The notes under the pieces were generated by a model, which had not been told where the DNA came from, searched no databases, and saw nothing but the letters and a program-made list of their open reading frames with translations. A stretch of 64,000 nt of DNA from Kribbella amoyensis (GTDB lineage: Bacteria; Actinomycetota; Actinomycetes; Propionibacteriales; Kribbellaceae), in NCBI RefSeq assembly GCF_007828865.1, contig NZ_VIVK01000001.1:620001-684000 (forward strand). The letters run 5' to 3'. Positions 1 through 64,000 of this stretch are shown piece after piece; position 1 is the first letter of the stretch, and every line of letters begins with the position of its first letter. Both the position numbers and the translations under genes were made by a program.

Positions 1-420
1 GCCGAGGTGGGCGGCCCGTTCCTCTGCCCGCCGGAACGCGCCGAGGGGCTGTGGTCCGACGCGCACCTGGCTCTCGGCGAAGCGCGGTACACCTTGGACC
101 ACGCGGACCACAGTCTGGCCTTGTACGCCGCCGATCCCCCGGCCCAGCGCAACCACGGCTCCGAGCGCATGGTCCACCTGCAGCAAGCCAAGGCGAGACT
201 GGAACTGGGCCAGCTCGACGGCGCTCGTGCTTCCATCGCCCCACTCCTCGCCGTCCCGTTGGAGTACAGGGTCCGCCCGCTGCTGCACCGCATCAGCGAG
301 CTGGCGGCCCAGCTGCGTACGCACCACTCACTCACCGACCCGGCCGCGCTCGATCTGCACACGACCCTCCGCGATTACCTCAACCGGCCCACCCGGCCTC
401 GTCGGCTGCTCCCGCGCTGA
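1..420 (+). CDS. C-terminal part of a TPR-like (regulator-type) protein, truncated by window start
   Basis: The reading frame is already open at base 1, so only the last 139 or so residues are present and the start lies upstream. What is visible is helical and resembles tetratricopeptide hairpins: alternating Ala/Leu-rich helices with a segment on learning the lengths of lists (LQQAKARLELGQLDGARASI) typical of the sensor part of actinobacterial XRE-TPR regulators. No DNA-binding domain is in view, so the regulator assignment is inference from the family this C-terminus usually belongs to. It ends 3 bp before the convergent end of the caspase-like gene, so the two genes are tail to tail. Confidence 0.5.
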   Translation, partial: AEVGGPFLCPPERAEGLWSDAHLALGEARYTLDHADHSLALYAADPPAQRNHGSERMVHLQQAKARLELGQLDGARASIAPLLAVPLEYRVRPLLHRISELAAQLRTHHSLTDPAALDLHTTLRDYLNRPTRPRRLLPR

Positions 421-423
421 GGT

Positions 424-2325
424 TCAGCCGGCTTTGACGGTGACGTCGCAGCCGTAGAACTCACCGAGGTACACCTGCTTGCTGCCTTGCGCGGCCAGGC
501 GGACCACGCGATTCGCCGGTTGGGCGGTACCGAAGGCGAGGTCGCGGCCGTCGGCGGCATCGCGGAGGACGAACTCGCAGCGGCCGTAGCTGTGGAAGTC
601 GGTGACCTCGACGAGGGCGCCCTTGTCGTTCGGCAGCGTGAACGCCTCGGTGTCGCCGGTGCCGGGATGCTGGGCGAACGGCAGCGCCTTCTGACCGCTG
701 CCGGACGTGTGCGTCGCCGCGCAGACCGAGGCGCTGGTGTCCACGCGGAAGGTCCCGGACTGGGCGATCTGGAAGGTCCGCTCCTCGAAGACCTGCTGGT
801 ACTCCTTCGTCTTCGCGCCCGTCTCCACGTCCGTCACGGTGAACGTGCAACCACCGTCGACGGCGTTGGTTCCGCGCAGTTGGACCCGCCAGGGCCCCGA
901 CTCGCTGAACTCCCCGGCCACCGAGTTGCCTGTCGACGAGCGCCCGTCCCCGTTCGTCAGCAGCACAACGGCAATCACCCCCGCCGCAACCACCACCATG
1001 GCGCCGACGATGGACGCGATCCGCCGACGCGGAGACCACCCCCACCAACCACGACGCCAAGCCTCACTCCCCGGCGGCTCCCCCGGGGGTTCAGCCTGCT
1101 CCGAGTCCGCACTCGCCTCCGCGCTGTCCTGTTCGCGCGCTGCAGACTCAGGCAGGTCCGCAGACGCGGTGCCTGACGGCGCTTGGTCTGAGGACGCCGT
1201 ACGTGACGGCGCTGCTTCGGCAGACGCGGTACCTGAGGACGCGGTACCTGAAGGCGCAGCACTCCTACCCGAAGGCGCCTCAGCTTCAGCAATCGCGACA
1301 GCGGGTGCCTCAGGAGCAGCGCTCGGGACGGCGGGCGGCTCGGGCGTGACGGTGGTGAGGGCGGCGGTGGCTGCGGCGGCTACTGAGCGGCTGTCGTCTT
1401 CGGTGAGGCGTTGGAGGGTTGCTTTTGCTGCCAGGCGGAGGCCGGCGTTGCGGCCTTGGAGGAGGCCGGTGAGTTCGGCGACCGCGCCGACCCTGAGAGT
1501 GGCGAGCGGGCTGTCGATCATCTGCAACAACTCGGCCGGCAGCGGCGCGGGATCGGTGACCGGGTGGCTTCGGCGGGCGAGGTAGAGCTCGCCCTGCATC
1601 TCCACGTCCCGGCTCGGGGTCTGTTGCGGATTCTGCTCCCGGACCCGGTCGAAGACGTACTCGTAGAGCTCGTTCAGCGACACCCAGCCGTCCTGGTCGA
1701 GGTCCGCGTCTCCACTCGCCAGGCCGTCCACCAACGCCGCGGTGAACACCGACGGCGAGGTGTGGTCGTCCGCGAGCCGGTCCCCCTCGAACGCGTATTC
1801 CGTCGCACTCGACGCCGTGATGACCGCCCGGCCGCGACCACCGCCCAACCGCCCACCGCCGAAGCTGTCCAGCACATGCGCGTCTCCAGCAGCGCGGACG
1901 GTAACGCCTTTGCTGAAAGCGCCTCCGTAGCAACAGTCGAGCAGCAGCACGACGCTCCGCGACCGGCTCATCCGCAGGCACCGCTGGACGAACTCGGCCG
2001 GTACCGCGGTGGAGCCGAGCCGGTTCGGCCGGGTGTTGGTGGCGGCGAAGAACAACTCGCCGGACTCGCTCTTCAGCCCGTGGCAGGAGAAGTGCAGCAG
2101 CAACACGTCGTCCGGCCGGCTGTCGGAGAACAGATCCTCGATCCGGCCCTCGATCACGTGCGCCGCCTCGTTCCGCACCACGTGCACGTCGAACCCACCG
2201 ATCGCGGGATCGCCGAGGACCTCGGCCAGCGCCCGCGCGTCGGCCGCGGGCGCCCGGAGCTGCCCCAGCCCCTCGTGCTCGTAGACGTCGTTGGCAACGA
2301 TCAACGCCGTGCGTCGCCCAGCCAT
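424..2325 (-). CDS. Membrane-anchored caspase-like (peptidase C14) protein with EF-hand
   Basis: 633 aa. Residues 1-250 form a caspase/metacaspase-like domain: the catalytic His is H82 in LHFSCHG and the Cys is C131 or C132 in LLLDCCYGGAF. Residues 208-219 are a canonical EF-hand loop (D208, D210, D212, G213, S216, E219), suggesting calcium control as in metacaspases. Residues 265-330 look like short HEAT-type helices, 330-430 are an Ala/Ser/Pro/Glu-rich linker, 436-457 a single membrane helix preceded by Arg residues, and the last 170 residues a small extracytoplasmic beta-rich domain. The protease should therefore face the cytoplasm. Such proteases act in regulated proteolysis or in cell-death defence in bacteria; which applies here cannot be told from sequence. 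No effector or gasdermin gene lies next to it. Confidence 0.85.
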   Translation of the reverse strand: MAGRRTALIVANDVYEHEGLGQLRAPAADARALAEVLGDPAIGGFDVHVVRNEAAHVIEGRIEDLFSDSRPDDVLLLHFSCHGLKSESGELFFAATNTRPNRLGSTAVPAEFVQRCLRMSRSRSVVLLLDCCYGGAFSKGVTVRAAGDAHVLDSFGGGRLGGGRGRAVITASSATEYAFEGDRLADDHTSPSVFTAALVDGLASGDADLDQDGWVSLNELYEYVFDRVREQNPQQTPSRDVEMQGELYLARRSHPVTDPAPLPAELLQMIDSPLATLRVGAVAELTGLLQGRNAGLRLAAKATLQRLTEDDSRSVAAAATAALTTVTPEPPAVPSAAPEAPAVAIAEAEAPSGRSAAPSGTASSGTASAEAAPSRTASSDQAPSGTASADLPESAAREQDSAEASADSEQAEPPGEPPGSEAWRRGWWGWSPRRRIASIVGAMVVVAAGVIAVVLLTNGDGRSSTGNSVAGEFSESGPWRVQLRGTNAVDGGCTFTVTDVETGAKTKEYQQVFEERTFQIAQSGTFRVDTSASVCAATHTSGSGQKALPFAQHPGTGDTEAFTLPNDKGALVEVTDFHSYGRCEFVLRDAADGRDLAFGTAQPANRVVRLAAQGSKQVYLGEFYGCDVTVKAG

Positions 2326-2399
2326 CCAGCCGCCCTCCCCTGGCGCGGAATGCCCGCTCTCCCCTCAGTGTGGGTCGCGGGCCGCCGACCGGCCAGACC

Positions 2400-4622
2400 T
2401 CAGGGCCGATAGGCGCGGACGGAGACCACGTGGGCCCGCGGCGCTCCGTTCGTGGCGCGAGCGGTCAGCCGCAGAGCGCTGACCGATCGCGGCTCGTCGA
2501 GGACGTGGTTGATCCGCCGCCGCCGATTCGCCCGGACCGACCCGACCGGCGCCCAGTTCCCGGACGCATCACGCGCCTCCAGGTCGTAGTCGCGAAGCAG
2601 GGTCGGGAGGATCTCGTTCGGCGACCGGTGGTGGTGCAGGTTGATCAGGTCCTCCTCCACGTCGTCGTCGAGGATCACCACGACCTCGCCGAGCTCGACC
2701 GGGTCCGGCCAGGTCAGGTCGAGGGTCGGCTCGGGATCCCAGGCCAGGTCCTCGGACATCCACATCTGCGGTCCGCCGTACGGGCGCGCATGGCCGCCGA
2801 TCGCCTTCTCCGCGGAGTACACCGACGATTCACCGGTGACGCGCACGCACAGGCCGGCGCGCCGCAGGACGTGCTTCCACTCGCGAAACTGTTCGGTGTA
2901 CTGCTCGTCCGGGGCCGGGTCACGATGGGCCAGGTAGATCATGCCGGGCAGCGCCGTCTCCGCCGTGTGGACGGAAACCGAGGGGTTTGCCTTCAGCACG
3001 ATCACCGCGTTCGCCGGGACCTCCGGACGCCAGCTGAGCGGCACCTGGATCCAGCGCTTCTCCCCGGCCGGCACGTCCACGGAGCACGAGTCCACCAGCT
3101 CCACCGGCAGGTAGTTCTGCGGCTTCAGCGGATCGTGCAACTCCACCGTCAGCGACGTCGCCTCCCTCACGTCCACCAGGAATTCCAGACCGTCGAGCGC
3201 CGGGTCCACCGGCAGCACCATCGCCAGGTCCGTTGCCAGCGGCATCGTTCCCGCCGACACCTCGACGGCCGGCCGCCGGTACGTCGAGGACGCGGTGACC
3301 GTCGCCGCCAGGGCCAGGTTGTCCGGATCGTCGTCGACCACGCCGAGCACCGACGCGTCGGCCCGGCGCAGCGCGTTCCGCATCAGCTCGAACCGCTCGG
3401 TGGCCAGCTGGCGCGGCGTGAGTCCGTTGCGTGCGGCAACCGCCGACGCGATCCCGACCGCCTCGCCGAGAACCGCGCAGGTCGCCATCACCCGGGTCGT
3501 CCCGAACGCCACGTGGCTCGCGCTGATGTTCCGGCCGGCCACCCACAGGTTCGGCACGTTCCGCGAGTACAGCGAGCGCAACGGGATGTGGTAGTTCCCG
3601 TCCGGGTGCCAGTGCTTCGAACCGCGCTCGCTCGCGTACACCCCGCCGGGCGGGTGCAGGTCGATCGACCAGCCGCCGAACGCGACCCGGTCCTCGAACT
3701 CGGCCTGCCCGAGCACGTCGTGCTGGGTGAGCACGTGGTCCCCGACGAACCGCCGGTACTCGCGCTTGCCCGGGACCGCGCCGATCCACTCCAGCGTCAG
3801 GTTGTCGGCGTCGAAGCGGCCGGAGTTCTTCAGGTAGTCCCAGATCCCGTAGACGACGGCCTGCAGCTCGTCCCGGATCCGCTCGTTGTCGCCGACGACG
3901 TCGAGCTCGCCGCCCCACTCGATCCACCAGTACGAGCACCCGTTCGCCTCGGTCCGGATCACCCGGCGGTCCGGGATCGCGGTCTCGGTGATGTCCTTGG
4001 CGAACGACGGCGGCACGAACCGGACCGGCTCGCCGGCGTCCTTGGTGTAGAAGAGGATCGTGCTGCCGAGGGTGTTCTGGTCCGGGATCTCCGGCGCCCA
4101 CGACTCGTCGTACTCCGAGCGCGGTTCCCGCCCGGTCCGGTACTCCGCGCCGGCGAGGTGGCCGACCAGGCCGTCGCCGCTGCAGTCGGCGAAGACCGGG
4201 CTGTGGAAGGTGATCTCCTTCTCCGACCCCATCTGCCAGCCGGTGACCGAGGTGATCTCGCCGTCGGCGGTGGCGAGGGTGCGGACGTCGGTGTTGAGGA
4301 ACAGGGTGATGTTCGGCTCGGCGCGGACCGCTTCGAGCAGTACCAGGTCCCAGTAGTACGGGTTGCCCTCCGGGTTGCGGTACTGGTTCTCGACGAACAG
4401 CTCGCCCATGATGCCGGTCTCCCGGGCGAAGTGCTGGACCCCGTGCGCGGTGGCGCCGCACACCCAGACCCGGACCTCGCTGGAGGAGTTGCCGCCGAGC
4501 ACCGGGCGGTTCTGCACCAGGGCGACCGTACTGCCTTGCCGGGCGGCGCCGATCGCGGCGCAGATCCCGGCCAGGCCGCCGCCGACGACGGTCAGATCGG
4601 AGTGGACGTCGAGCTGCTGCAT
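2400..4622 (-). CDS. FAD-dependent oxidoreductase (PF12831-type)
   Basis: 740 aa, starting at the ATG preceded by GAAAGG; the frame is open further upstream but that part is antisense to the regulator. The N-terminus has a Rossmann dinucleotide motif (TVVGGGLAGICAAIGAARQG) followed by the conserved GGNSSSEVR segment typical of FAD_oxidored family members found in sugar-catabolic operons. A flavin domain occupies about 1-480 and a beta-rich domain, probably carbohydrate-binding-like, the remainder. It is the last gene of a six-gene operon starting with the binding protein at 9995, 23 bp after the RpiR regulator. Likely role: oxidation of the imported sugar or sugar acid in the cytoplasm. Substrate unknown; family assignment is firm, role is inferred from context. 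Confidence 0.85.
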   Translation of the reverse strand: MQQLDVHSDLTVVGGGLAGICAAIGAARQGSTVALVQNRPVLGGNSSSEVRVWVCGATAHGVQHFARETGIMGELFVENQYRNPEGNPYYWDLVLLEAVRAEPNITLFLNTDVRTLATADGEITSVTGWQMGSEKEITFHSPVFADCSGDGLVGHLAGAEYRTGREPRSEYDESWAPEIPDQNTLGSTILFYTKDAGEPVRFVPPSFAKDITETAIPDRRVIRTEANGCSYWWIEWGGELDVVGDNERIRDELQAVVYGIWDYLKNSGRFDADNLTLEWIGAVPGKREYRRFVGDHVLTQHDVLGQAEFEDRVAFGGWSIDLHPPGGVYASERGSKHWHPDGNYHIPLRSLYSRNVPNLWVAGRNISASHVAFGTTRVMATCAVLGEAVGIASAVAARNGLTPRQLATERFELMRNALRRADASVLGVVDDDPDNLALAATVTASSTYRRPAVEVSAGTMPLATDLAMVLPVDPALDGLEFLVDVREATSLTVELHDPLKPQNYLPVELVDSCSVDVPAGEKRWIQVPLSWRPEVPANAVIVLKANPSVSVHTAETALPGMIYLAHRDPAPDEQYTEQFREWKHVLRRAGLCVRVTGESSVYSAEKAIGGHARPYGGPQMWMSEDLAWDPEPTLDLTWPDPVELGEVVVILDDDVEEDLINLHHHRSPNEILPTLLRDYDLEARDASGNWAPVGSVRANRRRRINHVLDEPRSVSALRLTARATNGAPRAHVVSVRAYRP

Positions 4623-4645
4623 GCAGGCACCTTTCAGAGGTGTGG

Positions 4646-5536
4646 TCAGGTGTCGGGGTGCCGGACGACCGGTTGGCCGGGTCCGTTCGGGTGGTTCGCG
4701 GTCAGGTGGTCCGGGACGCGCTGCGCGACCAGGACGAACAGCAGGCCGGCCGTGAGCGTGTCGCTGGCCCGGCCGGCGAAGAACTCGGTCCAGGTGCCGC
4801 CGACCTGGGTCCCGGTGTCCAGCGAGATGTCGGCGAGTTCCCCGATCGGCGAGCTCGGGACGCCGGTGATCGCGACCGTCAGCGCGCCCTCGTCGTGCGA
4901 CCGGCGGACGAACTCCAGCCCGGTCTGGTCGATCCCGGACCGGGTGACCAGCAGGGCGACGTCGCCCGGTCCGAGCAGGCCGCCCGCGATCTGCGACGAC
5001 TGCGGGCCGTCGAAGAACCAGACCGGGATGCCGATCCGGAGCAACCGGATGTACAGCTCCCGGGCCGGGATCGCGTCGCCCCACTCGCCGTAGATGTGGG
5101 TCCGCCGGGCTCCCGCGATCGCGTCCGCGACCCGGGTGGCGGCGGCCAGGTCGATCGACGCGAGCGCGTTCCGGAGCGCGTTCGCCTGGGTGCTGGCGAG
5201 GACGTTCAGCACCTGGTCGGGCGGATCCGCGGGCCCGATCGCCAGACCGATGTCGCCGGCCCAGCCGGCCTCCAGGCCGCGGCCGATCTCCATCGCCACC
5301 GCGGCCCGCAACGCCGGGTACCCGGCGAAGCCGAGGTGCGCGGACAACCGGGTGACCGTGGCCGCGGACGTGCCCGCGGCCTCGGCCAGCTTGGTGATCG
5401 AGCCGCGGGCGACCTCGTCCGGGTGGGCGAGGACGTGTTCGGCGACCCGTTGCATCGCGCCGTTCAGGTCGGGCAGGGCCCGCTTGACCAGCTGCAACGG
5501 GCTCGGGCTGCCGGCCCTCGACTCGGTACTGTCCAT
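4646..5536 (-). CDS. RpiR/MurR-family transcriptional regulator with SIS domain
   Basis: About 296 aa from the ATG at 5536, chosen because GGGAG sits 5 bp upstream; an in-frame ATG at 5548 is possible. Residues 15-90 are the helix-turn-helix domain (TKLAEAAGTSAATVTRLSAH) and about 115-260 a SIS sugar-phosphate-binding domain (IYGEWGDAIPARELYIRL). RpiR regulators sense phosphorylated sugars and usually repress, sometimes activate, catabolic genes. It is embedded in the operon it most probably controls, between the unknown beta-rich gene and the FAD oxidoreductase, which would make it autoregulated. The operon promoter near 10040 carries a candidate RpiR-type inverted repeat. Confidence 0.88.
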   Translation of the reverse strand: MDSTESRAGSPSPLQLVKRALPDLNGAMQRVAEHVLAHPDEVARGSITKLAEAAGTSAATVTRLSAHLGFAGYPALRAAVAMEIGRGLEAGWAGDIGLAIGPADPPDQVLNVLASTQANALRNALASIDLAAATRVADAIAGARRTHIYGEWGDAIPARELYIRLLRIGIPVWFFDGPQSSQIAGGLLGPGDVALLVTRSGIDQTGLEFVRRSHDEGALTVAITGVPSSPIGELADISLDTGTQVGGTWTEFFAGRASDTLTAGLLFVLVAQRVPDHLTANHPNGPGQPVVRHPDT

Positions 5537-5558
5537 CTCGTCTCCCATCCGGCGATCA

Positions 5559-6932
5559 TCACGTATAGACGAACTGGGCGCTCGCCACACCGTCGGTGTC
5601 GCTGACCAGCCGGACCCAGTGCGCGCTGAACCCGGGCGGGAAGACGTGCGTGACGATCCGGCCCGGCTCGACCGTGAACTGCTCCACCGCGCCGAACCGG
5701 CCGTGGCCGTGGAAGTCCAGCTCGAGCGTGATCCGCAGGGGGGTGTCGCCGAAGTTCTCCAGGTGCAGGCACTTGTTGTCGAACCCGGTCATCAGGTACG
5801 GGTCGGACGGCACGCCCGCCTCGACCGGGCTCTCCCACCACGGGCCGCCCCAGCCGGCCGGCTTGCCGAAGTTCCACAGGTCGTCGGTCTTGCCGAACCA
5901 CAGCCCGGACTGCGGCTCGGCCGTGGTCGGGTTGAGCCCGTGGCTGGGCGAGGCGTTGTCGGCGCCGGCGACGAACATCCCGCGCCAGGAGCAGAAGTCG
6001 CCGAGTACCCACAGGTGCGTGGAGATCGGCCGGACGCCCCAGACCCGGCCGCCGTACGCCCACGGGGACAGCTCGTAGAACATCCCGTGGTGGTCGACCA
6101 GCAGCCGCTCGTGCTCGACCTCGCGGATCCGCGGCCACTCGGTCTGCCACTTGTGGTCGAAGCAGTGCGACGCCTTCGGCAGCCGGTACCGGGTCCACTG
6201 CCCGTCGGACTCGGTGAACACCTCCAGGATCGCGGACGCCTGGTCCCAGCCGGTCGCGAAGATGGTGCCGCCGAACTCGTGCCGGCCGCCGATCGCGGTG
6301 AACGGCTTGCGGGCCAGGATCCGCCAGGACGTCCCGTCGTACTCCGCGAGCCGGCCGCGGGCCTGCCGGTTGTCCCAGTCGGCCTCCTCGTACTCGTTCG
6401 AGCAGACCACCAACCGGCCGAAGGACGTGTAGCAGTCCTTGTAGTGCACCTTCATCTCGCCGTCGGTCTCGAGCTCGGTGTTGAGGTCGAAGACCTGGAC
6501 GCACTCGTACGTGGTGAGGTCGAGCTCGAACACCTCGCCCTCCATGCACAGCACGTACACGTGGGTGTCCGGCTTGGTCAGGTGCCGCGACGTGCCGCAC
6601 ACCCGCAGCGGCTGGAGCTCGGGGATGGTGGTGATCTTGTGGTTCTCGTCGATCACGTGCGGACCGAGCACCAGCTGTGAGGTCGGGAAGTGCACGAACC
6701 GGTTGGTGTACGTACCGTCCACGCCGAGCGTCTCCGGCACGATCTCCATCGTGAAGTCCGGCTCGATCCGGCGCAGGCTCACCCCGCCGCCGCTGTGGGC
6801 CTTGTGCGAGTTGTAGTTCTGGACGTAGAGCTTCCCGTTCCACGGCATCAGCGAACCGATGCCGAGCTCGCTGCGCGGCGGACCGAAGTCCCCGATCTGC
6901 GCGAGCGACGGGAAGACACCTGAGACGTTCAC
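5559..6932 (-). CDS. Unknown protein, beta-propeller-like, in sugar ABC operon
   Basis: 457 aa from the GTG at 6932; GGAGGAG lies 6 bp upstream, which argues against the TTG two codons earlier. No signal peptide or membrane segment. The sequence consists of regularly spaced short strands rich in W, G, T and aromatic residues (for example PDTHVYVLCMEGEVFELDL and GRLAEYDGTSWRILARKPF), as in seven-bladed propellers, with a separate C-terminal beta-sandwich-like end (about 390-457). I cannot name a family. It lies between permease and regulator genes (gap to the permease 12 bp), so it is translated with the transporter and is probably cytoplasmic; a lyase or epimerase with a propeller fold is one possibility, but this is speculative. 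Confidence 0.6.
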   Translation of the reverse strand: MNVSGVFPSLAQIGDFGPPRSELGIGSLMPWNGKLYVQNYNSHKAHSGGGVSLRRIEPDFTMEIVPETLGVDGTYTNRFVHFPTSQLVLGPHVIDENHKITTIPELQPLRVCGTSRHLTKPDTHVYVLCMEGEVFELDLTTYECVQVFDLNTELETDGEMKVHYKDCYTSFGRLVVCSNEYEEADWDNRQARGRLAEYDGTSWRILARKPFTAIGGRHEFGGTIFATGWDQASAILEVFTESDGQWTRYRLPKASHCFDHKWQTEWPRIREVEHERLLVDHHGMFYELSPWAYGGRVWGVRPISTHLWVLGDFCSWRGMFVAGADNASPSHGLNPTTAEPQSGLWFGKTDDLWNFGKPAGWGGPWWESPVEAGVPSDPYLMTGFDNKCLHLENFGDTPLRITLELDFHGHGRFGAVEQFTVEPGRIVTHVFPPGFSAHWVRLVSDTDGVASAQFVYT

Positions 6933-6944
6933 GGACAACTCCTC

Positions 6945-7769
6945 CTACTTGATCCCGGTATGGGTCATGGCGGCGATGAAGCGGCGTTGCAGCAGGACGA
7001 AGACGAGCAGTACCGGCACGATCGAGACCACCGAGGCGGCCATCGTCAGTCCGGGCGCGATCTGGCCCTGCTCGTCGACGAAGTTGGTCAGGCTGAGCGG
7101 CAGCGTGTAGTTGTCCGGGCTGCTGATCAGGACCAGCGGGGTCTCGTAGTCGTTCCAGGACCAGACGAAGGCGAGGATCCCGAGCGCGCTCAGGACCGGG
7201 GTCGCCAGCGGCAGGTAGATCCGGCTGAAGATCTGCCACTCGTTCGCGCCGTCCATCCGGGCCGCCTCGGCGAACTCGGCCGGCTGGCTGACGAAGAACT
7301 GCCGCATCAGGAAGGTCCCGAGCACGGTGAACATGCCGGGCAGGATCAGCGCCCACAACGTGTCGTACAGCCCGAGCTTCTGGAAGTAGATGAACCGCGG
7401 CACCAGCAGCAGCTGGGCCGGGATGATCGCGGTCGCCAGGTACAGCAGGAACAGCTTGTCCCGGCCCTTGAACGTCATCCGGGCGAACGCGTACCCGGCC
7501 ATCGTGGCGGTGAGCAACTCGCCCGCGACCCGGAGGGCGGCGACGAAGACGGACCGCCCGAACGACGCCAGCACCGAGGTCTCACCGACCAGCACGGTCT
7601 TGAAGTTGTCCCACTGGAACGGATCCGGGATCCACTGCATCGGGATCTTGTACGCGTCCACGTCCGCCTTCAACGCGGTCGACAGCATCCACGCGAACGG
7701 CGCGAGGAAGGCGATCGCCAGGATCCACAACGGGATCCCCCAGTACCATTTCGCGGCCTTGTCAGTCAT
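6945..7769 (-). CDS. Carbohydrate ABC transporter permease (MalG type)
   Basis: 274 aa integral membrane protein with six predicted helices. The cytoplasmic EAA loop that docks the ATPase is clear (EFAEAARMDGANEWQIFSRI), and the C-terminus ends in the usual QRRFIAAMTHTGIK-type tail. It overlaps the upstream permease gene by 8 bp, implying translational coupling. Together with its partner it forms the membrane channel of a CUT1-type sugar importer whose ATPase is not in this operon and is probably a shared MsiK-like protein elsewhere, as is common in actinobacteria. Confidence 0.93.
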   Translation of the reverse strand: MTDKAAKWYWGIPLWILAIAFLAPFAWMLSTALKADVDAYKIPMQWIPDPFQWDNFKTVLVGETSVLASFGRSVFVAALRVAGELLTATMAGYAFARMTFKGRDKLFLLYLATAIIPAQLLLVPRFIYFQKLGLYDTLWALILPGMFTVLGTFLMRQFFVSQPAEFAEAARMDGANEWQIFSRIYLPLATPVLSALGILAFVWSWNDYETPLVLISSPDNYTLPLSLTNFVDEQGQIAPGLTMAASVVSIVPVLLVFVLLQRRFIAAMTHTGIK

Positions 7770-8694
7770 TGAGCGCCCTTCCTCGCTGCGCCCGCCAGGT
7801 CAGTAGGGTCAGCGCCAGCACCCCGACGAACGTCACCAGGCCGATCGCGGAGGCGTAGCCGAACCGGTAGAACTGGAAGCCGGTCTGGTACATGTAGTAC
7901 GAGATGGTGGTGGTCGCATCGCCCGGGCCACCGGCGGTGATCAGTGCGATCAGGCCGAACCCCTGGGACGCCCCGATGATCAGCGTGACCATCAGGAAGA
8001 CCGTTGTCGGCAGCAACGAAGGCCAGGTGATGGTACGGAACTTGGCCCACACCCCGGCGCCGTCGATGTCGGCCGCCTCGTACAGCTGCCGCGGCGCGTC
8101 CTGCAACGCGGACAGGTAGATCAGCGAGCAGTACCCGACCCCGCCCCAGACCGCCATCACGATCAGCGCCGGCAGCGCCCAGTGCGACGAGGCGAACCAG
8201 CCCGGCTGGATCCCGAACACGTCCAGCACCTGGTTGACCAGGCCGGCCTTCGGGTTCATCAGCATCAGCCAGGTCATCCCGACCGCGACCACGTTGACGA
8301 TGTACGGCAGGAAGAAGATCGCCCGCAGCACGGCCCGGCCCGGCAACGGCCGGTTCAGCGCGATTCCGAGCGCGAGGCCGAGGATCACGGTCAGCGGAAC
8401 GCTCACCCCGACGTACACCAGGGTCAGGCCGACCGCGCTCCAGAAGCCGGGGTCGCGGGCGATCGCGGCGAAGTTGTCCAGCCCGTTGAAGGTGATCCCG
8501 CCGAGCCCGGAGACCAGGTTCCAGTCGGTGAAGGCGAGCACGATCACACTGACCAGCGGGATCAGCGTGAAGGCGAGCACGCCGAGCAGGTTCGGGGCGA
8601 TGAAGAGGAACCCGATCCAGCCGCGCGGCTTGATCCCGGGCGCCTTCTCGGCCCGGACGGCGGGGGCCGCGGCGACGGTGGCCGTCGTGGTCAT
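7762..8694 (-). CDS. Carbohydrate ABC transporter permease (MalF type)
   Basis: 310 aa; the ATG at 8694 overlaps the stop of the binding-protein gene in an ATGA junction, so the long upstream open frame is not coding. The N-terminus is cytoplasmic (about 30 residues) followed by six membrane helices. The EAA loop (LYEAADIDGAGVWAKFRTI) precedes the last two helices, as in MalF/UgpA-like proteins. Partner of the MalG-type permease immediately downstream. Confidence 0.93.
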   Translation of the reverse strand: MTTTATVAAAPAVRAEKAPGIKPRGWIGFLFIAPNLLGVLAFTLIPLVSVIVLAFTDWNLVSGLGGITFNGLDNFAAIARDPGFWSAVGLTLVYVGVSVPLTVILGLALGIALNRPLPGRAVLRAIFFLPYIVNVVAVGMTWLMLMNPKAGLVNQVLDVFGIQPGWFASSHWALPALIVMAVWGGVGYCSLIYLSALQDAPRQLYEAADIDGAGVWAKFRTITWPSLLPTTVFLMVTLIIGASQGFGLIALITAGGPGDATTTISYYMYQTGFQFYRFGYASAIGLVTFVGVLALTLLTWRAQRGRALND

Positions 8695-9995
8695 CACGAG
8701 CTCCTCTCGTTGCGGGCGATCGCGGCGTCGGCGACCCGGCGGACCTCGCGGATCGCCGGACCGGGGTCCTTCTCGCCGAGCCAGCACAGGTCCCGCTGCT
8801 GGCCGAAGGTGAGGTTGATCTCGGGGAACCCGGTCAGCCGGGTGTCGGTGGCGAGCTTGACCTTGTCGTCGAGCACGACCCGGCGGAACGAGTCGACGTC
8901 GAAGTACTTGTCCGGCTCCTTGCCGAGCATCCCGGTGACCACCTGGTCGTCGGTGACGTTGCCGAGGGTGGGCAGCTTGCCGCCCTTGAGCATCGGCGCC
9001 GAGCCCTCGGTCAGCCAGAACTTCACGAACTCCCAGGCCGCCTCGGTCTTCGGCGACTTCGGGTTCACCATCACGAAGTTGCCGTAGGTACCGCCGTTCC
9101 AGTTCGCGCCGTCCACGGTCGGGGCCGGGGCGAAGGCGACCTTGAAGTCGTGCGGGTACTTCTTCGCGTCGTTCAGGAACCGCAGGTTGAACGGTGCGGT
9201 GGACCAGAGGTGGAACTCCTGCTGCAGGAACGCGTTCTGCTGGTACGCGTCCAGGTGCCGCGCCAGGACCTCGCTCCACGGGAACATCGAGCCGTCGGCG
9301 ATCATCTCCTGGCCGAGCCGCAGCCCGCGTTCGAAGGCGGGGTGGCCGAAGTTCGACCGGTCGCCGTCGTACCAGTAGTTCGGCCCGAGCGAGATCCGGG
9401 CGACGTCGGGGATGGTGTACGCGCCGATCGTGCTCGCCGTGGTCAGCCGCTTCGCGGTCGCCCGGTAGTCGTCGATCGTCCACGCCGTCGGCAGGTCCAA
9501 CCCGGCCTGCTCGCGGAGCTTCTCGTTGAACAGCACGAAGTACGGCTCACGGGTGGTCGCGAGCGCCTTGATCCTGCCGTCCTCGGCGTACGCCCGCGGC
9601 TCCTCGGTGTCGAGGAACACGGCCAGCTCCGGATCGGCCTTCACCCGGTCGGTCAGGTCCGCGGTCAGCCCGGACCCGGCCCGGAGCGCGAGATTCTGCT
9701 GCGCGTAGGTGAAGTACACATCGATGTCGAGGCCACCCTGCAACGCGGTGTCCAGCTTCAGGTTGCCGCGCTCGTCGTTGACGAACCGGGTGTAGTTCAC
9801 CTTGTACTGCGGGAACTTCTGCTCGAACGCGTCCACGACCGCCTGCGGCCCGGACGCCGCGGGGACTCCGCCCCACACCTGCAAGACACTCGACTTGGCC
9901 CCGGTCCCGGACGAACACCCAGGTACCGCGGCCGCGGCCCCCACCGCACCGATGCCCGCCAGAAATCCCCGGCGGGACAATCTGCTTTCCCTCAC
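8694..9995 (-). CDS. Extracellular sugar-binding lipoprotein (family 1 SBP)
   Basis: 433 aa, GTG start with AAGGGGG 5 bp upstream. The N-terminus combines a twin-arginine motif (LSRRGFLAG) with a lipobox (VPGC, Cys about 27), so it is probably a Tat-exported lipoprotein on the outer face of the membrane. The mature part matches the family 1 solute-binding fold, including the early LQVWGG strand and conserved Trp/Tyr-rich ligand region around 210-330. First gene of the operon running to 2400; preceded by a good sigma-70-like promoter. Confidence 0.93.
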   Translation of the reverse strand: MRESRLSRRGFLAGIGAVGAAAAVPGCSSGTGAKSSVLQVWGGVPAASGPQAVVDAFEQKFPQYKVNYTRFVNDERGNLKLDTALQGGLDIDVYFTYAQQNLALRAGSGLTADLTDRVKADPELAVFLDTEEPRAYAEDGRIKALATTREPYFVLFNEKLREQAGLDLPTAWTIDDYRATAKRLTTASTIGAYTIPDVARISLGPNYWYDGDRSNFGHPAFERGLRLGQEMIADGSMFPWSEVLARHLDAYQQNAFLQQEFHLWSTAPFNLRFLNDAKKYPHDFKVAFAPAPTVDGANWNGGTYGNFVMVNPKSPKTEAAWEFVKFWLTEGSAPMLKGGKLPTLGNVTDDQVVTGMLGKEPDKYFDVDSFRRVVLDDKVKLATDTRLTGFPEINLTFGQQRDLCWLGEKDPGPAIREVRRVADAAIARNERSS

Positions 9996-10036
9996 ACCAG
10001 CCCCCTTACATGGCTAGCCGGCTCGAATTCGGCAAA

Positions 10037-10065
10037 ACATTATCGGCCACTCTGGCATGGGACAA
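10037..10065 (-). promoter_or_regulatory. Promoter of the 10.0-2.4 kb sugar operon
   Basis: On the minus strand TTGTCC (10065-10060) and TAATGT (10042-10037) are separated by exactly 17 bp, a good vegetative promoter about 42 bp before the binding-protein GTG. Directly upstream of the -35 box lies the inverted repeat TGAAAAAGTTTTGCA (10087-10073), which has the GAAA/TTT character of RpiR operators; its assignment to the operon-encoded RpiR protein is inference. Confidence 0.6.
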
Positions 10066-10084
10066 GGGTCCCTGCAAAACTTTT

Positions 10085-10831
10085 TCAGAGGTGCAGATCG
10101 ACAGGAGGTGTTCCTGGACAAGGACAAGCTGGTCGACGAATCACGCCTGAGGGCGGCGAGAGGCGACACCCACATCCTGTCGATCTGCACGGTTCTGCCC
10201 GACTACCCGCCGCACAGTGCACCTGCGGTTCGAATCCGCTGATCTGCTCGGTGATCAACAGAGCGCGCAGCATCGACTCCAGGAAGCTGCCCGCCAGCCC
10301 GGTTGCGCTCCTGGCGACCAGGCTAGCGTTCGGCCGGCCAGGGCCACGCATCGCCTCGGTAGCAGAGATCAACTCCTCCTGGCCACAGCGACCGTCAGCC
10401 AGTGCGGCGTCGGCGACCGCGAGCGCCTCGCCGAACGGCAGGACCCGAGCACAGTCGACGACCGTTCGAGCCAAACCGGTCAGCCTGGCTCGGCGTTCCT
10501 CCGCAGTCGTCTCCGCCCAGTGCAGAACCGCCGGCCGGCCCGGTCGTGGATGGCGCTTCGGCGGCAGGATCAGATGCGGCTTCGGCGGCGTCACGAGCAA
10601 CGGCAGCCCCCACCTGGCTGCAGCGCTCTGATGGGAAAGGACCCCGTCGTAGGCCAACGCCGTCAGCCAGTCCGACGACAGGCCCGGAAGTATGTAGATA
10701 CCGTGCGCGAGCCGCTCGATCTCACCCCGTTCGACCGCCGTCGCCACCGCGCGCCGGGAGGTCGCAGCCACCAACTGCCGAAAGGTCGCGTACCCGTGGC
10801 CGTGGGCTAACACCTCGGCCACGGATCCCAT
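10085..10831 (-). CDS. AbiEi-like (type IV antitoxin family) protein, C-terminus replaced
   Basis: 248 aa. Residues 1-90 are the AbiEi antitoxin winged-helix-type N-domain (ATFRQLVAATSRRAVATAVE, then RLAHGIYILPG) followed by the AbiEi_1-like region (LSHQSAAARWGLPLL, LARTVVDCARVLPF). Actinobacterial relatives normally continue into a small endonuclease-like (DUF559/Vsr-like) C-domain after the FEPQV strand; here homology stops around residue 215 and the last 33 residues are encoded by a 100-bp inverted-repeat element (10091-10190) before a stop 6 bp beyond it. The gene is therefore probably a truncated remnant. No AbiEii toxin partner lies alongside. Confidence 0.65.
   Translation of the reverse strand: MGSVAEVLAHGHGYATFRQLVAATSRRAVATAVERGEIERLAHGIYILPGLSSDWLTALAYDGVLSHQSAAARWGLPLLVTPPKPHLILPPKRHPRPGRPAVLHWAETTAEERRARLTGLARTVVDCARVLPFGEALAVADAALADGRCGQEELISATEAMRGPGRPNASLVARSATGLAGSFLESMLRALLITEQISGFEPQVHCAAGSRAEPCRSTGCGCRLSPPSGVIRRPACPCPGTPPVDLHL
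10091..10190. repeat. 100-bp inverted-repeat element (copy 1) at the 3' end of the AbiEi-like gene
   Basis: Perfect 16-bp terminal inverted repeats, GTGCAGATCGACAGGA at 10091-10106 and its reverse complement at 10175-10190. Its ends share the pattern GTGCA, four variable bases, GACAGGA with copy 2 at 10882-10981, and both copies are exactly 100 bp. The interior sequences differ. It supplies the final codons of the AbiEi-like gene. No clear target duplication is visible. Confidence 0.8.
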
Positions 10832-10881
10832 CCCGAGATGGTGCCTGAAAGCGGCCTACCGACGTCCGGCGTTGTCCACAG

Positions 10882-10981
10882 GTGCATTTGGACAGGAGGT
10901 AGTTCCCCAAGGCGGGACCTAGGCAGCCGGCCGCGGAGGCTCCTCAGCCCACCGCGGCGGCTACCTCCTGTCCGGATGCAC
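10882..10981. repeat. 100-bp inverted-repeat element (copy 2) between the AbiEi-like gene and murB
   Basis: Arms 10882-10902 and 10961-10981 match at 19 of 21 positions (left arm GTGCATTTGGACAGGAGGTA plus one base). It ends 3 bp from the murB stop codon and begins 50 bp upstream of the AbiEi-like start. It could be a non-autonomous mobile element, or a hairpin doubling as terminator for murB, although its 58-bp loop and lack of a T-run make a simple intrinsic terminator unlikely. Confidence 0.75.
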
Positions 10982-10984
10982 GCG

Positions 10985-12031
10985 TCAGAGGCTGCAGTTC
11001 ACCAGGACGGGTTCGTTGACCAGGGTGATGCCGAAGGCCTGCTGGACCTGGGCGCGGACGTGGGCGGCGAGGGCGAGCAGTTCTTTGGTGGTCGCCTGGC
11101 CGCGGTTGGTCAGGGCCAGGGTGTGCTTGGAGGAGACCGCGGCGTCGCCGATCGCGAAGCCCTTGTCGACGCCGGCGTGCTGGATCAGCCAGGCCGCGCT
11201 GCTCTTCACCCGGCCGTCCGGCTGCGGCCACTGCGGGGCGCCCGCGGGGACCTCGGCCGCGGTGTCGAGGATCGGGTTGGTGAAGAACGATCCCGCCGAC
11301 CAGGTGTCGTGGTCGGCCGGGTCGAGCACCATCCCCTTGCCCCGGCGCAACCCGAGCACGGCGTCGCGGACCGCGGTCATCGGCGCGCGTTCACCTGGCT
11401 CGACGTCGAGGGTGCGCGCCAGTTCGGCGTACTCGACCGGGGCGGACAGGTCGCCCAGCGGCAACTGGTAGGCGACCTCGAGCACCACGTACCGGCTCGG
11501 GTCCTGCTTGAAGCGAGAGGTGCGGTACGCGAATCCGCAGTCGGCGGCGAACACCGTCCGGACCGCGTTGCCGACGCGGTCCCAGACGCGGACCGACGCG
11601 ATCGTCTCGGCCACCTCGTGCCCGTAGGCGCCGACGTTCTGGACCGGGGTCGAGCCGGTCAGCCCGGGGATCCCGGACATCGACTCCAGGCCGACCCACT
11701 CCTCCGCGATCGCGCGCTGGACCAGCTGGTCCCAGTCCTCGCCCGCCTGGACGTGGATCATCGCGCCGGAACACGCGTCGGCGTCCACCCGGATCCCGGT
11801 GGTGCGTACCTTGATCACGGTGCCGCGGAAGCCCTCGTCACCGATCACCACGTTGCTGCCGCCGCTCAGCAGCAGCACCGGTTCGCCGGCGGCGTCGGCC
11901 TCGCGGACCGCGTCGATCAGGTCCTGCTCGGTGGTCACCTCGACCAGCTTGTCGGCCGGCCCGCCCAGGCGCAGCGTGGTCAGCCCGGCCAGCGGGACCC
12001 CGGTCGCGACCGCGCTCTGCGGAGTACTCAT
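10985..12031 (-). CDS. murB: UDP-N-acetylmuramate dehydrogenase
   Basis: 348 aa, cytoplasmic flavoenzyme that reduces UDP-GlcNAc-enolpyruvate to UDP-MurNAc with NADPH in peptidoglycan precursor synthesis. FAD-binding segment TTLRLGGPADKLVEV and LLSGGSNVVI, then SGIPGLTGSTPVQNVGAYG, the catalytic-region Ser in WSAGSFFTNP and the C-terminal NEPVLVN are all present, giving a full-length type I MurB. The ATG overlaps the hadB stop by 4 bp (ATGA), so it is the third gene of hadA-hadB-murB. Confidence 0.97.
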   Translation of the reverse strand: MSTPQSAVATGVPLAGLTTLRLGGPADKLVEVTTEQDLIDAVREADAAGEPVLLLSGGSNVVIGDEGFRGTVIKVRTTGIRVDADACSGAMIHVQAGEDWDQLVQRAIAEEWVGLESMSGIPGLTGSTPVQNVGAYGHEVAETIASVRVWDRVGNAVRTVFAADCGFAYRTSRFKQDPSRYVVLEVAYQLPLGDLSAPVEYAELARTLDVEPGERAPMTAVRDAVLGLRRGKGMVLDPADHDTWSAGSFFTNPILDTAAEVPAGAPQWPQPDGRVKSSAAWLIQHAGVDKGFAIGDAAVSSKHTLALTNRGQATTKELLALAAHVRAQVQQAFGITLVNEPVLVNCSL

Positions 12032-12435
12032 GCGACGCGCACGACCGCTCTGGACCGGCCGAGGACCTTCTCCTCGCCGGCGACCGCGGTGATGTCGATC
12101 TCGGCCAGCCCGTCGGCGACCTTGTCCACCTTCGCGGCGAACGTCACGGTGGTGCCCTTGTCGTCGTCCGGGACCACGACCGGCTTGGTGAAGCGGACGC
12201 CGTACTCGACCAGGTCGGCCGGGTCGTCGAGCCAGTCGGTGACCACCCGGACCGCCGAGGCCATCGTCAGCATCCCGTGCGCGATCACGCCCGGCAATCC
12301 GAGCGACGCGGCCATCCGGTCGCTCCAGTGGATCGGGTTGAAGTCGCCGCTGGCGCCGGCGTAGCGGACCAGGTCGTCGCGGCGGAAGGTGACGGTCAAC
12401 GGCGGCAGCTCAGTGCCGGCTTCCACGGTCTTCAC
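12028..12435 (-). CDS. hadB: MaoC-like (3R)-hydroxyacyl dehydratase subunit
   Basis: 135 aa hot-dog fold protein starting at a GTG that overlaps the hadA stop (GTGA). The hydratase motif with catalytic Asp and His is intact (YAGASGDFNPIHWSD). It pairs with the preceding HadA-like subunit to form a heterodimeric FAS-II-type or short-chain hydroxyacyl dehydratase. The symbol is by analogy with mycobacterial HadAB; in an organism without mycolic acids the substrate is uncertain. Confidence 0.85.
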   Translation of the reverse strand: MKTVEAGTELPPLTVTFRRDDLVRYAGASGDFNPIHWSDRMAASLGLPGVIAHGMLTMASAVRVVTDWLDDPADLVEYGVRFTKPVVVPDDDKGTTVTFAAKVDKVADGLAEIDITAVAGEEKVLGRSRAVVRVA

Positions 12436-12854
12436 GAGTCCGCCCGGTTGTGCGAGATGGTCGAGGTGGAGGTGGCGATCGGCTCGCCGGCCGCCGTGGT
12501 CAGGGCGGTCTCGTACATGATCACCTCGACGGCACCGGCCTTGCGGACGGTGGTGATGGTGGCGGTCGCGGCGATCTCGTCGCCGGCCTTGATCGGGCGG
12601 GTGTAGGTGAACTTCTGCGCGCCGTGCACGATCCGGTCCAGCCGCAGGCCGAGCTCGTCGTCGCCGAGCAACTGCTCGAGAGCCCGGCTGCCGAGCAGGA
12701 AGGCGAAGGTCGGCGGTGCGACCGCGGCGTCCCCGCGGTACGCCGGGTTCGGGTCGCCGATCGCGTCGGCGAACTCGCGGATCTTCTCCCGGCCGACCTG
12801 GTAGGACTCGGCGGCCGTGTAGGTCCGGCCCACCATCGTGGCGTCGATCGTCAT
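12432..12854 (-). CDS. hadA: MaoC N-terminal-like dehydratase subunit (HadA-like)
   Basis: 140 aa hot-dog protein of the UPF0336/FAS1_DH type, lacking the Asp-His catalytic pair of HadB but with the stabilising-subunit pattern (IREFADAIGDPNPAYRGD, GAQKFTYTRPIKAGDEI). I chose ATG 12854 rather than the TTG three codons upstream because TAGGGT lies 8 bp upstream, giving a leaderless promoter. First gene of hadA-hadB-murB; gene order next to rpmG is conserved in actinobacteria. Confidence 0.87.
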   Translation of the reverse strand: MTIDATMVGRTYTAAESYQVGREKIREFADAIGDPNPAYRGDAAVAPPTFAFLLGSRALEQLLGDDELGLRLDRIVHGAQKFTYTRPIKAGDEIAATATITTVRKAGAVEVIMYETALTTAAGEPIATSTSTISHNRADS

Positions 12855-12935
12855 GTCGTCCAACCCTACTGGCAGACTGGGCGGGCGTGGCCGCCACCCA
12901 CTGCCCTTGAGACCACTGGGGAAAGGCGGAAAGTC

Positions 12936-13694
12936 GTGACGGCAGGACGCGCGGGTGTCGCCGCGCTGGCGAGGTACGCGCCGCGGTACGGGCTGGAGCT
13001 CGGTGAACCGGCGGGCTCGGAGTGGTTACGGGTCGACCACATCCTCGAACCGGACAGCCCGGAGCTGACCGAACTGCTCAAACGCGACCACGAAGCCGCC
13101 GGGCACGTCTCGAACCACGCGGCCGCCCTCAGCCTGATGTCCTTCTACGCCGGCCGCGCGACCGCGACCGCCTTGCTGCTGTGGGCCCTCGAAGGCCGCG
13201 TCCTCGACGTCCGCCCCGAGAACCTCTGGCTCAAACCGCACGACGGCCACGGCATCGCCGCGGTCGCCCTCCGGTCCGCCCGTTTCCTTCCCGGCGGGCT
13301 GCGTACCCTGCACGATGTCGTGCTCACGCAGCACCTGCTCCCCCTGGCCACCGAGCTCCACCGCCGGACCAGGGCGGGCCTGCGCCAGCTCCACGGCGGG
13401 GTCGCGGCCGGCTGCGCGATGGGCTTCTGCGCCGCCACCCGTGAACAGGAGGCCGTCGACCCGTCGTACTTGCTCGACCGCTGGCAGACCTTCGTCGCCA
13501 CGGCCCCCGCCGGTCTGGCCAGGCTGGGTGACGTCACCGAGGCCGCCGGCAAGCTCGTCTATCTCCGCAACACCTGCTGCCTCTACTACACCAGCGAGAA
13601 ATCCACCGGCACCCTCTGCGGCAGCTGCTGCCTCACGTCCCGGGAAGCCCGCCTCACCGCCTACGAGGGCGGCCGCCCCATCCTCACCGTCTGA
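12936..13694 (+). CDS. FhuF-like ferric-siderophore reductase / [2Fe-2S]-binding protein
   Basis: 252 aa from a GTG with AAAGGCGGA upstream. The C-terminus carries the signature Cys set for an unusual [2Fe-2S] cluster, C-C-x10-C-x2-C (CCLYYTSEKSTGTLCGSC), as in E. coli FhuF. The N-terminal 170 residues are helical with conserved HHs and Trp/Leu positions of the IucA/FhuF-type fold. Probable role: cytoplasmic reduction of Fe(III)-siderophore to release iron. Divergent from hadA by 81 bp; no siderophore genes are nearby. Confidence 0.8.
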   Translation: MTAGRAGVAALARYAPRYGLELGEPAGSEWLRVDHILEPDSPELTELLKRDHEAAGHVSNHAAALSLMSFYAGRATATALLLWALEGRVLDVRPENLWLKPHDGHGIAAVALRSARFLPGGLRTLHDVVLTQHLLPLATELHRRTRAGLRQLHGGVAAGCAMGFCAATREQEAVDPSYLLDRWQTFVATAPAGLARLGDVTEAAGKLVYLRNTCCLYYTSEKSTGTLCGSCCLTSREARLTAYEGGRPILTV

Positions 13695-13836
13695 CCCAGC
13701 CAGGAACCCCTGCCCGGATACGGTGCGGCATGCCGATACGGACGTTGAAGACCGGAACCGCCTTCATCGCCGTTGGACCTGGACCAGCAGGACTACCGAG
13801 ACCCCGCCGCCCGCCCGCGGGTAGCGGCGGGCACAG

Positions 13837-13873
13837 CGAAAGGCCGCTTCGCCTAGCGCGAAGCGGCCTTTCG
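13837..13873. terminator. Bidirectional hairpin terminator after rpmG
   Basis: Perfect 16-bp stem (13837-13852 pairing with 13858-13873) around a 5-nt loop, 16 bp past the rpmG stop. A-rich start and T-rich end of the arms allow function on both strands, serving rpmG and possibly the FhuF-like gene. Confidence 0.85.
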
Positions 13874-13889
13874 AACGACTGAGCGAGAG

Positions 13890-14057
13890 TCAGCGGGTCT
13901 CGCGGTGGTCGGTGTGGTCGTTGCAGCGGGCGCAGTACTTCTTCATCTCCAGACGATCCGGGTTGTTCCGCCGGTTCTTCTTGGTGATGTAGTTGCGCTC
14001 CTTGCACACCGTGCACGCCAGCGTGATCTTCGGGCGAATGTCGGTTGACTTGGCCAC
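13890..14057 (-). CDS. rpmG: 50S ribosomal protein L33
   Basis: 55 aa, GTG start ([20 protein letters not shown]). Two CxxC pairs (C15/C18 and C42/C45) identify the zinc-binding C+ form; the core [13 protein letters not shown] is typical. Transcribed with the two tRNAs upstream and conserved beside hadAB in actinobacteria. The gene is too short to stand out by length but every family position is present. Confidence 0.97.
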
Positions 14058-14121
14058 TGCTGCCTCTTCTGATCAGGAGCGCGCCTGCCAGTCACGCGCT
14101 CTCGTGTTGCCGGTCGGTGGG

Positions 14122-14195
14122 TAGCGGGGGCGGGAGTCGAACCCGCGACACCACGATTATGAGCCGTGTGCTCTAACCACCTGAGCTACCCCGCC
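14122..14195 (-). tRNA. tRNA-Met (CAT), elongator type
   Basis: 74-nt cloverleaf with acceptor arms GGCGGGG and CCCCGCT, D-loop GGTTA, anticodon loop CTCATAA and T-loop TTCGACT; 3' CCA is not encoded. The paired first acceptor position (G-U) and lack of three consecutive G-C pairs typical of initiators favour elongator tRNA-Met over tRNA-fMet. Confidence 0.93.
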
Positions 14196-14245
14196 AGAGA
14201 GTCCGTCGCCCCACCCGGCGGACCGGGTGGGACAGCGATTCTCAG

Positions 14246-14318
14246 AGCCCCTTTACGGAATCGAACCGTAGACCTTCTCCTTACCATGGAGACGCTCTGC
14301 CGACTGAGCTAAAGGGGC
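14246..14318 (-). tRNA. tRNA-Thr (GGT)
   Basis: 73-nt cloverleaf: acceptor GCCCCTT/AAGGGGC, anticodon stem TCTCC/GGAGA around loop ATGGTAA (anticodon GGT), T-loop TTCGATT. Lies 50 bp upstream of tRNA-Met in the same direction, so the transcript is probably tRNA-Thr, tRNA-Met, rpmG. Confidence 0.95.
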
Positions 14319-14333
14319 GAGCCGAGGAGAGAG

Positions 14334-14362
14334 ATTACACGGTCTGTCGCCTCGATGTGAAA
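14334..14362 (-). promoter_or_regulatory. Promoter of the tRNA-Thr/tRNA-Met/rpmG unit
   Basis: TTTCAC (14362-14357) and TGTAAT (14339-14334) on the minus strand are 17 bp apart, placing the start about 9 bp before tRNA-Thr. The -35 box lies in the loop of a 7-bp palindrome (CCTCGAT/ATCGAGG, 14350-14368). Confidence 0.6.
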
Positions 14363-14916
14363 TCGAGGCCCGAGCACCCTGTGCCCCCTCTGTCCGACCC
14401 GAGAAGCATACCGGTTCCCAGAGGTGCTTCCGACCACTTTTCGGAACTCGCCGGCTACTCCCACAGTCACGTCCTCGGCAACGAGCGCGACCTCAGCTCG
14501 AACACCTCCTGGCACCGCCTCCGGGCGACCAGTGGATCGGACCGGAACTCCCAGATGTAGCCTCAGGCAACGACCTGGGGCACCGAACTGCCGGCGCCGC
14601 GAGGCCGCCCAGGACGGAGAGGGTTCGCAAGGGAAGCGAGCTGGTCGATCGGCCCCTCCCTCCATCACCCCTATAGCGGCTTTCGAGGCTACCGGCCGAC
14701 CAGGACGCGCGTGATCCCAGTCACGCCCACATTCAACTACCCGCCGGTGTGCTTCAGGCGGGGACGGCCACGAGCCGCCAAACGGCGATCACCCAGCGCC
14801 ACCGAAATCCGTGAACCGATCGCAAAGAGCGTTTGAGGGCTTCGTGACCTCGTCGTTATGGTCGATAGGCCGCTGCGCACTCGTGGCGGTGCCTCGATCC
14901 CCTCTGGAAGGCTCTC
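14363..14916. other. Intergenic stretch without recognised gene
   Basis: About 550 bp between the tRNA promoter and the M23 peptidase. Open frames here have no codon-position bias towards G/C at third positions and no family resemblance. I looked for a ydaO-type c-di-AMP riboswitch, which often precedes actinobacterial cell-wall hydrolases, and did not find its conserved core. GGAAGG at 14906-14911 is the ribosome-binding site of the peptidase. Confidence 0.5.
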
Positions 14917-15906
14917 GTGTCCCCTCACCATGACGTGCCGGAAGCAGATCGGCCGACGTCCAGTCGCCCGGCTGATTCCCGTCGGGTGGCCAAGCACCGC
15001 CCTCGTCGGCGAAGTTCCCGGCGCGGCGTGCAGCTGGTCGGCCTGACCGCTGCCCTCGCCGCGGCCGCCGGTACCGCTGCCGCTGGTTTGACCTCCCCCT
15101 CCTCCCCCACCTCCGCCGGAACCTCCCTCGATCCGGCCCAGGCGCAGGCCCTCACTGCCGCCCGGGTCGACCGGCGCGACCTCGGCTCGCGGGACCAGTC
15201 CCGCCTCGACTTGTCGCTGGCGTCGGCCCAGAAGGCCGCCGCCGCGAAGGCCGCGAAGGAGCGCGCCGCCAAGGCGGCCGCCCAGGCCACCCTGAACCAG
15301 CGCCGGGCGCTCGCGCTCGCCGCTGCCAAGGCCGCCGCTGCCGCGAAGGCGAAGGCGGCCGCCCAGGCCGCCGCGGCGAAGGCCCAGGCCCTCGCGAAGG
15401 CGAAGGCCGAAGCCGAAGCGAAGGCCAAGGCGAGGGCCAAGGCCCAGGCCCGGGCCGCCGCCCAGGCCGCCGCGAAGGCTGCCGCCGTCGCGAAGGCGCG
15501 CGCTTCCACCCGGATCGTGCTGCCGACCACCGGGTACCACCTGACCGCGCACTTCGGTCAGGCCGGCGGCCGCTGGTCCCGCGACCACACCGGGCTCGAC
15601 TTCGCCGCCCCGACCGGTACGCCGGTCCGCTCGGTCCTGGCTGGTGAGGTGATCCAGGCCGAGTTCGCGGGTGCGTACGGTCGGCAGGTCAAGGTCCGGC
15701 ACTCCAACGGCACGGTGACGTCGTACAGCCACATGTCGAAGTTCAGCGTCTCGGTCGGCGAGCGCGTCCCGGCCGGCGGCCAGGTCGGCGCGATCGGGAT
15801 GACCGGGAACACCACCGGTCCGCACGTGCACTTCGAGGTGCTGCTCGGTGGCAGTGACCAGATCGACCCGGAGCCGTGGCTCCGCGCCCGCGGGGTGAAC
15901 CCGTAA
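14917..15906 (+). CDS. Secreted M23 (LytM) peptidoglycan endopeptidase
   Basis: 329 aa, GTG start 5 bp after GGAAGG. A basic N-region and one hydrophobic helix (about 38-60) export it. Residues 85-200 are an Ala/Lys-rich coiled coil. The C-terminal LytM domain has the zinc ligands H and D in DHTGLDFAAPTGTPV and HVH in GPHVHFEV; the remaining catalytic His is in YSHMS. It should cleave peptidoglycan cross-bridges outside the membrane. The long Ala-Lys helix may tether or regulate the enzyme, as in other coiled-coil M23 proteins. Confidence 0.92.
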   Translation: MSPHHDVPEADRPTSSRPADSRRVAKHRPRRRSSRRGVQLVGLTAALAAAAGTAAAGLTSPSSPTSAGTSLDPAQAQALTAARVDRRDLGSRDQSRLDLSLASAQKAAAAKAAKERAAKAAAQATLNQRRALALAAAKAAAAAKAKAAAQAAAAKAQALAKAKAEAEAKAKARAKAQARAAAQAAAKAAAVAKARASTRIVLPTTGYHLTAHFGQAGGRWSRDHTGLDFAAPTGTPVRSVLAGEVIQAEFAGAYGRQVKVRHSNGTVTSYSHMSKFSVSVGERVPAGGQVGAIGMTGNTTGPHVHFEVLLGGSDQIDPEPWLRARGVNP

Positions 15907-16410
15907 CTAGAGGAACTTGGCCAGGGTGAGACTGTCGACCTCTTCACCGTCGATCAGGAACTCTCTCGGGTGGGTCCCCTCGACCTGATAGCCGTGGCGC
16001 TCGTACAGGCGCCTTGCCACCGTGTTCGAACTGTGCACGTGCAAGGTGATCTTGCGGGCGCCACGGCGTTCTGCTTCCTCGGTGACCGCGGTCAGCAGGG
16101 CCGAGCCGATCCCGTGGCCCCGTGCATCGACCGCGACCGCCAGCCCGTTCACCGCCAGCACCCCGGCGCCCTCGCGGAACCGGTACTTGTCCTGTAGCCG
16201 GATGTACCCGACCACGCGGTCGTCGAGTACCGCGACCAGGTGGGCGTCCGGGCCGCTGCGGTCGGAGAAGAACCCGGCCCGTTCGCCCTCGGTCATCGAC
16301 GGGAACCCCGAACTCGCGTCCCACGCGGTCAGCTCGATGTCGAGCAGGGCTGGTTCGTCGGACTCCACCGCCCGGCGGATGGTCACGCGGTTGTCGGTCA
16401 CGCCCTCCAT
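15907..16410 (-). CDS. GNAT-family N-acetyltransferase
   Basis: 167 aa. The acetyl-CoA pyrophosphate loop is clear (VAVDARGHGIGSALL), followed by RRLYERHGYQVEGTHPREF. Acceptor unknown; similarity in layout to RimI/YjcF-like small-molecule or protein acetyltransferases. Converges on the M23 gene with no space between stops, so it probably shares a terminator region. Confidence 0.87.
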   Translation of the reverse strand: MEGVTDNRVTIRRAVESDEPALLDIELTAWDASSGFPSMTEGERAGFFSDRSGPDAHLVAVLDDRVVGYIRLQDKYRFREGAGVLAVNGLAVAVDARGHGIGSALLTAVTEEAERRGARKITLHVHSSNTVARRLYERHGYQVEGTHPREFLIDGEEVDSLTLAKFL

Positions 16411-16503
16411 CCTGACCCACGCCCCAGGTCAGTCCCGGAGGTATCGAAAACATCTCCGAAAATGCCGACGTCCTGGCAACATCGGCGTTGACAGCCTGCT
16501 GGT

Positions 16504-17154
16504 ATGACCGCAGGGGAACTCGTTGCCACGCACAAGAAGAAGCGCCGGCTCACCGCGCTGACCGCTGTCGCGGCCGTGGTGGCTTCGGTCGCACTCACCG
16601 CCTGTGCGACCGCGACGGACGCCGTGCCGCCGCCGGGTCCCGGCACCAGCAGCACCGGTACCGGGTCGGGCGGGAAGACGTCGGTGGAGTCGGAGCACCC
16701 CGAGTTGCGGGACGGGCCGGCGACCGCGGCCGACGGTGTCCTGCCGGATCGCGCGTCGCCGTTCGACAAGTCTCTGCCCGGGATCTCGAAGCTCGACCCG
16801 GCGCTGCTGCGGGCCGTTCAGCGGGCGGCGAAGGCGATGGCGATGGACGGCATCACCCTGCACGTGAACACCGGCTGGCGAAGCACCACCTACCAGGAAC
16901 AGCTGCTGAAGAAGGCGATCCGCAAGTACGGCAGCGAGGAGGAGGCGCGCAAGTTCGTCGCCACGCCGGAGGAGTCGAAGCACGTCACCGGCGACGCGGT
17001 CGACCTCGGCCCGACCGCTGCCGACGACTGGCTGATCCGGCGCGGCGCGCGGTTCGGCCTGTGCCAGACCCTGGCGAACGAGCGGTGGCACTTCGAACTG
17101 AAGACCGAGCCCGGTGGCAAGTGCCCGCCACCGGTCGCCGACGCCCGGGGCTGA
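16504..17154 (+). CDS. M15 D-alanyl-D-alanine carboxypeptidase-like lipoprotein (VanY type)
   Basis: 216 aa. A KKKRR N-region, hydrophobic helix and lipobox LTAC (Cys about 34) mark a lipoprotein. The zinc peptidase motifs are present: SKHVTGDAVDLG (His and Asp ligands) and WHFE with the third His and catalytic Glu nearby. It should trim D-Ala or act on muropeptides outside the membrane. No vanRS or vanHAX genes are nearby, so a housekeeping role is more likely than glycopeptide resistance. The start lacks an obvious ribosome-binding site and could be further downstream. Confidence 0.88.
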   Translation: MTAGELVATHKKKRRLTALTAVAAVVASVALTACATATDAVPPPGPGTSSTGTGSGGKTSVESEHPELRDGPATAADGVLPDRASPFDKSLPGISKLDPALLRAVQRAAKAMAMDGITLHVNTGWRSTTYQEQLLKKAIRKYGSEEEARKFVATPEESKHVTGDAVDLGPTAADDWLIRRGARFGLCQTLANERWHFELKTEPGGKCPPPVADARG

Positions 17155-17161
17155 GCCGGGG

Positions 17162-17686
17162 TCAGTACGGTTCGGCCGGCGGGTCCTCGCCGGTGGCCAG
17201 GGTTCGCTGGGCCCAGGCGACGTCGTGCCACCGGTCGTGCTTCCAGCCGATCCGGCGATAGGTGCCGATGGGTTCGAAGCCGAGCGCGGTGTGCAGGCCG
17301 ACGCTGGCCTCGTTCGGCAGCGTCATCCCGGCGATCGCGGTACGGAAACCCCGCTCGGTCAGCCGGGCGAACAGTGCCTCGTACAACGCCCGCCCGCCCC
17401 CGGTCCGGCGCCGGCCGCCTTCCAGGTAGACGCTCACCTCGCAGGACCACCGGTACGCCGCCCGCGGTTTCATCGGTCCGCCGTACGCGTACCCGACCAC
17501 GCGGCCCTCGTCCTCCAGCACGAGCCAGGCGTGCGTTCGCTGCGCGGCCGCGATCCGGTCGGCCATCTCGGCCGGCGTCGGCGGTGCCAACTCGAAGCTG
17601 ATCGCGGTGTCGCGGACGTACGGCGCGTAGATCGCCGCGCAGGCCTCGGCGTCCCGCTCCGGGGCGGCGGCTCGGATTATCGACAT
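17162..17686 (-). CDS. PAT/MsuA-type N-acetyltransferase (phosphinothricin acetyltransferase family)
   Basis: 174 aa GNAT of the phosphinothricin/methionine sulfoximine group: N-terminal AAAPERDAEACAAIYAPYV, then WSCEVSVYLEGGRRRTGGGR (acetyl-CoA loop) and SVGLHTALGFEPIGTYRRIG. Such enzymes acetylate glutamine-analogue toxins. The gene is divergent from an XRE-cupin regulator with only 39 bp between start codons; TACTAT lies 6 bp upstream of its ATG, so the mRNA is probably leaderless and under that regulator. Confidence 0.87.
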   Translation of the reverse strand: MSIIRAAAPERDAEACAAIYAPYVRDTAISFELAPPTPAEMADRIAAAQRTHAWLVLEDEGRVVGYAYGGPMKPRAAYRWSCEVSVYLEGGRRRTGGGRALYEALFARLTERGFRTAIAGMTLPNEASVGLHTALGFEPIGTYRRIGWKHDRWHDVAWAQRTLATGEDPPAEPY

Positions 17687-17692
17687 GTCATG

Positions 17693-17725
17693 ATAGTAGC
17701 CATATTGGTCGCTATAGTGGCAACT
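17693..17725. promoter_or_regulatory. Overlapping divergent leaderless promoters with repeat operator
   Basis: The 39-bp divergent region contains TACTAT (minus strand, 6 bp before the acetyltransferase ATG) and TATAGT (17713-17718, 7 bp before the regulator ATG). A repeated element reads ATAGTAGCCATAT at 17693-17705 and ATAGTGGCAACTAT at 17714-17727. A protein bound here would block both -10 boxes. Confidence 0.6.
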
Positions 17726-18289
17726 ATGACCGATCCGCTTTCCGCTTCGCTCGCCGCCACCCTGCAGGCTGCCCGGGTCGGCCGGGACCTGTCCGTGAAC
17801 GCGCTGGCCGAGCGGTCCGGCGTCTCCCGGGCGATGATCGGCAAGATCGAGCGCGGTGAGGCCCAGCCGACCGCGGTCCTGCTCGGCCGGCTGTCAGGCG
17901 CCCTCGGGATGACCTTGTCCGAGCTGGTCGCCCGCGCCGAGGGATCCGGCGACCTGCTCCGCCGCGAGGCCGACCAGCCGGTCTGGACCGACCCGGCCAC
18001 CGGGTACCGCCGGCGTGCCGTCTCGCCGGTCACCGACGGGCCGCTCGAACTGGTCGAGGTGGAGCTCCCGCCCGGCGCGTCCGTGGCGTACCCGGCGGAC
18101 GCGTACATCTTCAAGTACCAGCAGCTGTGGATCCTCGACGGGCGGCTGCGGTTCCACGAGGGCGACACCGTGCACGAGCTCGGCCCCGGCGACTGCCTCC
18201 AGCTCGGTGCTCCGACGGCGACCACGTTCCACAACCCGACCGACTCGCCGTGCCGGTACCTGGTCGCGCTGGTCAAGGGCCGGGCCTGA
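17726..18289 (+). CDS. XRE-family regulator with C-terminal cupin sensor
   Basis: 187 aa. Residues 10-65 are a lambda-repressor-type helix-turn-helix (NALAERSGVSRAMIGKIERG), followed by a cupin barrel at 105-185 (ILDGRLRFHEGDTVHELGPG). Such regulators often control catabolism or detoxification of a small ligand bound in the cupin. It is leaderless by promoter position and faces the PAT-type acetyltransferase, the likely target. Confidence 0.9.
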   Translation: MTDPLSASLAATLQAARVGRDLSVNALAERSGVSRAMIGKIERGEAQPTAVLLGRLSGALGMTLSELVARAEGSGDLLRREADQPVWTDPATGYRRRAVSPVTDGPLELVEVELPPGASVAYPADAYIFKYQQLWILDGRLRFHEGDTVHELGPGDCLQLGAPTATTFHNPTDSPCRYLVALVKGRA

Positions 18290-18377
18290 TTCGGCGGAAT
18301 CGCGCGACACCCGCCGGTGGTTGGTGGTTGAGTAGTCGGGGCCGCCCGCCGCCGACGCACCGGTCGAGGGGATTCGC

Positions 18378-19670
18378 ATGGACGTATCGCCGCTGGTCTG
18401 GACGCTGACCGTCCTCGGGATCCTCGGCCTGCTCGCCTTCGACTACTTCTTCCACGTCCGCCGGGCGCACGTTCCGACGCTGCGCGAGGCCGCGATCTGG
18501 TCCAGCCTGTACGTCGGGATCGCGCTGCTGTTCGGCGTCGGCACCCTGGTGCTGGGCGGCACCGCGATGGGCTCGGAGTACTTCGCCGGGTACATCACCG
18601 AGAAGGCGCTGTCGGTCGACAACCTGTTCGTCTTCCTGATCATCATGACCAGCTTCCGGGTGCCGCGGGAGGACCAGCAGAAGGTGCTGCTGGTCGGGAT
18701 CGTGTTCTCGCTGATCGCCCGGACCGGGTTCATCCTGCTCGGCTCGGCGCTGATCAACACGTTCAGCTGGGTGTTCTACCTGTTCGGGCTGGCCCTGCTG
18801 ATCACCGCCGGGAACATGTTCAAGCCGCAGACCGAGGAGTCGCACTCGGCGCAGAACGTGGTGGTCCGGATCAGCCGGCGGTTGTTCCGCACCACCGACC
18901 ACTACGACGGCGACAAGCTGTTCACGGTCCAGGACGGCCGCCGGGTGATGACCCCGATGCTGCTGGTGATGGTGGCGATCGGCGGCACCGACCTGATGTT
19001 CGCGCTGGACTCGATCCCGGCGATCTTCGGGCTGACCCAGAACGTGTACATCGTGTTCACCGCGACCGCGTTCAGCCTGCTCGGGCTGCGCCAGCTGTAC
19101 TTCCTGCTGGACGGGCTGCTCGACCGGCTGATCTACCTGTCGTACGGTCTGGCGGTGATCCTCGGCTTCATCGGGGTGAAGCTGGTGCTGCACGCCCTGC
19201 ACGAGAACAACGTCCCGTTCATCAACAACGGTGAGCACGTCGAAGTCGGCGAGATCGGTACCGGGTTGTCGCTCGCCGTCATCCTCGTCGTGCTGGTGAT
19301 CACCGTGTTCGCCTCGTTGTTCAGTACCCGCGGCCGGACCCAGACCGCGATGGCCAACGCCCGCCGGGACGCGACGGCGTACCTGGACTCGGAGTACACC
19401 CGGGACCCGGACGAGCGCGAGCGGATCTTCAAGCGGCTGGTCGAGTCGCGGGATCACATCGTCGCGCTCGGCCCGAAGGCCAAGCAGATCGTCAAGAACG
19501 AGCCCGAGCTGCTCGAGCTGTGCCGGCTGGCCGCCGCGAGCCACGAGCGGGCGATGGCGGACGGGCAGCATCCGGTGGCGTCCTTCCACGACGGCGGACC
19601 GTCGCCGCTGGACAGCTCCAAGTACCCCCGGCCGCCGTCATCCCTTGACGGCTCCGGAAGCCAGACCTGA
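18378..19670 (+). CDS. TerC/Alx-family integral membrane protein
   Basis: 430 aa with about nine membrane helices. The two TerC signatures with acidic residues in membrane segments are present (ITEKALSVDNLFVFLIIM and GGTDLMFALDSIPAIFG). TerC/Alx proteins are implicated in manganese export and tellurite-stress phenotypes. The soluble C-tail from about 335 is charged and longer than usual, and its last residues are read through the complementary strand of a dead permease fragment (19638-19730), so the natural stop may have been changed. No yybP-ykoY riboswitch was recognised upstream. Confidence 0.9.
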   Translation: MDVSPLVWTLTVLGILGLLAFDYFFHVRRAHVPTLREAAIWSSLYVGIALLFGVGTLVLGGTAMGSEYFAGYITEKALSVDNLFVFLIIMTSFRVPREDQQKVLLVGIVFSLIARTGFILLGSALINTFSWVFYLFGLALLITAGNMFKPQTEESHSAQNVVVRISRRLFRTTDHYDGDKLFTVQDGRRVMTPMLLVMVAIGGTDLMFALDSIPAIFGLTQNVYIVFTATAFSLLGLRQLYFLLDGLLDRLIYLSYGLAVILGFIGVKLVLHALHENNVPFINNGEHVEVGEIGTGLSLAVILVVLVITVFASLFSTRGRTQTAMANARRDATAYLDSEYTRDPDERERIFKRLVESRDHIVALGPKAKQIVKNEPELLELCRLAAASHERAMADGQHPVASFHDGGPSPLDSSKYPRPPSSLDGSGSQT

Positions 19671-19730
19671 CACGTGGAACCGCTGCAGGCCGACATACAG
19701 CAGCACCGAGCCGCAACCCGGGACGGCCGC
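19638..19730 (-). pseudogene. 3' stump of a sugar ABC permease (MalG type)
   Basis: The frame ending at 19638 reads VGLQRFHVSGLASGAVKG then stop, which is the characteristic C-terminus of MalG/LacG-like permeases. Nothing upstream in this frame is permease-like because the GH127 gene starts 33 bp away on the same strand. The fragment is therefore a deletion remnant of a permease that once preceded or followed the GH127 gene. Confidence 0.6.
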
Positions 19731-19762
19731 CCGCGGCGACCGCCCCGAGAGCTTCCTGCGGA

Positions 19763-21673
19763 TCAGCCGCGCGGGAGCCAGACGCGCATCGCGCCGATCT
19801 CGCGGTTGGCCCAGGCGTAGTACGGGATCGCGGTGACCTCGACCTCGTCCCCGGTCGCGTCCGTGCTGTCCGGCGCGAACGGCCAGCCGTCCCGGTGACC
19901 GGCCCCGGCCCGGCCCCGCGCGGTGAGCACGGTGACCCCGTCGAGCAGATCCGGCCGGTGCGTCGCCGAAATTGTTGCTGAGGGCACCAGATGGAGGTCG
20001 TCGACCGAGGCGGTGTTGTCGATCTGCTCGACCGCGTAGACGAGCGGTCCGCGTTCCACGGCGACACTGTCCCGGACCGCGTCGACCCGTGGGTCGGCGC
20101 CGACGACGCGGGGATCCAGCGGGAGCTGCAGCTCGACGGTGTCGCCCGCCGACCAGGTCCGCTCGATCCGGGCGTACTCGCCCTCCTTCACCCGCTCGCC
20201 GTCCACGGTCGCGCCTTCTGCCCAGGCGGGGATCCGCAGTTCCAGGGTCCACGGCTGGTCGGTGGTCTGCTGGATCGTGACGCGGACCGCGCCCTGCCAC
20301 GGGTACTCCGTGTCCACCTTGAGCTCGACGGTGCCGTTGTCGAGTTCCGCGGCGACCTCGCCCTCGGCGTACTGGTGGAGCTGGATCTCGGTGGCGGAGG
20401 AGCTGGCGAGGTACCCGTCCAGGCTGGCGAAGGTGCGCATGATGTTGGGCGGGCAGCAGGCGCATTCGAACCAGCCGCGCCGTCCTCTCGCCGGGCTGCG
20501 GCCGTTGTCGGGTTGGGCCGATCCGCGCAGCTGCAGCGCGTTCACGTAGAAGTACTCGGCGCCGCTGAGCGAGACCCCGGCCAGGAAGCCGTTGTAGAGC
20601 ATCCGCTCGATCGCGTCGGCGTAGAACGCGTCCCCGGTCGCCAGCAGCATCCGCCAGGCCCACTGGATCCCGCCGATGGCAGCGCAGGTCTCGGCGTACG
20701 CGCGGTCCGGCGGGAGCTCGTACTCGTCGCCGAACGCCTCGCCCTCCCAGCGGGCGCCGAGTCCGCCGGTGACGTAGGTCTTGGTGGACCACATGTGCGC
20801 GAACTGGTTCTTCAGCGCGTCGAGCAGGTCGGTGTCGCCGGTCTCCAGCGCGACGTCGGCGGCACCGGCGGCGAGGTAGACGGCGCGGACCGAGTGGCCC
20901 TCGACGGTGGTCTGCTCGCGGACCGGCAGCCGGTCGGAGAAGTACGCCGGCTCGTGGCCGTGTTCCTTGATGATCCCGTGGCCGCGCGCCTCGACGAACC
21001 AGCGGGCCAGGTCGAGGTACGCCTCGGTGCCGGTCTCGCGGTACAGCTCGACCAGCGCCATCTCGATCACCGGGTGACCGTCGACGTCGCGGATCTTGCC
21101 GTCCTCGACCTCGCCGAAACTGGCGACCAGGTGGTCGGCGAGCTTGGTGGCGACGTCGAGCAGCCCGCGGTCACCGGTACACCGGACCTGGGCGACGGCG
21201 GCCTGGATCAGGTGGCCGGCGCAGTAGTGCTCGTGGCTCCAGACCAGCTGCTGGTACCGGCCCTCGTCGCCGTAGCGGAGCTGGACGACCGAGTCGAGGT
21301 AGCCGTCGTCGCGCTGGGCGGCGGCGACGACCGCGGTCAGCTCGCGCTGCCGCTTCAGCAGGTCGTCGGAGGGGTGCCGGGCGTACTCCCAGGCGACCGC
21401 CTCGAGCCACTTGTAGACGTCCGAGTCGGCGAACACCGGGCCGATCGCCTCGCCCTCGCCGATCCCGGCGGCGAGCCGGAGGTTCTGCAGGTTGCCGGCC
21501 GACTCCAGCTGGTCCTGGCCGGACGGGATCGCCCGCTCACCGTTGCGCTGCTGGCGCGGCGCCCAGAAGCCGCCGGTGATCCGGGCCTGGTTCAGGCCGG
21601 CCGGGCGCCAGCGGCCGCGGGTGCTGTCGGCGGCAGTGCGGGAGGTGGTGGGAGCTTGCGGGGCAGCGCTCAT
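19763..21673 (-). CDS. GH127 beta-L-arabinofuranosidase-like glycoside hydrolase
   Basis: 636 aa from ATG 21673 (GGAG upstream); an open frame continues 32 codons further but across the operator. (alpha/alpha)6-barrel plus beta domains of the DUF1680 family. The conserved zinc/catalytic Cys cluster is intact in WFECACCPPNIMRT (about residue 420), as is WSHEHYCAGHLIQAAVA. No signal peptide, so it acts on imported arabino-oligosaccharides in the cytoplasm. Its own transporter seems lost: a permease stump follows it. Controlled, by position, by the divergent LacI regulator. Confidence 0.92.
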   Translation of the reverse strand: MSAAPQAPTTSRTAADSTRGRWRPAGLNQARITGGFWAPRQQRNGERAIPSGQDQLESAGNLQNLRLAAGIGEGEAIGPVFADSDVYKWLEAVAWEYARHPSDDLLKRQRELTAVVAAAQRDDGYLDSVVQLRYGDEGRYQQLVWSHEHYCAGHLIQAAVAQVRCTGDRGLLDVATKLADHLVASFGEVEDGKIRDVDGHPVIEMALVELYRETGTEAYLDLARWFVEARGHGIIKEHGHEPAYFSDRLPVREQTTVEGHSVRAVYLAAGAADVALETGDTDLLDALKNQFAHMWSTKTYVTGGLGARWEGEAFGDEYELPPDRAYAETCAAIGGIQWAWRMLLATGDAFYADAIERMLYNGFLAGVSLSGAEYFYVNALQLRGSAQPDNGRSPARGRRGWFECACCPPNIMRTFASLDGYLASSSATEIQLHQYAEGEVAAELDNGTVELKVDTEYPWQGAVRVTIQQTTDQPWTLELRIPAWAEGATVDGERVKEGEYARIERTWSAGDTVELQLPLDPRVVGADPRVDAVRDSVAVERGPLVYAVEQIDNTASVDDLHLVPSATISATHRPDLLDGVTVLTARGRAGAGHRDGWPFAPDSTDATGDEVEVTAIPYYAWANREIGAMRVWLPRG

Positions 21674-21708
21674 GTCGGCGACTCCATCAGGTGTGTGGCG
21701 GAAAATCC

Positions 21709-21722
21709 GGAACACGTTTTCC
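21709..21722. promoter_or_regulatory. LacI-type operator upstream of GH127
   Basis: GGAACACGTTTTCC is a near-palindrome (12 of 14 symmetric) with the central CG typical of LacI-family operators, 36 bp upstream of the GH127 ATG and 134 bp upstream of the divergent LacI gene. Confidence 0.6.
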
Positions 21723-21855
21723 TCCCGAACGTACGAGGGCCGTGGCGTACGGGTCAACCCCTTGACCACCGTGAATCAGCGAGCTCGCGGTGCGCGTGCG
21801 GTACCGTGTGGAAACTTCGTCCGGAAACGCCGGAAAACCCAGGGAGGGCGCGCCG

Positions 21856-22854
21856 ATGACGACACGGGGACCTTCGCTGCCGCGGATCACCGACGTGGCG
21901 GCGCTGGCCGGGGTCTCGGCCAGTACCGCGTCGAAGGCGCTGAACGACACCGGCCAGCTGCGCGAGGAGACACGTCAGCGGGTCCGCCGCGCGGCCGAGC
22001 AGCTCGGGTTCACGCCGGACAGCCGGGGCCGGGCGCTGTCGTCCGGGCGCAGCTACACGGTCGGGCTGATCACCACCGACAGCTCGGGGCGGTTCAGCAT
22101 CCCGATCATGCTCGGCGCCGAGGACACGTTGAGCGCCGGCGAGATGGCGTTGGTGCTGTGCGACACCCGCGACGACCCGCTGCGCGAATCGCACTACCTG
22201 CGATCCCTGGTATCCCGGCGCGTCGACGGCATCATCGTCACCGGCCGCCGGACCGAGCCCCGCGCACCCGTCGACGTGCCGATCCCGGTCGTTTACGCGT
22301 TCAGCCCGTCGACCGATCCCGCCGACCTGTCCGTGGTGATGGACGATCGCGGCGGCGCGGCGTCCGCCGTACGCCACCTGCAGAGCCTCGGTCGCCGGCG
22401 GATCGCCCATGTGACGGGACCCTCGACGCACCACAGCGCGTTGGTCCGAGCGGCGTCCGTGGTGGAGACCGCCGGCGACGCGATGGTGGGCGAGCCACTG
22501 CACGGCGAATGGAGCGAGCGCTGGGGCCGGCACGCGGTCGACGTCCTGCTCCGGACCGAGCCCGGCCTCGACGCGATCACCTGCGGCAGCGACCAGATCG
22601 CCCGCGGCGTCTGCGACCGCCTCCGCGAACTGGGTCGCGCCGTCCCCGACGACATCGCGGTCACCGGCTACGACAACTGGTCCGTGATGGCCCTGGCCAG
22701 CCGCCCACCCCTGACCACGGTCGACCTCGAACTCGAAGAACTGGGCCGCCGGACCGCCCAACTCCTCCTCGAAGCCATCGCCGGCCACCCCGACCCAGGC
22801 CTCCACCAACTCCCCACCCGCCTGGTCCCCCGCGAGTCCACCCTCGGCACCTGA
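21856..22854 (+). CDS. LacI-family transcriptional regulator
   Basis: 332 aa. Helix-turn-helix and hinge helix at 8-60 (ITDVAALAGVSASTASKALN) and a periplasmic-binding-protein-like sensor domain, with the usual late motif ITCGSDQIARGVC and VTGYDN. AGGGAGGG precedes the ATG. Divergent from GH127 and next to a CG-centred operator, so it most likely represses GH127 until an arabinose-containing ligand is bound. Confidence 0.93.
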   Translation: MTTRGPSLPRITDVAALAGVSASTASKALNDTGQLREETRQRVRRAAEQLGFTPDSRGRALSSGRSYTVGLITTDSSGRFSIPIMLGAEDTLSAGEMALVLCDTRDDPLRESHYLRSLVSRRVDGIIVTGRRTEPRAPVDVPIPVVYAFSPSTDPADLSVVMDDRGGAASAVRHLQSLGRRRIAHVTGPSTHHSALVRAASVVETAGDAMVGEPLHGEWSERWGRHAVDVLLRTEPGLDAITCGSDQIARGVCDRLRELGRAVPDDIAVTGYDNWSVMALASRPPLTTVDLELEELGRRTAQLLLEAIAGHPDPGLHQLPTRLVPRESTLGT

Positions 22855-22874
22855 CCCGCCGGCCGCGACGGGGC

Positions 22875-23360
22875 TCAGTCCGTGGGGGACTTGAGTTTTT
22901 CGTGGTGGCGGCGAGCTTTGAGGCGGTTGCCGCAGGTCTTCATCGAGCACCAGCGCCGGGTGTTGGGTTTGCTGCGGTCGATCAGGAAGAGCCGGCATTC
23001 CTGGTCGTTCTCGCACGCGCGGAGCCGGTCGCCCAGGGCTGCCCAGGCGAGTACCGCCCGGGCGCCGATGCCACCGCCGATGGTCTTCCACTGGACGCCC
23101 TCTTCGGTGAGGACCGGGATCTGCCGGACCGCGTGCAGGTAGTGCTGCAGGGTCGTGGGCCGCGCTTCCCCCCGGACAACGGCCGCGATCGCGTCGCGGA
23201 GTTCGCGGGACGTGCGGGGCGTGCCGGGGATCTCGTGGGTCCGGAGCCAGGCTCCCGCACCGGGTCCGCGGAGTTCGTCGCGCGGTTCGCCGTCGAGCAG
23301 CGGGCTCGAGTTGAGCAGGGTCAGGAGGAGGTCTTCGTCGGATCTAACCACCTTGGACAT
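22875..23360 (-). CDS. CGNR zinc-finger transcriptional regulator (ABATE domain)
   Basis: 161 aa. N-terminal ABATE stress-sensing domain (LLLTLLNSSPLL through the central helices) and C-terminal CGNR zinc finger with C120, C136, C141 in the CRLFLIDRS and RRWCSMKTCGNRLKARRH segments. Proteins of this type are usually small local regulators. Divergent from an alpha/beta hydrolase gene by 73 bp, the probable target. Confidence 0.88.
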   Translation of the reverse strand: MSKVVRSDEDLLLTLLNSSPLLDGEPRDELRGPGAGAWLRTHEIPGTPRTSRELRDAIAAVVRGEARPTTLQHYLHAVRQIPVLTEEGVQWKTIGGGIGARAVLAWAALGDRLRACENDQECRLFLIDRSKPNTRRWCSMKTCGNRLKARRHHEKLKSPTD

Positions 23361-23433
23361 GTTGACAGGTTACATGGTCGCGGTGTTAGCTGACGGCTAT
23401 AACCGGCTAAAACGTTCAAAGGGGTTAGGTACG

Positions 23434-24303
23434 ATGACGATCCACTACCGCACCGTCGAGGTCGAGGGGTACGAGATCTTCTACCGGGAGGGCGGGCCGG
23501 CCGATGCGCCGGTCCTGCTGCTCCTGCACGGGTTCCCGACCAGCTCGCACATGTTCCGGGACCTGCTGCCGCGGCTGGCCGAGCGGTACCGGGTGATCGC
23601 GCCGGACCACCTCGGCTTCGGGTACTCCGCGATGCCGGGCGCCGACGAGTACGAGTACAGCTTCGCCAACCTGGCCGCGCTGACCACCGCGTTCACCGAG
23701 CGGCTCGGGCTGACCGAGTTCGCGCTGTACGTACAGGACTACGGCGCCCCGATCGGCTGGCGGATGGCGCTCGCGCATCCCGAGCGGGTCCGCGCGATCG
23801 TCACGCAGAACGGCAACGCGTACGAGGACGGGATCGTCGAGGAGATGTGGGCACCGGTGATCGCGTACGACGCCGCGCCCTCGCCGGAGACCGCCGCGGC
23901 CGCCCTGGAGATGCAGAGCGAGCAGCTGGTGAAGTGGCAGTACCTGCACGGGGTTCCGGACCCGACGCTGGTGAGCCCGGACAGCTGGCAGCACGATCTG
24001 AGCCTGCTCGCCCGGCCCGGCGCCGACCGGGTCCAGCTCGACCTGGTGCGCACCTACGTCACGAACTTCGCGCTGTATCCGCAGTTCCAGGAGTACTTCC
24101 GGACCAGCCAGGTCCCGGTGCTCGCGGCGTGGGGCGGGAACGACGAGATCTTCCCGCCGGCCGGGGCGAAGGCGTTCCAGCGCGACCTGCCCGACGCCGA
24201 GGTGCACCTGCTCCCGACCGGCCACTTCGCCCTGGAGACCCACGCCGCCGAGATCGCCGGCCTGATCGACGATTTCCTCACCCGGGTCCTGGCCAGGCGC
24301 TGA
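23434..24303 (+). CDS. Alpha/beta hydrolase (epoxide hydrolase/haloalkane dehalogenase-like)
   Basis: 289 aa, ATG preceded by AAAGGGG. Oxyanion-hole HGFPTSSHMFRDLLP, acid residue at the expected place after the sixth strand (WGGNDEIFPPAGAK) and catalytic His in TGHFALETH. The nucleophile elbow reads VQDYGAPIGW, so the nucleophile is Asp, as in epoxide hydrolases and dehalogenases rather than esterases. Cytoplasmic. Probably regulated by the divergent CGNR protein. Confidence 0.9.
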   Translation: MTIHYRTVEVEGYEIFYREGGPADAPVLLLLHGFPTSSHMFRDLLPRLAERYRVIAPDHLGFGYSAMPGADEYEYSFANLAALTTAFTERLGLTEFALYVQDYGAPIGWRMALAHPERVRAIVTQNGNAYEDGIVEEMWAPVIAYDAAPSPETAAAALEMQSEQLVKWQYLHGVPDPTLVSPDSWQHDLSLLARPGADRVQLDLVRTYVTNFALYPQFQEYFRTSQVPVLAAWGGNDEIFPPAGAKAFQRDLPDAEVHLLPTGHFALETHAAEIAGLIDDFLTRVLARR

Positions 24304-24408
24304 ACCGGAAACCGCCGCGCGAGTCGAAACCGGACGGCCACCAGCTCGGCATGCTGGAGATGCTCGGATGACCTCGGTTGGCCGCCCGGTGGCCGTACGC
24401 TGACCCGG

Positions 24409-25608
24409 GTGTGGCGACGGATCCTGATCGGGCTGGCGGTGATCGCCGTCCTGGTCGCCGGGGTGGGGACCGCGCGGCTGGTGCTGCCGCGGAGCGATCC
24501 GGCGAAGGGTGCCGTGAAGCAGCTGGCCTTCCTCCGCGAGGAGATCGAGGGCGGCGCCGACCACGAGGCCCAGCAGCTGTTCCCCGAGGGATACTTCTTC
24601 CTCAACGTGCTCTACGGCCTGACCTGGGTCCAGGTCGGCCTCGATCACCCCGAGCGTGCTTCCGAGGCGGCCCGGCAGGCCCGGTGGGCGCTCGACCGAG
24701 TCCGCTCCCCCGACGGCACGGCCCCGTTCGACCCCACGCTGAAACCCCGGTACGGCGTGTTCCACGCGGGCTGGACCAACTGGTTGCGGGGCGGCCTGGT
24801 CGCGTTGCAGCAGTCCGACGCCCGCGAGATCGACGAGTACACCAGCGCCTCGGCCGAGATCGCGGCCGCGTTCCGGACGTCGAAGTCGCCGTTCCTGGCC
24901 GCGTACCCGGGTCAGGCCTGGCCGGTCGACTCCACGGTCGCGATGGCCTCTCTCAGCCTGTACGACAAGCTCGTGGCGCCGCGATTCGTCCGGACCACGG
25001 CCGGCTGGATCACCGCGGTCAAGGGCGAGCTGGATCCGGCGACCGGGCTGCTTCCGCACCAGGTGACCCCGGCGACGACCGGGGCGCGGGCGACGTCGCA
25101 GAGCATGATCCAGCGGTTCCTGGTGGAGATCGACCCGGCGTTCGCACGGTCCCAGTACCAGCTCTTCCGGGACGCGTTCGTCGGCGGGCTCGGCGTACTC
25201 GAGTACCCGAAGGGCGTGGCCGGGTCCGGGGACGTGGACTCGGGGCCGCTGGTGTTCGGGGTCAGCCTGTCCGCGACCGCGGTGACGATGGGGGCCGCGA
25301 GGATCCAGCAGGACCCGCTCGCCGATCGGCTGGCCCGCGAAGGCGATCTGCTCGGCGTACCGATCTCGGGGTGGAAGACGAAGCGGTACGCGTTCGGGTT
25401 GCTGCCGATCGGCGACGCGTTCGTGGTGTGGTCGGGGACGGCGCGCCCGTTCGCCGCGGACCGGCAGCCCGAGTTCGCCGGCGGCTCCCCGTGGTGGCGG
25501 GTGCCGTGGCTGGTCGTGCTCTGGCTGCCGGTCCTCGTCCTGCTCGGTGCGATCCGCCTGACTAGCCGGCCGCCTCAGAAGACCCGAAGACGGACTCGAG
25601 CGCACTGA
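24409..25608 (+). CDS. Membrane protein of unknown function with extracytoplasmic helical domain
   Basis: 399 aa, GTG start 7 bp after TACGCT, so probably leaderless. One membrane helix at 5-27, a 330-residue predominantly helical extracytoplasmic domain rich in Trp/Tyr (ARWALDRVR, WTNWLRGGLVAL, DSGPLVFGVSLSATAV) resembling (alpha/alpha)-barrel proteins, and a second membrane helix near 365-385, ending in a basic cytoplasmic tail. I cannot assign a family; an enzyme acting on a lipid or glycan at the membrane is possible. Its last 47 bp overlap the convergent esterase gene. Confidence 0.65.
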   Translation: MWRRILIGLAVIAVLVAGVGTARLVLPRSDPAKGAVKQLAFLREEIEGGADHEAQQLFPEGYFFLNVLYGLTWVQVGLDHPERASEAARQARWALDRVRSPDGTAPFDPTLKPRYGVFHAGWTNWLRGGLVALQQSDAREIDEYTSASAEIAAAFRTSKSPFLAAYPGQAWPVDSTVAMASLSLYDKLVAPRFVRTTAGWITAVKGELDPATGLLPHQVTPATTGARATSQSMIQRFLVEIDPAFARSQYQLFRDAFVGGLGVLEYPKGVAGSGDVDSGPLVFGVSLSATAVTMGAARIQQDPLADRLAREGDLLGVPISGWKTKRYAFGLLPIGDAFVVWSGTARPFAADRQPEFAGGSPWWRVPWLVVLWLPVLVLLGAIRLTSRPPQKTRRRTRAH

Positions 25609-26548
25609 GCTTGCGCGGGAGGTCGTACTCCGCGCCGCCCTCGTGCCCGTTGTACGGGAAGATCTCCAGCTGCGCGGGCCCGGCGTACTGGTGGTACGCG
25701 GCGAACACGGTCGACGGTGGGCAGACGTTGTCCATCAGTGCGACCGAGAACCAGGCCGGGCAGTCGGCGCGGGCGGCGAAGTTCACCGCGTCGAAGTAGG
25801 ACAGCGTCGAGATGGCCGTCTCCACCTCGAACCGGTGCCCCTTCAACCAGCGCCCGATCTCCGCGTACGGCCCGTTGTCGGTGATCTGCGACGCGCGTCG
25901 GTAATGGCACAGGAACGGTACGTCCGCGATCGCCGCGGCCAGGTCGTCCCGCAACCCGGCCACCGCCAACGCGAGACCGCCGCCCTGACTCCCGCCAACG
26001 ACGGCGACCCGCGACGGATCCACGTCAGGGCTGGCCTTCACCGCGTCGACGGCGCGGACCGCGTCCGTGATCAGCCGCCGGTAGTAGTGCCGGTACGGGT
26101 CCTCGATCCCGCGGGTCAGGAAGCCCGGCGAGGACGACCCGTGTCCGTCGGGCGCGACGTCCACGGTGTCCGCGACCGTCTTGCCGCCGCCACCCTGACC
26201 ACGGTTGTCCATCACCAGGTGCGCGTACCCCGCGGCGCTCCAGGTCAGCCACTCGTACGGGATCCCCCGGCCGCCGTTGTAGCCGATGTACTGCACGACC
26301 GCGGGCAACGGGCCACGGCGATGACGCGGCAGCAGCAGCCAGGCCTTCACTGGTTGACCACCCCAGCCGGCGAACGTCACGTCCTGCACGTCCACCGTCG
26401 CCAGCCGCGCGGCGTACGGCTCGAACCGGGCGTCGATCGGACTGGCCGCGTCGTCGAGCGTCTGCTTCCAGAACGCGTCGAAGTCCGCGGGCTCCTCCGG
26501 GTCCGGCCGGTAGTCCCGCAACCGGTCCAGGGGCATGTCGACGAGCAT
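25562..26548 (-). CDS. CE7-type acetylesterase (acetylxylan esterase/cephalosporin deacetylase family)
   Basis: 328 aa from ATG 26548, with GAGGAG 7 bp upstream. Alpha/beta fold with nucleophile Ser in VVGGSQGGG, catalytic Asp near LMDNVCPPST and His in NGHEGG; the early RGQGGG segment is also typical of CE7. No signal peptide, so it deacetylates oligosaccharides after uptake. Last gene of the large operon starting at 39395, 11 bp after the PL8 gene. Confidence 0.9.
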   Translation of the reverse strand: MLVDMPLDRLRDYRPDPEEPADFDAFWKQTLDDAASPIDARFEPYAARLATVDVQDVTFAGWGGQPVKAWLLLPRHRRGPLPAVVQYIGYNGGRGIPYEWLTWSAAGYAHLVMDNRGQGGGGKTVADTVDVAPDGHGSSSPGFLTRGIEDPYRHYYRRLITDAVRAVDAVKASPDVDPSRVAVVGGSQGGGLALAVAGLRDDLAAAIADVPFLCHYRRASQITDNGPYAEIGRWLKGHRFEVETAISTLSYFDAVNFAARADCPAWFSVALMDNVCPPSTVFAAYHQYAGPAQLEIFPYNGHEGGAEYDLPRKLSALESVFGSSEAAG

Positions 26549-26559
26549 CAGGTTTCTCC

Positions 26560-28875
26560 TCAGTGGAAGGTGACAGCGGCCGTACCGCCGTGCCGGTTCG
26601 TGACATCGACGACCAGGCGCCAGCCGGACCCGCGGCGAGTGACCTGTACGCCCTCGTCGGCGGACACCAGCCGGCGGCCGGGCCCGGTCAGGTCGACGGT
26701 CACCGACGTCCGGGCCTGCGTCGGGTCGGACACGGCGACCGATCCGCCCGCGACGACCACCGACGCGGGGCCGTCGACGGTGATCTCGTCGACCGACCCG
26801 GCCGTCCAGAAGTTCGCGGCCAGGACGTTGCGGAGCCGGACGGCGTGTACGGTCGCGTCGGCGCGCAACCGCCGGACCGGGCGGGTCCGGGCGAACGCCT
26901 CGGTCGCGGCCAGGCTCGCCGTCGGCAGCTGGACGTAGTAGTAGCCCTGGGCAACGGGCGCGGCGCCGTGGTCGATCCAGACCGTCTGGTACGGCCGGGT
27001 CACCGGAACGTCGGTGCCGTACTTGAGGTTGATCTCCCGCCAGGTCGCGGTCCGGTTCTCCCGCAGCACGCGGACCGAGGTCTGGTCGGGGAACACGTAC
27101 CCGCCGGTCCCGGCCAGGTGGCAGTACCCGGGTGCCTCGGTGAAGGTCTCCTGGCCGGTCCGGAGCTTCCGGTTCTCCACGATCGTCTCGACCGCTCCGG
27201 GGCCGCTGATGTCCGAGCCGAGGCAGACCATCACGTCGTCGATCAGGAACCAGCTCTTCAACGCCCGCAGCTCGGTCCCGTGCCCGCGCAGATCCATGCC
27301 GTAGGCACCGATCGTTGTCCCGGGCACCGCCGCACCACCGACCCAGTCGGCCGCACTCGTACTGCGGAACCCGTACGAGTCCGCCAGCCGCCGGGTGTCG
27401 ACCGTGGTCCCGGGCAACCGGTACGGGTCGACGGTCGGCCAGTAGTCGCCGGAGTAGTGGCCGAGGTCGTCGTCGTAGACCAGCACCATGCCGTCGGACA
27501 GGTGCCAGCCGTGCAGGTGCTCGGTCTGGATCGACTCGTAGTTGTAGATCCGGGACGAGTACGCGCTGAGCCCGATCGTGAACCCGGGCCGGTGGTGCGC
27601 CGCCTTGTCCATCCGCGGGTACTGCTTGTGCAGCACGAGCGGACCGCGGGCCGGCGTCCCGGACGCGAGCACGGCCCGGGCCGCCACCAGCGAGGCCGGG
27701 TCGGTGACGGTCAGGAAGTCGCGGAACGTGTCCTCGGTGATCCACTGCTTGACCAGCGCGGTGAGCTGCTCGGCCCGGTCCGCCGGTGCTGCCGGGATCA
27801 GCCGGAGCGCGCCCTCGATCACCGTCTGGGTCGGGGCGTGGTTCTGCTTGCTCGGCCGGGCGATCTCGCGGCCGCAGACCGAGCCCATCAGGTCACCGCG
27901 GGCGATCAGCGGATCGAACGCGTCGTCGATCCAGTGGTAGATGTTGTCCAGGTCCGGATCGGTGACGGTCCACGGGGTCCCGCCGAGGAGGTACAGCAGC
28001 GACGACAGCGTGCCGAGCAACTCCTTGCCGTAGCCACCGTTGTACGGGTGCTTCCAGTGCTGGAGGAACGCGCCGTCGCTGTAGAAGCCCTCGCCCGTCC
28101 CGTCGGTACGCCCCGGTGCGTCGTTGAAGGCGAGCACGCTGTTCGCACCGTTGCCCTCGACATCGCTGATCGCGTCGCGGACCCGGACGAGCGCCGCGGT
28201 GTCCCCGTCCAGGACCGCGCGGACGGCGACGACGGTCGCGATCCAGACCCGGTTCGCGCCGGTCGCGATCTGCCGGTCCGCCCGCCACAGGTTCGGGTCG
28301 TTCGTGTAGTGGTTGATGGCGGCCGTGTACTTGGCCCGCAACGCCGGGTCGATCACGTCGTACAGCAGCACGAGCGTGTCCGCGAACGCGCCCGCGCCGC
28401 CGATCTCCCAGTCGTAGTCGTTGTCGTACCGCGGCAACGTCGGGCTGTACCGGTTCGCGTACATCCAGTCGAGCGCGCCGAGCACGTCCTCGGCGACCTG
28501 GGCGTTCCCCGCGTACGCCGAACCGGTGGTCCCCCAGGCGACCGCGAGCTGCTTGATCCGGCGCAGGTTCGAGGCGACGTGGTTCGACAAGGTGGTGCTG
28601 GCGAGGTCGGGCCACAACGTCGTCCGGTTCGCGGAGCGGTCGAGCGTGGTGAGGGCGGACTTCGCGAGCTTGTCGATCCGCGCGATCGCCACCGCGAGGT
28701 CGGGGTCGGACGGGTCCACGGTGGGCCCGCCGGTGAGCAGGGTGTGCCAGCGCTGCCGGAGTTCGTCGGTGGACGCGTCGGCCCACGCCGGCAGGGTGAG
28801 CGGGCCGGCCGTCAACGCGGCCGCGCCGAGCATGCCGCCGAGGACGGTCCGGCGGCGGAGGATGAGGTCAGACAT
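26560..28875 (-). CDS. Secreted polysaccharide lyase family 8 (hyaluronan/chondroitin/xanthan lyase-like)
   Basis: 771 aa, ATG with GAGAGGAA upstream. Tat-type signal (LRRRTVLGG) and cleavable signal peptide ending near 32. (alpha/alpha) toroid then beta-sandwich domains. PL8 catalytic residues are recognisable: N208 (GANRVW), H273 and Y282 (DGAFLQHWKHPYNGGYG, same nine-residue spacing as in pneumococcal hyaluronate lyase), and the Arg of CGREIARPS. Later conserved stretch YWPTVDPYRLPGTTVD is also present. It should depolymerise a uronate-containing polysaccharide outside the cell by beta-elimination. The exact substrate (glycosaminoglycan, xanthan or other) cannot be told. Confidence 0.93.
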   Translation of the reverse strand: MSDLILRRRTVLGGMLGAAALTAGPLTLPAWADASTDELRQRWHTLLTGGPTVDPSDPDLAVAIARIDKLAKSALTTLDRSANRTTLWPDLASTTLSNHVASNLRRIKQLAVAWGTTGSAYAGNAQVAEDVLGALDWMYANRYSPTLPRYDNDYDWEIGGAGAFADTLVLLYDVIDPALRAKYTAAINHYTNDPNLWRADRQIATGANRVWIATVVAVRAVLDGDTAALVRVRDAISDVEGNGANSVLAFNDAPGRTDGTGEGFYSDGAFLQHWKHPYNGGYGKELLGTLSSLLYLLGGTPWTVTDPDLDNIYHWIDDAFDPLIARGDLMGSVCGREIARPSKQNHAPTQTVIEGALRLIPAAPADRAEQLTALVKQWITEDTFRDFLTVTDPASLVAARAVLASGTPARGPLVLHKQYPRMDKAAHHRPGFTIGLSAYSSRIYNYESIQTEHLHGWHLSDGMVLVYDDDLGHYSGDYWPTVDPYRLPGTTVDTRRLADSYGFRSTSAADWVGGAAVPGTTIGAYGMDLRGHGTELRALKSWFLIDDVMVCLGSDISGPGAVETIVENRKLRTGQETFTEAPGYCHLAGTGGYVFPDQTSVRVLRENRTATWREINLKYGTDVPVTRPYQTVWIDHGAAPVAQGYYYVQLPTASLAATEAFARTRPVRRLRADATVHAVRLRNVLAANFWTAGSVDEITVDGPASVVVAGGSVAVSDPTQARTSVTVDLTGPGRRLVSADEGVQVTRRGSGWRLVVDVTNRHGGTAAVTFH

Positions 28876-28885
28876 GGGGTTCCTC

Positions 28886-30052
28886 TCAGGACAGGAGGTC
28901 GGGGTCGACGGCGGTCGCGATCGCGCGAGCCCCGGCGGCATTCGGGTGCAGTCCGTCGCCGCTGCTGAAGTCGGGGCGCAGGCGGGCCGGGTCGGCCGGG
29001 TCACGCAGGGCCGCGTCGACGTCCACGAGCGCGTCGAAGATCGGGCCGGTCCGGAGTCCGGCGTTCACCTGCTGCCGGATCCCCTCCAGTTGGTCGGTGT
29101 AGCGGATCCAGCCCTTGAACGGGCCGATAGTGGCTCCGAGCACCTTCAGCCCGTGGTCCCGGCCCCGGCGCGCGAGCTGGTCGTACGCCGTGAGCAGGGC
29201 GGCGGGGTCGAGCTGGCTCGGGGGTTGCTGGAGATCGTTGATCCCGAGGAAGACCAGGACGGCGTCGAGCCCCGGCAGCGCGAGCACGTCCCGGTCGAAG
29301 CGCGCCTGCCCACCCGGACCGAACCGGCCGTCGTCGAGCAGCAGCCGGTTCCCGCTGATCCCGAGATTCGCGACCGCGGGACGCCGCCGGAACCGTGCCG
29401 CGAACTGGTCGGGCCAGCGCAGGTTCACGTCGTCCGGCGTCCCGACGCCTTCCGTGATCGAGTCACCCAGTACCGCGAGCGCCCGTTGCCCGCGCCGGTT
29501 CACGTCGACCCCGGCCAGCAGGAACACGGACTTGGTCTGCCGCCCGTACGCCGAGTCGGCGGCGCCGGTCAGCTCACCGGATCCGATCAGCCCGTTCGCG
29601 TGGACATTGCGGTGGAAACTGATCGGTCCGGTCGGCCCAGGCAGGTACAGGCTGACGACGAGGTCGCCGCCGTCCGGCACAGCCACCGGGACCGGATCGC
29701 TGATCACGGTCGCCCCGGCAGCGAGTACGACCGTCTTCTCCCCACCGAAGCCGACCGCCTGACCACCAGCCACGACGGGCCCAAGGACCAGCGGACTCGT
29801 ACCGAACGGATTCGCGAAGCGCAGGCGGATCGAGCTCGCGCATGCCGACAACCGGAGTACGTGCCGGAGGGTCGTGTCGGTGAAGCCGCCGGTCGCGTCC
29901 GCATCGGTGGCCGTCGGCGCCGTCTGCGCGGTCGCCCAGCTGGTGACCCACTGAGTACGGGAGCTGCTCGCCTCGGCCATGGTCGAGGTGGCGAAGACGG
30001 CAGCACTACCCGCCGCCGCACCCAGCAGGGTGCGGCGGGACATCGGGGGCAT
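28886..30052 (-). CDS. Secreted SGNH/GDSL-family hydrolase
   Basis: 388 aa; ATG overlaps the beta-helix gene stop (ATGA). Twin-arginine signal (SRRTLLGAAAG) with cleavage near 30. After an N-terminal beta-sandwich (about 40-190) comes the SGNH domain: block I LAVLGDSITEG, block II SGNRL, block III GINDL, block V DGLHPN with Asp-His. Probably an extracellular carbohydrate acetylesterase removing acetyl groups from the polysaccharide before or during lyase attack. Confidence 0.92.
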   Translation of the reverse strand: MPPMSRRTLLGAAAGSAAVFATSTMAEASSSRTQWVTSWATAQTAPTATDADATGGFTDTTLRHVLRLSACASSIRLRFANPFGTSPLVLGPVVAGGQAVGFGGEKTVVLAAGATVISDPVPVAVPDGGDLVVSLYLPGPTGPISFHRNVHANGLIGSGELTGAADSAYGRQTKSVFLLAGVDVNRRGQRALAVLGDSITEGVGTPDDVNLRWPDQFAARFRRRPAVANLGISGNRLLLDDGRFGPGGQARFDRDVLALPGLDAVLVFLGINDLQQPPSQLDPAALLTAYDQLARRGRDHGLKVLGATIGPFKGWIRYTDQLEGIRQQVNAGLRTGPIFDALVDVDAALRDPADPARLRPDFSSGDGLHPNAAGARAIATAVDPDLLS

Positions 30053-31116
30053 CAGCAGGTACCGGTCGGGTTGAAGTCGGCGCCGTAGGTACCGACCGAG
30101 TTGCCGCCGGTGTTGCCCGACATGGTGTTGCCGCAGACCTGGCCCTGCGGCGTGCGCATGAACTTGATGCCGCCCGCGGCGTTGTTCTTGATGGTGTTGC
30201 CGTAGACGTTCGTGTTCGTGCCGTCGGTCGCGGTGTCACCGCCGAGCCGTACGCCGGCGCCGGTGTTGTCGTGGATCGTGTTGTAGCGGAAGGTGTTGCC
30301 GCTGCCGCGCGCGTCCAGGCCGCCGGAGCTGGCGTCCTTCTGCTGGCTGCAGTCGTTGTACTCGATCACGTTCGCGGTCGAGTTCTCCTTCACGTCCACG
30401 CACTCGTTGCCCGCGGTCGCGATCGTGTTGTGGTGGATCCGGTTGTTCCGGCTGCGGTCCGGCTGGTCGTCGGGCGCGCCGTTCTGGCCCTGCTGCTCCG
30501 GCGCGGTGCCGAGGTAGATGCCCTCGCCGTTCTTGCCGCCGCCGGCGAACTTGAAGTCGTACACCCCGCACGGGCCGATGGTGTTGTCGTGCACGTCGGC
30601 GTTGGTCACCAGGTACCGGAGCCGCACGCACTCACCGCCGGCGTTCTTCAGCGTCATGTCGCTGATCGTCAGGGTCCCGACCCCGTCGCCGGGGCTGGTG
30701 CTCATCACGTAGATCAGCTTGTCGCGATAGCCGGACGCGCTCGTCGACGAACCGTGCAGCCCGTCGACGGTGAAGCCGTCCAGCGTGACGCCGTCGTGCA
30801 GCACCTGGAAGATCCGCGAGTTGCCGGCACCCTTCACCACGGCGGTCGACGGACCCGTGACGGTGACACCGGAGCGCACTGTCACCGCGTCCTGGCGATA
30901 GGTGCCCGGGGCAAGGTGAACAGTGGCGTCCCGCGGCGCGGTGTCGAGGGCTTTCTGGATGGTCGCGAACGGGGTCCCGGACGAGGTGCCGGAGTTCGCG
31001 TCGCTCCCGGACGTGGAGACGTAGTAGTCGGTCGCGGCGTAGGCCGGGACGGCGGGCAGGACGAGGCCGGTACCGATGATCAGGACGGGAAGAGCTCGGA
31101 ACAGTCTTCTGGACAT
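30052..31116 (-). CDS. Secreted right-handed beta-helix protein (pectate lyase-like)
   Basis: 354 aa. Signal peptide ending AYAA near 27; CCAGGAGGACC gives a strong ribosome-binding site. A DUF1565-like N-terminal piece (YYVSTSGSDANSGTSSGTPF) is followed by parallel beta-helix coils rich in N and G (ENSTANVIEYNDC, GNTFRYNTIHDNTGAGV). Could be a polysaccharide lyase (PL1/PL9-like) or a C5-epimerase-type beta-helix enzyme; catalytic residues cannot be identified with confidence. Eighth gene of the operon. Confidence 0.85.
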   Translation of the reverse strand: MSRRLFRALPVLIIGTGLVLPAVPAYAATDYYVSTSGSDANSGTSSGTPFATIQKALDTAPRDATVHLAPGTYRQDAVTVRSGVTVTGPSTAVVKGAGNSRIFQVLHDGVTLDGFTVDGLHGSSTSASGYRDKLIYVMSTSPGDGVGTLTISDMTLKNAGGECVRLRYLVTNADVHDNTIGPCGVYDFKFAGGGKNGEGIYLGTAPEQQGQNGAPDDQPDRSRNNRIHHNTIATAGNECVDVKENSTANVIEYNDCSQQKDASSGGLDARGSGNTFRYNTIHDNTGAGVRLGGDTATDGTNTNVYGNTIKNNAAGGIKFMRTPQGQVCGNTMSGNTGGNSVGTYGADFNPTGTC

Positions 31117-31141
31117 GACGGTCCTCCTGGGGGCGGTCGGA

Positions 31142-31714
31142 CTATGACGTTGCTTGGTCGGCCACCAGCAGGCCGACCAGAACCGGGACGGTGCTGCCGA
31201 GCAGCAGCGGGCCCGCCGGAACTACGAGCGAGAAGATGGGCGCCGCGATCGCGGCGCCGAGCAGCGCCGTCCCGCGGGGTACCGAGGTGAAGGCGAGCCC
31301 GAAGGCCGCCCGGCGCCAGGCCGTCGCGGTCCCGGACGGATCGCGTCCGGCGACGACGGCGAGCGCCAGATGGTAGGTGATCCCGGCGGCGATCAGGCCG
31401 ACGTGGATCATGAACAGGACCAGCGGAGCCGGTCCGGAGCGACCGGCCAGGAACACAAAGTTGCTAGCAGCAACAACCGCTGCGAAGGTCGCGAGGATCG
31501 AGTGCGGCAGCAGCGGGCGCCAGTACCTTCGCCAGCCGGCCAACACCCCGGTGAACACGCGCGTGTCCCCGTCGGTCCGCCAGCGATGCAGGGCGTACCC
31601 GACCGCGGCCAGCGCCGGCAACCAGGTCACCACCCCGACACACAACAGGGTGAACGCGGCCCCGGCCATCACCGGGCTCGCCAGCCACCCGAGCCAGTCC
31701 AGCGCCCGACGCAT
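31142..31714 (-). CDS. DUF624 (YesL-type) membrane protein
   Basis: 190 aa with five to six hydrophobic segments. The size, the WLPALAAVGYALHRW segment and context match the YesL/DUF624 family, which is repeatedly found in operons for uptake of rhamnogalacturonan and other plant or uronate polysaccharides; its biochemical role is not established. Its ATG overlaps the upstream heparinase-like gene (ATGA). Confidence 0.8.
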   Translation of the reverse strand: MRRALDWLGWLASPVMAGAAFTLLCVGVVTWLPALAAVGYALHRWRTDGDTRVFTGVLAGWRRYWRPLLPHSILATFAAVVAASNFVFLAGRSGPAPLVLFMIHVGLIAAGITYHLALAVVAGRDPSGTATAWRRAAFGLAFTSVPRGTALLGAAIAAPIFSLVVPAGPLLLGSTVPVLVGLLVADQATS

Positions 31715-33744
31715 CAGGAACCCACCACCACGGGGAGCTCCATGTTCGCCAGGGTCTCGGCCTGCTCGCTCGTGAACACGACCCGCCCGTCCACCTCGAC
31801 GTGCGTCGCGTCCACCAGTGACAACCCGGCTCGCTCGGACAGGATCACCGCGGTCGCCCGGGCGCTGAAGCCGTCGCCCTCGACCAGACCGTCGTCGTCA
31901 CCGAGCAGGACGGTCTCACCCTCGAAGGCGATCCCGAACCCACGATCCAGCGCGATCCGGCGACCGGTCGCCGGCTCGGGACGCAGCGACGAGGCCGGCT
32001 CGATCGTGGTCAGGAAGGTCGCGGCCGCGGTACGTTCCGAGGTCGCTCGCAGCGTGTGCATCGTCCGGGTGAGCCGCAGACTCGGCGTACTCGAGGTCGG
32101 GTTCGCCTCCACTTCGGTGACAGCGGCCGAGATCCCGACTGGCGTGTGCGTCCGGACAAACGCCTGAGCCGAGCCCGACCGCAGCACGATCTCCTCGCCG
32201 TCGAACTCCAGCGGCCAGTCCGCGTGCAGCAACATCGTCCACTCCCGAGGCGAGCGCGCCGCACACCGGTCGAGCAGCACCAACCGGCCGGACGGGGTGA
32301 ACACCAGAGTGCGATCCAGCCGATCGATCTCCAGGTCGGCCGGGTACATCGCCGCGATCCGGGCAGTCGCATGCGCCACCCCGTCGGCGGCCAGCACGTC
32401 CACCATCTCGGCCCGCCGCTCGACCGGCGCGCCCTTGTAGACGTGGTACCGGTCCTCGTCGGCGAAACCCTGCCCGTCGACCAGGATCAGGTTGTGGTCA
32501 CCGGCTCGTTTGCGGTTGCTGTACCCCTCGTCCACGGCCAGGAACGCACCGCGGGACGTGAGCACGAACGACCCCGCGTCAGGGTGGTGGTGCCCGGCGC
32601 TCAGCGTGTCCCAACCCCGCTCGGCATCCAGCCGGTGCGAGGTTTCCCAGGCCTGGTGCCCACCACCGGGAGCGGCCTTGAACGACACCAGGGTCGCCTG
32701 GTCGTCCCATCCGGTCCGCGCGGTCACCAGGCCGAGGTCCGGGAAGTACGCCGACAACGGCGCCGCGTCGGCCGGCGCGACCGGGACCACCGACTCGTCG
32801 TACCAGAGCAGCTCGAGGTACGCCTCCGGCATCACGCCCGGCTTCACGCCACTCGCGTACGCCTCTCGCCAGAAGAACCGCTCGGCCACCTGGTCCGCGA
32901 GCCACTGCGCCTCGCCGATCCGGTACGCGGAGGCGAGCTTGTAATACAGGGAGACGCTGTGCCCGCTCCGCCGATCGTGGCAGTCACCGTGGTCGATGTT
33001 CTCCTCGAAACCGGGTGCGCACTGCTGCAATCGGTACGAGAACGTGTTCGCGAGGAAGCGGCACCGGTCCCACCAGTCCAGCCCTTCCCGGTCCTGCAGA
33101 AGGTCCAGGTACGTCGCGAGCCACGGCACGCCGTACCGCCAGTAGACGACACCCTCCATGTCAGAGCCGTCGGCCGGGAGCAGGTCGATCACGGTCGCGA
33201 AGTTGGTCTTCGCCCGCTCGGTCCACTCCGACTTGCCGAGTGCGTACCCGGCGGCGGCGAGGCCGGTGTAGCAGATCCAGTTGTGGTTCTGCCAGTACGA
33301 CGAACTCCACCAGGAGCCCTCGGACTCGACGGCGAACTCGTACAAGCGGGTGCCCTGCAACTCCAGCTTCGCGCGCAGCTCGTCGGCCAGGACGAAGTCG
33401 TCCCCGAGCCACGAGTACGCGAGCGACAACCCGTGCAGCAGCCAGCCCGCGTCCAGGTCGTGGTCGGGCAGGTGCGCCTTACCCCAGTGCGGGAACCCGA
33501 TCGCCGCCGAGATCCAGCGCACGGCCTCGGTCCGGTAGTGCTCGTGCCCGGTCAGCCGGTACGCGAGCGCGAGGTTGGCGGCGGCCGGGCCGAAGTACGT
33601 GATGCTGGCCGACGGGTGCTCGGTCGGCGGGGTCTGGCCGCGGTACCAGTCGCACTGCTCCACCAGCCGGCGCCAGCGAGCCGCATACCTGCCGTCCAGG
33701 CCGGACCGCAGTTCGTCGAGTCGGGAGTCGATCAGCATCGTCAT
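31714..33744 (-). CDS. Heparinase II/III-like protein (intracellular oligosaccharide lyase), copy 2
   Basis: 676 aa, no signal peptide. N-terminal (alpha/alpha) toroid (about 1-330, with SYWQNHNWICYTG and GHSVSLYYKLAS) and C-terminal beta-sandwich with the conserved HHHPDAGSFVLTSRGAFLAVDEG segment of heparinase II/III-like lyases. Probably breaks unsaturated oligosaccharides to monomers in the cytoplasm. Overlaps the preceding paralogue by 4 bp. The two copies are clearly divergent in sequence and length and may cut different linkages. Confidence 0.9.
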   Translation of the reverse strand: MTMLIDSRLDELRSGLDGRYAARWRRLVEQCDWYRGQTPPTEHPSASITYFGPAAANLALAYRLTGHEHYRTEAVRWISAAIGFPHWGKAHLPDHDLDAGWLLHGLSLAYSWLGDDFVLADELRAKLELQGTRLYEFAVESEGSWWSSSYWQNHNWICYTGLAAAGYALGKSEWTERAKTNFATVIDLLPADGSDMEGVVYWRYGVPWLATYLDLLQDREGLDWWDRCRFLANTFSYRLQQCAPGFEENIDHGDCHDRRSGHSVSLYYKLASAYRIGEAQWLADQVAERFFWREAYASGVKPGVMPEAYLELLWYDESVVPVAPADAAPLSAYFPDLGLVTARTGWDDQATLVSFKAAPGGGHQAWETSHRLDAERGWDTLSAGHHHPDAGSFVLTSRGAFLAVDEGYSNRKRAGDHNLILVDGQGFADEDRYHVYKGAPVERRAEMVDVLAADGVAHATARIAAMYPADLEIDRLDRTLVFTPSGRLVLLDRCAARSPREWTMLLHADWPLEFDGEEIVLRSGSAQAFVRTHTPVGISAAVTEVEANPTSSTPSLRLTRTMHTLRATSERTAAATFLTTIEPASSLRPEPATGRRIALDRGFGIAFEGETVLLGDDDGLVEGDGFSARATAVILSERAGLSLVDATHVEVDGRVVFTSEQAETLANMELPVVVGS

Positions 33745-35492
33745 CCTCCGATCCGGTGAACGGTGTCGCTGACCCGCACGCCACCGTCGACGAGTCGCAC
33801 CGACGTGAGCGCGTCCGCGTCGCGGTGGTACACGGAGCAGTAGAAGGCGGAGGCGCCGACGACCGTCCAGTCCAGCGCTGTCCTGGTCCGTTGCGGGTCG
33901 TCCGCCGGACCGGGGGCAGGGCGGGTCACCGGTACGGCGTTGTCCGCGGCCAGGTGGAGACCGTGAAGCACCTCGACGCCCGACCAGGTCGTCCGGACGA
34001 ACTCAGGCGCGACCTGGACCGCCAACTCGACGTCGGGGCGGAACTGCAGCACGATCTCGCGGTCCCGGTCGGCCTCGACGCTCACCAGGTCGACGAGATA
34101 CCCGTCACCGGCCGCGACGTGCCGGACCGCGCGCACCCCCTCGTACCAGCCACTCACCTCGGCAGTCACCGAAGTGGGGCCGTGGTGAAGGAGAACCCCG
34201 GTGGCCTCTTCGGGCTCGGCGTTGTCGATGCGGATCGTCGGATGCGCGGCGGCGGACTGGTAGTACCGGCGCCACTCGGCATGCCCGTACGGGACCTGGC
34301 CCGCATCGGGCTGCCACGGGGTGTCCGCGCCGTACAGGTAGAGCGCGAGCTTGTCGTGGTGGCCGTGGCTTCCACCGTGCGCACCGTGGTCCAGCAGCGC
34401 GTGGATCCCGTCGACCCGGAGCACGGCGTACGAGTTCGTCACCTCGACCGTGGGGCGGTCGACCGGTTCGGTCTGCCGAGGCGGTCCGGCGAACCAGCCA
34501 TCGAGCTGGTCCTCCAGCCCGTCGTACCCCGGTCCAACTTCCGCGCGAGCCCGGTTGCCGACGGCATCGAGTCCGTGGTGCTCGGTGAACTGACGCGCCA
34601 GGACCACGATCTCCAGCCACTCGATCGCCAGCGGCACCCGGCGGTACGGGCCGTCGTGCAGCGCGGGCAGGATCCCGCCGTCGGTCGCGATCCCGGCCAG
34701 CGCGGAGATCATCGCCTCGAGCCGATCCGGTACGGACGTGGGGTCCTGGCCGCGGAGGCTCAGCAGGTACGCCCGCAGCACGAAGCCGTGGTAGTACGTG
34801 CTGTTCTCCCACTCCCAGCCGTCCTCGGCCGTCGAGACCGCGAGGTGCGCGTACTGCCCGTGCTCGCCGGTCAGCCACTCCGTCGCGCCGTCCCAGGCTT
34901 CACCGCGAATCGCGGCCGCGGCCTGCCCGGCGACGGTACCGAGCGCGTTGAACCAAGCCGTGTAGTTGGAGGAGAACTTGTCCTGGGCCACCATCGCGTC
35001 ACGGGCCAGCCGAGCCCCGGCGACCATGTCGTCCAGCATCGGCAGGCATTCGGCCAGCTCGACCCCGCGGTCGGCCAGGTTCTTCGCCGAGTGCGCGATC
35101 GGTACGCCCCAGACCGCGTCGGTCAGCGCCTGGTGGAACAACCGGCCGCGCTGCATCCAGCCCTGCGCCTCCTCATGCTCCCCCTCCTTGGTCAGCTCCA
35201 GGTACAGCCGCGCGTACCGGATGAGCAACTCGCCGCCCTCGCCGGTGTGGGACAGCAGACGGATCCGGCGTCCCCACCAGTGGTGCGCGAGGACCCGCCA
35301 GGCCCCGCGCACCGCCTCGGTGTCCACCCGGCATCCGTACGAGCAGGGCACGCCGCCGGCCGGAAACTCACCGGTTTCGTAGCCGGCGGGTTCCAGCTCG
35401 ACCCCGTGCGCCGGGCACACGTACTGATGCCACCAGCCACCGCGCTCGGTCGGCGGGTTGCCGCTGGGCTGATCCGGGGTCAGCGAGGCCAC
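33741..35492 (-). CDS. Heparinase II/III-like protein, copy 1
   Basis: 583 aa, GTG start, cytoplasmic. Helical domain with an N-terminal WWHQYVCPAHG stretch and paired Cys residues (C26, C50, C54) that may bind metal; beta-sandwich from about 340 with HGAHGGSHGHHDKLALYL, a strongly conserved active-site region in this superfamily including alginate and glycosaminoglycan oligo-lyases. Start overlaps the SDR gene end by 13 bp. Together with copy 2 suggests stepwise intracellular degradation. Confidence 0.9.
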   Translation of the reverse strand: MASLTPDQPSGNPPTERGGWWHQYVCPAHGVELEPAGYETGEFPAGGVPCSYGCRVDTEAVRGAWRVLAHHWWGRRIRLLSHTGEGGELLIRYARLYLELTKEGEHEEAQGWMQRGRLFHQALTDAVWGVPIAHSAKNLADRGVELAECLPMLDDMVAGARLARDAMVAQDKFSSNYTAWFNALGTVAGQAAAAIRGEAWDGATEWLTGEHGQYAHLAVSTAEDGWEWENSTYYHGFVLRAYLLSLRGQDPTSVPDRLEAMISALAGIATDGGILPALHDGPYRRVPLAIEWLEIVVLARQFTEHHGLDAVGNRARAEVGPGYDGLEDQLDGWFAGPPRQTEPVDRPTVEVTNSYAVLRVDGIHALLDHGAHGGSHGHHDKLALYLYGADTPWQPDAGQVPYGHAEWRRYYQSAAAHPTIRIDNAEPEEATGVLLHHGPTSVTAEVSGWYEGVRAVRHVAAGDGYLVDLVSVEADRDREIVLQFRPDVELAVQVAPEFVRTTWSGVEVLHGLHLAADNAVPVTRPAPGPADDPQRTRTALDWTVVGASAFYCSVYHRDADALTSVRLVDGGVRVSDTVHRIGG

Positions 35493-36244
35493 GTGCCACC
35501 GTCGATGTCGATGGTGATCCCGGTCAGGTAGCCCGACGCGGGCAACGCCAGGAACTTGACCGCGTTCGCCACGTCCTCGACCGAGCCGGCCCGGCCGATC
35601 GGGGTCCCGGCGACCATCGCCGCCTGCGCCTGCTCGGTGGAGAAGGTCTGGTGGAACGCGGTCTCGGCGATGTACCCGGGCGCGACCGCGTTGACCGTGA
35701 TGCCCTGCGACCCGAGCTCCTTGGCCAGGCCCTTGGTGAAGCCGCGGATCCCGGCCTTCGCGGCCGCGTAGACGACCGAGCCGGGTCCGCCGCCGTTGTG
35801 CGCAGCCAGCGACGCCATGGTGATGATGCGCGGGTTGACCGACTGGGCCAGGTGACCGATCGCGGCCCGGGTGGTCCGGAAGGTGGCGCCGAGGTTCACG
35901 TCGACCACCTGCTGGAAATGCTCGTCCGACATCTCCTCGACCTTGACCCGGCCGATCAGGTGGCCGGCGTTGCAGACCAGGATGTCCAGCCCGCCGAGAA
36001 ACCCGACGGTTTCGTCCAGCAGCCGGTTCACGTCCGCCGTACTGGTCACGTCCGCGCAGACGGCGATCGCCTTCCGGCCGAGGGCCTCGATGTCGGCGAC
36101 CGTCCGGGCCGCCGCGTCCGCGGACTTGCCGTAGTGGACCACGACGTCCGCCCCGGCCGCGGCCAGGCCGAGCGCGACCGCCCGGCCGATCCCGTGTCCG
36201 GCCCCGGTGACGAGCGCGCGCGATCCCTGCAGTTCCTCCGACAT
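35480..36244 (-). CDS. SDR-family oxidoreductase (sugar-acid dehydrogenase, FabG-like)
   Basis: 254 aa from ATG 36244, with AAGGAG 8 bp upstream. Classical SDR: NAD(P)-binding TGAGHGIGRAVAL, NAG at about 90, catalytic Ser and YxxxK (VVYAAAKAG), and C-terminal YLTGITIDIDGG. By context most probably a KduD/DEHU-reductase-like enzyme handling the keto-uronate released by lyases, not a fatty-acid enzyme. Directly follows the permease gene. Confidence 0.88.
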   Translation of the reverse strand: MSEELQGSRALVTGAGHGIGRAVALGLAAAGADVVVHYGKSADAAARTVADIEALGRKAIAVCADVTSTADVNRLLDETVGFLGGLDILVCNAGHLIGRVKVEEMSDEHFQQVVDVNLGATFRTTRAAIGHLAQSVNPRIITMASLAAHNGGGPGSVVYAAAKAGIRGFTKGLAKELGSQGITVNAVAPGYIAETAFHQTFSTEQAQAAMVAGTPIGRAGSVEDVANAVKFLALPASGYLTGITIDIDGGTWPR

Positions 36245-36267
36245 ACCTTGCTCTCCTTCGATCAGTG

Positions 36268-37146
36268 TCATTTGATGCCCGCGGTCGCGAAACCTTGGAC
36301 GAAGTAGCGCTGCCCGATCAGGAACAGCACCACCATCGGGACGGTGGCCAGCGTGGTGCCGGCCATCAGGAAGGCCCACTGGGTGTCGTTCTCGGTCCGG
36401 AACACCGACAACCCGACCTGGATCACCCGCAGACTGTCGCTCTTGGTCACCAGCAGTGGCCAGAGGAAGTTGTTCCACGACCCCTCGAAGGTCAGCAGCG
36501 CCACCGTGATGAACGCGGGCTTGACCAGCGGCGTCATGATCCGGGCGTAGATGCCCAGCTCCCCCAGCCCGTCCAGCCGGGCCGCCTCCTCCAGCTCCAC
36601 CGGCAGGTCCAGGTAGAACTGCCGGAACAGGAACACCGAGAACGGGCTGACCGCGCCCGGGATGATCAGCGCCCACCAGGTGTCCAGCCAGCCGGTCCCG
36701 CCCTGGCCGGTGATGTCGTTGCCCCCGAACAGCGGCATGAACCGCACGATCAGGAACTCCGGCAGGATCTTGGTGTACGTCGGGATCATCAGCGCGCCGA
36801 CGAAGCCGAGGAAGATCAGCGAGCTGCCCCGGAACTTCAGCCGGGCCAGCGCGTACCCGGCCATCGACGCGATCACCACGTTCAGGATCGTGTGACTGAC
36901 CGCGATCACGAAGCTGTTCCGCGCGTACGTCGCGAACGGCGCCGCCTTCAGCGCGTCCACGTAGTTGCCGAAGGCCCATTCCGTCGGGAGCAGCCGGGGC
37001 GGTGCGGCGGCGATGTCGGCCGGTGTCTTCACCGAGGTGAGCAGCATCCAGACGAACGGGACGATCATCACCACCGAGATCGCGGCCAGCGTCACGTACA
37101 GCGCGATCCGGCCCGGCCGGATCCGCCGGTTCTCAACGAGTGCCAC
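36268..37146 (-). CDS. Carbohydrate ABC permease (MalG type)
   Basis: 292 aa with six membrane helices. EAA loop ELEEAARLDGLGELGIYARI; C-terminal QRYFVQGFATAGIK. Overlaps the MalF-type gene by 14 bp. Third gene of the polysaccharide operon; imports the oligosaccharides produced outside. No ATPase gene is present in the operon. Confidence 0.93.
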   Translation of the reverse strand: MALVENRRIRPGRIALYVTLAAISVVMIVPFVWMLLTSVKTPADIAAAPPRLLPTEWAFGNYVDALKAAPFATYARNSFVIAVSHTILNVVIASMAGYALARLKFRGSSLIFLGFVGALMIPTYTKILPEFLIVRFMPLFGGNDITGQGGTGWLDTWWALIIPGAVSPFSVFLFRQFYLDLPVELEEAARLDGLGELGIYARIMTPLVKPAFITVALLTFEGSWNNFLWPLLVTKSDSLRVIQVGLSVFRTENDTQWAFLMAGTTLATVPMVVLFLIGQRYFVQGFATAGIK

Positions 37147-38077
37147 GATCGCCTCCGGTGATCCGCCGGTTCACCAGGGTCAGGACGAGCAGCAGCGCGA
37201 ACAGCACCAGACTCTGCGCGCAGGCGTACCCCATCCGGAACTCCCGGAACGCGGACTTGTAGATCTCGTACGTCATCATCGTGGTGCTGTTGGCCGGACC
37301 GCCGTCGGTCAGGATGTAGACCTGGTCGAAGGACTGGAACGCGCCGATCACCGAGGTGACGAAGACGAAGAACGTGGCCGGCTTCAGCAGCGGCACGGTC
37401 AGGCTGAAGAACTGCCGGACCTTGGACGCGCCGTCCACCGACGCCGCCTCGTACAGGTCGGTCGGCAGGCTCTGCAGCGCGGCCAGGTAGATCAGCATCT
37501 TCAGCCCGATGCCCTGCCAGATCCCGACCACGATCACGGCCGGCATCGCCCAGTCCGTCGACGACAGCCAGTTCGGCCCGGACAGGCCGAGGAACGACAG
37601 CACCGCGTTGGCCAGGCCGCTGCGCGGGTCGTAGATCCACAGCCAGACCAGCGCCACCGCGATCGTCGCGGTCACCTGCGGGATGAAGATCGCGGTCCGG
37701 AAGATCGCCCGGCCCCTCAGTTTCGCGTTCAGCATCAGCGCGATCAGCAACGCGATCGTCATCGCCACCGGCACCGTGAAGAACGTGTACACGCTGGTGT
37801 TCAGCACCGCGCGCCGGAACACGTCGTCACCGAGCAGGTCGCGGAAGTTCTCCAGCCCGACGAACCGCGGCGGCGTCAGCACGTCGTACGAGGTGAAGCT
37901 CAGCACCACCGCGGCCACCAGCGGCACGCCGATCCACAGGATCGAGTGCAGCAGGGCCGGCGCCACCATCAACAGGCCGGCCCGGCGCCGACTGCGCATC
38001 AGCCGGCGGCTCGGTGGGGTGGTGGCCGGACCGGGTGCGACCTCGCGCACCCGTTCCGGCAGGGACATCACTGCCAT
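37133..38077 (-). CDS. Carbohydrate ABC permease (MalF type)
   Basis: 314 aa with six helices after a 35-residue basic cytoplasmic N-terminus. EAA loop LYEAASVDGASKVRQFFSL. ATG preceded by AAAGGTG. Pairs with the MalG-type permease just downstream. Confidence 0.93.
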   Translation of the reverse strand: MAVMSLPERVREVAPGPATTPPSRRLMRSRRRAGLLMVAPALLHSILWIGVPLVAAVVLSFTSYDVLTPPRFVGLENFRDLLGDDVFRRAVLNTSVYTFFTVPVAMTIALLIALMLNAKLRGRAIFRTAIFIPQVTATIAVALVWLWIYDPRSGLANAVLSFLGLSGPNWLSSTDWAMPAVIVVGIWQGIGLKMLIYLAALQSLPTDLYEAASVDGASKVRQFFSLTVPLLKPATFFVFVTSVIGAFQSFDQVYILTDGGPANSTTMMTYEIYKSAFREFRMGYACAQSLVLFALLLVLTLVNRRITGGDRGTR

Positions 38078-38105
38078 GGCGGCACCTTTCCGCGAACGGT
38101 CCCGC

Positions 38106-39395
38106 TCACAGCCGGGAGATCGCTTGCTTGCTCAGGTTCGCCAGCTCGTCGATGGCCTCCTTGGCGGTCCGCTGGCCGACCACCGCGGTCTCCAGGGTGA
38201 CCTTGATCTTCTCCCGGATCTCCATCCAGGCCGCCGTCCCGCCTTCGGACCGGGCCTTGCTCATGTTGTCCAGGGCAAGCTTCACGAAGTCGTTGTTCTG
38301 CACGTACTCGGACGTCCGCAGGTCCTGCACGCCCGGGACCGAACCGCGCTGCTCGGCGGTCGGCAGGATCGACTCCGGCGTCCCGAGGAACTCCACCAGC
38401 GCCTGCGCCGCCGACGCGTGCTTGGACGAGGCCGAGCGGGCCACCAGGGTCCCGCCCTGCAACATCGCGGGCACCTTGTTGGCCAGCACGAACGCGCCGA
38501 CCTTGTCCTCCTTGAGCAACTCCGGGTTCTGCTGCTTCAGCTGCACCCACAGGGAGTTGTTCGCCATCATCATCGCGGACCGGCCCTGCGCCAGCGTGCT
38601 CGGCTGACCGGTCGAGGTCTTGAAGGAGAAGTCGGCGGACTTGTCCTTCACCACGTCGAGGAACAGCTGCAACGCCTCGACGCCACGGTCGTCGTTGAAG
38701 CGGACCTCCTTGCCCGCCTCGTCGAACAGGTTGCCGTCGTTGGCGAACAGGAAGGTCTCCCAGCACTGCCGCAGGTCGATCGAGAACGGGTCGAAGCCGA
38801 CCCGGGTCAGCTTGCCGGACCCGTCGGACCGGGCCAGCTCCTTGGACATCTCCCGCAGCTCGGCCCAGTCCTTCGGCGGTGCCTTGATGCCGGCCTCGGC
38901 GAACATGTCCTTGCGATACGTGACGATCCGGGTGTCCAGCACGAGCGGCAGCGCGTACAGCTTGCCGTCGTACCGGGACGGCTCGAGGACCCGGTCCTCG
39001 TAGTCGAAGCGGCTGGCCAGCGAGTCCGGCAGCGGTGCGAGCACCTTCTTGTGCGCGAACGGCGGGATCCAGCCGACCCCGAGCATCACCACGTCGGGCA
39101 TCAGGCCGCTGGCCAAGCCGGTGGTGAGCTTCTCGTTCAGCGCGTTGTAGGTCGTGTAGTCGACCTTGACCTTGACGTTCGGGTTCTTCTGCAGGAAGGC
39201 CGGCAGCAGCTTGCCCTCCAGCAGCTGCTTGCCCGTGCTGCCCTCGAAGATCGGGGTCAGCAACGTGATCTCCCCCTCGGCCGGCCCGTCGGCGGCCGCC
39301 TGCGCGTCCCCGGACGGCGACGCCGCGCACCCGGTGGCGGCGGCGAACGCGCCGAGGCCGAGGGCCGTCAGGACAGATCTGCGGGTGTACTCCAT
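38106..39395 (-). CDS. Extracellular oligosaccharide-binding lipoprotein (family 1 SBP)
   Basis: 429 aa from ATG 39395 (GAAAGGC upstream). Signal peptide YTRRSVLTALGLG with lipobox ATGC (Cys about 23). Typical family 1 fold with EITLLTPIFEG first strand. First gene of the eleven-gene operon (39395-25562); preceded by three LacI-type operators. Confidence 0.93.
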   Translation of the reverse strand: MEYTRRSVLTALGLGAFAAATGCAASPSGDAQAAADGPAEGEITLLTPIFEGSTGKQLLEGKLLPAFLQKNPNVKVKVDYTTYNALNEKLTTGLASGLMPDVVMLGVGWIPPFAHKKVLAPLPDSLASRFDYEDRVLEPSRYDGKLYALPLVLDTRIVTYRKDMFAEAGIKAPPKDWAELREMSKELARSDGSGKLTRVGFDPFSIDLRQCWETFLFANDGNLFDEAGKEVRFNDDRGVEALQLFLDVVKDKSADFSFKTSTGQPSTLAQGRSAMMMANNSLWVQLKQQNPELLKEDKVGAFVLANKVPAMLQGGTLVARSASSKHASAAQALVEFLGTPESILPTAEQRGSVPGVQDLRTSEYVQNNDFVKLALDNMSKARSEGGTAAWMEIREKIKVTLETAVVGQRTAKEAIDELANLSKQAISRL

Positions 39396-39641
39396 GGCGC
39401 GCCTTTCGTGGTGCTGCGAGCAGGGTTGAGTGCATGCGTTGGTGCAACGATCTACCACCGAGAGCGGCGCTGGTGGTGTCGACTGGTGCAACGATGCACC
39501 GATGCTAGGGAGCAGAAATCGAAAGCGTCAAGAGGTCGGGTCGCCCAACCTTCCCGTAGACTTTTCGGCACGTTCTGTTGCATCGTTGCACTGGACGAAG
39601 GGGACACGGGTGGATCTACCGGGAAGAATGCGCGGGTGGCC
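39396..39641. promoter_or_regulatory. Divergent control region with three LacI-type operators
   Basis: The core TGCAACGATGCA, with central CG, occurs at 39487-39498 and, reverse-complemented, at 39579-39590; a third weaker copy, TGCAACGATCTA, is at 39443-39454. Centres are 44 and 92 bp apart, suited to looping. Two flank the operon promoter side and one lies 52 bp before the LacI ATG, so both the operon and the regulator gene are probably repressed. Confidence 0.75.
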
Positions 39642-40694
39642 ATGGGAGAGGTGACGATCCAGCAGGTGGCGACGGCGGCCGGCGTCTCGCCGAGTACGGT
39701 GTCGAACCTGCTGAACGGGCGGAGTCACCGGATGCTGCCGGAGACCCGGCAACGGATCGAGACGGCGATCGACAAGCTGGGCTACCGGCCGAACCGGGCC
39801 GCCCGGCAGCTGCGGACCGGCCGCAACCAGACCATCGGGCTCGTCGTCCCGTCGGTGGGCAACCCGTTCTGGGGCGCGCTGGCCCGGCACCTGGAGTCGG
39901 CCGCACTGGCCGAGGGGTACCACGTGCTGCTCTGCAATTCCGAGCGTGATCCGCGCCGCGAGCGGGACTACATCGACGAGCTCTGGGCCGACGGCGTGCA
40001 CGGCGTGGTGCTGTGTTCGTCGCTGCCGTCGCTCGAGCACGTGATGCCGCTGGTCGAGCGAGGACTGCAACTGGTCGCGTTCGACCGGACGGCGCAGGCC
40101 GGCGATCCCGCGTCGCTGGTCAGCATCAGCGTCGACAACGCGGTCGGCAGCGAGCTCGCCACCCGGCACCTCACCGAGCTCGGCCACGAGCGGCTCGCGT
40201 TCGTCTCCGGCGCGCTGGCCAGCGTCAACCGCAAGGAGCGGCACCGCGGCTTCGTCGCCGCGCTCGAACGCGCCGGAATCGACCCGGCCACGGCCATGCT
40301 GGCCCCCAGCGGCAGCGGCGCCGACGCCTTCGGGGACGTCGAGGCGTCGGAGCTGGGCCGGGCCGCGGCCGCCGAGTTGCTGGCCCGGGACGAGCCGCCG
40401 ACCGCGATCGTGGCGATCAACGACATGTGCGCGCTCGGGATCTGCCGCGGCATCCGGGAAGGCGGACTCGAGGTCGCCAAGGACGTGTCCGTGGTCGGGT
40501 TCGACGACATCGTGCTCGCCGAGCTGTACGCGCCCACGCTGACCACGGTCCGGCAGCCGATGCGGGACATGGCCGCGTCCGCGTTCAGCCTGCTCCGCGC
40601 CCGGCTGGAGGACTCGGGCCCGAGCCAGGGCCAGTCGCTGCTGTTCCGGCCCGAGCTGATCGTCCGCGAATCCACCGCGCCGCCGCTGTCCTGA
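39642..40694 (+). CDS. LacI-family transcriptional regulator of the polysaccharide operon
   Basis: 350 aa. HTH and hinge at 4-58 (TIQQVATAAGVSPSTVSNLLNG), effector domain with VVPSVGNPFWGAL, VAINDMCALGI and VVGFDD. The ATG at 39642 is used here; a GTG two codons earlier (39636) has better spacing from GGGAAG and may be the real start. The very long open frame upstream is antisense to the ABC genes and not coding. Divergent from the binding-protein gene with three matching operators between them. Confidence 0.92.
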   Translation: MGEVTIQQVATAAGVSPSTVSNLLNGRSHRMLPETRQRIETAIDKLGYRPNRAARQLRTGRNQTIGLVVPSVGNPFWGALARHLESAALAEGYHVLLCNSERDPRRERDYIDELWADGVHGVVLCSSLPSLEHVMPLVERGLQLVAFDRTAQAGDPASLVSISVDNAVGSELATRHLTELGHERLAFVSGALASVNRKERHRGFVAALERAGIDPATAMLAPSGSGADAFGDVEASELGRAAAAELLARDEPPTAIVAINDMCALGICRGIREGGLEVAKDVSVVGFDDIVLAELYAPTLTTVRQPMRDMAASAFSLLRARLEDSGPSQGQSLLFRPELIVRESTAPPLS

Positions 40695-40747
40695 CTACGA
40701 CCGCCTCGTAGTGTGGACGAGGTCGGACGGTTCCAGGTGGAGGGTTG

Positions 40748-41659
40748 ATGGCGACGCGGATCGGTAACCGGAACGCACGGTTCCAGGTGTGGCAGGCGTT
40801 GCTGACGAACCGGACCAAGCGGCAACGCGCGGGTGAGTTCCTGGTCCAGGGCGTCCGGCCGATCAGCCTCGCGGCCGAGCACGGCTGGACGATCACCGCG
40901 TTGCTCCACGACGCGAGCCGGCCGTTGTCCCACTGGGCGCAGGACCTGCTCCGGGCCCATCGCGACGCGGAGCGGGTGACGATGGCGCCCGACCTGCTCG
41001 CCGAGCTGAGCGAGAAGGACGAGGCCGAACTGGTCGCCGTCGTCGAGCTGCCGCCGGACGACCTGCACCGCATCCCGGTCCACCACCAGCCGCTCGGCCC
41101 GGGCGACGACTGGCACGAGCCGCTCACCCCGGCCGCGGGCGCGCGGACCGGCGGGCGCGAGTTCCTCGGCGTCCTGTTCGACCGGCCGACGAACCCGGGC
41201 AACATCGGCTCGATCATCCGGTCGGCGGACGCGTTCGGGGCGGACGGCCTGATCGTCACCGGGCACGCCGCCGACGTGTACGACCCACGGTCGGTGCGAG
41301 CGAGTACGGGCTCGTTGTTCGCGCTGCCCGCGGTCCGGGTGCCGTCGCAGCGCGAGGTGATGGCGTGGGTCGAGGAGCATCGCTCGGCCGGGGTGCCGAT
41401 CGTTGTCGTGGGCACCGACGAGCACGGGACGGCGGACGTGTACGACGTCGACCTGACCCGGCCGACGCTGCTGCTGGTCGGCAACGAGACCACCGGGCTG
41501 AGCGCGGCGTGGAAGGAACTGGCCGACGAGCTGGTCCGGATCCCGATGACCGGTGCGGCCAGCTCGCTCAACGCGGCGAACGCGGCAACCGCGGTGCTTT
41601 ACGAGGTGTCCCGGCAGCGCGCCCAAAAGTTCAAGACCGATGCGGGGGACGCCTCGTAA
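40748..41659 (+). CDS. SpoU/TrmH-family RNA 2'-O-methyltransferase
   Basis: 303 aa from ATG after GGAGGG. N-terminal RNA-binding region (GEFLVQGVRPISLAAEH) and C-terminal SPOUT knot with the three motifs: FDRPTNPGNIGSIIRSADAF, LLLVGNETTGLS and IPMTGAASSLNAANAATAVL. Methylates ribose 2'-OH of rRNA or tRNA using SAM; exact site unknown. Cytoplasmic. Confidence 0.92.
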   Translation: MATRIGNRNARFQVWQALLTNRTKRQRAGEFLVQGVRPISLAAEHGWTITALLHDASRPLSHWAQDLLRAHRDAERVTMAPDLLAELSEKDEAELVAVVELPPDDLHRIPVHHQPLGPGDDWHEPLTPAAGARTGGREFLGVLFDRPTNPGNIGSIIRSADAFGADGLIVTGHAADVYDPRSVRASTGSLFALPAVRVPSQREVMAWVEEHRSAGVPIVVVGTDEHGTADVYDVDLTRPTLLLVGNETTGLSAAWKELADELVRIPMTGAASSLNAANAATAVLYEVSRQRAQKFKTDAGDAS

Positions 41660-41669
41660 CTTCGGCGGT

Positions 41670-42056
41670 ATGAGCACTCGCGTACAACCTCAACCCCTGC
41701 TCGCGGTTCACGACGTGGAGCAGAGCAGCGCCTGGTACTGCGCGGTCCTGGACGCGACGAGCGGCCACGGCGGACCGGAGTACGAACGGGTCGTCGTCGG
41801 TGACGAATTCGTCCTGCAGTTGCACCGACTGGAGATCGGGCACCACCACGGCCTGTTCGCGGATCCCGCGCTGCCGTTGGGCAACGGGGTCGCGGTCTGG
41901 TTCGCGGTGGACGACCTGGACGCGGCGCTGTCCCGAGCACGGCGTACGGGCGCGATCGTGCAGAAGGAGATCCACCACAACCCGAACGCGCACCACGACG
42001 AGCTCTGGTTGCGCGATCCCGACAACTATCTCGTGGTCCTCGCCGATCGCGACTGA
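41670..42056 (+). CDS. VOC-superfamily (glyoxalase-like) protein
   Basis: 128 aa, one pair of beta-alpha-beta-beta-beta modules with ELWLRDPDNYLVVLA at the end, as in glyoxalase/bleomycin-resistance proteins. Metal ligand His and Glu are at plausible places (LQLHRLEIGHHHG, HHDELWL). TAACTT lies exactly 7 bp before the ATG, so it is likely leaderless. Substrate unknown. Confidence 0.88.
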   Translation: MSTRVQPQPLLAVHDVEQSSAWYCAVLDATSGHGGPEYERVVVGDEFVLQLHRLEIGHHHGLFADPALPLGNGVAVWFAVDDLDAALSRARRTGAIVQKEIHHNPNAHHDELWLRDPDNYLVVLADRD

Positions 42057-42099
42057 CCGGCCCGGAGTGAGCCGGACCGGCCAGCCGGGTCTGCTGGGA

Positions 42100-42942
42100 T
42101 CAGGTGGTGACCTGGTAGCGGATGTACCAGGTGCCGTTGGACGGGCGCCAGACGGTGTGGTCGGTGACCGGGTCGCCGAGGTAGTCGCCGGGCAGCGGGA
42201 CGTCGCCGTTCACGCCCCATGTGACGGTGGTGCCACCACGGACGAACCACTGGCCAGTGGACGGCCGGAAGACGACCAGGTCCGCCTTGCCGCGGCCGGT
42301 GAAGTACGCCGGGGCCGGGAGGTCACCTGGTTCGCCCCAGACGATCCCGCCCGACGTACCGCGGACGAACCACTGCCCGCTGGACGGCCGGTACACCGCG
42401 ATGTCGGCGTGCGCGTCGGCCAGGTAGTCACCCGGGACCGCCTTGTCCCCCACCGTTCCCCAGGTGATCGGCTCCAACGAGCCCTGGACGTGGAAGAAGC
42501 CTGCCGACGGACGGAAGATGGCCGCCTCGTACGACGCGCCGCCGAGGTAGTTCGCCGGGGCGGGCACGTCGCCGTTCTGGCCCCAGAGGAACTGGCCGAT
42601 GCCGCGGATGTACCAGAACCCGTTCGACGGGCGGAACAGGGCCAGCTCGGCCTTGCCGTCGCCGTTGTAGTCGGCCGGGACCGGGATGTCGCCGTTCTGG
42701 CCGAACTGGATCGGATTCGCGCCGCGGATGTACCAGGTGCCGTTGCTCGGCCGGAAGACGGCGAGATCGGCGCGGCCGTCACCGACATAGTTCGCCGGGA
42801 CCGGAATATCACCGTCGCGGCCCCAAACAATCGATTGGGTGAGAATTCTGGTGTCGGTGGTCGCGGCCGGCGCGGTCGGCGCCAGCCCGACGGCGGTGGT
42901 CACGAGCACGGACAGGCCCGCAAGGACACGTTTGTAGTGCAA
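42100..42942 (-). CDS. Secreted FG-GAP/VCBS-like six-repeat protein
   Basis: 280 aa from TTG 42942 (GGGGGAAC 6 bp upstream; an ATG 10 codons earlier is less likely). Signal peptide through APAA. Then six repeats of about 37 residues with the pattern WG..GD.PVPANY.GDG.A.LAVFRPS.G.WY.RG, as in integrin-type propeller blades with calcium-like GDG turns. Paralogue of the next gene but without its C-terminal domain. Function unknown; probably a secreted surface or matrix protein. Confidence 0.82.
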
Positions 42943-43141
42943 GGCAGTTCCCCCTTGAGAGACAGGCGGCATTGACAGCCGGCGTCTCCCACCCGGCCCC
43001 CTGACCGGCCCACCGCCCACGATTGTTTGTCGTTCCGCAGGGCCTGCCGCGATCGTCACAAATCATTTATCCGATCGCAAGGCGCAAGAATGGGGAAATC
43101 CGGAAATACCAGAATCGCTTGCACGTTCAACCGAAAAACAA

Positions 43142-43172
43142 CCGGCCCCCGACCTGCTACCTCGGGGGCCGG
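43142..43172 (-). terminator. Intrinsic terminator after the second FG-GAP-like gene
   Basis: 11-bp perfect stem (CCGGCCCCCGA with its complement) and 9-nt loop, followed on the minus strand by TTGTTTTTC, 9 bp after the stop codon. A textbook Rho-independent terminator, rare in this GC-rich window. Confidence 0.92.
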
Positions 43173-43180
43173 CGGCTCTC

Positions 43181-44230
43181 TCAGCTCTCGCAACCGATCC
43201 CGTCGTTGTCACTGTCGAAACGATGCGGGTCGGCACCGATCACCCGGAAGTTGCGGTACGGGATGTCGCCGCAGTCGAGATCCGGCGGCGGGGGCTTGAT
43301 GCAGGCCGTCGGATAGGACGGGTCGCAGTTCGGCGTCGTCGGCGGCGGGGTCGGCGGCGTCGTCTGGACTACGTAGCGGAGGTACCAGGTGCCGTTGGTG
43401 GGGCGGAAGACTGTGTGGTCGGTGGCGGTGGTGCCGGCGTAGTTGCCGGGTTGGGGGCGGTCGCCGCTTCGGCCCCAGGTGGTGGTGCTGCCGCCGCGGA
43501 CGTGCCAGGCGCCGGTCGACGGGCGGAAGACGGTGAGGTCCGCCTTGCCGTTGCCGACGAAGTTCGCGGGCGCCGGGACGTCGCCGCGCACACCCCACGG
43601 CAGCTGCGAGGCACCGCGGATGAACCAGCGGCCGGTGGACGGACGGAAGACGGCCAGGTCGGCGTGGCTGTCGCCGACGTAGTCCGCCGGGGCTACCACG
43701 TCGCCGTTGACGCCCCACGCGATCTGCGCCGCGCCCCGGATGAACCAGCGGCCCGTCGATGGACGGAACACCGCCGCCTCGGCCCGGCTGTCGCCCACGT
43801 AGTTCGCCGGCGCCGGGACGTCGCCCCGCTGACCCCACACGAACTGGCCGACGTTGCGGACGTACCAGTACCCGTTGGACGGACGGAACACCGCGAGCTC
43901 GGCGCGGCCGTCACCGGTGAAGTCCGCCGGGACCGGGATGTCGCCGGCCTGGCCGAACTTGATCGTGCTGCCGCCGCGGAGGTACCAGGTCCCGTTGCTC
44001 GGACGGAACACGGCGAGCTCGTACCTGCTGTCCCCCACGTAGTTGCGCGCAACCGGGATGTCGCCGTTCTGGCCCCACCGGATCGCCGAGCTGACCACCT
44101 TCGTCGCGGCGGCAGCGGTGGATGCGGTGGATGCGGTGGTGGTCGACGGACCGGCTTCGGCCGGCGCGGTCAGGCCGACGGCAGCGGTCGCCACCACCGC
44201 CAGCCCCAGGGCTGCGGATCTGAAACGCAT
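43181..44230 (-). CDS. Secreted FG-GAP-like six-repeat protein with excalibur domain
   Basis: 349 aa. Signal peptide through PAEAG (about 27), a Thr/Ala linker, six 37-residue repeats like the downstream paralogue (AVFRPSTGRWFIRG and similar), a Pro-rich linker and a C-terminal excalibur calcium-binding motif (DSDNDGIGCE) with paired Cys residues. ATG preceded by GAGGGGG. The two paralogues lie head to tail with 238 bp between; the excalibur part suggests cell-wall or extracellular matrix localisation. Biochemical role unknown. Confidence 0.85.
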   Translation of the reverse strand: MRFRSAALGLAVVATAAVGLTAPAEAGPSTTTASTASTAAAATKVVSSAIRWGQNGDIPVARNYVGDSRYELAVFRPSNGTWYLRGGSTIKFGQAGDIPVPADFTGDGRAELAVFRPSNGYWYVRNVGQFVWGQRGDVPAPANYVGDSRAEAAVFRPSTGRWFIRGAAQIAWGVNGDVVAPADYVGDSHADLAVFRPSTGRWFIRGASQLPWGVRGDVPAPANFVGNGKADLTVFRPSTGAWHVRGGSTTTWGRSGDRPQPGNYAGTTATDHTVFRPTNGTWYLRYVVQTTPPTPPPTTPNCDPSYPTACIKPPPPDLDCGDIPYRNFRVIGADPHRFDSDNDGIGCES

Positions 44231-44338
44231 GCGGATGTGTCCCCCTCGGACGTCAGGCGGTGAACTCCGCCGATGTCCTCCCCAGGACCCCCAGCCGACG
44301 GACCGCCAGCCCGTCTATCGCCGCGTACCCCCTGCCCG

Positions 44339-45136
44339 TTACGCCGTCGCCAGGATCTCCCCGTGCAGGACGCAGAGGAAACCGTCCGGTGCCTCGGCCC
44401 ACTTCTTCCACGCGGCCGAGATTCGCTCCAACGTCTGCTCCGGTACGCCGGCCGCGCGGGCCTGGTCGGCGAGCGCGGACTGCAGGACGCGGTCCGCCCA
44501 CATCCCGCCCCACCATGCCCGGTCCTCCGGGTTCGCGAACGTCCACGTACTCGTCGTCGCGTCGACCCTCTCGAACCCGGCCTCCTGCGCCCACCACAAC
44601 AACCGGCGCCCCGCGTCCGGCTCGCCCTGGTTCGCCCGCGCCATCCGCTGGTACAGGTCCATCCACTCGTCGAGCTCGGGCAGCTCCGGGTACCAGGTGA
44701 AGGCGTGGTAGTCCGAGTCCCGGGCGGCGACGATCCCGCCGGGCTTGCAGACCCGCCGCATCTCGCGCAACGCCTGGACCGGATCGGCCACGTGCTGCAG
44801 CACCTGGTGCGCGTGCACGACGTCGTACTTGTCGTCCGGCAGGTCGAGGTGATGCACGTCGCCGACGGCGAAGTCGACCGTGCCCGCCTTCCGTTCGGCG
44901 ATGGTCGCGCGGGTAATGGCGAGGGCCGACGTGCTCGCCTCCAACGCGGTGGTCCGGCCCGGTTCGACCAGGGCCGCGAGGTCCGCCGTGATCGTGCCCG
45001 GCCCGGCGCCGACGTCGAGCAGCGACATCCCCGGACGCAGTTGCGGCAGCAGGTACCCGGCCGAGTTCTCCGCGGTCCGCCAGCGGTGCGACCGCAGTAC
45101 CGACTCGTGGTGGCCGTGCGTGTAGACGTTGCTCAT
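44339..45136 (-). CDS. Class I SAM-dependent methyltransferase
   Basis: 265 aa. SAM-binding motif I LLDVGAGPGTITADL, motif II-like DVVHAHQVLQHV and post-motif VCKPGGIVAARDSDYHAF, UbiE/menG-type methyltransferase_11 fold. The acceptor is not identifiable. Divergent from a P-loop kinase gene with a strongly AT-rich double operator between them. Confidence 0.9.
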   Translation of the reverse strand: MSNVYTHGHHESVLRSHRWRTAENSAGYLLPQLRPGMSLLDVGAGPGTITADLAALVEPGRTTALEASTSALAITRATIAERKAGTVDFAVGDVHHLDLPDDKYDVVHAHQVLQHVADPVQALREMRRVCKPGGIVAARDSDYHAFTWYPELPELDEWMDLYQRMARANQGEPDAGRRLLWWAQEAGFERVDATTSTWTFANPEDRAWWGGMWADRVLQSALADQARAAGVPEQTLERISAAWKKWAEAPDGFLCVLHGEILATA

Positions 45137-45183
45137 CGTGGACCCCTTCGTCCGTTGTCTCCCAGTCTGCACGCTACCGCGTT

Positions 45184-45222
45184 GTCTCTATTTTTGAGAC
45201 CATTCATCTCTTTATTTGAGAC
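45184..45222. promoter_or_regulatory. AT-rich tandem palindromic operator
   Basis: Two 17-bp near-palindromes, GTCTCTATTTTTGAGAC (45184-45200) and ATCTCTTTATTTGAGAC (45206-45222), share the GTCTC/GAGAC arms and are 22 bp apart, two helical turns. They lie in a conspicuously AT-rich island between the methyltransferase and kinase starts. TetR- or MarR-like binding site by appearance; no matching regulator gene is in this window. Confidence 0.65.
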
Positions 45223-45317
45223 ATTAAAATAGTTGCTCTAAGCATCAAAAGCGTCCAGGGCGGACGAGTTCGCGGAAACGTCTGGGCAGTTCCGGTGAAG
45301 ACCGCTAGGGTGCGGCG

Positions 45318-45863
45318 GTGCGTTCGAAGCCGATGCTCATCGTGATCAGTGGCCCGCCCGGCAGTGGTAAGACGACGTTGGCCCACCAGGTGGCGCAGGC
45401 GGTCGGGTGCCCGGCGATCTGCCGGGACGAGATCAAGGAGGGGATGGCGCACGCGACACCCGGGTTCGTGCCCGGGCCCGGTGACCCGTTGACGATGCGG
45501 ACGCTGGCCACGTTCTTCGACGTGCTCGGGCTGTTCGCCGGCCGCGGTACCACCGTGGTCGCGGAGGCCGCGTTCCAGGACCGGGTCTGGCGGCCCGGCC
45601 TCGAACCGCTCGCGAGTCAGGCCGAGATCCGGATCGTGCACTGCGAGGTCGATCCCGAGGTCGCGTACCAGCGGATCACGGCGCGCTCGGCCAGTACGCC
45701 GTCCCGGTCGGTCCACGAGGACGCGTACCACGACAAGGAGCGCTGGGTCCGCAACCACCAGGTGTTCGACCGGATCGCGCTCGACGTGCCGACGCTGATC
45801 GTCGACACGACCGACGGGTACCACCCGGGCCTGCCGGAGATCGCCGCGTTCCTGCGCCGGTAG
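45318..45863 (+). CDS. P-loop (AAA_33-type) kinase
   Basis: 181 aa from a GTG, 6 bp after TAGGGT, so probably leaderless. Walker A GPPGSGKTTLA and the following CRDEIKEGMAH segment match the zeta-toxin/adenylate-kinase-like AAA_33 family of small-molecule kinases or antibiotic-modifying kinases. Substrate unknown. Divergent from the methyltransferase. Confidence 0.85.
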   Translation: MRSKPMLIVISGPPGSGKTTLAHQVAQAVGCPAICRDEIKEGMAHATPGFVPGPGDPLTMRTLATFFDVLGLFAGRGTTVVAEAAFQDRVWRPGLEPLASQAEIRIVHCEVDPEVAYQRITARSASTPSRSVHEDAYHDKERWVRNHQVFDRIALDVPTLIVDTTDGYHPGLPEIAAFLRR

Positions 45864-45897
45864 ACACAGCCGCGGGTCTCTGGTGAGGTGAGGGACT

Positions 45898-46803
45898 GTG
45901 GATGCGCCGCGGACCGTCGCTCGGTTGCTTCCGATGGAGCCAGGGGTCTATCGGTTCCGCGACGAGGCCGGGAAGGTGCTGTACATCGGCCGCGCGCGGA
46001 ACCTGCGGCGCCGGGTCCAGTCGTACTGGACGAACCTCGGCGACCGGCCCCGGCTCGCGACGATGGTGCGCCGGATCGCCCGGGTCGAAGGGGTCTGGTG
46101 CGACTCCGAGCACGAGGCCGCGATGCTCGAACGCAACCTCCTCGAGCAGTCCAAACCACGCTGGAACCGGGTGGAGGGCGGCGCCGAGGTCGTCGGGTAC
46201 ATCCGGTTCGACGCCGGCCCGGCCCGGCCAGGACTCCGGTTCACCCACACGGTCACCCCGAACGCGCCGCACTTCGGCCCGTACCTCGGCGGCCTCCGGA
46301 TCCGGCAGGCCATCGCCGCGGTGCATCGCGTGCTGCCGTTGACGTACTCGGGTGCCGCGGACGGATCGGTCCGCGAGTTCGCCCAGCTCTTCGGGATCGG
46401 CCCCGATGATCGTAAAACCCTGGCCCGGACAGCGATCGCGGTCCTCGAACGCGACCCGGAGGCCGTCACCGCACTCCGGACCGAGCTGATCCGCCGTCGC
46501 GATCGCGCGGCCGCCGAACTCCGGTTCGAGTTCGCGGCGAAACTCCAGGACGAGCTCACCGCGTTCGACTGGATCGTCGCCGACCAGAAGGCGTCCTGGC
46601 TCGAACCGCACACCCTCGACGTCTACGGCTGGTCCCAGGGCATCCTGGTCCGCTTCCACCTCGAAGCGGGCCGCGTCCGGACCTGGACCCAACGTCCAGC
46701 CACGGAAGTCACGGCCCGCACCCGAGTCGCCGAGACCCCAGCGTTGTGGCGCCCTTTCGCCCAACGCAACGCCGACCTGGCCGCCCGCCTCCTCCAGATC
46801 TGA
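45898..46803 (+). CDS. GIY-YIG nuclease (UvrC N-terminal/Cho-like)
   Basis: 301 aa, GTG start. Residues 10-95 are the UvrC-type GIY-YIG catalytic domain: EPGVYRFRDEAGKVLYIGRA, catalytic Arg and Glu in EAAMLERNLL. A UVR helix pair follows near 200 (AAAELRFEFAAKLQDELTAF). The UvrC C-terminal RNase H-like and HhH domains are absent, as in the UvrC-like protein Cho, which makes the 3' incision at bulky lesions. Probably an accessory nucleotide-excision-repair nuclease. Confidence 0.88.
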   Translation: MDAPRTVARLLPMEPGVYRFRDEAGKVLYIGRARNLRRRVQSYWTNLGDRPRLATMVRRIARVEGVWCDSEHEAAMLERNLLEQSKPRWNRVEGGAEVVGYIRFDAGPARPGLRFTHTVTPNAPHFGPYLGGLRIRQAIAAVHRVLPLTYSGAADGSVREFAQLFGIGPDDRKTLARTAIAVLERDPEAVTALRTELIRRRDRAAAELRFEFAAKLQDELTAFDWIVADQKASWLEPHTLDVYGWSQGILVRFHLEAGRVRTWTQRPATEVTARTRVAETPALWRPFAQRNADLAARLLQI

Positions 46804-46827
46804 GGACGCGGGCGCGACCGGAGAACG

Positions 46828-47964
46828 TCAGGACTTGGCGGCGAGGTGGAGGCGGAGGACGGTGTCGTAGTCGAGGATCTCCGCGCCGGTCGGGGCGACC
46901 TGGGTCAGGTCCTCCGCGGTCACGATGTCCTGGGTGCCGACGATCAGGAGTTTGCGCGGGTCCTGCACGTCCACGCCGTACTTGGTCTGGACGAAGGCGC
47001 GGTTCTCGGCGACCTTGAAGTACTCCTCGTACTCGGCCAGACGCCCTGCTCCGTCGTGGACCGGCCGGGTGACCGAGCGGCGATGCTTCTTGCCGTTGGC
47101 ACCTGATTCGAGCAGCGGGAGCGCGAGGTCGCCGACGACGTGCGTACCGTCCGCGCGTTCCAGCAGGAAGTCGGGTGTGAGGGCCTCGCCGGCGCCGTCG
47201 TGGCGTTCGAGGTGGGGCCGGCTGATCAGCCGGGTCGCGTCGAACGCGGACAGCAGGATGCCCTCGTGGTTGCTGAGGAACTCGTCCACGGTCACGTCCT
47301 GCAGACCGTGCGCGAGATAGGTACTGGTGAACGCGTCGTCGCGCAGGGCGGCCGGGTCCACCGGGACGCTCACGGTGCCGACCGGGTCGAGGTGGGGCGC
47401 GGCGTTGATGTAGTTCTGCAGGAAGTCGAGGTACTTGCCGGCCGGTTCCGAGCGGTGGATCGCGACCGCGAAGAAGGTCCAGCGCACCCGGACCGCGGAT
47501 CCGGCCGTGTGCGCGAGCAGCACCCGGTCGAACACCGAGTAGTTCCCCGGGGCGAACCCGAACAGCTGCTCCCCCGCGCCGACGTACTCGTCACCGAGGA
47601 TCTTCACCGCACCCGGCCACCGGGCCGCCAGCTCGCGCCGGCCCACCTCGGTCGCCACGGTCGCGTCCTTGAACACGTTCTCGCCCGGCAGCGTGACCAC
47701 CGGCGCGCCCGCCCCGAGACCGAAGTACTCCTCGACGCTCGCCGCCTTCTGCCGGCGGACCTCCAGCGACCGGTACTCCCGGCTCACCCCGACCAGCTCG
47801 AGGATGTTCCAGTCCGGCGTCTCGGTCAGCACCATCAACCGCGGGTACAGCAGCTGACCCGCCAACTCGGTCCGGTGACTCCCGGGCAGATGCTCGCTCA
47901 CACCTCCCAGGTGCTCGCCCCAGAACCGCCCGTTCACCTTCACGAACTCGGTGGGTTTCACCAC
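46828..47964 (-). CDS. Shedu-like (SduA/DUF4263) protein with substituted catalytic Lys
   Basis: 378 aa from GTG 47964 (AAGGGAG upstream); the frame is open far upstream but only as antisense of the next gene. The C-terminal half (about 225-378) has the layout of the Shedu nuclease domain: FLSNHEGILLSAF, then PDFLLERADG with D265, then VVGDLALPL where the D/E-x-K of the PD-(D/E)xK fold should be. D279 is present but the expected Lys is A281 (codon GCG). EYEEYFKVAENRAFVQTKYGV and KLLIVGTQD follow as in the family. Shedu proteins are anti-phage DNA nucleases; this one may be inactive as a nuclease or use another residue. Divergent from the SARP-STAND gene by 102 bp. Confidence 0.6.
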   Translation of the reverse strand: MVKPTEFVKVNGRFWGEHLGGVSEHLPGSHRTELAGQLLYPRLMVLTETPDWNILELVGVSREYRSLEVRRQKAASVEEYFGLGAGAPVVTLPGENVFKDATVATEVGRRELAARWPGAVKILGDEYVGAGEQLFGFAPGNYSVFDRVLLAHTAGSAVRVRWTFFAVAIHRSEPAGKYLDFLQNYINAAPHLDPVGTVSVPVDPAALRDDAFTSTYLAHGLQDVTVDEFLSNHEGILLSAFDATRLISRPHLERHDGAGEALTPDFLLERADGTHVVGDLALPLLESGANGKKHRRSVTRPVHDGAGRLAEYEEYFKVAENRAFVQTKYGVDVQDPRKLLIVGTQDIVTAEDLTQVAPTGAEILDYDTVLRLHLAAKS

Positions 47965-48066
47965 CCGCTCCCTTCCCTGCCGGAGGACTCCTGTCAGCAC
48001 CAACTCCCAGCCGTCCGGTCCGTATTCCCACCGGGTCCCCGCCGGCGCCGTGGCAAAATCTGCCGG

Positions 48067-51000
48067 GTGCAGATCGGGATACTGGGACCCTTCGAGGTTC
48101 GCACGGACGGCGGCGCCCTCGTCGAGGTACCGGGTGCCCGGCTGCGCGCGCTGCTGACCGCGCTCGCGCTCGAACCGGGCCGGGTGGTCGCGAAGGCGAC
48201 GCTGGTGGACTGGATCTGGGGCGAACAACCGCCCGCCGACGCCACCAACGCCCTGCAGCGCCTGGTCTCCCGGCTGCGCAAGATCCTGCCGGAGGGGTCG
48301 ATCGAGGGCCTGACCGACGGCTATCGGCTGAAGCTCGCGCCGGATGCCGTGGACGCGGTCGAGTTCGAGCGACTCGTCGGCGAGGCCCGGACGGACGAGG
48401 AGGCGCACCGGATCCGGCTGTTGCGCGAGGCGCTCGGCCTGTGGCGCGGTGCGGCCCTGCAGGACGTCGGTCTGGAGGAGAGCGAAGCCTTCGACGCCGC
48501 GGTCACCCGGCTCGAGCGGTTGCGGCTGACCGCGGTGGAGGACCGGTTCGAGGCCGAGACCGCCCACGGCGGCGGTGCGGATGCGGTCCCCGAACTGACC
48601 GATCTGGTGGCCGCGTACCCGGTCCGGGAGCGGCTGGTCGGCGCGCTGATGCGGGCCCTCGTCGCGAGCGGCCGTGACAGCGAGGCACTGCTCGTGTACG
48701 AGCGGACGCGGGAGGCGCTGGCCGACGAGCTCGGCGTCGATCCGTCCCCCGAGTTGTCCGCACTGCACGTCGCGTTGCTGCGGGGTGAGCTGGTCCGGCG
48801 GGAGGAGAAGCGGCCGACGAACCTGCGGGCCGAGCTGACCACGTACGTCGGCAAGGACACCGAGGTCACCGCGGTCCGCGAGCTGATCGCCGGGCATCGG
48901 CTCACCACGTTGATCGGGCCGGGTGGTTCGGGCAAGACCAGGATGGCGACCGAGACCGCCCGGACGCTGCTCGACGAACTGCCGGACGGGGCCTGGCTGG
49001 TCGAGCTCGCGGCGATCGGCGCCGACGCCGACGTGGCCCAGGCCGCGCTCGACGCGCTCCGGCTGCGGGACGCCTTGGTCGGTGAGGTCCCGGACGCGGA
49101 GCCGACGGACCGGTTCATCGCCGCGGTCCGCGAGCGGGAGATGCTGCTGGTCCTGGACAACTGCGAGCACGTGATCGAGTCGGCGGCGGCGTTCGCCCAT
49201 CGCGCGCTCGGCGAGTGCCGGCGGCTGCGGATCCTCGCGACCAGCCGCGAACCGCTCGGGATCACGGGTGAGGCCCTGTGGCCGGTGGCCCCGCTGGTCC
49301 TGCCCGCGGAGACCGCCGACGCCGCCGAGGTCGAGGCGTCGCCGGCCGTCCGGCTGCTGCAGGACCGAGCCAGTGCCGTACGCAACGATCTCGGGACCGA
49401 CGCCGCGACGATGGCCACGATGGCGCGGATCTGCCGGGCCCTGGACGGGATGCCGTTGGCCATCGAGCTCGCCGCGGCCAGGCTGCGCACGATGACGCTG
49501 GACCAGCTCGCGAACCGCCTCGACGACCGGTTCCGCCTGCTGACCGGGGGCAGCCGGACGGCGTTGCCGCGGCACCGGACCCTGCGCGCGGTGGTCGACT
49601 GGAGCTGGGAGCTGCTCAGCGACGCCGAGCGGATGGTGTTGCGCCGGCTCGCCGTGTTCGCGGGTGGGGCGAGCCTGGAGGCGGCCGAGCGGGTCTGCGC
49701 GGGCGACGCGGTCGAGAGCTGGGAGGTCCTCGAGCTGCTGACCGCGTTGACCGAGAAGTCGCTGGTGGTCGTCACCGGCGAGGACAACCCGCGGTACCGG
49801 ATGCTCGGCACGATCAAGGAGTACGCCGAGCAGCGGCTCGCCGAGGCCGGGGAGGCCGAGCTGACCCGGCGGACACACCTGGCGTACTTCACCGAGCTCG
49901 CCGAGACCGCGGAACCGCATCTGCGCCGCGCCGAGCAGCTCGAGTGGCTGGCCGCGGTCGAGGCCGAGCACGACAACGTCGCCGCCGCGATGCGCGGTGC
50001 CATCGCCGCCGGTGACGCCGACGGCGCGATGCGGCTCGCGGCGTACGCGGGCTGGTACTGGTGGCTCGGCGGGCACAAGGCGGAGGGCGACGAGCTGTTG
50101 CTCGCGGCAACCGCGGTCCCTGGTGAGGTGGCCGAGGACGTCCAGGCGCTGGTGTACTCGTTCGTCACCGGGTTCCTGACGTCGGGGCGCGGGCGGGACC
50201 AGTACCAGGCGGCGGACTGGATCCGGAAGGCGTACGAGCTCAGCCTGCGGGTCGAGAGCCCGCATCCGGCGGTGAAGTTCGCGGCGCCGCTGGAGCGGTT
50301 GCTGCACGGGCCGGACGCCTTCCTGACCGCGTTCGAACCGTTGCTCGACGACGACGATCCGTGGGTCCGCGCGCTGGCCCGGCTCCAGCTCGGCAAGATG
50401 CGGATCATGCTCGGCGAGGGTGGCAAAGAGGCGGACGAGTACCTGGAGACCGCGCTCGCCGAGTTCCGCGCGATCGGCGAACGCTGGGGCATGTCGTTCG
50501 CGCTGACCGAGCTGGCGGACCGGATCGCCGTCCGCGGTGACTTCGCCCGCGCCTGCGAGTACTACGGCCAGGCAGTCGCCGTCGTGACCGAGGCCGGCGC
50601 GATCGAGGACGTCGTCCGGATGCGGACGCGGCAGGCGCAGCTGTACTGGCTGGCCGGGGAGAAGGACGCGAGCGCGGCGGCGATGGCGGAGGCGCAGCGG
50701 TTCGCGGAGCGGGTCGCGTGGCCGGAGGCGCTGGTCGAACTGGCCCTGGGCAAGGCCGAGCTCGCGCGGTGGAGCGGCGACGCCGAGCAGGCCCGCCGGC
50801 AGCTCGGGACCGCGACCACCTTGCTGGGCAGCGAGGCCGAGAAGGCGAACCTCCGCGCGACGCGGCACGACCTGCTCGGGTATCTCGCGGTGGACACGGC
50901 CGAGTCCCGCGAGCACCGGATCGCCGCCTTCGAGGCCGCGTCCGAGGCGGCGTACGCACCGGCGATCGCGCAGGTCCTGGTCGGCGTCGCGGACCTTGCC

Positions 51001-51207
51001 CTGCGCAACGAACAGTACGAGCAGGCGGCCAGGTTGCTGGGCGCGAGTGCCGGGGTCCGCGGACTGCCGGACCGGTCCAACCCCGAGCTGACCCGGATCG
51101 AGGCCGAGACGCGCCGTCGCCTCGGTGATCCGGAGTTCACCGAGGCGACGCGACAGGGTACGGAGGCGAGCTGGCCGGAACTGGCCCAGGTCACGCTCGC
51201 TTCGTGA
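48067..51207 (+). CDS. SARP-STAND regulator (AfsR-like: BTAD, NB-ARC, TPR)
   Basis: 1046 aa, GTG start 7 bp after CAAAAT. Residues 1-95 are an OmpR-type winged helix (GILGPFEV, EQPPADATNALQRLVSRLRK), 95-245 the BTAD domain, about 285-550 an NB-ARC ATPase (Walker A GPGGSGKTRM, Walker B MLLVLDNCEH, ATSREPLGI sensor), 560-1046 helical TPR-like repeats. SARPs activate transcription by binding heptameric direct repeats at 11-bp spacing. Exactly such repeats lie in the promoter region between the adjacent exporter and DUF4097 genes (52895-52923). Its end overlaps the convergent permease gene by 17 bp. Confidence 0.93.
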   Translation: MQIGILGPFEVRTDGGALVEVPGARLRALLTALALEPGRVVAKATLVDWIWGEQPPADATNALQRLVSRLRKILPEGSIEGLTDGYRLKLAPDAVDAVEFERLVGEARTDEEAHRIRLLREALGLWRGAALQDVGLEESEAFDAAVTRLERLRLTAVEDRFEAETAHGGGADAVPELTDLVAAYPVRERLVGALMRALVASGRDSEALLVYERTREALADELGVDPSPELSALHVALLRGELVRREEKRPTNLRAELTTYVGKDTEVTAVRELIAGHRLTTLIGPGGSGKTRMATETARTLLDELPDGAWLVELAAIGADADVAQAALDALRLRDALVGEVPDAEPTDRFIAAVREREMLLVLDNCEHVIESAAAFAHRALGECRRLRILATSREPLGITGEALWPVAPLVLPAETADAAEVEASPAVRLLQDRASAVRNDLGTDAATMATMARICRALDGMPLAIELAAARLRTMTLDQLANRLDDRFRLLTGGSRTALPRHRTLRAVVDWSWELLSDAERMVLRRLAVFAGGASLEAAERVCAGDAVESWEVLELLTALTEKSLVVVTGEDNPRYRMLGTIKEYAEQRLAEAGEAELTRRTHLAYFTELAETAEPHLRRAEQLEWLAAVEAEHDNVAAAMRGAIAAGDADGAMRLAAYAGWYWWLGGHKAEGDELLLAATAVPGEVAEDVQALVYSFVTGFLTSGRGRDQYQAADWIRKAYELSLRVESPHPAVKFAAPLERLLHGPDAFLTAFEPLLDDDDPWVRALARLQLGKMRIMLGEGGKEADEYLETALAEFRAIGERWGMSFALTELADRIAVRGDFARACEYYGQAVAVVTEAGAIEDVVRMRTRQAQLYWLAGEKDASAAAMAEAQRFAERVAWPEALVELALGKAELARWSGDAEQARRQLGTATTLLGSEAEKANLRATRHDLLGYLAVDTAESREHRIAAFEAASEAAYAPAIAQVLVGVADLALRNEQYEQAARLLGASAGVRGLPDRSNPELTRIEAETRRRLGDPEFTEATRQGTEASWPELAQVTLAS

Positions 51208-51934
51208 ACGTGGACGACGCCCACAGGTAGCCGACGAGCGCGATCCCCAGGCACCAGGCGAGCGCCTGGATCGCGTCCCCGGCCGCCGGGGTGCCGTTGA
51301 GCAGGCCGCGCAGGGTCTCGATGATCGGCGTGAACGGCTGGTACTCCGCGAACTGCCGGACGCCGGCGCCCATCTTGTCCGCCGGCACGATCGCGCTGCT
51401 GAAGAACGGCAGCATGACCAGCGGGACGGACGCCAGACCCGCCGTCTCCGGGGACTTCGCGAACAGGCCGAGCGCGACCGTGAGCCAGGCGGTGGCGAAC
51501 CCGAGCAGGGCCACCATCCCGATCACGCCGAGCCAGTCGAGGAAGCTCGCCGACGGGCTGAAGCCGAGCAGGAACGCGACGCCGAGCAGGGCCGCGACGG
51601 CGATCAGGTTGGTCAGCAGGCTGGCCACCACGTGACCGGTCAGTACCGCGCTGCGCGGGACGTCCATCACCTTGAACCGGTTGATGATGCCCTTGGTCAT
51701 GTCCGAGTTCACCGCGGTCGCCACCGCGCCGAGGCCGTAGCAGACAGCCAGCAGGAGCAGGCCCGGCGTCGCGTAGTCGACGTAGTCCACGCCGACGTTG
51801 AAGGCGTCGCCGAGGATGTACACGAACATGAACATCATCACGACCGGCATCAGGATCGCGTTGAACACCGAGGTGGGGTTGCGGGCGATGTGCTTGAAGT
51901 TGCGGCGCAGCATCACGATCGAGGGGTTCTTCAT
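51191..51934 (-). CDS. ABC-2 type exporter permease (DrrB-like)
   Basis: 247 aa with six membrane helices; N-terminal RRNFKHIARNP and ABC-2 signature region (NRFKVMDVPRSAVLTGHVV, then GLASVPLVMLPFFSSAIVP). Partner of the ATPase immediately upstream, whose stop overlaps its ATG (ATGA). Probably exports a lipophilic compound or drug. Confidence 0.92.
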   Translation of the reverse strand: MKNPSIVMLRRNFKHIARNPTSVFNAILMPVVMMFMFVYILGDAFNVGVDYVDYATPGLLLLAVCYGLGAVATAVNSDMTKGIINRFKVMDVPRSAVLTGHVVASLLTNLIAVAALLGVAFLLGFSPSASFLDWLGVIGMVALLGFATAWLTVALGLFAKSPETAGLASVPLVMLPFFSSAIVPADKMGAGVRQFAEYQPFTPIIETLRGLLNGTPAAGDAIQALAWCLGIALVGYLWASSTFTKRA

Positions 51935-52872
51935 TTCGCCAGGACCTCCGTGGTGTGGCCCGTCAGGGCGAGGAAGACGTCATCCAGGTCAGGGGTGTGC
52001 ACGGAGAACTCCTCCGCGCTGATCGAGTACTCGTCGAGCCGGTCCAGCAACGTCCGCAGCGTCCTGGTCCCACCGTCGCCGGGGACGCGGAGGACCAGCG
52101 CCTCCTCGTCCCGGGTGGCCTCGGTGATGATCCGGGCGGCCGCGTCGAGCTCGGCCGCGGTCCCGAACCGGAGCCGGACGTGGGTGCCGGGGATCATCCG
52201 CTTCAGCTCGGCGGGCGTACCCTCCGCGACCAGGCGGCCCTGGTCGAGAACGGCGACCTTGTCGGCGAGCTGGTCGGCCTCCTCGAGGTACTGGGTGGTG
52301 AGGAAGATGGTCACTCCGTCGGCGATCAGGTCCCGGATGATCGCCCACATGGTCCGCCGGCTGCGCGGGTCCAGACCGGTCGTCGGCTCGTCCAGGAAGA
52401 TGATCCGCGGATTGCCGACCAGGGTCATCGCCAGGTCCAGCTTGCGCCGCATCCCGCCGGAGTACGTCGAGGCCGGCTTGTCCGCGGACTCGGCCAGGTC
52501 GAAGCGCTCCAGGAGTTCCTTGACGACGCGGGGACCGTCGTTCGTGGGGACCTGGTTCAGGTCGACCATCAGTTGCAGGTTCTCCCGGCCGGTCAGCAGT
52601 TCGTCCACGGCCGCGAACTGACCGGTCACCCCGATCGCCGCGCGGACCGCCTTGGTCCCGGTCGCGAGATCGTGGCCGGCCACCCGGGCGGTACCGCCGT
52701 CGGCCTGCAGCAGCGTGGTGAGTACGTTCACCGTCGTGGTCTTGCCCGCGCCGTTCGGGCCGAGCAGGGAGAAGATCGTCCCGGCCGGGACCGCCAGATC
52801 GATGCCGTCGAGCACGACCTTGTCCTGATAGGCCTTCCGGAGTCCGGAAGCCGTGATTGCCAGCTCTGTCAT
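51931..52872 (-). CDS. ABC-2 exporter ATPase (DrrA-like)
   Basis: 313 aa from ATG 52872. Walker A GPNGAGKTTT, Q-loop in VTGQFAAVDE, signature YSGGMRRKLDLA, Walker B IIFLDEPTTGLD and switch His replaced as TTQYLEEA, as in the DrrA/daunorubicin subclass. The C-terminal 80-residue regulatory extension is typical of DrrA. Its promoter lies next to three SARP-type heptamers, so it is the probable target of the neighbouring SARP-STAND protein. Confidence 0.93.
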   Translation of the reverse strand: MTELAITASGLRKAYQDKVVLDGIDLAVPAGTIFSLLGPNGAGKTTTVNVLTTLLQADGGTARVAGHDLATGTKAVRAAIGVTGQFAAVDELLTGRENLQLMVDLNQVPTNDGPRVVKELLERFDLAESADKPASTYSGGMRRKLDLAMTLVGNPRIIFLDEPTTGLDPRSRRTMWAIIRDLIADGVTIFLTTQYLEEADQLADKVAVLDQGRLVAEGTPAELKRMIPGTHVRLRFGTAAELDAAARIITEATRDEEALVLRVPGDGGTRTLRTLLDRLDEYSISAEEFSVHTPDLDDVFLALTGHTTEVLAK

Positions 52873-52894
52873 GGCTCCACTCTCAGCGGCCGCC

Positions 52895-52923
52895 CTGACA
52901 CCCTCCTGACACGCGTCTGACAC
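52895..52923. promoter_or_regulatory. Three CTGACAC heptamers at 11-bp spacing (candidate SARP site)
   Basis: CTGACAC occurs at 52895-52901, 52906-52912 and 52917-52923, exactly 11 bp apart; on the minus strand this reads as GTGTCAG repeats pointing at the DrrA-like gene 23 bp away. An inverted copy, GTGTCAG, lies at 52957-52963 toward the DUF4097 gene. The geometry (heptamers with 4-bp spacers) is that of SARP operators, and the SARP-STAND gene ends 1.7 kb away. Confidence 0.7.
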
Positions 52924-53029
52924 CGGCCGGGACCGCGTCAGCGCCGTGACTGCCCGGTGTCAGCCCGGCCCGGAATGGTTGCTCCTGTCAGCAGGACCGC
53001 ACATCACCAGTACTTACAAGGAGCACACC

Positions 53030-53695
53030 ATGCAGACCTTCGAAACCCCCGCCGCGATCTCCACCGTGCTCGACATCCCGGCCGGCACCGTCCGGTTCGT
53101 CGCCGCCGACCGCACCGAGACCACGGTCGAGGTCCGGCCCGCCAACCCGGCCAAGAGCCGCGACGTGAAGGCCACGGAGGAGACCAAGGTCGAGTACGCC
53201 GAGGGCGTGCTGCGGATCGAGGCCCCCACCAAGACCCAGATCCTCGGCAGCTCCGGCACCGTCGAGGTCACGGTCCAGCTACCCGCCGGGTCCCAGGTCG
53301 CGGCGAAGGCGGCCAGCGCCGAGCTCACCGCGGCCGGCCGATTCGGCGACTTCACCGTCGAGAGCTCGCACGGCGCGATCGAGATCGAGGAGGCCGCGAA
53401 CGTCCGGCTCACCACCCAGGCCGGGGACATCACGGTCGGCCGCCTGACCGGGGCCGGCGAGCTCAGCACCGCCAAGGGTGACCTGCGGATCACCGAGGCG
53501 GTCAGCGGCAAGATCGTCCTGACCACCCAGGCCGGCGACATCACGGTCGGCGCCGCGACCGGGGTCTCCGCCTCGCTGGACGCCGGGACCACCCTGGGCC
53601 GGATCCAGAACTCGCTCAAGAACGCCGACGGGGTGGCCGCCCTGCAGATCCACGCGACCACCTCGCACGGTGACATCTCGGCCCACTCGCTCTGA
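53030..53695 (+). CDS. DUF4097-family beta-helix-like protein
   Basis: 221 aa, ATG with AAGGAG 6 bp upstream. Repeated adhesin-like strands with the recurring motifs TTQAGDITVG and SHGAIEIEE (two TTQAGDITVG copies at about 122 and 162), the DUF4097 pattern of short beta-solenoid coils. No signal peptide, so cytoplasmic. Role unknown; genes of this type commonly accompany ABC-2 exporters or MarR regulators, matching its divergent position to the DrrAB genes. Confidence 0.85.
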   Translation: MQTFETPAAISTVLDIPAGTVRFVAADRTETTVEVRPANPAKSRDVKATEETKVEYAEGVLRIEAPTKTQILGSSGTVEVTVQLPAGSQVAAKAASAELTAAGRFGDFTVESSHGAIEIEEAANVRLTTQAGDITVGRLTGAGELSTAKGDLRITEAVSGKIVLTTQAGDITVGAATGVSASLDAGTTLGRIQNSLKNADGVAALQIHATTSHGDISAHSL

Positions 53696-53712
53696 GCATG
53701 AGGGCCGGCACC

Positions 53713-53746
53713 GGCCGCCTCTGGCCCTTCCAGGTCAGAGGCGGCC
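53713..53746. terminator. Hairpin terminator between convergent genes
   Basis: 11-bp perfect stem GGCCGCCTCTG with its complement and a 12-nt loop, 17 bp after the DUF4097 stop and 11 bp before the convergent dioxygenase stop. No T-run, as usual in GC-rich actinobacteria. Confidence 0.75.
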
Positions 53747-53757
53747 CTGCCCGGTTC

Positions 53758-54525
53758 TCAGCCGGTGCCGGTGACGTCGAGGATGAAGCGTTGCGCGGGA
53801 CTCAGCCGCTTGTACGTCTCCACCCGCAGGTACGCCTGCTGGTCGAGCTGCTGCGGGAGATGGCGCAACGCGAAGTACGAGTGCATCGCCCGGCGCGGCT
53901 TGTCGGTGGTGTTCCGCGTCCCGCCGTGCCAGAGGTGGCTGTTGAACACCACGACGGTGCCGGCCTTGCCGGTGAGCTGGACCTGGTCCGGGTGTTCGTC
54001 GGCCGGATCCGCCATCTCGTCACCGGGCATCGTGCCGCGCCGATGCGAGCCCGGGACGACCCGGGTCGCGCCGTTCTCCGGGGTGAAGTCGTCGAGCAAC
54101 CAGATCGAGTTGCACACCTCGTACTCGCCGGGCTCGACCGGATGACCGAAGTCGGCGTGCAGAGCCTGGTGCCCCTGACCAGGATGCGCCGCCCGGCTGT
54201 TCAGCGACGACAGCCGGAACTCTCCGAGGACGTGCCGCATCGCCCCCAGTACGCGCGGGTGGCTGAAGCACACCTCGAACCGCGGGTCCTTGTTCACCAG
54301 GTCGGCGAGCCGATCGGTGCCTCGTTCCTGGTGCACCTCCAACCCGGCGCGGTCACCCTCGCCCGCGGTCAACTCGGCCATCCGCTCGTTGAACGCGGCT
54401 ACCTCCTCGGCGGTCAGGATCCCCGCCAGCGGCAGGTACCCGTCCCGGTCCAGCTGGTCCTTCTCGTCCTGCGTGAGCACGTCGCCGGCGACACCGAGCT
54501 CGCGCAAAGCGGTCGTCATATCCAT
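53758..54525 (-). CDS. Phytanoyl-CoA dioxygenase-family protein (Fe(II)/2-oxoglutarate)
   Basis: 255 aa; ATG after AAGGGAG. Jelly-roll dioxygenase with iron ligands H-x-D in HADFGHP and the distal His in SHLWHGGTRN, then a 2-oxoglutarate-binding Arg nearby. Hydroxylates an unknown small molecule. Divergent (85 bp) from an AraC regulator, which probably controls it. Together with the gene at 59516 it is one of two such dioxygenases in the window, each with its own AraC gene. Confidence 0.88.
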   Translation of the reverse strand: MDMTTALRELGVAGDVLTQDEKDQLDRDGYLPLAGILTAEEVAAFNERMAELTAGEGDRAGLEVHQERGTDRLADLVNKDPRFEVCFSHPRVLGAMRHVLGEFRLSSLNSRAAHPGQGHQALHADFGHPVEPGEYEVCNSIWLLDDFTPENGATRVVPGSHRRGTMPGDEMADPADEHPDQVQLTGKAGTVVVFNSHLWHGGTRNTTDKPRRAMHSYFALRHLPQQLDQQAYLRVETYKRLSPAQRFILDVTGTG

Positions 54526-54610
54526 CCAGGCGCTCCCTTCTCAGCTGCACGAATCGATGCCAGCATCATCGGGACCCGCCCACCGGACAATGCAGAAGGC
54601 GACTGCGCTG

Positions 54611-55357
54611 ATGCACAAATCGCTTCGGCTCCTCGGCGCCGGCATCCACACCGCCGGCCCCGGCAAGGACTATCCGTCCCACGCCCACACCTCGTGGGAG
54701 CTGGTGTACTACGTGCGCGGGCGGATCACCTGCCCGATCGGCGACGACACGTATGCGGCGACCCCCGGTACCGTCCTGCTCACCCCACCCCGCACCTGGC
54801 ACGCCGAGCTCAGCCGCTCCGGGTACACCAACCGCTTCCTCCAGGTCGACGCCACGAGTACCTGGCCCTGGCCCCGCATCTGCTACGACGACGGCAGCCG
54901 CAGCCTCGGCCGGATCTTCGACGCCCTGGTCCAGGAGAGCGCCCAACCCCGAGCCGACACCGACCGCCTCTGCACCCTGCTCCTCGGCGAACTCGACATC
55001 CACCTCCGCCGCGCAGCCGCCGCCACCGAACCGACCACCGCCGAGAAGCTGGTCGCGCAAGCCGAGCGCATCTTCGAGGAACGCTTCGCCACCGGCCTCC
55101 GAGTCAGCCAGGTCGCCGCCGAACTCGGCCTCTCCCCCTCGAACCTCCGCGCCACCTACGCCACCCTCCGCGGCACCAGCCCCAGCGCGGCCCTCCAACA
55201 GGTCCGCCTCCGCCACGCCCTCGGCCTGATCCGCAACTCGAACCTCCCCCTCCAAGCCATCGCCAGCCTCACCGGCTACCACTCGGCAAGCCACCTCAGC
55301 CGCCACGTCAAAGCAGCCACCGGCAAACCCCCAGGCACCCTCCGCACCACCGCCTGA
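54611..55357 (+). CDS. AraC-family transcriptional regulator
   Basis: 248 aa from ATG 54611 (AAGGCGA upstream; ATG 54590 is an alternative). N-terminal cupin sensor with HAHTSWELVYYVRG, C-terminal double HTH at about 155-245 (VSQVAAELGLSPSNLRATY, then IASLTGYHSASHLSRHVKAA). Divergent from the phytanoyl-CoA dioxygenase-like gene, the probable target. Confidence 0.9.
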   Translation: MHKSLRLLGAGIHTAGPGKDYPSHAHTSWELVYYVRGRITCPIGDDTYAATPGTVLLTPPRTWHAELSRSGYTNRFLQVDATSTWPWPRICYDDGSRSLGRIFDALVQESAQPRADTDRLCTLLLGELDIHLRRAAAATEPTTAEKLVAQAERIFEERFATGLRVSQVAAELGLSPSNLRATYATLRGTSPSAALQQVRLRHALGLIRNSNLPLQAIASLTGYHSASHLSRHVKAATGKPPGTLRTTA

Positions 55358-55426
55358 ACGAACTTGGTGAACGTTCCCCGCTCGAGCTCAGGAGTCGCGA
55401 CCCGGGCCGGCGGTAGTTTGGCGGGC

Positions 55427-56117
55427 GTGGACGAACCGCTGATCGCAAGGGGATTCTGGGGACCGCGACAGGAGGGGCCGGATCGGATCGCCGACAAGTT
55501 GCTTGCGTTCCTCGAAGGGCTGGATGAGGTCGTCGGGGACAGTATTCGGTGGTCGTCTCCCGAGCTTCCGGGGCAGTCACTCGCCGAGCCGCCGAATGCT
55601 CGGCGCGTGATCGCTGACGCGTTCCGGGCGAACACCGATGCTCCCCACCTCGGGATCAACCAGGCGTACGGCGGGCGCGGGCAGCAGATCCCGAAGATCC
55701 GGATCGCGATGGGTGTGGGGCGGTACGCCGAATCCCCGCAGGTGCGGAACACCTTCGTGCTGCGGTGGTACGGGAGCGACGCGCTCGCCGAGCAGATCCT
55801 GCGGCGGCTCGTGTCGGTGTGGGATCCGGACTGGGGCGATGACATCGAGGTCTCTCACCGACGCTCTGGCCGGGCTGCAGGGTGCCGGCAAGCCAGGCCC
55901 GGACATCGGGTACCTGAGCTACCTCTCCGAGGGACGGGCGCAGGCCTTGCCCGGTGGCCTGGACCAGCACCTGGTGAAGCTCGACCACGGCGGCGTCATC
56001 ATCGGTTCGGGTCAGGGCAGCGGCTTCCTGACAGTGGAGCAGGCCGCCGATCTCGCCGAGGCTCTCAGGCCCGGCGAAGCCTTCTCGCCGACGCCGACCT
56101 CGCGCAGCAAGCTCTGA
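55427..56117 (+). pseudogene. Frameshifted Imm52-like immunity protein gene
   Basis: GTG 55427 lies exactly 7 bp after TAGTTT (leaderless). Reading goes from ARGFWGPRQEGPDRIADKL through DPDWGDDIEV, as in Imm52-family immunity proteins, then must shift by one base at the GG at 55849-55850 to continue as SLTDALAGLQGAGKPGPDIG to the stop at 56117. Without the shift the frame runs on into tRNA-adjacent DNA. Imm52 proteins neutralise toxins of contact-dependent or type VI/VII systems; no toxin gene is nearby. An added G, real or sequencing error, explains the break. Confidence 0.72.
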
Positions 56118-56142
56118 GGCTTCGAATGCCTGGGGCACAACA

Positions 56143-56185
56143 AGAACCGCCCCTGACCGCGTTTCCGCAGGTCAGGGGCGGTTCT
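56143..56185. terminator. Hairpin terminator between the Imm52-like gene and tRNA-Tyr
   Basis: Perfect 16-bp stem (56143-56158 with 56170-56185) and 11-nt loop, 8 bp past the tRNA-Tyr 3' end on the minus strand and 25 bp after the Imm52-like stop on the plus strand. Likely bidirectional. Confidence 0.85.
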
Positions 56186-56193
56186 ACTCCCTG

Positions 56194-56276
56194 TGGCAGG
56201 TGCAGGGTTCGAACCTGCGTAGGCTAACGCCGACAGATTTACAGTCTGCTCCCTTTGGCCGCTCGGGCAACCTGCC
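56194..56276 (-). tRNA. tRNA-Tyr (GTA)
   Basis: 83-nt class II tRNA: acceptor GGCAGGT/ACCTGCC, anticodon loop CTGTAAA with GTA, long variable arm, T-loop TTCGAAC; CCA not encoded. Divergent from yajQ by 82 bp. Confidence 0.94.
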
Positions 56277-56358
56277 AGGGTGGTGCCGGTCCGAGGACCG
56301 GCGGGAGAGACGATACAACAGACTGCACCCCTGACAGCAAATCGGAAAGGAAGTGCCC

Positions 56359-56850
56359 ATGGCTTCGGAGTCCTCCTTCGACATCGTGAACAAGGTCGAC
56401 CGTCAGGAGGTGGACAACGCCGTGAACCAGGCGGGGAAGGAGATCAGCCAGCGGTTCGACTTCAAGAACGTCGACGCGGGCATCAAGTGGTCCGGGGAGA
56501 ACATCGACCTGCAGGCGAACACCGAGGAGCGGGTGAACGCCGTGCTGGACGTGTTCAAGGACAAGCTGGTGAAGCGGCAGATCTCGCTGAAGGGGCTGGA
56601 CGCCGACGAGCCGAAGCTGTCCGGGAAGATCTACAAGATCACCGCGTCGATCAGCGCCGGCATTACCCAGGAGAACGCGAAGAAGCTGTCCAAGCTGATC
56701 CGCGACGAGGGCCCCAAGGGCGTCAAGGCGCAGATCCAGGGCGAGGAGCTCCGGGTCTCCAGCAAGAGCCGCGACGACCTGCAGGCGGTCCAGTCGCTGA
56801 TCAAGGGCCAGGACCTGGACTTCGCCGTCCAGTTCGTGAACTACCGCTGA
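56359..56850 (+). CDS. yajQ: YajQ-family (UPF0234) cyclic-di-nucleotide/RNA-binding protein
   Basis: 163 aa from ATG with GGAAG 5 bp upstream. Full-length match to the family: [30 protein letters not shown], then [19 protein letters not shown] and FAVQFVNYR. Two ferredoxin-like domains binding nucleotides; members bind c-di-GMP in some bacteria and tRNA/phage factors in others. Cytoplasmic, single gene. Confidence 0.95.
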
Positions 56851-56907
56851 TCCCAGGCCCGGCCAATTCGGTCGCCAGCCGCCGGTTGGCCGGGCATCCT
56901 GGGGTCC

Positions 56908-57836
56908 GTGGACGACAGACTGCGGGACTGGATCCGCGCCGACTTCGGGCTGAACGTGGCCGAGATCACGTCCGTCGGGCACGGTGCCGACATCGCGGCG
57001 CAGGTCTGGGAGGCGGTCGCCGCCGAGGGCCGGTACGCCGTGAAGTGGAGTGCGGCTGGTTCGGATACGGGACACGAGGTGGCTGCGTTTCTGGCGGACT
57101 CCGGTGTCGCCGGGATCCCGCAGCTCGTGCGTACCGTCGCGGGTGGCTGTGGGGCTACCACGAGGGCAAGCGGCTCACCGTGACTCCGTGGATCGACGGG
57201 ACGCGCGCTGCCGATGACGGGCTGTCGCTGGAGGAGTGGGGCGAGTACGGCGCGCTCCTTGCTCAGGTGCACGCCGCTGAGCCGCCCGCCGTACTACGGG
57301 ACGCGCTCCCCCGGTTCAGTCCGGTCAGTGAAAGCACACCGGCTCTCGCCGAGGAGATCCGTACCCGGCTCGCCATCGAGCCCGTGGACGAGGTGGAGGC
57401 CGAGTTGGCCGCCGTGTGGACGCAGTACGACGAGGTCATCACCACGTTGGTGGGGACCGCGCCGCCGGAGCCGAGTGGGCCGAAGGTGGTTTGTCATGCG
57501 GATCCGCATCTCGGCAACGTGCTGGTCGACGGGCGGGTGCACCTGATCGACTGGGACGACGTGGTGCTCGCGCCGCGGGAGCAGGACCTGATGTTCATGC
57601 TCGGCGGGATGGGCGCGGTCGGCCCCACCGCGCCCGAACACCTGAGCGCCTTCCTTACCGGGTACGGCGACGTCGGCATCGACCAGGACGCCGTCCGGTA
57701 CTACCGCCACCTCCGCGCTCGCGAGGACGTCGTCGGCTGGTCGCACCAGGTGATCACCGGCCCCGACCGCGAGGAAGCCCTCACCATCACCCGCGGCATC
57801 CTCGAACACGGCCTCGCCCCACTCGCCCTCAGCTGA
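56908..57836 (+). pseudogene. Frameshifted aminoglycoside/spectinomycin phosphotransferase-like gene
   Basis: GTG 56908 starts a frame ending near 57131 (QLVRTVAG); the remainder continues in the frame reading GWLWGYHEGKRLTVTPWIDG up to 57836. A single-base deletion around 57128-57136 reconnects an otherwise continuous 309-residue APH-type protein with Brenner's motif HADPHLGNVLV, metal-binding IDWDDVVLAP and the family's REQDLMFMLGG. APH/choline kinase-type enzymes phosphorylate antibiotics or small alcohols. Unless corrected by programmed frameshifting or a sequence error, the gene is inactive. Confidence 0.8.
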
Positions 57837-57853
57837 ACCAAGGCCCCCGCAAA

Positions 57854-58549
57854 CTATCGGCCGACAGCCGCGCAGACGCAGGCCTTGTTGCCGTCCACGT
57901 CGGCGAGCACGGTGTACGACGGGGCCTCGCTGTCGTCGACCACGGTCCCGCCCGCGGCGACGGCGGCCGCGATCCGTTCCTCGGCGAACTCGGCCGGGAC
58001 CCACATATCGAGGTGGAACCGCTGCCGCGGGGTCTCGTGCTCGTCGGTCCCCTGGAACCACAGGATCGGTACCCGCTCGGTCAGGTCGCGCACGTCGTCG
58101 GAGATCGTCCCGCGGCCCGCGGCGTCGGTACTCCCGGTCAGCAGCGCGGCCCACATCGGCGCGATCTTGGCCGCGTTCGCGGTGTCCAGGGCGAGCTCGA
58201 TCGTGAGGATCCCGGCCGGGTCGGCGGTCAGTCCCTGCTCAGCGGCGAGCTCGGTGATCCGGCCGGCCAGGTCGACGTCCTTCTGGGTCACCCATTCGAC
58301 GACGTGCTCCTGACCGGCATCATCGCGGTAGATCGCGTCCCGGCTGATCAGCTTGAAGTCGACGAACCCGTCCCCGAGCGTCGTCCGCGGATGATGCCCC
58401 GCCGCGTCCCCCGCCGAAGCCACCGCCGCGACGAACCGCGCCCCGGCCCCGAAGTCCTCGACCAGGTACCGAGCGTGCAGCCCCTGACCCAGCTTCCGCC
58501 AGTCAGCCAGCCCAAGCTCGGCGATCTGCGCATCCCTCAACATGTCCAT
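57854..58549 (-). CDS. Pterin-4a-carbinolamine dehydratase-like plus VOC fusion protein
   Basis: 231 aa. Residues 10-85 resemble the pterin carbinolamine dehydratase fold with the conserved AGHHPRTTL (catalytic HHP) and W17. Residues 110-231 are a glyoxalase-like VOC domain (RFHLDMWVPAEFAEERI, DVDGNKACVC). The pair may form a standalone dehydratase with a second ligand-binding module. Cytoplasmic; converges on the phosphotransferase gene. Confidence 0.78.
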   Translation of the reverse strand: MDMLRDAQIAELGLADWRKLGQGLHARYLVEDFGAGARFVAAVASAGDAAGHHPRTTLGDGFVDFKLISRDAIYRDDAGQEHVVEWVTQKDVDLAGRITELAAEQGLTADPAGILTIELALDTANAAKIAPMWAALLTGSTDAAGRGTISDDVRDLTERVPILWFQGTDEHETPRQRFHLDMWVPAEFAEERIAAAVAAGGTVVDDSEAPSYTVLADVDGNKACVCAAVGR

Positions 58550-58603
58550 ACCGGCGACGATAATCCCGATTCCGGACGATCCACTTCCGCAAAAGACCGC
58601 GCT

Positions 58604-59407
58604 TCAGGACGGACTTCCCAGCACCGTGGTGCGGATCGCTCTCGGGGAGCCGCCGAGTTCGCGGTGGCAGGCTTTGTTGAAGGCTTGCAGGTCCGGGATG
58701 CCGACCGAGGCCGCGATCGCCGGGATCGACAAGGTGGACGCCATCAGCAGGTGGCGGGCCCGGGTGAGGCGGCGCTGCCGGAGGTACGCGATCACCGTCG
58801 TCCCCGTCTCGGTGTGGAACAGGCGGGTCAGGTGGTTGTGCGAGACCCCGGCGACGCGGGCGAGCGCGGGGACCGTCAACGGGCGGGCCAGGTTCGCCTC
58901 GATGTACGCGATCGCGGCCGCCACCGCCGGGTGCGTGGTCTGCCCGCCGCTCTCCCCCGCGGACCCGAGCTGGACGACCCGCCACAACGCGGTCCACACC
59001 TCGGCCACCACCCGGGGCGAACCACTGGGTGACACCTCGAGCGCCGAGCGGAGCAGGTCGCTCAGTACCGGTGCAGCTGCCCCCGCGTCCTGGACCACGG
59101 GGAGGCGCAGTTCCTCACCACCGGGCCGTGGACGGAAGTGGACGTACAGGTGCTCCGAGCGGCCGCGGTACCGGAACTCGGCCTCGACGCCGGCCGGGGT
59201 CACGCTGACGTACCCCGGGGCGACCGCGTACGTCGTGCCGTCCACGGTGAGCTCGGCGGAGTAGTTGTACAGGTGGAGCTGCCAGAGGTCGGGCAGCAGG
59301 TACACGTCGCGCAGACTGCGGACGCCGTGGATCCCCGCGCCGACGTTCAGCACCTCGGGCGGCTCAGCCAAGGCTAACCGAAGCGATCGGGGCGAGGACG
59401 TGGACAC
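58604..59407 (-). CDS. AraC-family transcriptional regulator
   Basis: 267 aa, GTG start. N-terminal cupin-type arabinose-binding-like domain (about 20-100) and C-terminal AraC HTH at 165-265 (VPALARVAGVSHNHLTRLF and IAASVGIPDLQAFNKACH). Divergent from the dioxygenase operon at 59516 with 108 bp between starts, so it is the likely activator of that operon. Confidence 0.9.
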   Translation of the reverse strand: MSTSSPRSLRLALAEPPEVLNVGAGIHGVRSLRDVYLLPDLWQLHLYNYSAELTVDGTTYAVAPGYVSVTPAGVEAEFRYRGRSEHLYVHFRPRPGGEELRLPVVQDAGAAAPVLSDLLRSALEVSPSGSPRVVAEVWTALWRVVQLGSAGESGGQTTHPAVAAAIAYIEANLARPLTVPALARVAGVSHNHLTRLFHTETGTTVIAYLRQRRLTRARHLLMASTLSIPAIAASVGIPDLQAFNKACHRELGGSPRAIRTTVLGSPS

Positions 59408-59515
59408 GGTGAAAATTTACCACCAGTGGTGATCACAGCCCACGCGAAACAAGGGCATCGAAACCTAGCCTGGACGAGTAGGAACCACCAAGGACCTCGC
59501 CCACCAGGGAGAGAC

Positions 59516-60379
59516 ATGACCCACCCGCATCGCAAGAACCTCCTCACCTCGGTCCAGATGGCGCACTTCGTCGCGACCGGCGCGCTCCGGATGGACGCCG
59601 TCGTGCCCGACGAGATGAACCAGCAGGCGATCGACGTCCTGCAGGCCGGCATCCCCGGCGTCCCGTACGGCACCCCGCTGTCGGAGGCGTTCGCCGGCAG
59701 CGAGTTCGTGCAGCGGCTGGTCCAGCTGCCCGAGGTCGCCGGGGCGATCCACAGCCTGGTCGGCCCGGAGCCGACCGTCGACCACCACGCGGTGCACATC
59801 CGTAAGGCGAACGAGGGCGAGGCGCAGAACCTGCACGGGGACGCGATCATCGACGTCCGCGAGGACGCCTTCGACGTGCAGCTGATGTACTACCCGCAGG
59901 AGGTGACGCTCGAGATGGGCGGCACCCTGAGCGTGCCCGGCAGCCACCTGCGCCGGACCAACGAGTCCGACACCGGCCGGTACCAGAACCTGCTCGGCCA
60001 GACCCGGCTCACCTGCCCGGCCGGCACCGTGGTCTTCCTGCACCACGGCATCTGGCACGGCGGCCGCCGCAACGACAGCGCGATCGACCGGTACATGTTC
60101 AAGATCCGGTTCAACCCGACCGTCCGCCAGGTCCGGCTGTGGAACACCGAGGACCTGTACGACGACGCGGTCGCGACCGAGCTGAAGCAGACGTTCCCCT
60201 GGTACGAGAACGCCACCGGCCGGCTGGAGATCTACAACCGGGTCAAGCTCTGGCAGGCCATCACCGGCGACGACACGTTCGACCCGGACTACTGGGTGAC
60301 CCGGGTGTCGAACCGCCCGCAGCGCGTCGTCGCCCAGCGCAGCCTGAACCCGCACGCCGCGAAGAAGGAGATGGTATGA
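59516..60379 (+). CDS. Phytanoyl-CoA dioxygenase-like protein (Fe(II)/2-oxoglutarate)
   Basis: 287 aa from ATG after AGGGAG. Iron ligands in LHGDAIIDV (H-x-D) and HHGIWHGGRRN (distal His), followed by an Arg for 2-oxoglutarate. Cytoplasmic. Forms a coupled pair with the 110-aa gene that overlaps its stop (ATGA). Product and substrate unknown. Probably under the divergent AraC regulator. Confidence 0.88.
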   Translation: MTHPHRKNLLTSVQMAHFVATGALRMDAVVPDEMNQQAIDVLQAGIPGVPYGTPLSEAFAGSEFVQRLVQLPEVAGAIHSLVGPEPTVDHHAVHIRKANEGEAQNLHGDAIIDVREDAFDVQLMYYPQEVTLEMGGTLSVPGSHLRRTNESDTGRYQNLLGQTRLTCPAGTVVFLHHGIWHGGRRNDSAIDRYMFKIRFNPTVRQVRLWNTEDLYDDAVATELKQTFPWYENATGRLEIYNRVKLWQAITGDDTFDPDYWVTRVSNRPQRVVAQRSLNPHAAKKEMV

Positions 60380-60708
60380 CCGCCACTGCCCAAGACACCG
60401 GCGCTGCCACCGGCGCCGGCACCCCGCAGACGACGGTGCGCCAGCAGGTCCTGGTGCTCTACCTGGCCTCGTCGGCGCTGGACTCCCGGACCGTCGGCTG
60501 GTCCACCTACGACGGCACCGGCGGCACCTCGCCGACGACCGGTGACAGCGACGTCCCGCCGTACGCGAGCGGGCTGGACGCGCTGAAGGACGGCTGGCGG
60601 CTGTTCCAGGCCGCGCAGCTGCTGCCGCCGCAGCACGGGCACGAGTACGACGTGTCGTTCCTGAAGCACGAGTTCTTCTTCGAGAAGCTGGTCGACACCG
60701 CTTCCTGA
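60376..60708 (+). CDS. Small unknown protein coupled to the dioxygenase
   Basis: 110 aa, start overlapping the dioxygenase stop (ATGA), so translation is coupled. N-terminal 20 residues are Thr/Ala-rich and low-complexity; the rest is compact, with a hydrophobic strand (VLVLYLASSALD), YDGTGG loop, and helical C-terminus YDVSFLKHEFFFEKLVD. No family recognised and no membrane segment. Its fixed position suggests a partner or accessory subunit. Confidence 0.7.
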   Translation: MTATAQDTGAATGAGTPQTTVRQQVLVLYLASSALDSRTVGWSTYDGTGGTSPTTGDSDVPPYASGLDALKDGWRLFQAAQLLPPQHGHEYDVSFLKHEFFFEKLVDTAS

Positions 60709-60735
60709 TCGGCACCGCTTTCTGGTTCCACCACC

Positions 60736-60779
60736 GACGCCGTCGGACACCGCGAAACCGAGCGGTGTCCGGCGGCGTT
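60736..60779. terminator. Hairpin terminator between convergent operons
   Basis: 18-bp stem (60736-60753 and 60762-60779) with two G-U-type mismatches and an 8-nt loop, 27 bp after the small gene's stop and 3 bp before the GH32 stop. Confidence 0.78.
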
Positions 60780-60782
60780 CGG

Positions 60783-62168
60783 TCAGGTCCAGATCGAGCC
60801 GAGCCGGTGCACGGCGAGGTCGGTCAGGACCACCGGGCCGTCGGCGACCAGCTCGATCCCGTCACCCCCTGACCCGCTGTCGAAGTCGACGTTGAGGCAC
60901 TCGTAGAACAGGCCGTCCTGGGCGAAGATCTCGAGCTGCCCCCGATCCACCAGCAGCCGCACCGTCAGTACCCCGTTCGGTGCGGTCGGCAACGAGTGAC
61001 CGTCCAGCGTGACCGCCGCGACGTCGTACGTCACGTCCCGGCCGGAGGTACCGTCGGCAACGACCCGCAGCCGGAAGGTGATCGAGCCCGCCTCGGTCGC
61101 GCCAAGATCAATGGTCGCCGCGAGTTCGTACGTCTCGGCCGCCTCGCCCGCGAGCAGGGCGCAAGCTTCCTCGGGAGTGAGCCGGCCAGGCTGCCAGGTC
61201 GACGACGAGTGCCGCAGAGTACGGAGCTCGTCCACCGGTTCGCTGGCCAACCGCGGCCCCTCCGGTGTGGACACCAGCCGCTGTTCCACCGCGAGGCTCA
61301 GGTTGCCGGTCCAGACGGACCCGCTGTTCTTGCCCTGCCACGCCACCGTGACCACGCGGCCGTCGGGCAGGTTGTCGAACGACTGGGCCGCGTAGTAGTC
61401 GCTCGCCGCCGGACCCGGGTTCCTCGTGATCGTCTGCGGCTCGGTCCAGTCCGTGTGGAACTCACGTCCGTCGAAGTCGCCGACCAGGTACGAGCCGCGG
61501 CCGTCGCGGAGTACCCAGTGAAGGTCGGTGAGGTCGCCGTCGAGCGGCATCAGGGTGAAGTCCGGGCACTCGAACGCCCAACCGGCGGTGATCCGGCTGG
61601 TGCGTTCCCAGCTGAGCAGGTCGGCCGAGACGAAGAAGTCCAGCCCGTTGCCGTCGTTGTCGGACCAGACCACCATCACCCAACGCTCGGTCGGCGGATG
61701 CCAGACCACCTTCGGGTCCCGGCTCTCCCGGCCGCTCGGCTGCGCGATCACCCGGCCCTCGTCGTACGCGGTGAACGTGAAGCCACCGTCCAGGCTGTAG
61801 AACGTCCGCACCCCCTGGGTCCCGGTGAACACCAGGATCGGATCGTGGTCGCCGTCCTTCAGACCGGACGTGTTCCGCACGTCGACCACGCCGCCACCGG
61901 ACCACAGCTCACCGACGTGCTGCTCCGGGTTGAGCGCGATCGGCTGCTGCTCCCAGCGGACCAGGTCGGTACTGGTCGCGTGGCCCCAGTGCATCGTGTC
62001 CCACACCAGGCTGTTCGGTGCGTGCTGGTAGTACAGGTGGTACGTCCCGCGGTAGTGCAGCAGCCCGTTCGGGTCGTTCATCCACCCACCGCGGGTACTG
62101 AAGTGGTACTGGCCGCGGTTGGCCTCCTGGTAGTCGGTCGCGGGGTAGGGCATCGTCTCTGCGGTCAT
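60783..62168 (-). CDS. GH32 glycoside hydrolase (levanase/fructan beta-fructosidase type)
   Basis: 461 aa, no signal peptide, ATG with GGAAGG upstream. Five-bladed propeller with the three GH32 carboxylates: D in WMNDPNG, D in SRDPKV, E in ECPDF; beta-sandwich from about 315. Hydrolyses beta-fructosides or sucrose-type oligosaccharides in the cytoplasm. Second gene of an operon with GH172 (15 bp gap). Confidence 0.93.
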   Translation of the reverse strand: MTAETMPYPATDYQEANRGQYHFSTRGGWMNDPNGLLHYRGTYHLYYQHAPNSLVWDTMHWGHATSTDLVRWEQQPIALNPEQHVGELWSGGGVVDVRNTSGLKDGDHDPILVFTGTQGVRTFYSLDGGFTFTAYDEGRVIAQPSGRESRDPKVVWHPPTERWVMVVWSDNDGNGLDFFVSADLLSWERTSRITAGWAFECPDFTLMPLDGDLTDLHWVLRDGRGSYLVGDFDGREFHTDWTEPQTITRNPGPAASDYYAAQSFDNLPDGRVVTVAWQGKNSGSVWTGNLSLAVEQRLVSTPEGPRLASEPVDELRTLRHSSSTWQPGRLTPEEACALLAGEAAETYELAATIDLGATEAGSITFRLRVVADGTSGRDVTYDVAAVTLDGHSLPTAPNGVLTVRLLVDRGQLEIFAQDGLFYECLNVDFDSGSGGDGIELVADGPVVLTDLAVHRLGSIWT

Positions 62169-62183
62169 CGAGCACCTTCCGTA

Positions 62184-63290
62184 CTAGCGGGGGCGACGGA
62201 GTTCGCGGGGCGGCAGGGAACCGAGTTCGTTCGCGCCGCCCGGGGTCTGGTACCAGTACGCGACGCTGCTGATGTCGTCGCTGCGTTCGAAGTGGCCGTG
62301 GTCCCACGCGCCGATCTGCTGCAGCGTGATCCGCAACCGCTCGTGGAAGATCACCGGATCGGGCAGGTGCCAGCGGTACATGCCGTGGGACTGCAGCGTG
62401 CTCGTGGCGAACGGCGAAGCGCGGGTGGTGTCCTCGGCGGAGTAGAACGGGTACCCGCAGTACGGCGCCGAGAAGGTGAGCGGGACGGGCGGTGGATCGT
62501 TCCGCAGCGCGTCCTGGAACGCCCACGCACCCCCGGCGTAGTCCTCGAGCCCGGTGCTGCACTGGGTCGGATAGGCGTCGTCGTCATCGACGTAGAACTT
62601 CACCTCGCCCTCACCCCACCAGTACCGCTCGAGCGCGGTCAGGCCGATGTACGTCCCGACGTAGTGGCCGCTGCCGGTCACGCCGTCGAGGATCACGTGG
62701 TCCTCACCCAGCGCCGTGGACGCGTTGCTGCGCCGCCAGTGCGCGTGGAAGTGCGCGGTGTCGGTCGGCAGCTCGTCGTCCACGGTGTAGTCGACCTGGT
62801 AGTAGATCCCGCCGACCGGGCCGGGGTGCTCGCTGGTGAGCTCGATCCGGGCCCGCCGGCGGAACGGCATCGGGAAGTAGCAGTTCAGCCCACCGGTCGG
62901 CGCGACCACGATCGGCACGGAGGTGACCAGCGCGCGCTGGCCGAATCCGTTGCAGAAGAAGTCGCCGAGCGGCACCTCGACGGCGGGCCGTTCCTCGCCG
63001 TCCCACCACATCCGCAGCACGAGGTCACGCAGTACCCACGGGCCGGCCTCGGTCTTGTCCGGCACGGTCATCCAGAGATGCCGGATCTCCCCGGGACCGT
63101 GGATCTCCGCCAGCGTCGCCGTCTCGCCCGGCTCCAGCGCGATCGCCGGCCGGCCTTTGCGGGACGGGCCGAGCGCGGACGCGGTCATCGCCGCGCGGCC
63201 CGGCTCGCCGGTCGGGTTCTCGGCGTTGATCGACCGGCTCCGGCTGCGGCCGGGCGCTCGGGTCAGGGCGGACCAGTCTGCGTGGGTCAT
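62184..63290 (-). CDS. GH172 (DUF2961) alpha-D-fructofuranosidase/arabinofuranosidase-like protein
   Basis: 368 aa, ATG after GAGGAAG. DUF2961 double jelly-roll: GEIRHLWMTVPD, LGDFFCNGFGQ, YFPMPFRRRARIEL, STGLEDYAGGAWAFQDAL. Characterised GH172 enzymes hydrolyse alpha-linked fructofuranosides such as difructose anhydride, or D-arabinan. Here the GH32 partner favours the fructan/difructose-anhydride reading. No signal peptide. Confidence 0.9.
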   Translation of the reverse strand: MTHADWSALTRAPGRSRSRSINAENPTGEPGRAAMTASALGPSRKGRPAIALEPGETATLAEIHGPGEIRHLWMTVPDKTEAGPWVLRDLVLRMWWDGEERPAVEVPLGDFFCNGFGQRALVTSVPIVVAPTGGLNCYFPMPFRRRARIELTSEHPGPVGGIYYQVDYTVDDELPTDTAHFHAHWRRSNASTALGEDHVILDGVTGSGHYVGTYIGLTALERYWWGEGEVKFYVDDDDAYPTQCSTGLEDYAGGAWAFQDALRNDPPPVPLTFSAPYCGYPFYSAEDTTRASPFATSTLQSHGMYRWHLPDPVIFHERLRITLQQIGAWDHGHFERSDDISSVAYWYQTPGGANELGSLPPRELRRPR

Positions 63291-63351
63291 CGGGTCTTCC
63301 TCCGGGGACGAGGACGGATGCGACTGCCGGGTGACTCGGTCGAGGGCTTCA

Positions 63352-63367
63352 CCTAACAGGTGTTAGG
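63352..63367. promoter_or_regulatory. LacI-type operator upstream of the GH172-GH32 operon
   Basis: CCTAACAGGTGTTAGG, a perfect 7-bp inverted repeat with a 2-bp spacer, 62 bp upstream of the GH172 start and 34 bp past the 3' end of a LacI-type gene. Probably bound by that regulator. Confidence 0.65.
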
Positions 63368-63401
63368 CGTGCAGTGTCAAGAGTCCGATCGGGCGACGAA
63401 G

Positions 63402-64000
63402 TCAGCTGGAAGGGCTGGAAACGGTGTCACGCACAACCGGGAGACAGGGCAGTTTCTCCGTCCCACCGCCGGAGTTGTCGCCGGTCGCGATCCGGCGCAG
63501 CAGGTCGGTCGTGGCCCGCCGGCCCATCTCCCTGTGCGGCAGCGCGATCGTGGTGATGCCCGGCGGAATCTCGGCCGCGAAGACCTGCTCGTCGTCGTAC
63601 CCGACCACGGACAGGTCACCCGGGACCGACAACCCGAGCGACGCTGCCGCGAGCATCACGCCGACGGCGCCCCGGTCGTTCGCCGCCAGGATCGCGGTCG
63701 GCCGATCGGGCCGGCGCAGCAGCTCCAGCGCGGCCGCGTGGTTCGAGCCGACCGAGTACCGCGCGGGAATGATGCTGTCGGCAACGGTCACGCCGGCGGC
63801 GGTGAGCGCCGAGCTGACGCCCTGGACCCGCCATGCGGTCGCGGGCGCGCCGGGATCCCCGGTCAGGAAGGCGATCCGCCGATGCCCGGCCGCGAGTACC
63901 AGCTCGGCCGCGGCCCGGCCACCGCCCTCGTCGTCGGGGATGTAGGCGGGCAGCGAGTCGTCGGCGGTGAACGCGTTCGCCAGCACGATCGGCAGGTCGT
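63402..64000 (-). CDS. LacI-family regulator, C-terminal part only (cut by window end)
   Basis: Only the last 199 or so residues are visible; the HTH lies beyond base 64000. The effector-domain features IPDDEGGGRAAAELVL, AILAANDRGAVGVML and VVGYDDEQV, then TTIALPHREMGRRATT, identify the family. It reads toward the GH172-GH32 operon in the same direction and should control it. Confidence 0.9.
   Translation of the reverse strand, partial: DLPIVLANAFTADDSLPAYIPDDEGGGRAAAELVLAAGHRRIAFLTGDPGAPATAWRVQGVSSALTAAGVTVADSIIPARYSVGSNHAAALELLRRPDRPTAILAANDRGAVGVMLAAASLGLSVPGDLSVVGYDDEQVFAAEIPPGITTIALPHREMGRRATTDLLRRIATGDNSGGGTEKLPCLPVVRDTVSSPSS

Follow-up and report, generated by a model that had tools for sequence, protein, structure and literature searches.

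SARPs are known mainly as switches of antibiotic clusters, and few of their specificities have been established by experiment. Direct repeats at 11-bp intervals near the -10 element are the textbook form of a SARP operator (PMC10936776, PMC10972967, PMC5930380, PMC4393881). AfsR of Streptomyces coelicolor, a large SARP composed of a winged helix, a BTAD, an ATPase and a C-terminal part, is described as sitting side by side as a dimer on 11-bp repeats, with the helix residues Thr88 and Arg92 touching bases, and its afs box as a pair of 11-bp direct repeats that covers the -35 region, with 11 or 22 bp as the distance from one repeat to the next (PMC10936776). The SARP-LAL regulators PimR, SanG and PolR read two or three CGGCAAG heptamers on 4-bp spacers at antibiotic-cluster targets; PimR needs at least two heptamers for binding, and its operator lies off the -35 element (PMC5930380). 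OtcR and the small SARPs of the TCGAG/TCGA type likewise use direct repeats 11 bp apart, with the repeat CGGTCGAAG, at biosynthetic promoters, the 3' repeat standing near the -10 element, and the OtcR gene adjoins the efflux gene otrB (PMC4393881).

The Kribbella amoyensis locus described here, part of a stretch of 64,000 nucleotides analyzed as a whole (the window), resembles each of these systems in part. Its SARP is large and has a winged helix and BTAD as in AfsR, followed by a putative ATPase region and a long C-terminal part, its heptamers stand on 4-bp spacers, and its gene adjoins an exporter pair, drrAB, much as that of OtcR adjoins otrB. The heptamer is GTGTCAG, in contrast to CGTT(T/C)ATCGNN for AfsR (PMC10972967), and the predicted targets are exporter, P450 and hydrolase genes, whereas the target of AfsR is afsS. 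We consider it very probable, from the arrangement and distribution of the repeats, that they constitute two divergent operators of the adjacent AfsR-like SARP, acting as an activator. The features, in window coordinates, are the following.

48067..51207, plus strand: large SARP regulator, 1046 aa, GTG start; winged helix, BTAD, ATPase-like region and long C-terminal part
48259..48261, plus strand: Arg65 codon in the recognition helix (AfsR Thr88 position); predicted reader of heptamer G3
51191..51934, minus strand: drrB-type ABC-2 membrane protein, 247 aa
51931..52872, minus strand: drrA-type ABC exporter ATPase, 313 aa; predicted target
52879..52884, minus strand: predicted drrA -10 box, GAGAGT; 10 bp separate it from slot 1 and 6 bp from the ATG
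52895..52901, minus strand: drrA operator slot 1, GTGTCAG, starting 29 nt before the drrA ATG
52906..52912, minus strand: drrA operator slot 2, GTGTCAG, 11 bp upstream of slot 1
52917..52923, minus strand: drrA operator slot 3, GTGTCAG, 11 bp upstream of slot 2
52935..52941, plus strand: DUF4097 operator slot 3, GCGTCAG
52946..52952, plus strand: DUF4097 operator slot 2, GTGACTG, degenerate as in most relatives
52957..52963, plus strand: DUF4097 operator slot 1, GTGTCAG; the inverted copy of the earlier reading
52974..52979, plus strand: predicted -10 box of the DUF4097 gene, AATGGT
53030..53695, plus strand: DUF4097 "toastrack" protein, 221 aa; predicted target

The predicted drrA operator thus reads GTGTCAG-N4-GTGTCAG-N4-GTGTCAG-N10-GAGAGT-N6-ATG, with all slots perfect, and the predicted DUF4097 operator GCGTCAG-N4-GTGACTG-N4-GTGTCAG-N10-AATGGT, each with three slots in 11-bp steps. 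The sequence-only reading of the window had described three direct CTGACAC copies and one inverted copy in exact 11-bp register, with a SARP gene ending 1.7 kb away. The copies are exactly where it put them, at 52895, 52906 and 52917 on the plus strand and inverted at 52957-52963, the word on the transcribed strand being GTGTCAG. A distance of 1.69 kb separates the first repeat from the end of the SARP gene at 51207. The register is exact as well, and the strict pair is unique in the 8.12-Mb genome: CTGACAC-N4-CTGACAC gives two overlapping matches in its 8,120,218 bases, here only, and the reversed-pattern control gives 0 in the same sequence. The one further CTGACAC in the 64 kb, at 19667, is unrelated. 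The grouping has to be revised, since the "inverted" copy belongs to a second, divergent operator facing the DUF4097 gene, in which it is the heptamer nearest the promoter; a single four-copy cluster with an inverted arm was rejected in favor of two divergent operators. That reading had missed this second operator, the -10 box, from which transcription is probably leaderless, and the further targets. Elsewhere in the window, the 3' ends of the SARP and drrB genes overlap by 17 bases (51191-51207), and two proteins of repeated units resembling a sequence of 25 protein letters (not shown) adjoin at 42100-44230 on the minus strand.

The protein belongs to the SARP family by its domains, an N-terminal OmpR-type winged helix (Trans_reg_C, 34.6 bits against a cut-off of 26.2) followed by a BTAD (130.3 bits, cut-off 22.1). 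Across the 1046 residues, a match to AAA_22 at 277-393 (E 5.5e-5) falls under its cut-off, and no TPR match was obtained. PDB matches are confined to AfsR and EmbR, and the closest solved structures are those of AfsR (8hvr, 8k60 and 8jke; E 1.8e-37 to 3.3e-36). Ser68, Arg69, Arg71 and Lys72 align with AfsR Ser91, Arg92, Arg94 and Lys95. An AfsR orthologue should carry the same two base-contacting residues; here Arg92 is kept (Arg69), but Thr88 is replaced by Arg65. The operator departs from that of AfsR in having up to four slots and a 12-bp distal step, although the -35 sequence of afsS, TTCAGC, has TCAG in common with GTGTCAG. The heptamer had been called unlike the TCGAG type, and it indeed has no TCGAG core; this does not exclude SARP membership because the core varies among known SARPs. 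Atr32, considered as a relative, has 667 aa (PMC6835768) as against 1046 here. In the open-access literature, searched by title and abstract, no SARP operator with GTGTCAG or CTGACAC was found, and the GTGTCAG word in PMC10933834 belongs to a SAV151 site; nor did the open-access literature yield an NB-ARC SARP tied to an exporter, MMPL, P450 or Kribbella.

The arrangement upstream of drrA is conserved beside SARP orthologues. All 38 Kribbella genomes encode the SARP, sharing 67-79% identity with the window protein (window itself excepted), the match falling into two pieces in one of them (L169, G007:C57). A scan of GTDB genomes supplied the best 80 SARP loci, 9 from Kribbella and the rest from 24 other named genera and one MAG, and at most loci the SARP, drrB and drrA are convergent. 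From the Kribbella genomes and these best 80 loci we collected 99 drrA promoters, 90 of them distinct, leaving out two loci where the drrA match stops short of its start (L159, L167), one that belongs to a paralogue (L170), and those without a drrA match (L168 in Kribbella and 16 of the best 80). At least two slots matching GTGWCAG at 6 or 7 of 7 positions in a fixed frame were present in 82 of the 90 distinct promoters among the loci listed, which are not phylogenetically independent (32/35 in Kribbella, 50/55 elsewhere), and in a mean of 0.25 and a maximum of 2 of 90 after shuffling. The sequence-only reading had named absence of the repeats from orthologous exporter promoters as the observation that would count against it; they are present in these 82, with register and spacing to the start codon preserved, and the proposed SARP site of unlisted specificity is supported as a predicted operator. 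The frame starts 29 nt before the ATG in 59 promoters and 30 nt in 23, and an exact TGWCAG pair at 11 bp occurs in 64 of 90 among the loci listed, against 0.01 expected. Slot 1 is filled in 75 promoters, slot 2 in 72 and slot 3 in 65, and heptamer counts give G-T-G-T/A-C-A-G. A fourth slot precedes slot 1 by 34 bp in 40 promoters and by 33 bp in only 2, so the distal step is 12 bp, not 11. Eight promoters fall short of two matching slots in the frame: five (L163, L164, L166, L186, L229) have visible repeats but a misplaced inferred start codon, L233 offers a single good heptamer, and L210 and L217 have none at drrA.

Conservation also disposes of the idea that the repeats are a chance or replication-slippage tandem with no regulatory role. 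Slippage can yield three copies at a fixed short period, and single CTGACAC copies are not over-represented in the window, where 5 were observed against 9.5 expected from shuffles, a number that is not unusual. The spacers between the heptamers differ in sequence, however, and the arrangement persists in 82 of 90 promoters among the loci listed, at a fixed distance from a conserved -10 element, as against at most 2 in shuffles; we rejected this explanation, whose probability we regard as negligible. Strictness matters here: in the genome, heptamer pairs with up to 3 mismatches number 425 against 416 in controls, so loose matching carries no signal, which lies instead in strict heptamers with the -10 element added.

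The position of the slots relative to the promoter bears on whether the SARP would activate or repress. The -10 consensus at drrA is G/C-A-N-N-G-T, with A2 and T6 in all 82 promoters among the loci listed, and the -10 box played no part in the choice of frame. Direct repeats lie 11 or 22 bp apart, as in known SARP operators; where those place the 3' repeat about 8 bp upstream of the -10 element, the distance here is 10 bp from heptamer end to GANNGT, a figure that depends on how the repeat is bounded. The AfsR box, placed at -40 to -19 (PMC10936776), also gives 10 bp if the -10 element is assumed to start at -12. Slot 2 stands where a -35 element would be, in promoters otherwise without an evident -35, and the slots fit an overlap with the -35 region as judged from the predicted start. 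The spacing would probably make the drrA transcript leaderless. A SARP that binds the heptamers and represses drrAB and the DUF4097 gene would also have its sites overlapping the promoter, and the repressive SARP Atr32 has been reported beside ABC transporter genes (PMC6835768). Against this stand slot 1, which ends exactly 10 bp before the conserved -10 element, and slot 2 at the place of the missing -35, together the activator layout described for AfsR and OtcR (PMC10936776, PMC4393881), and we regard repression as very improbable.

The operator also accompanies the SARP away from drrA. At 21 SARP loci without a usable drrA promoter the whole stretch was scanned, and in 17 the best site scored 22-25, above all 63 shuffled loci (maximum 19). 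In 13 of those 17, a site of at least 22 stands before a gene whose product shares its N-terminus with two P450s confirmed by Pfam (L183, L217); at L187 the site of the P450-like gene scores 21, and the best site (22) precedes a doubtful frame. Other sites precede DUF4097-like genes (L208, L217, L248, L249) and an Rce1-like gene (L221). Over the whole stretch, L159, L167, L168 and L241 had no operator above the shuffles, L168 tying the highest of them. Because the SARP is present in all 38 Kribbella genomes, a presence/absence test is useless within the genus and was made at class level, over 197 genomes. A SARP homologue at E <= 1e-200 is encoded in 21 of these, and 18 contain sites that match GTGTCAG-N4-GTGTCAG-N10-SANNGT when 1 mismatch is allowed. 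The genomes with sites include 11 of the 21 with a close homologue and 7 of the 176 without (one-sided Fisher p = 2.4e-8, for sequences that are not phylogenetically independent), or 10/16 versus 8/181 when the cut is made at 63% identity (p = 1.4e-8). In 8 of those 11 genomes, that of the window included, a site lies within 3 kb of the SARP. Reversed-pattern controls gave 0 matches in the 197 genomes. Against the link to this SARP stand the 10 of 21 SARP-bearing genomes that have no site at this stringency of at most 1 mismatch and the 7 of 176 that have one without a close SARP homologue. Upstream of the SARP itself, a heptamer pair is present in 1 of 80 regions and absent from 79 among the best 80 loci, and autoregulation was rejected on that count. 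A conserved TGGCARRATC a few bases before the SARP GTG (48050-48069 in the window; L173, L174, L178, L186, L190, L205, L243) suggests a constitutive leaderless promoter.

These data also weigh on the reading in which the SARP is a bystander and another BTAD/SARP paralogue or an OmpR-type response regulator uses the GTGTCAG repeats. Direct repeats at 11 bp are common to SARPs and PhoP (PMC10972967), and the genome gives 6 SARP-like matches at E <= 1e-100, or at least five proteins besides this one. One of its other BTAD regulators could share the sites, and a 42%-identical paralogue has the near-identical word GTGCCAG in the same geometry. Nevertheless, loci in which a P450-like gene, DUF4097 or an Rce1-like gene replaces drrAB as the neighbor of the SARP keep the operator, and across the 197 genomes sites go together with close homologues of the SARP. 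The operator of the paralogue departs from this one at heptamer position 4, and position 3 varies in step with Arg65. We therefore consider a bystander role quite improbable.

The covariation points to how the window SARP may read its heptamer. A recount rejected the view that Arg65 is invariant: among the loci listed, it is present at 111 of 117 orthologous loci, with Ala in 5 and Gln in 1, and these six exceptions are all Nocardia. Heptamers were tallied at the 112 of 117 loci whose best operator scores at least 22, a set in which Kribbella loci fetched twice are included. Among the loci listed, all six non-Arg65 orthologues have GTATCAG, with G3 changed to A, in one slot, whereas A at position 3 occurs at 1 of 106 Arg65 loci, in a poor heptamer, GGAACAG. 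Since all six exceptions are Nocardia, few evolutionary events may underlie this covariation. The 42%-identical Kribbella paralogue (L170) likewise stands beside a drrA/drrB-like pair and has a heptamer pair at 11 bp and N10 before the -10 element at 8 of 9 loci with a drrA match, of 21 fetched. Its geometry is like that of the window SARP; its heptamers are GTGCCAG, mixed with GTACCAG, GTGACAG and GTGTCAG, differing at position 4, and it has Ser in place of Arg65 (21/21). Taken together, the covariation with position 3 and a Ser65 paralogue with other heptamers predict that Arg65 contacts heptamer G3. Beside other SARP-like genes, GTGTCAT-N4-ATGTCAT-N10-GATCGT precedes one in the same genome (L309, C1:2507528-2507561) and may be that gene's own operator, of a third specificity. 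A de novo search for other SARP codes near two further SARPs of this genome found nothing at L171 and, at L172 (minus strand, near 5980), one unconfirmed pair, CCGACAG-N4-CCGACAG, in the interval that separates a 39%-identical SARP from a divergent oxidoreductase-like gene; it is a possible fourth code.

Predicted targets extend beyond the SARP locus. In the 38 Kribbella genomes, the 11-bp pattern with up to 2 mismatches gave 124 matches against 13 in controls and the 22-bp version 153 against 14, the totals of 124 and 153 including overlapping frames counted more than once. Sites outside drrA were picked by hand from the 11-bp matches (30 loci, one site twice). They precede MMPL transporters in 10 Kribbella genomes, beta-lactamase-fold proteins (6 close relatives and three more by eye) and, also in Kribbella, alpha/beta hydrolases, an Rce1-like protein and an ABC ATPase, with Pfam confirming one member in each of four target families. 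In the window's own genome, the predicted targets are drrA (0 mismatches), the DUF4097 gene (2), a beta-lactamase-fold gene at C1:2781442-2781486 (0 in the 22-bp version) and an alpha/beta hydrolase at C2:103979-104023 (1); matches at C1:3996043, which is without a gene, and C3:174059 are unconvincing. For DUF4097, we took 30 of 35 strong matches, the window's own included, and found GTGTCAG-N15-GTGTCAG, in 22-bp register and with 0-1 mismatch, upstream of 21. The remaining nine (L034, L035, L038, L040, L042, L044, L046, L050, L054) match this pair only with 5-7 mismatches, and a GCAACG/CGTTGC word occurs 3-6 times upstream instead; these repeats are probably sites of another regulator, and the nine loci are a different promoter class that does not support the SARP reading. 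Most DUF4097 orthologues stand away from the SARP, which would thus act there in trans; in one genome a DUF4097 match beside a SARP locus is in two pieces (L098, G036:C350).

For the SARP as activator of two divergent operators, we envisage the following mechanism. Its winged-helix/BTAD protomers would bind GTGTCAG heptamers side by side, one helical turn apart, occupy the place of the -35 box and recruit RNA polymerase to GANNGT 10 bp downstream. As in its homologue AfsR, two slots would carry a side-by-side dimer that keeps sigma region 4 and the polymerase at a promoter without a -35 element, switching on drrAB, with a start at or next to the ATG, and, divergently, the gene for DUF4097. Presumably the activator is gated by its ATPase and C-terminal part in response to a toxic compound, a signal that we infer from the target genes. 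Orthologues keep this code over many actinobacterial genera and would control exporters, P450s and hydrolases.

The SARP thus probably runs an efflux/detoxification regulon. More tentatively, and with somewhat less than even confidence, we propose that its clade is a widespread actinobacterial sensor-activator of xenobiotic defense, in which a STAND-type receptor would recognize toxic small molecules and use a code of its own (as many as four GTGWCAG slots, spaced 11, 11 and 12 bp, then N10 and GANNGT) to switch on exporters (DrrAB, MMPL), a P450, hydrolases, beta-lactamase-fold proteins and DUF4097, the residue at the position of AfsR Thr88 setting heptamer position 3. Elsewhere, WhiB7 switches on xenobiotic defense in a like manner. 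If this proposal is true, SARP specificities may be read and predicted from genomes, since one helix residue would set one heptamer position; the same sites recur before pumps and detoxifying enzymes in many soil bacteria, so that the code and part of the target set would be readable as well. The locus offers a conserved SARP clade with a readable predicted operator code, which accompanies the regulator from genus to genus and from one unrelated target gene to another, and a specific residue-base prediction, Arg65 with G3. Together, these make it possible to test directly how SARP helices choose their heptamers, what is sensed by the ATPase/C-terminal part of a large SARP, and whether SARPs run efflux and detoxification in actinobacteria.
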